Positions 1 to 15,026 of a DNA stretch of 15,026 nt are shown one piece after another. A program made the position numbers and the translations under genes. This stretch comes from Acanthamoeba lenticulata (lineage: Eukaryota > Discosea > Longamoebia > Acanthamoebidae). Under the pieces are notes generated by a model. That model was not told the origin of the DNA, ran no database searches, and saw only the letters and a program-made list of their open reading frames with translations. Within the stretch, counting starts at the first letter, position 1, and each line of letters begins with the position of its first letter. The stretch is taken from positions 1-15,026 of the forward strand of contig NAVB01002555.1 of assembly GCA_002179805.1 (NCBI GenBank), written 5' to 3'.

Positions 1-1848
1 TGAGGTCCTTGCCCATTGCTGCGAGCTTGGTTCCGGCTTCGCTTTTCGAGTTAATGTCGCTGACGAGCGAGCCGTTGAGCGGGATCTCGCCCTTGAACTG
101 GTAGCGCGTGCCCTTCTTTTGTGTGTAGATGAGGACGTCGTTGAACAGGAAACAGTACCGGACCTGTCCCTTGAGCTTCTTGTTGTACTTCATCAAGTCG
201 CCCTCCTTGTGGAACACACGGCCGAACAGGGTCACCGATTTCTGCTCTCGCCGGTGGATGTGATGAGCAGCCCGCAACCGCGAGGCGAGAAAACTGTTTT
301 TAAAAAAAGAGGACGGAACGCACGTTGTAGTCTTCGAGCAGGGCCTCGATTTCTTCGAGCTTGCGCTTGTTCTCCTGCGCGGCCTTGTTGCTGTTGACCC
401 GTCCGGCAATCTGGAGCAGCAACCGAGCAGGGTGAGGTCGTTCCTCAGGCCAAGAAAACGGATCAAGGGAAAGACCTCTTCAAAGGTGGCCTGGGTCTGC
501 TTGAGGTCGTTCAAGTCGGCCGAGTCTTCGGTTGTGAGCTTGGTCAGCTCGCGGAACAGGAGCGGGTACTTGCAAATGCCTGGTGGCCACAACATGTTCA
601 AAACAACGTGAAATTCGAGTACGAAACTGTGAACAGGTGGAAAGGGGGAGGTACGCTGAATGGGCTTGATGAGGAAGTCGCGCAAGTACAGGCCCTGTGT
701 CATCTTCTCCATTTGCGTCTGCAAGCGGAGCGACGTTCAAGATGAGCCATCTGATGGGCGGGTTCAAGTGGAGCCCCGAGCCGGCAAAACGAATGCGGGG
801 GCTTGGCGTACGTCAAGCCAGGTCTTGAGGGAAGGGTTGCCGTTGATGCACTTTTGGAGGAGGTCCAACGCCTGGACGTGGTCCACGCAGTATTGTCCGT
901 ACACGGCCACGAGCCGGTCGGCCTGGACGCGAGGGCGTTCAAGAAACCGACGATCAGTTATGAGGAGGAGGAGGCGGATGGGGAAGCCCTTTTTGCGAGG
1001 CCACACGCACATATTGGATGAAGGCCTGGCTGATGGCGGTGACCATTTCCTCAAGCGTGGCCACTTTCTCCGCCTTGTTGACGCTGTCGCTGATGCGATG
1101 GTAGATCTCGCAGTGAATGAAGTACCTGCATGTGCACAAATGAGCGGGCCATTCTGCGTCACGTGGCTGGGCTGCGGTTCGTCATCTGATGCGCGCCCAC
1201 GTACAGGAACTCCATGTTGGAGAAGATATGCGAGACATCGGCGGGTTTCATGAGGTGGGCCGAGTTCCGCAGCGGGAACAGATAAGACTGCGCACACACG
1301 TGGGCGTGGCATTGGTGAAGTCAGTTGTTTGTTGGAGCGATCACAGGATAAGTCATTTACGTCAATGCACATGCGCAGGTCATCGATGTAGTTCTCTTCG
1401 GTCACCAATATCTCTTCCACCACGAGCGCCCTGGACCACCACCCACGCGGCTTGGGTCAGCCAAACACTCCGCCGAAACTGCGAGCCCAGCAAGCAAGCC
1501 GGACGGACACAAAGAGCGACAAAAGAACAACTCAAAAATAAAATAAAAAAAATGAATAAACACGTTTCCGACTCCGCAAACCACGCACCGGCGGTCGGAG
1601 GGCTGTTCGGTGGGGGGGAAGGCGAAGCTTCCAGAACGTGACTGCGGAGAAAGCTGCCTCGAGCTTCTGTTTTCATGGCGCGATGACGGCGGACTCCCTT
1701 CGGGCAATAATACAGAAACGAAATCAACAAGATGATGAGCAGGCATAGAGGATGGAGAAGAGGTCAAAAAATAAGGGATGTGGGTACCCGGACCGCCGGC
1801 AGAGCCGGTCTTTGTGCGCTCTTTCATGCGCTGCTGAAGGAGCTCCAT
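1..1848 (-). CDS. Dbl-family Rho guanine nucleotide exchange factor (DH-PH), 3' end outside window
   Basis: Activates Rho/Rac-type GTPases by GDP release, probably at membranes or cortical actin (family knowledge). My model has ten exons, listed 5' to 3' on the minus strand: 1848-1788, 1697-1589, 1430-1361, 1287-1205, 1125-1011, 922-812, 718-655, 579-476, 410-324 and 241-1. Every junction is frame-consistent, giving about 348 residues in the window. The DH domain runs about residues 58-250. Its first helix contains VEEILVTEENYIDDL, and the most conserved DH helix is FLIKPIQRICKYPLLFREL, completed only after splicing the 579/655 junction. A PH domain follows from about residue 269 (VTLFGRVFHKEGDLMKY, then YCFLFNDVLIYTQKKG) and is cut by the window edge. 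The first 57 residues are Ser/Arg/Pro-rich and unstructured. The start is the ATG at 1848. The second intron (158 nt, A/T-rich) is the longest here, so the N-terminal join is the least certain part. The target GTPase cannot be read from sequence. Confidence 0.88.
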
Positions 1849-2211
1849 TTGCTCGAGAGGAGTTGAACTGACTGCGTTCTTTGAAGAACTACCGAGCGGG
1901 GAGAGGACACGAGCTGTTCGTGTTGTGGTCCGTTAGGCGAGAAATTAATTAATAACCTGCGCGAAATTTTATCATTGGTCAAATTCAAATCACAAGCCAA
2001 GCCTTTTCCTTCTTGATAATCATCTTTTCTTGCCAGTTTTCTATGAAGCCGTTGTACGATTGCTGATTGGGTTAATCCCTAATCGGGCTGGAAAGAGGCT
2101 TTTTGCTGAAGAACGAAACCGCGACCACGAAAAGGTCACTTCGCCACCAGCAACAAAAAGTGGCCTTCACGTTGGTGGTGGTGTGGTAGACATACATCTT
2201 TGTGGCCAAGC
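1849..2211. promoter_or_regulatory. Divergent promoter region between RhoGEF and vault PARP genes
   Basis: This 363-nt stretch has no convincing coding exon. It separates two start codons that point away from each other, so it must hold the 5' UTRs and core promoters of both genes. It is clearly more A/T-rich than its flanks, especially 1940-2000. Visible elements are GCGCGAAA at 1959-1966 (reverse complement TTTCGCGC, a perfect TTTSSCGC E2F/DP site), ATTGG at 1974-1978 (inverted CCAAT), and a second GATTGG at about 2063-2068 followed by an imperfect dyad around GGGTTAATCCC. No clear TATAAA is seen. Function is inferred from motif matches and position only. Confidence 0.6.
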
Positions 2212-5200
2212 ATGGCGTCAGGGCCGTTGAAAGACCTCACTTTTGCGCTTGAGCTGGGACTTGCTGTCCCCTTCAAGAAGAAGCAAGAGATTAACCGCTT
2301 GATCACCGACAATGGAGGCCGAGTGGCGTACATGATTAACAGAAAGGTACCTAGTCCCCTTCGCGTCACTCTGTTCCGCGCTGTGCTGCGGTTGGGCCAA
2401 CAACTCGAGGTGGCCGTGCAGACTTCCTACCTGGTAGCCAGCGACGACATTCTGCAAAAGAGCTACTCGTCCAAGCTTCAAGCGGCTTCACGCCACGGCG
2501 TCCCCGTGGTCACACTCGACTTTCTCAAGGACTGCGTCGAGGCCGGCAGCCTCGTCTCGGCCAAGCCCTTCCTCCTCCAGGCCGGCAACAATGCTGGCAT
2601 GACCTGTACCCACCTACTGCTCTTCTTGTCTTGATGATATGTTGCTGGCTGGTCCAGGTGTGATGCCAACTCTTGCCTCGATGACCGCCATCATAACAAC
2701 TACAGCGGACGGCATGGCTCCTGGACTTAGCACGGTCAAGGTGGCGGCGCGCAAGCCGGTCGTAGCCCGTCCGCTGCCCACGGTGCGCGTGTGGCCCTAC
2801 AAGTCCTCCGAACCCGACGCGCCCGAGTGGCCCGAGGACAACTACGAGATTGCAAAGGCCGACGTCCTCCAGGTGCGGGACTGCAGCGACGGCGCCGGGG
2901 CTGGTGCAACTGAGCTTGGGCGCTCACGAGTTTGCTCACGGCGTGCAGAAAGGCTTCAACTACTTCAACGTGGAGCTGCACGTGGCCGAGCCGCCGCGCA
3001 AGAGGCGCATGTACCGTGTGTTTACACACGCCGGTCTCGTGATGGACCTGGACGTCAACCCGCAGACTGGTGGGACCAAAGAGGTCCGCTACTTGGCCAA
3101 CCTCCAGGACGCCGAGAACGTCTACGCCCATCTGTACAATGTCATGCGCGGGCTCGACTACAAGCGCGTCAGCCTGCTCGCCACCAGCCGCATTGGCTCG
3201 GACAAAGTGCGTGCTGCCACCAGTTGCCGTGGCCCGCTTGGCAAGCCACTTGAGGCGCTGGCTAACGGAACCCTATATATTTGGTACAGGCCCAGGTGCA
3301 GGGGAACCGCGTGATGCAGGGCCCGTCCGCGCTGGCCGAACCCGTGCAAAGGCTCGTGGAGTATCTCTACTCAGAGGCCACCCACAAGCTCGCGTCCGCG
3401 CTCGCCGGGTACGAACTGAGTGGATGGTCGGCCGTGGCGATGATCCATGTGTTTGAAGGCTGACGCGTACGACCGTACTGCACAGACCGCTCGGAACGCT
3501 GACCCTGCAGCAGGTGGAGAAGGGCGAGTCCATCTTGATGCAGGTCTACCAGGTTCTCCGGGCCTCCAACTACAGCCCCGCGGCTGAGCAGTTGGCCGAG
3601 ATCCGCGCGCTCTCCAAGGTGCGACCGCCCTCTGCAAGCGCAACCCTTCAGGGCCTGCGCAGTGGCTCACGCCTCGTCTCGCCTCGTGCGGGTCGTGCAG
3701 GAATTCTACTCGGCCGTGCCGCAAACGCAACAGCCCGCTGTGGACAACGCGGTGGTGCTCGAGGAGAAGCAGGAGCTCATCCAGCTGCTTAAGGACATGC
3801 TCACCGTATGACCTGCTCGCGCTCACTCATTGGTTCGTGGTTCAGGGCACTGAACAGTCACTCGTGCCCATTCACAGGTGGACGAAATTACTGGCGACAC
3901 GGCTACTGCCGAGGTCGACATGAAGTACCGCGCGCTGCGGTGCCAGATTAGTGCGCTGGCGCCCGAATCTGAGGACTACGCCAAGATCCAGGAGATGGTA
4001 ACGACCACGCAGGTCAAGGGCTCCAAACTCCAAGTCCGCAACGTCTACGCCGTACGACGCGAGGTCGAGCACCAGCTGTTCACCAAGCACATCGATAACC
4101 AGCGCCTGCTGTTCCACGGCTCGCGCATCAGCAACTGGGTGGGCATCCTCAGTCGCGGCGTGCTGCTGCCCCACATCGTGACCCAGTCGGGCGGCACGCG
4201 GACCGACGCCGGCATGCTGGGCGCCGGTATCTACTTTGGCGACTGCTCGTCGACAGCTGCTCAGTACACCACCCCCGGCAAGCAGGGCACCCGCATGATG
4301 CTGGTCTCCAAAGTCGCCCTGGGCAAGTCGGCCGACATCACCAGAATCGATACGAGCATCACGGAGCCGCCCAAGGGCTACGACAGCGTGCATGGCGTCC
4401 GCTCGACGCCTTCGCAGGTACACGGTTTGCACTCGGGGTGCGGTTTGAGTAGAGTTGAAGGACTTCTTTCTGATCGTGCTTGCCTGTGCTTCTCGTGCAG
4501 ACGACAGACTTTGTCGACGACGAATACGTCATCTACCGGACGGCGCAGCAGCACATGTCCTACCTGGTCGAGTTCGCCAGTGAGGCCGATCGCCCGCAGC
4601 CGGCGCCGCGCTCGTCCTTGTACAGCCAGCAGCAGGTCGTGCTGCAGTCCAACCTCATCGTCCCGGCAGAGGACTATGAGCAGCTGCCCAACGCTTCAGC
4701 TGCCGTCGAGGCGCCAAAGGAAGAGGAGGATAAGGGCAACGAGCAGGACCAGGAAGCCGGCCTCATGTCCAAGAGCGGCGAGGCTGTTCCCCTCAAGTCC
4801 GTCCATGTCCGGGCCACCCTTCTCGACATGGTGGCCAAGGTTGTAGTGTTACAGGTGCGTCAACCCCCTTGGCTGCCATCCTTGTGATTGTCTCCACCAA
4901 CGTGACCGGCCATGGGTGGACACACGCAGCATTACCACAACGCAAGTCAAGTGCCGATCGAGGCCAAGTACGTGTGCCCGCTGGACGAAATGGCAGCCGT
5001 GTGCGGATTCGAGGCATTTATCAACGGCAAGCACATCATCGGCGAGGTCAAAGAGAAGGAGAAAGCCCACAAGGAGTACAAGGAAGCTGTCGCGGCCGGG
5101 CACGGCGCCTACCTCATGGACGAGGGTACGAACCTCGTCTATGTCATCCGCGGACTCCTTCGCTGACCTGGAGACTTGGCGTACACAGAAAAACCCGACG

Positions 5201-8200
5201 TGTTCACCGTGAGCGTGGGCAATCTGGTAAAAGCAGCTACCCGCGCTGAAGCCCTGTGACCTCGACAGCTGACGTGTCACGTGATTGGTTGAGTGCAGCC
5301 GCCCAACTCGTCGGTGTTGATCAAGATCACGTACGTGACGGAGCTGGGCGTCGAGGGACCCAACATTGCGTTTGTGCTGCCGGCCAGCGTGTCGCCGCCG
5401 CAACGTGACCAAGCTCTGAAGGATATCACTCAGACCGTGACGCAGACGGTCAACGTCGAGGGCGGGCTGCCGCTCGACCTGCAAGTGTCGATCGACATGC
5501 CCTACCCCATTGTGCGGCTCAAGAGCCCGTCCCACCCGGGCCGCCTGCAGATCAAGCAGACCCAGACCAAGGCCACGGTCCAGCTCAAGCCCAACACGTC
5601 GCTCGAGGGCCGCCCGTTCACGTTGCTCGTGGGCCTGGAGAAGCCCTACGAGCCTCGCATGTGGGTCGAGGAGGACGTCGCCAGCGGCAAGTACGCCGCG
5701 ATGGTGGCCTTTTACCCCGATTTCCAGTTTGATGGCGAGGCGCCGGACGACCACGAGTTCATCTTCCTGGTGGACCGCTCGTCATCCATGAAGGGTGAGC
5801 CTTTTGATGACATGAAGCGCTGCCTGCTGGTCTGCCTTGAACGCTTGGCCCAGATGAACGGTACCGACCACTATCTTCATGAAAGGTGGCTTTTTCAGTT
5901 CGACCCAGCGCTGATGATGTTTGGGCGTATGCGGCGCGACAGCGACCTTCAACATCGTCTCGTTCGGCTCGACGTATGAGCGCCTGTTTGTCGACAGCCG
6001 ACCAGCGGCCGATCCGTCCGCCATGGCCACCGCTCGCAATTACGTCAACCAGATGCGCCCCAACTTTGGCGGCACCGAGCTGTGGCAGCCCCTCCGCTCG
6101 CTGTTCCTGCTGGCCCACGAGGATCGCACCCCGCGCAACCTCTTCGTCTTCTCCGACGGCCACCCGACCAACCAGGTAGCTTTGTCCGCCCCTAATTCTA
6201 GTGCCCCAGCCCTTTGGTCGAAAGCAGGCTTGGACTCACACAAGGCCACGCCCACAGGACGCGCTGGTCGAGTTGATCAAGCAGAATGCGGCGCACACGC
6301 GCTTGTTCTCGTTCGGCTTTGGCAGCAGCTGCTCGCGTCACATGGTGCGCTCGTTGGCCCGCGTCGGAGGCGGCATGGCCGAGTTCATGCCCCCCAATAA
6401 GCTTCCGACCCGCGCCAAGATCGACCGTCAGCTCCGGCGCGCCCTCCAGCCCGGTACGTCTCGCTCCGTCCTCGTACTCTTCTTTTAGCTCATGCCCCAC
6501 TTCCAAATCGCATCTTGCGCACTCTTCAGCCCTGTCGGACATCAGCGTCGAGTGGAACCTGTCGGAGCGCGGATCGCTGATGCAGGCGCCCGCCCAGCTG
6601 GCGTCGCTCTTCTTTGGCGAGCGCCAGATCGTGTATGGTTTTGTCGACTACTGCACCGCCGCCACCCTCAAGGCACGCACCACCTCGGCGAGCTTTCATC
6701 CCAGTAGAGACGTGATCTGATCGAGATGGGTTCGTAACACACGCAGGCCAAGAACGGGGAGATGGAGGTGAGCAACCTGGTCAGCACGCACGACTTGAGC
6801 ATCACTCGAGGCTCCATGATCCACACGCTAACTGCGCGCGCCATGATCCGCGACTGGTAAGCCTTAAACGCTTGGGTCTTCCCTCCTCTGTGTTGCCGAC
6901 CCTCACCTCCACCGCGCGCAGGGAGGACGGCAACTACGACAAGGACGCGCTCATCCACGAGATCGTCAAGCGGAAGCGGAAGGAGGAGATCATCAAGCTC
7001 TCCATCCGCTATTCGTTGGTGACGCAGTTCACCTCCTTCGGTGCGTTTCCCAAAAGACCAAGCTCGACTCCAGTCGACGCGAAATCTAACCGTACGACGA
7101 ACATTGCCCGAGCAGTGGCCATCGAGAAGCGCGAGCCGGGCGAGGCCGTGGTGGAGGGGCCGTCCATCGAGGAACTGGTCATGAAGGAGACCGTGGACGT
7201 GCTCCCCTACGTCGGCTGGCAAGAGGAAAAGCCCGAGGCGGCAACCGGGCCGACAAAGTCGCGCAAGCAGTTGGTTGACAGCGCCAAGGAGGCGGCCGCT
7301 GCCCAGAACGTCGATGGTACGTAGTATGACCAGCGTTCGACGAGGTCAACCAGCTTCTCACAACGCCGTCGGTTACAGGAGCGATCCAGGCGATGCGATC
7401 CCTAGCCAACATGAACGTGGTCATGACCGACGAGGAGGTCCAGCTCTTCGGCAGCGCTTACGCCCAAAAGGTGCTTATTGTTGTCGTCGTCTTCAGTTTT
7501 GTTGTCGAGTTAGTTTCTCACGTGACGTCGATCGGCTGGATGCCACACCGCAGCTGACATCCGAGCTCGAGAAGCTACGCGAGGTGCGCGAGGCCGAGGA
7601 GGCCGACAAGGCCAGGGGCGTGTGGACCAAGATGGGCCAATACCGCAAGCAGCGCACACAGTTGGAGACCTCGCTGGCCAAGGTGGCCCAAGAGGCCCTC
7701 GCCGCCGTGGAGGCGCATGCCCTGCCGCGAGCGGCCACGGACCGGTCACGCTGCGACTTGGAGCTTCTGCGGGGCGAGTACTACCTAGCTCTGGCAGAGG
7801 CCACCACTGGGCCCAAGCGCAAGCAGCTGGGCACCAAGGCCCTCCAGAGCATGAAGGCCGCGACCCAGCTGGCGCAGGCCCAGGCTCTAGCCCAGGAAGA
7901 CCCCACCCTGGTCCGTCTGACGGTCAGGCAGGCCGCCGTCCACAAGCGGGTGCGCTGTCATCGCTCCCGCCCCACTCCCATGTGGTCGACTGAGCACAGC
8001 GCTGATTGGTCAATGTTGTTTGCGACAGATCATGGAGGATGACGAGCAGGCGCGCCAACTTGTGGAATGCCTGACGCCTGGCTTGTTTGCCCGGCAGCCT
8101 TCGCTGATGTCCTACGAGCGCGAGCTCGAGCAGATGGGCCTGTCTGTGGACTTGGCCTCAGAAGGCGGCTCTTGTGATGAAGATGAGGACGACTACAATG

Positions 8201-10559
8201 ATGACTATAACGAGAGTGGCACCGACTTCGACATCGCTTGCGAGCTGGACGGCGAATTATCCATGATCTATGAACAAAGCGACCTCGGCAGCCTGGAGCC
8301 CGCAGTGGACATGGACTATTTCAGCCCGCTTGCGCTGGTATCTAATGCCGCTCCGACCATCACCTCGGCAACGACAACGACGACTGCCGCAGTGCCGAGC
8401 TTCAGCCTTCAGCGCGCAGCGTCGCCGTTGCAGCAGAGGAGGGAAAAGATAGAGGTCGTCAGAGAGGAGAGAGCCGCGAGAGACCGCGAACGAGAGCGCC
8501 GCACCGATGAGGAACGGCGGGAAATGCGTGACACTGCGCAAGACAGCAGGATGAGGCTCTTTGGCCGTAAGAAGGAGGAGCGATCTGCACGGGATCTTGA
8601 CAGCGACTTGGACGACTACTTGACGAACTCCTTGCAGATGGCAGAGGAGGTCTCCATGGCCATGTCGCGGCCGATCCAGAAGGAGGAGATGATGAAGCGC
8701 CGCCGCTTACCGATTCAGTCCAAGCCTGCCGCCGCGCCGCTGAAGAGCGTTACCAAGGAACGGCGCATGGAAGAGGAGGAGAAGAAGAGCCTCTTCATGG
8801 AGGACGAGGAAGAGTGCGGGGCGGTGGAGGAGCAGGCGAGCAGCATGCCCCGGGCTTCTGGGAAAAAGGAGAAGAAGAAGAAGAAGGAGAGCAAGGACAA
8901 GAAGAGGAGGGACATGGCTCCGTCGGCCGAGCTGGCCCAGAACTTTGATTCCCTCTTCTGCGCTGAGCCGTTGCCATCGTCGAATTCGTCATCTTCGACG
9001 TACTGCGGCGATCCGTTCAGTGGCTTTTCGTTTGAGCCCGCCCCTCCGCCAACCCCAGCGCCGTTTGGCGGCCCGCCTCCTCCGTCCCCGGCATACGGGG
9101 CCCCGCCCGCTGCGGCCCCGCCCATGCCATTCATGCCGGTCGCTGCTGCAGCTCCCGCTCCGCTATCCCCATCAGCAATGCGGTCGTCATCGGTGTCAGC
9201 GTCGTCGGCACCAGCGCAAGGCGGCTTCCGTTACGCGTTTGCCCCGACCAAGCGCATGACGAACTCTCGTGCCCAGCTGGCGGCACCACAGGTGAAGCCA
9301 CAGCAACAGCAACAGCAACAACAGCAACAGCAACAGCAGCAACAGGCGATGCCTTCCTACAAGCTGAACAGAAAGAAGGGCTACGTCGAAAAGGGAGACT
9401 CCTTCATGAAGACCGATTTCCTTTCGTCGCTGAAGAGCGTCGATAAATCCTTGGCAGAAAGCAAGAGCGCCCACTACGCCGATGATGATGATGATGATGA
9501 AGGTGGTGGTACGAGCAGCTTGCTTGTCGTTTATCGTCATTGCTGCTTGGAGTTCTCTGGACAGCTGACACGAGCGGAGGCGTTACAGCGGCACCGCAGG
9601 CGGACCAGCCCGAAGAGGCCGCGGGTGGCGGCGGTGGCGGTCAGATCTTCGTGAAGACCCTCACCGGCAAGACCATCACGCTCGAGATGGACCCCGGAGA
9701 CTCCATCGAGACCATCAAGCAGCGCCTCCAGGACAAGGAAGGCATTCCGCCCGACCAAATGCGTTTCATCTTTGCCGGCAAGCAGCTGGAGGACGGCCGC
9801 ACCCTCTCGGATTACAACATGCAGAAGGAGTCCACCCTCCATCTCGTCCTCCGCTTGCGTGGGCCGTCAGTGCAGTGCCCCGATAAGTGGATGCACGTCC
9901 TGCGGCTGCAGAAGCAGAGCGGTGGCCTCAATCCGGGCGTCAACTGGGAGCTCACCAACGAGCTGGCCGAGATCTTGGGTTCGGTGCACCCACTCCAGTT
10001 GTCCCGCCCCACTTGTGTGCGTGTGTGCCTGACCACACTCTCTGGCTTCATCATGTTCCAGGTGTGTCGCTGGACAGCATCACGGACAAGCTCGCCATGA
10101 CTGGTGTCAAGTCGCTCGGCATTCAGCCCTTCGAGCTGCTCCAGATCCTCTTCGCCACAGCGCTCGCCTTGGCCTACCTCGACCTCGCAGAGACTTCATC
10201 GTCCAGCGCTTGGTTCGTCTTCTTTTTCTCCACGCCCCTTTTTCACTGCGTCCCCCGGGTCGTCTGACGGACGGCCTCCCACCCACAGGAAGGTCAAGGT
10301 GGACGCCGCGCGCGAGTGGCTCAAGAGGCAAGAAGAGCAGAACGCGGATCTCTTCAGGACGTTGGAGATCCGCGGAGGCCTCATGCCGCTGGCGCGCAAC
10401 TTCCTCATCCGCAACACCACCGTCGACATCATTCGCATGTGCTCCCCTGACGAGGACGAGGAGCCGGCTCGCCCTGCCCTCGTGCCGCCGGAAGACCTCA
10501 GCGGTGGTGGAGACTACGCGCCTTCGTTTGTTCTCCCGCCCAACCCCTACAGCTTCTGA
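2212..10559 (+). CDS. Vault poly(ADP-ribose) polymerase (PARP4/VPARP-type) with added 14-3-3-like and ubiquitin domains
   Basis: Transfers ADP-ribose from NAD+ to proteins; animal PARP4 sits in the vault particle. My 24-exon model is 2212-2346, 2422-2605, 2658-2872, 2949-3206, 3290-3408, 3486-3618, 3701-3805, 3878-4417, 4501-4854, 4930-5125, 5189-5226, 5299-5860, 5943-6175, 6258-6453, 6530-6672, 6747-6856, 6922-7040, 7116-7316, 7379-7470, 7554-7949, 8029-9508, 9589-9978, 10062-10212 and 10289-10559, about 2206 residues (human PARP4 is 1724). Domains in order: BRCT (about 1-95), helical PARP regulatory region (265-383), and catalytic domain (384-595) with an H-Y-E triad H463 (LLFHGS), Y502 (GAGIYFGD), E571 (VDDEYVIY). 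Then VIT (about 660-805: [18 protein letters not shown]) and vWA with MIDAS D918-x-S920-x-S922, T991 and D1018. Next come a 14-3-3-like domain (1262-1465), a disordered exon, ubiquitin (1955-2029) and a vault-binding tail ([19 protein letters not shown]). The ATG at 2212 places BRCT at the N-terminus. Single-gene status rests on the PARP4-like domain order from BRCT to tail. Confidence 0.9.
6673..6746 (+). other. GC-AG intron within the vault PARP gene
   Basis: The exon ends CTCAAG and the next bases are GCACGC, giving a GC rather than GT donor. The intron ends CACACGCAG and is 74 nt, close to the common length of its neighbours. Removing it joins ...AATLK to [12 protein letters not shown] in frame and restores the PARP4 vWA-downstream sequence. 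In-frame read-through meets TGA at 6718-6720. The only in-frame GT donor nearby (GTGATC at about 6712) would leave an intron of about 35 nt, too short compared with the others. Confidence 0.7.
7259..8094 (+). other. 14-3-3-like domain encoded inside vault PARP (exons 18-21)
   Basis: After splicing, residues about 1262-1465 follow the 14-3-3 helix pattern from its start. [14 protein letters not shown] matches the first helix (LVYxAKLAEQA type). [20 protein letters not shown] followed by SAY matches the M-K-x-V...ELTxEERNLLSVAY block. A charged stretch then ends in [12 protein letters not shown], like the helix before the family's LIP turn. [16 protein letters not shown] matches the signature [21 protein letters not shown] matches the NPIRLGLAL block. 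The phosphopeptide pocket is not conserved: the positions equivalent to human zeta K49, R127 and Y128 are A1309, L1389 and A1390, and R56 is also lost. The last helix is weak or missing. I see this as a degenerate scaffold or dimerisation domain; a plain helical coiled coil is the alternative. Confidence 0.7.
9301..9345 (+). repeat. Poly-glutamine tract, 15 mixed CAG/CAA codons
   Basis: Fifteen consecutive Gln codons in frame within exon 21 of vault PARP. CAG and CAA are interspersed rather than pure CAG, which generally lowers slippage and indicates an older or selected tract. It follows the Ala/Pro-rich segment and precedes a short Lys-rich stretch. Confidence 0.95.
9481..9498 (+). repeat. 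(GAT)6 microsatellite encoding six aspartates
   Basis: Six perfect GAT repeats encode Asp6, followed by Glu and Gly residues, immediately before the 3' end of exon 21. It is a short pure trinucleotide array, so length polymorphism between strains would be expected without frame loss. Confidence 0.95.
9642..9866 (+). other. Internal ubiquitin domain of vault PARP
   Basis: After a six-glycine linker, 75 codons match ubiquitin residues 2-76, starting [15 protein letters not shown] and ending [12 protein letters not shown]. By my reading there are 13 differences from human ubiquitin, among them K29R, Q41M, L43F, I61M and G76P. Leu8, Ile44, His68 and Val70 of the hydrophobic patch are kept, as are K6, K11, K27, K33, K48 and K63. 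With Pro in place of Gly76 and more protein following, it should be neither processed by deubiquitinases nor conjugated. It is embedded in one exon, directly before the vault-interaction tail. Confidence 0.95.
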
Positions 10560-10661
10560 GTTACGCGCGGTCTTGTGTGTCCGCCTGTACTTTGTTTGCT
10601 TCTTTTGCCCCAAGAGAAAGAAAAGCTTTTGCTCTCCCGACGGCGTTTGCGGCTGAGGCAA
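10560..10661 (+). promoter_or_regulatory. 102-nt gap between vault PARP stop and KDM8-like start
   Basis: The gap holds both the 3' end of vault PARP and the 5' leader of the next gene. It contains T-rich runs (TTTGTTTGCTTCTTTTG) and an AAGAGAAAGAAAAGC stretch, but no AATAAA and no clear TATA box. The spacing is extremely tight for two separately transcribed eukaryotic genes. Confidence 0.5.
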
Positions 10662-12570
10662 ATGGACGGCAAAAGGCTGGCCGAGGATGACGCCGCGTGG
10701 GGTGTGTTCGGAGACAGCGACGCCGATGACGACGGTGTGCCTCCCCCTCTGGCCCAGGAGAACGGAGAGTCTGCTACATCTGCTACATTGTCGGAGGCAT
10801 GGGAGATTTTTGACAATGACGACAACTGCCCTGCGCCCGACTTGGAGCTGACACATCAGACAGAGGAAGTGCAAGCGTCAGCACTCCCGGCCACAACGAG
10901 CAGCACCTCCATGCACGCTTCTGCTCCGGCTGCATCCAAATCGCAGCGCTCTCGTCTGGCCGATTTGCTACACAGATTTGCTGACGAACACCTCCGGCAA
11001 ACTTGTCTTGATCTGCGGGAGGTGGGTCAGTCGGCTCTCGCAGAACTGCTCTCCTCCATCTTCGCGCTGTTTGTCAACCCCCAGGCCGATGCTGAAGTGT
11101 TGACGAAGGCGAGGCAACTGAACGACACCGCTTGGGATCGTCTCACACGTGGAGCAGGGTGGGACCACGTGTGCTGGCGCGAGTCCTTTGTGTTCGCGCA
11201 GCTCTTCATCGCCCTAGCGCTTGTCGGTGATCGCCTTCAACCTGCTGGCCAGTCGCCTGCCACTGGTGCCGTTCTCCCTCTGTAGCGCGCCTCCACCATT
11301 TGGTGATCCGCTTACCACGAGTTGCCGCAGGACAGATGAGAACCTGCGACAGGCGGTGAAGCACTTGGACATGGCCATCATCATGGGCGGGCCGGGGGAC
11401 CTGGTGCAGGCGTTCCTCGAGCAAGTGGAACCGCTCATTGTGGCCACCAGCCGAGCGGCGACACCCTCGTCGCAGGTGCGTCATGGTCCCATGTGGGCCC
11501 CATGAGCCATCTGCGGCTTGCTTACTCCAACTGCGTGCCAACACCACAGGACGCGGCTTACTTGCTCGTGCAAGATCTGCCGTGTAGCAAGCAGGTGCCC
11601 GTGATTCAGCACCCCATCGCCCGAGAGGCCCGGCCCACCCTGGCCACCTTCCGCAAGACGTACTTTGACCACCAGCAGCCCGTCGTAATCACAGGTTCGC
11701 ACAGGCGAAGGAGGAAAAAGAAAGTGCAGACTTGGCCAACAACAGAGCGATTGTTATGCAGGAGCGACGACTGGCTGGCGAGCACCGGCCAAGTGGCGAG
11801 ACCTGGCCTACCTCGCGCGTGAATACGGCCACCGCACGGTGCCCGTTGAGATCGGGCGTCCCCTGGATGAGGACGAGCGTGCGAGGACCAGCGGCAAGCA
11901 GACCTGGAAGGAGAGCGCCGTCACGCTGGGCGACTTCATCGACACCTACCTCCTCCCCAGCAGCCGACACGACCACGCCCGATGCGCTGCGGCCGCGAGC
12001 GATGAGGACGAGAACGATCACGGACTGGCGTTCGAGCAGATCGGGTACTTGGCTCAGCACGCGCTCATCGAGCAGCTGCCGTCGTTGCAGGACGACTTCA
12101 CGCCGCCGCCGTATTGTGCGCTGGGCGAGCTGTCCAACATCAACACATGGCTGGGCACGTCGGGCACCGTAACGTCGCTCCACTTTGACAGCTACGACAA
12201 CTTCCTCACGCAAGTGGCCGGTTTCAAGTACGTGCGTCTTTACCACCCGAGCCAGACGCCATTCCTCTACCGCGACACCGGTGTCGCTAAGGGCGCGCCG
12301 ACGAGCCACGGCGACGACAAGACGCACGCGCAACGTGATGGGGAGGAGAAGGAGGAGATGACCATTTCCGCGCAGACCGCCAAGGCGCAAGGCAACTTCA
12401 GCGCTGTGGTCGACGTCGAGCACCCCGACTGGACGCGGTACCCGCTTCTGCGTGAGGCCGTGTACACGGAGACCATTCTGGGGCCGGGCGACATGCTCTT
12501 TATCCCGCAAAATTGCTGGCACTACGTGCGATCGCTCACCACGTCCTTCTCGCTCAACTTCTGGTTCTGA
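10662..12570 (+). CDS. KDM8: JmjC-domain 2-oxoglutarate oxygenase, KDM8/JMJD5-like
   Basis: A 2-oxoglutarate/Fe(II)-dependent oxygenase. Human JMJD5 is described as a protein (arginyl) hydroxylase also linked to histone tails; the substrate here is unknown. Exons are 10662-11226, 11336-11475, 11550-11694 and 11762-12570, about 552 residues (human about 416). The N-terminus is acidic and disordered (about 1-95). A helical domain follows (about 100-240: FVFAQLFIALALV, HLDMAIIMGGPGDLV), as in JMJD5. The JmjC part begins near HPIAREARPTLATF and includes PVVITG, then KWRDLAYLAREYGHRTVPVE after splicing. The Fe-binding residues are H424-x-D426 (SLHFDSYDN) and H537 (NCWHYVRS). K439 (FKYVRLY) sits at the 2-oxoglutarate lysine position, 15 residues after the first His as in JMJD5. 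About 34 extra residues, acidic and Lys-rich, lie between these motifs. The start is the first in-frame ATG after TGA at 10654. The first 3' splice site (AG at 11334-11335) was chosen because it alone keeps frame. Confidence 0.9.
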
Positions 12571-12739
12571 CCTGCAGCCATACTTGATTTCAGTAATCCA
12601 CACAAAGAAAAAAAAATCAAAGAAAAGAAAAGCGAGAAAAGCGCTTGAGTCGGGTTCGCGGTCTGTCTCGGGTTGGTGCACACAAACCGAAGCTGGTGGC
12701 CTGGCTTTAATATTGGATTGAAGCCAAGCTTTCATTACG
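12571..12739 (+). promoter_or_regulatory. Intergenic: KDM8-like 3' end and promoter of secreted-protein gene
   Basis: Contains an A-rich run at about 12603-12640 (AAAGAAAAAAAAATC and similar), probably in or near the KDM8-like 3' UTR. A TTTAATATTGG element at about 12705-12715 lies some 30 nt before the next ATG and could act as a TATA-like box or initiator region. The flanking TGGCTT ... AAGCCA makes a 6-bp inverted repeat with a 13-nt loop. Assignments are tentative. Confidence 0.4.
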
Positions 12740-13723
12740 ATGCGTGTGGTGTCACTTTGCGCTCTGTTTCTGGTCGTCACCACTTGTCTTTTAGCTCCGG
12801 TCAACGCTGGCGGGGTGGAGGGCGACGCGTTCTTCTTTTGCGCTGGACAGCCCATCACGGCGCACTGGAACGACGTGGCCACGGGCAAACTCATCTCCTC
12901 AGTCGACACGCCTGTGAGCATTCCCTTCTTCAACGCGCAGGCATCCGTCGTTGACCGCTCGCAGAAGCTCTACCACTACTTCTGGGCGATTGAAGGGAAT
13001 GACCACAAGTACACGCTGTTCACGTACTCGTTCGCGTCGGCTCCACTGCGCCTCGTCAGGACCTGCGACTTCACGCTCCCCACCAATGTCCTCCAGTGCG
13101 CCGTCACGGGCTCGAATGGGAAGGTCTTCTTCACGGCCACCAGGCCTACGTCAGGCGGACTGACGGAGGTCTCGCTGTTCACCATCAATACGACGAGCTG
13201 CAGCTTGACTACGGTGTCCAACATAAGCGTGTTGCTTCCATTCGGCCCTTCGGAGTGCGTTTATTACGAGCAAGCTGGCAACGGCTTCGTGGCGTTCTAC
13301 AACCTCGAGGCCCTGAGAGACGGCGATCGGCCTTCCCTCGTCTCGCTCGACACACAGGTCTCTGGGACGAGGTCGACAAAGACGTACATCTACCCACGCC
13401 TGTCCATCTTCTCCCAGGCCCGTTACTCGCACGATCTGGCCAGTGATGGACAAACCGTCTACTGGTTGGGAGCGTCCAGCTTGCGCAACAGTACGATGGT
13501 TTCAATCACGCCGAACGGCGTGGCGACACAGCTCTCCTCTGTCAACTACTCGCCCAACAAGCTCGTGAGTTACTCGCAAGACTCTTTCCTTCTGCTTACC
13601 GTGCGAGCTCCCTCCGTGCTGGTAAGCAACACTGGCAAACAGCTTTGGACCAGTGCCCAAGCCATGGAAGACAGTGACACTTGCGCCGCGCTTGGCGGGC
13701 TGGCTTTCAGTCCACGAACCTGA
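12740..13723 (+). CDS. Secreted protein of unknown family, 327 residues, intronless
   Basis: I do not recognise this family. The first 23 residues (MRVVSLCALFLVVTTCLLAP then VNA) form a clear signal peptide with predicted cleavage at VNA|GG. No transmembrane segment or C-terminal GPI-type tail follows, so it should be secreted or lumenal. The mature part has six cysteines (one after FFF near residue 34, then RTCDF, LQCAV, TSCSL, SECVY, DTCAAL) that could form three disulfides, and four N-glycosylation sequons (NTT, NIS, NST, NYS). The sequence is rich in short beta-strand-like segments spaced by Gly/Asp/Asn turns (for example KLYHYFWAIEG, GNGFVAFYN, GQTVYWLGASS, SFLLLTVRAPS), which would fit a beta-propeller, but no blade motif is certain. 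It is the only gene here without introns; its neighbours have 3-23. Confidence 0.85.
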   Translation: MRVVSLCALFLVVTTCLLAPVNAGGVEGDAFFFCAGQPITAHWNDVATGKLISSVDTPVSIPFFNAQASVVDRSQKLYHYFWAIEGNDHKYTLFTYSFASAPLRLVRTCDFTLPTNVLQCAVTGSNGKVFFTATRPTSGGLTEVSLFTINTTSCSLTTVSNISVLLPFGPSECVYYEQAGNGFVAFYNLEALRDGDRPSLVSLDTQVSGTRSTKTYIYPRLSIFSQARYSHDLASDGQTVYWLGASSLRNSTMVSITPNGVATQLSSVNYSPNKLVSYSQDSFLLLTVRAPSVLVSNTGKQLWTSAQAMEDSDTCAALGGLAFSPRT

Positions 13724-13884
13724 TTGCCTTTCTGATAAATTACCCAGTCGGGATTCGAACCGGCAGTACCCGCCGCCAAACGGTTTCTTGGGTTGGTGGT
13801 GTCTTGGGTGGTTGGCAAACTCAAGAAGAACAGCAAGGCCCAAGGAAACAAACACGCGCCCGTGTCTCGAGGTGTGCCTGCCAG
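13724..13884 (+). promoter_or_regulatory. Intergenic region upstream of BRF1 with an orphan B-box
   Basis: 161 nt between the secreted-protein stop and the BRF1 ATG. A GATAAATTA stretch lies near 13735. On the minus strand, 13761-13751 reads GGTTCGAATCC, a perfect match to the Pol III B-box (GGTTCGANTCC). No tRNA folds around it: the T-stem has mismatches, no D-arm or A-box is visible, and there is no downstream T-run. The rest is G/T-rich (about 13782-13815) and then A-rich. Confidence 0.5.
13751..13761 (-). promoter_or_regulatory. B-box (TFIIIC-type) match
   Basis: Minus strand GGTTCGAATCC, identical to the tRNA T-loop/B-box consensus bound by TFIIIC. It lies 124 nt upstream of the BRF1 start codon. 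A match of 11 specified bases is unlikely at random in a 161-nt gap, but a decayed tRNA remnant would give the same signal. Confidence 0.4.
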
Positions 13885-15026
13885 ATGCCGCGCTGTCCAA
13901 AATGTGGCAGCACCGATTCGGACAGCTATGAAAATTCGCTCATATGTCTGGCTTGCGGTTGGGTTTGTGCTCATCGCCCCCCCGCATTTTTCATTTTCAG
14001 TCAATTGATTATTCTCATCTGCAAGCATGGTGTCTAACTTTCCTGTTGGGACGACTGCAGGTGCTTGAAGAAAGTAACATTGTAGTTGAGCAGACCTTCT
14101 CCGAAACTGCAGGTGGTAGTTCGGTTGCTGATGGTCAGTTCGTCTCTGCCACGGGCAGCTCCTTCCGCGGGTACCCGCTTTGCCCACCAGCTTCTTCCCT
14201 TATCAGATCCCTCAACCCCCCCCCCAATCGAATGACCCAACAGACTTCGTGGTGTTAATCGCGAGTCTCGAGAAATCACGCTGGAAAACGCCAAGCGACG
14301 GATCAGCAGCATGGCCGGCTCGCTGGGCTTGACGGCCCACCACACTGAGTCCGCCTTCCGCCTGTTCATGCTCGCGCTGCAGCACAACTTCGTAAGAGGC
14401 CGCAAGTCCGAGTACGTCATCTCGTCGTGCCTCTATGTCGTCTGCCGTCGAGAAAAGACCGCTCGTACGCCTGCCTCTCTACCTTCATCAAGCGCATCAG
14501 CAGCACGGCACCAACACGTGTTTTTCTGCGCATGTGTTGCTGGCGCGCAGACATGTTGATCGACTTTGCCGACGTGCTGAACGTGCCGCTCTACTACTTG
14601 GGCCACACGTTCCTCGACTTTTGCTCGCTGCTCAACCTGCAGCTGCCCGTGATCGACCCCTCGCTCTACATCGAGCGGTTCGCCGCCAAGCTGGGCTTCG
14701 GGGACAAGGCCCATCAGGTGGCCAACACGGCGCTCCGCCTGGTCCAGCGCATGCGGCGCGACTGGATCATCACAGGTCGCCGACCCGCCGGCATCTGTGG
14801 CGCCGGTGCGTTATTGTTGCCTTTTCTGCTCCCTTTTTCTTTTGTTGTTAACTTTGTTTAATACTTGAATTGAATTGACTTGAATTTAATTTCTTATGCG
14901 TACTGAAATGTTTGGCTTCCTTTTGTGCGGGTGATCACAGCGCTGGTGATCGCTGCGCGCATCCACGGGTTCAAGCGGGACGTGGAGCAGGTGGTGCGGG
15001 TGGTGCGCATATGCGACGTGACCATC
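13885..15026 (+). CDS. BRF1: TFIIIB subunit BRF1 (TFIIB-related factor), 5' part; continues past window end
   Basis: BRF1 bridges TFIIIC, TBP and RNA polymerase III at tRNA and 5S rRNA promoters in the nucleus. Exons are 13885-13962, 14061-14170, 14244-14464, 14551-14805 and 14941 onward, giving 250 residues in the window with all junctions in frame. Residues 1-26 form a zinc ribbon with C4, C7, C21 and C24 (CPKC...CLAC). After splicing, GW joins VLEESNIVVEQ, as at the ribbon/B-linker boundary of BRF1, followed by GQFVSATGSSFRG. The first cyclin fold is about 70-160 (ALQHNFVRGRKSEYVISSCL, CRREKTAHMLIDFADVLNVP). The second starts near IDPSLYIERFAAKLGFG and includes RMRRDWIITGRRPAGICGAA. The spacing and the GRRPAGICGAA block match BRF1 better than TFIIB. 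The start is the ATG just before the zinc ribbon. The C-terminal BRF1-specific region lies outside the window. Confidence 0.93.
14806..14940 (+). other. Longest BRF1 intron, A/T-rich with TTGAAT-type repeats
   Basis: This 135-nt intron (GTGCGT...CACAG) is nearly twice the usual length here and much more A/T-rich than the coding flanks. It contains near-tandem copies of TTGAAT/TTGACT around 14864-14892. Splicing joins CGAALVIAARIHGF in frame. Confidence 0.8.

Follow-up and report, generated by a model that had tools for sequence, protein, structure and literature searches.

A 14-3-3 domain with a replaced phosphate-binding pocket in a predicted vault PARP of Acanthamoeba lenticulata

In a stretch of 15,026 nucleotides from contig NAVB01002555.1 of Acanthamoeba lenticulata (hereafter the window), exons 18-21 of a predicted gene encode what its translation identifies as a genuine 14-3-3 domain inside a vault PARP. 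The 14-3-3 family is best known for free-standing dimers that read phosphoserine. The domain described here has a replaced phosphate-binding pocket and would, in the reading that we favor (probability about 0.6), act as a helical scaffold that works independently of phosphate and is attached to the VIT-vWA platform of the enzyme.

The fusion as such is already known, because PARP4-like proteins with VIT, vWA and an appended 14-3-3 were published by Perina et al. in 2014 (PMC4245714), with three dictyostelids, A. castellanii, a lancelet, a sea urchin and Capsaspora as hosts; D. discoideum is missing from the list of fusion hosts given there, and other clade 5 PARPs of A. castellanii are described with ubiquitin-related domains. 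A novel fusion, which the first-pass annotation of this DNA had implied, is ruled out by that work. The window protein likewise carries its 14-3-3 after the vWA region and adds a further genome to the same architecture. What appears to be new beyond 2014 is the lost pocket, the complementary erosion of the domain and a set of unannotated F-I remnants. Section 3.1.2 of that paper makes no mention of replaced phosphate-binding residues, of half domains or of the loss of helices H-I in acanthamoebae, and no printed account of the three points was found in a search beyond whose reach most subscription papers lie.

Gene model and domain order

The gene was modeled manually, and 22 of its 23 introns are of the GT-AG and one of the GC-AG type. 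The features of the gene and of its predicted product are as follows.

2212..10559, + strand: predicted vault PARP gene, 24 exons, 2214 aa, manual model without internal stop
2218..2538, + strand: BRCT, residues 3-84, exons 1-2 (Pfam PF00533, 40.2 bits; coordinates derived from the exon table)
Residues 277-395: PARP_reg (Pfam)
3968..4575, + strand: PARP catalytic domain, residues 414-588, exons 8-9 (Pfam PF00644, 115.2 bits)
4792..5334, + strand: VIT, residues 661-771, exons 9-12 (Pfam PF08487, 130 bits)
5758..6386, + strand: vWA, residues 913-1067, exons 12-14 (Pfam PF13768, 83.9 bits)
7283..8064, + strand: 14-3-3 match, residues 1270-1455, exons 18-21 (Pfam PF00244)
9645..9860, + strand: ubiquitin, residues 1964-2035 (Pfam PF00240, 102.7 bits)
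9879..10421, + strand: MVP-interacting C-terminal domain, residues about 2042-2169, exons 22-24 (four-relative profile)

The predicted protein thus reads BRCT, PARP_reg, PARP, VIT, vWA, 14-3-3, ubiquitin and MVP-interacting C-terminus. The order BRCT-PARP_reg-PARP-VIT-vWA, the MVP-interacting C-terminus and the presence of MVP in the genome identify it, on the level of the predicted sequence, as a vault PARP (PARP4, clade 5). Hereto, the MVP shoulder domain PF11978 was found at two loci of the same genome (C746, 183.4 bits; C745, 180.3 bits). The C-terminus matches residues 1572-1701 of human PARP4 with an E-value of 1.7e-11 when a profile of four relatives is employed, and with 0.02 only when the single sequence serves as query. 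The catalytic domain contains H463, Y502 and E571, which we take to be the PARP catalytic triad from the positions known for PARP1, and the ubiquitin domain is followed by RLRGP where RLRGG is usual. In human PARP4, a disordered segment is described between the VIT-vWA region and the MVP-interacting domain (PMC10450202).

A second copy of the gene is located on contig C973 (L009) and shows 97.7% identity over 9553 bases. From exon 4 onward, the part that was compared, its splice sites are the same and its frame is open up to the stop; it is probably the other haplotype of the window gene. A paralog in the same genome (C323) shares the linker region (43% over query residues 1-68), and neither the genome profile search nor inspection by eye revealed a 14-3-3 match in it. 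An Rfam scan of the window returned nothing at gathering scores.

The 14-3-3 domain, its pocket and its dimer contacts

In the manual model, positions 7259..8094 correspond to residues 1262-1465, the numbering also used in the first-pass annotation, and the domain is distributed over the exons as follows.

7116..7316, + strand: exon 18, end of the VIT/vWA tail (VAIEKRE), linker ending in DVLPYVGW, helix A and start of helix B
7379..7470, + strand: exon 19, helix B to the start of helix C (AIQAMRSLANMNVVMTDEEVQLFGSAYAQK), with A at the K49 position
7554..7949, + strand: exon 20, remaining helix C to helix G; R56=L, R127=L, Y128=A, N173=R
8029..9508, + strand: exon 21, helix H remains, helix I not recognizable, followed by a long low-complexity linker with a polyQ run
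7317-7378, 7471-7553 and 7950-8028, + strand: introns inside the 14-3-3 match

The Pfam profile PF00244 (length 223, curated cut-off 33.2 bits) recognizes the domain with 63.3 bits (E 3.2e-17) in the whole protein and with 70.0 bits (E 2.8e-19) in a 230-aa piece, aligning profile positions 2-186. When the genome is searched without regard to introns, exon 20 passes the cut-off by itself (38.3 bits, E 2.2e-8). The best PDB relatives found by phmmer are 14-3-3 epsilon chains (E 8.1e-19, piece residues 4-209 aligned). To these results we can add an hhalign comparison of 13 vault-PARP pieces, led by the A. castellanii ortholog and with the window sequence left out, against three canonical 14-3-3s, which gave a probability of 100 (E 8.4e-42). 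The 14-3-3-like domain that had been proposed for exons 18-21 from the letters alone is thus confirmed by the profile search, by the structural relatives and, for its relatives, by the HHpred-type comparison.

Helical hairpins of 14-3-3 and TPR proteins are alike, and a generic TPR or coiled-coil stretch, or exons that belong to a separate gene, had to be considered. We regard this reading as extremely improbable. A simple coiled coil appears ruled out by the PF00244 score of the piece and by the hhalign result for its relatives. A separate gene appears ruled out as well by the predicted exon 18, which codes for both the VIT-vWA tail and helix A and therefore places the fusion join within a single exon, and by orthologs that join the same neighbors.

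With canonical 14-3-3s (epsilon, zeta) the window domain shares helices A-G in family order and spacing. It differs from them in its replaced pocket, its unrecognizable helices H-I, its mostly replaced dimer contacts and its location inside a 2214-aa enzyme. Helices H and I show 3/20 and 5/21 identities to the canonical sequences and remain outside the Pfam match, and, judged by sequence alignment, the complete set of nine helices A-I is not found in the window.

To evaluate the phosphate-binding pocket, we took 11 vault domains in which some or all of the N-terminal half is preserved and aligned them with two canonical 14-3-3s encoded in the genome of the window. The 11 rows comprise the window and its copy (counted as two), A. 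castellanii, Balamuthia, three dictyostelids, P0008, P0010, P0018 and the shorter P0059, which is gapped at K49. As pocket positions we take K49, R56, R127, Y128 and N173 in the numbering of human zeta. In the window they read K49A, R56L, R127L, Y128A and N173R, and K120 is also replaced; the replacement of K49, R56, R127 and Y128 stated in the first-pass annotation is hence reproduced by the alignment. Among the 11 domains, K49, K120, R127 and N173 are each kept in 0/11, R56 and Y128 in 1/11, R60 in 3/11 and E131 in 4/11. The window retains R60 and E131. Among the matches listed, ten annotated rows come from animals and Capsaspora; their match begins no earlier than the R127-Y128 position (about profile 119-122) and does not include helix C, and N173 is kept in 1/10. 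The entire pocket is preserved in none of the window protein and the 19 annotated rows among the matches listed. With the four phosphate-gripping residues K49, R56, R127 and Y128 replaced, the domain probably has a structural function and does not read phosphate.

A working phospho-reader with a remodeled pocket, in which other basic residues take over the contacts, could draw on R60, which is retained in the window as well as in its copy and in A. castellanii, and on a basic residue near helix E (RGEYY). We consider it very unlikely, as all six of K49, R56, K120, R127, Y128 and N173 are replaced in the window and helix I, which forms half of the groove, is not recognizable. Both the state of the groove and that of helices H-I in the window rest on alignment.

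For the dimer interface we compared 13 positions in helices A, C and D, presumably the contacts known for canonical 14-3-3s. Measured against one reference, L12, Q15, I65, M78 and Y82 are kept in 0/11, R18 in 2/11 and E89 in 3/11, and no position exceeds 5/11. If either of the two references is allowed, position 62 (I/V) reaches 9/11 and position 13 (S/A) 6/11; M78 and K85 say little, because the two references differ there. By sequence, the canonical contacts of helices A, C and D are thus mostly replaced. The first-pass annotation had suggested that the domain might pair PARP molecules with each other or with free 14-3-3. Such a dimerization module, acting through the helix A-D interface, would agree with the kept helix order, with the fact that canonical 14-3-3s dimerize, with the conserved positions 62 and 13 and with the crowding of PARP4 in vaults (PMC13174449). 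The loss of most other contacts argues against it, as does the fact that the animal and Capsaspora halves are without most or all of helices A-E, the source of the canonical dimer. Moreover, a monomeric 14-3-3-like domain exists in SMG6 (PMC4132714). Pairing through the canonical interface is thus poorly supported and, in our estimate, rather improbable. With pocket and dimer contacts mostly replaced, neither phosphate reading nor canonical pairing is favored.

The SMG5, SMG6 and SMG7 proteins, likened here by description and not by sequence, also contain a 14-3-3 fold within a larger protein. In contrast to the window domain, their 14-3-3-like domains keep the phosphoserine site.

Distribution and complementary losses

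A search with the VIT-vWA-14-3-3 region of Balamuthia returned 591 proteins, and the census was carried out on the best 120 of these. PF00244 is carried by 19/120 among the matches listed. The amoebae are represented by A. castellanii, Balamuthia and three named dictyostelids, Holozoa by Capsaspora, two sponges, four lancelet rows, two acorn worms and one annelid; the remainder are two eukprot rows (dictyostelid-like), one jgi row and one lgn row. Upon rescanning, Glandiceps P0020 (28.7 bits) and P0059 (31.9 bits) fall below the cut-off. The sea urchin row P0071 showed no PF00244 match up to E 0.1 and has a profile remnant only. With the Balamuthia 14-3-3 region alone as query, the search matched only the query itself and one lancelet protein.

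Of the named relatives, the vault PARP of A. castellanii Neff (P0001, 2088 aa) is the nearest; it is a probable ortholog with the same domain order and 61% identity over the searched region. It differs from the window in the 14-3-3 region (118/217 identical), and the deposited protein is without the BRCT end. Balamuthia mandrillaris PARP4 (P0002, 2502 aa) carries the domain at the same place with 54/213 identity in the region; unlike the window it keeps canonical-like helices H-I, and it has no ubiquitin match at E 1e-5 or better. The fusion is therefore present in related amoebae, namely in A. castellanii, Balamuthia and the dictyostelids.

The part of the profile that is matched differs between the lineages. 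In the acanthamoebae it spans positions 2-186 (window) and 2-185 (A. castellanii). In Balamuthia it spans 26-220, in Cavenderia 4-223, in Heterostelium 7-220 and in D. purpureum 3-220, and in P0008, P0010, P0018 and P0059 it covers 4-222, 6-222, 3-221 and 94-222, respectively. The holozoan matches are restricted to the C-terminal half: Capsaspora 131-220, Corticium 131-223, Oscarella 125-218, Ptychodera 124-217, Glandiceps 129-193 and Owenia 127-222, with lancelet starts at 122, 128, 129 and 130. In all ten annotated holozoan rows among the matches listed, the first matched position thus lies within 122-131, about where helix E gives way to helix F. Among the annotated rows of the matches listed, only the acanthamoebae are without a match in helices H-I, which elsewhere are the best-kept part. 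Identity of H and I to the canonical sequences amounts to 13/22 and 15/22 in Balamuthia and to 16/22 and 15/22 in Cavenderia, and ranges from 10/22 to 16/22 over Balamuthia and five dictyostelid-like rows.

By alignment, the lost parts are complementary: acanthamoebae keep helices A-G, animals and Capsaspora keep F-I. A profile of the canonical N-terminal half, applied to 120 segments, found A. castellanii, P0008 and Balamuthia at E < 1e-3, with a next best E-value of 0.57. This two-row profile missed the N-terminal halves of the dictyostelids, with E-values of 2.0 at best. They are recovered once their own sequences enter the profile, as must be the case by construction, and their span rests on the Pfam alignment.

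The statement of the first-pass annotation that animal PARP4 has no such domain fails, since the C-terminal half is found at the same place in lancelets, sponges, acorn worms and an annelid; an absence of the domain from animals is ruled out by these annotated rows.

Capsaspora, a relative of animals, also carries the C-terminal 14-3-3 half at the same place.

To look for remnants without annotation, the post-vWA stretch of 119 of the 121 fetched relatives was searched, P0008 and P0093 being without an anchor. A profile built from two canonical F-I halves only retrieved 22 of the 119 segments at E < 1e-3, five of which are without Pfam annotation (two Physella isoforms, Oopsacas, Liolophura and Plakobranchus). 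An iterated search gave 49 of 120 segments (P0008 restored; isoforms and sister species included) a higher score than any of 2400 shuffled decoys, which reached 8.2 bits at most; these segments are 18 annotated and 31 unannotated rows. The other 71 segments did not exceed the decoys, among them that of A. castellanii, whose H-I is gone. We give the canonical-only result beside the iterated one because rows added in each round can cause drift. Profile comparison of two groups of unannotated rows (gastropods; urchins, corals and others) with canonical 14-3-3 yielded probabilities of 91 (47 columns) and 89 (46 columns), which are not independent, because the rows had been picked by the iterated search. 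In two named sharks, a sturgeon, a vertebrate-type row, a sea cucumber and the sponge Ephydatia the linker is present and the F-I stretch was not seen by eye. Judging from these alignments, F-I remnants occur in further animal PARP4s that lack a Pfam annotation.

Could whole and half domains have been acquired independently, a whole 14-3-3 in amoebae and a half in the animal line, at the same spot? A 19-row tree of helices F-I, built to distinguish one origin from several, is poorly resolved (2/16 inner branches starred); in it, the lancelet halves are close to canonical 14-3-3s and group near them (81/85). Also, the sharp start at profile 122-131 could represent an insertion boundary. On the other hand, the match starts 6-73 residues past the same D-x-L-x-Y-x-x-[WF] linker motif in 20/20 rows (the window and its 19 relatives among the matches listed), and one breakpoint is common to Capsaspora, sponges, annelid and deuterostomes. 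Position and shared linker, rather than the F-I tree, thus favor a single origin, and we consider independent fusions unlikely.

Selection, origin and possible role

Between the two copies, the 14-3-3 region shows 6 synonymous and 6 nonsynonymous differences (dN/dS 0.315), where 2.9 and 9.1, respectively, would be expected for 12 differences under neutrality (one-sided binomial p 0.048). The corresponding ratios, all based on small counts, are 0.157 for the PARP part, 0 for VIT, 0.061 for vWA, 0.442 for the linker, 0.294 for ubiquitin and 0.773 for the C-terminus. The copy ratio of the 14-3-3 region does not differ from that of the linker (Fisher p 0.73); its comparison with the conserved core gives p 0.059. 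Identity with A. castellanii amounts to 118/217 in the 14-3-3 region, 118/121 in VIT, 398/460 in vWA and 146/442 in the linker. Based on the copy differences and these identities, the domain appears to be kept, but loosely.

The chief rival to the scaffold reading starts from the same data. As the domain diverges much faster than its neighbors, with a ratio as in the linker, it may be a decaying relic that once bound phospho-ligands, lost this role and is now eroding without present function. The loss of different halves in different lineages would fit this view, as would the 71/120 segments without a remnant above the decoys, the rows inspected by eye (four of them vertebrate-type, besides the sea cucumber and Ephydatia) and the apparent dispensability in some lines (the C323 paralog; D. 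discoideum, unlisted in 2014). However, the domain persists in A. castellanii, Balamuthia, three dictyostelids and several animal phyla, H-I retains its canonical identity in Balamuthia and the dictyostelid-like rows, and half of the copy differences are synonymous, about twice the neutral expectation. We therefore judge a functionless relic to be unlikely, though it is the alternative to be taken most seriously.

For the phospho-independent scaffold, the following picture may be drawn. Placed directly behind the conserved D-x-L-x-Y-x-x-W linker of the VIT-vWA region, the 14-3-3 domain is followed by a long low-complexity stretch that tethers it to the MVP-binding domain. Its helices would provide a rigid surface, packed against either the VIT-vWA body or an adjacent vault component, and the enzyme would thereby be held in place along the vault wall while phosphate is not read. 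In reconstituted human vaults, a preprint describes PARP4 as peripheral belts of about 20 molecules per particle with the MVP-interacting domain on the wall (PMC13174449), which makes a packing or spacing role plausible and no more.

With regard to history, one ancestral fusion before the amoeba/animal split would have been followed by an early loss of the pocket. Later, the animal line would have dropped helices A-E, the acanthamoebae would have dropped H-I, and other lines would have given up the domain altogether. That the fusion predates the split and is a phosphate-blind scaffold whittled down by lineage, to a whole domain in dictyostelids and Balamuthia, to A-G in acanthamoebae and to F-I in Capsaspora and many animals, where it is largely unrecognized in PARP4, has in our view about an even chance of being correct in all its parts.

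In conclusion, the interpretation first given to this DNA is supported in part: a true 14-3-3 domain, the replaced residues and the fusions in amoebae stand, while the absence from animals and the novelty do not, and canonical pairing does so poorly. An enzyme-embedded 14-3-3 without phosphate-reading residues, from amoebae to animals, suggests that the fold is kept for something else. The annotation of invertebrate PARP4 misses a domain remnant, and the conserved linker together with the 14-3-3 remnant constitutes a concrete, deletable piece of the enzyme. If the reading of a scaffold whittled down by lineage is true, the 14-3-3 fold would be reducible to a half-domain module of a vault enzyme.

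Gene model, second copy and flanking genes

In the window, the vault PARP gene, its internal ubiquitin domain and its neighbours comprise the following features:

767..1456, minus strand: reading frame upstream of the vault PARP gene and in the opposite orientation, weak RhoGEF match (25.7 bits, below the cut-off of 27.6)
6673..6746: GC-AG intron of the vault PARP gene (manual gene model)
9645..9869: ubiquitin domain internal to the vault PARP (Pfam, 102.7 bits)
11689..12567: gene lying downstream, encoding a Cupin_8/JmjC-like domain (135 bits)

The window region is present twice in the assembly, on contigs C1431 and C973, which are 97.7% identical here and probably represent haplotypes; the GC-AG intron is retained in the C973 copy.

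Ubiquitin domain and actin fragment

The ubiquitin domain is followed by RLRGP where RLRGG would be expected, and because of this replacement it would, judged from the sequence, likely not be cleaved off the protein. RLRGP is likewise found in A. castellanii P0001, and among the matches listed a ubiquitin domain is annotated in many mollusc PARP4 proteins as well. Pfam rescans of vault PARPs of sponge, acorn worm and Capsaspora, together with P0059, revealed an actin fragment of ~50-76 residues (PF00022 positions ~3-74), which lies at most ~120 residues C-terminal of the 14-3-3 remnant (P0009, P0013, P0019, P0020, P0031, P0059). Actin domains are also mentioned in Perina 2014 (PMC4245714).

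Further 14-3-3-like genes and a candidate F-box fusion

A profile search of the genome yielded additional divergent 14-3-3-like genes, whose exon for helices G-I scores 36-40 bits, and a further locus, L016:

L012, contig C40: divergent 14-3-3-like gene
L013, contig C1210: divergent 14-3-3-like gene
L014, contig C827: divergent 14-3-3-like gene
L016, G000:C496:11300-13257, minus strand, + coordinates 1000-1710 onward: F-box-like stretch, then 14-3-3-like start

The genes on C40 and C1210 look like alleles. At L016, the F-box-like stretch is a partial PF00646 match narrowly below the cut-off (20.2 versus 20.5 bits, Pfam scan), and FFAKLAEKAKRY, which by eye looks like the beginning of a 14-3-3, continues the same reading frame. 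14-3-3 was not called at FFAKLAEKAKRY in the Pfam scan of this ORF; the exons after it match PF00244 with 80.3 and 75.3 bits in the profile search. L016 may constitute a second 14-3-3 fusion of this genome.
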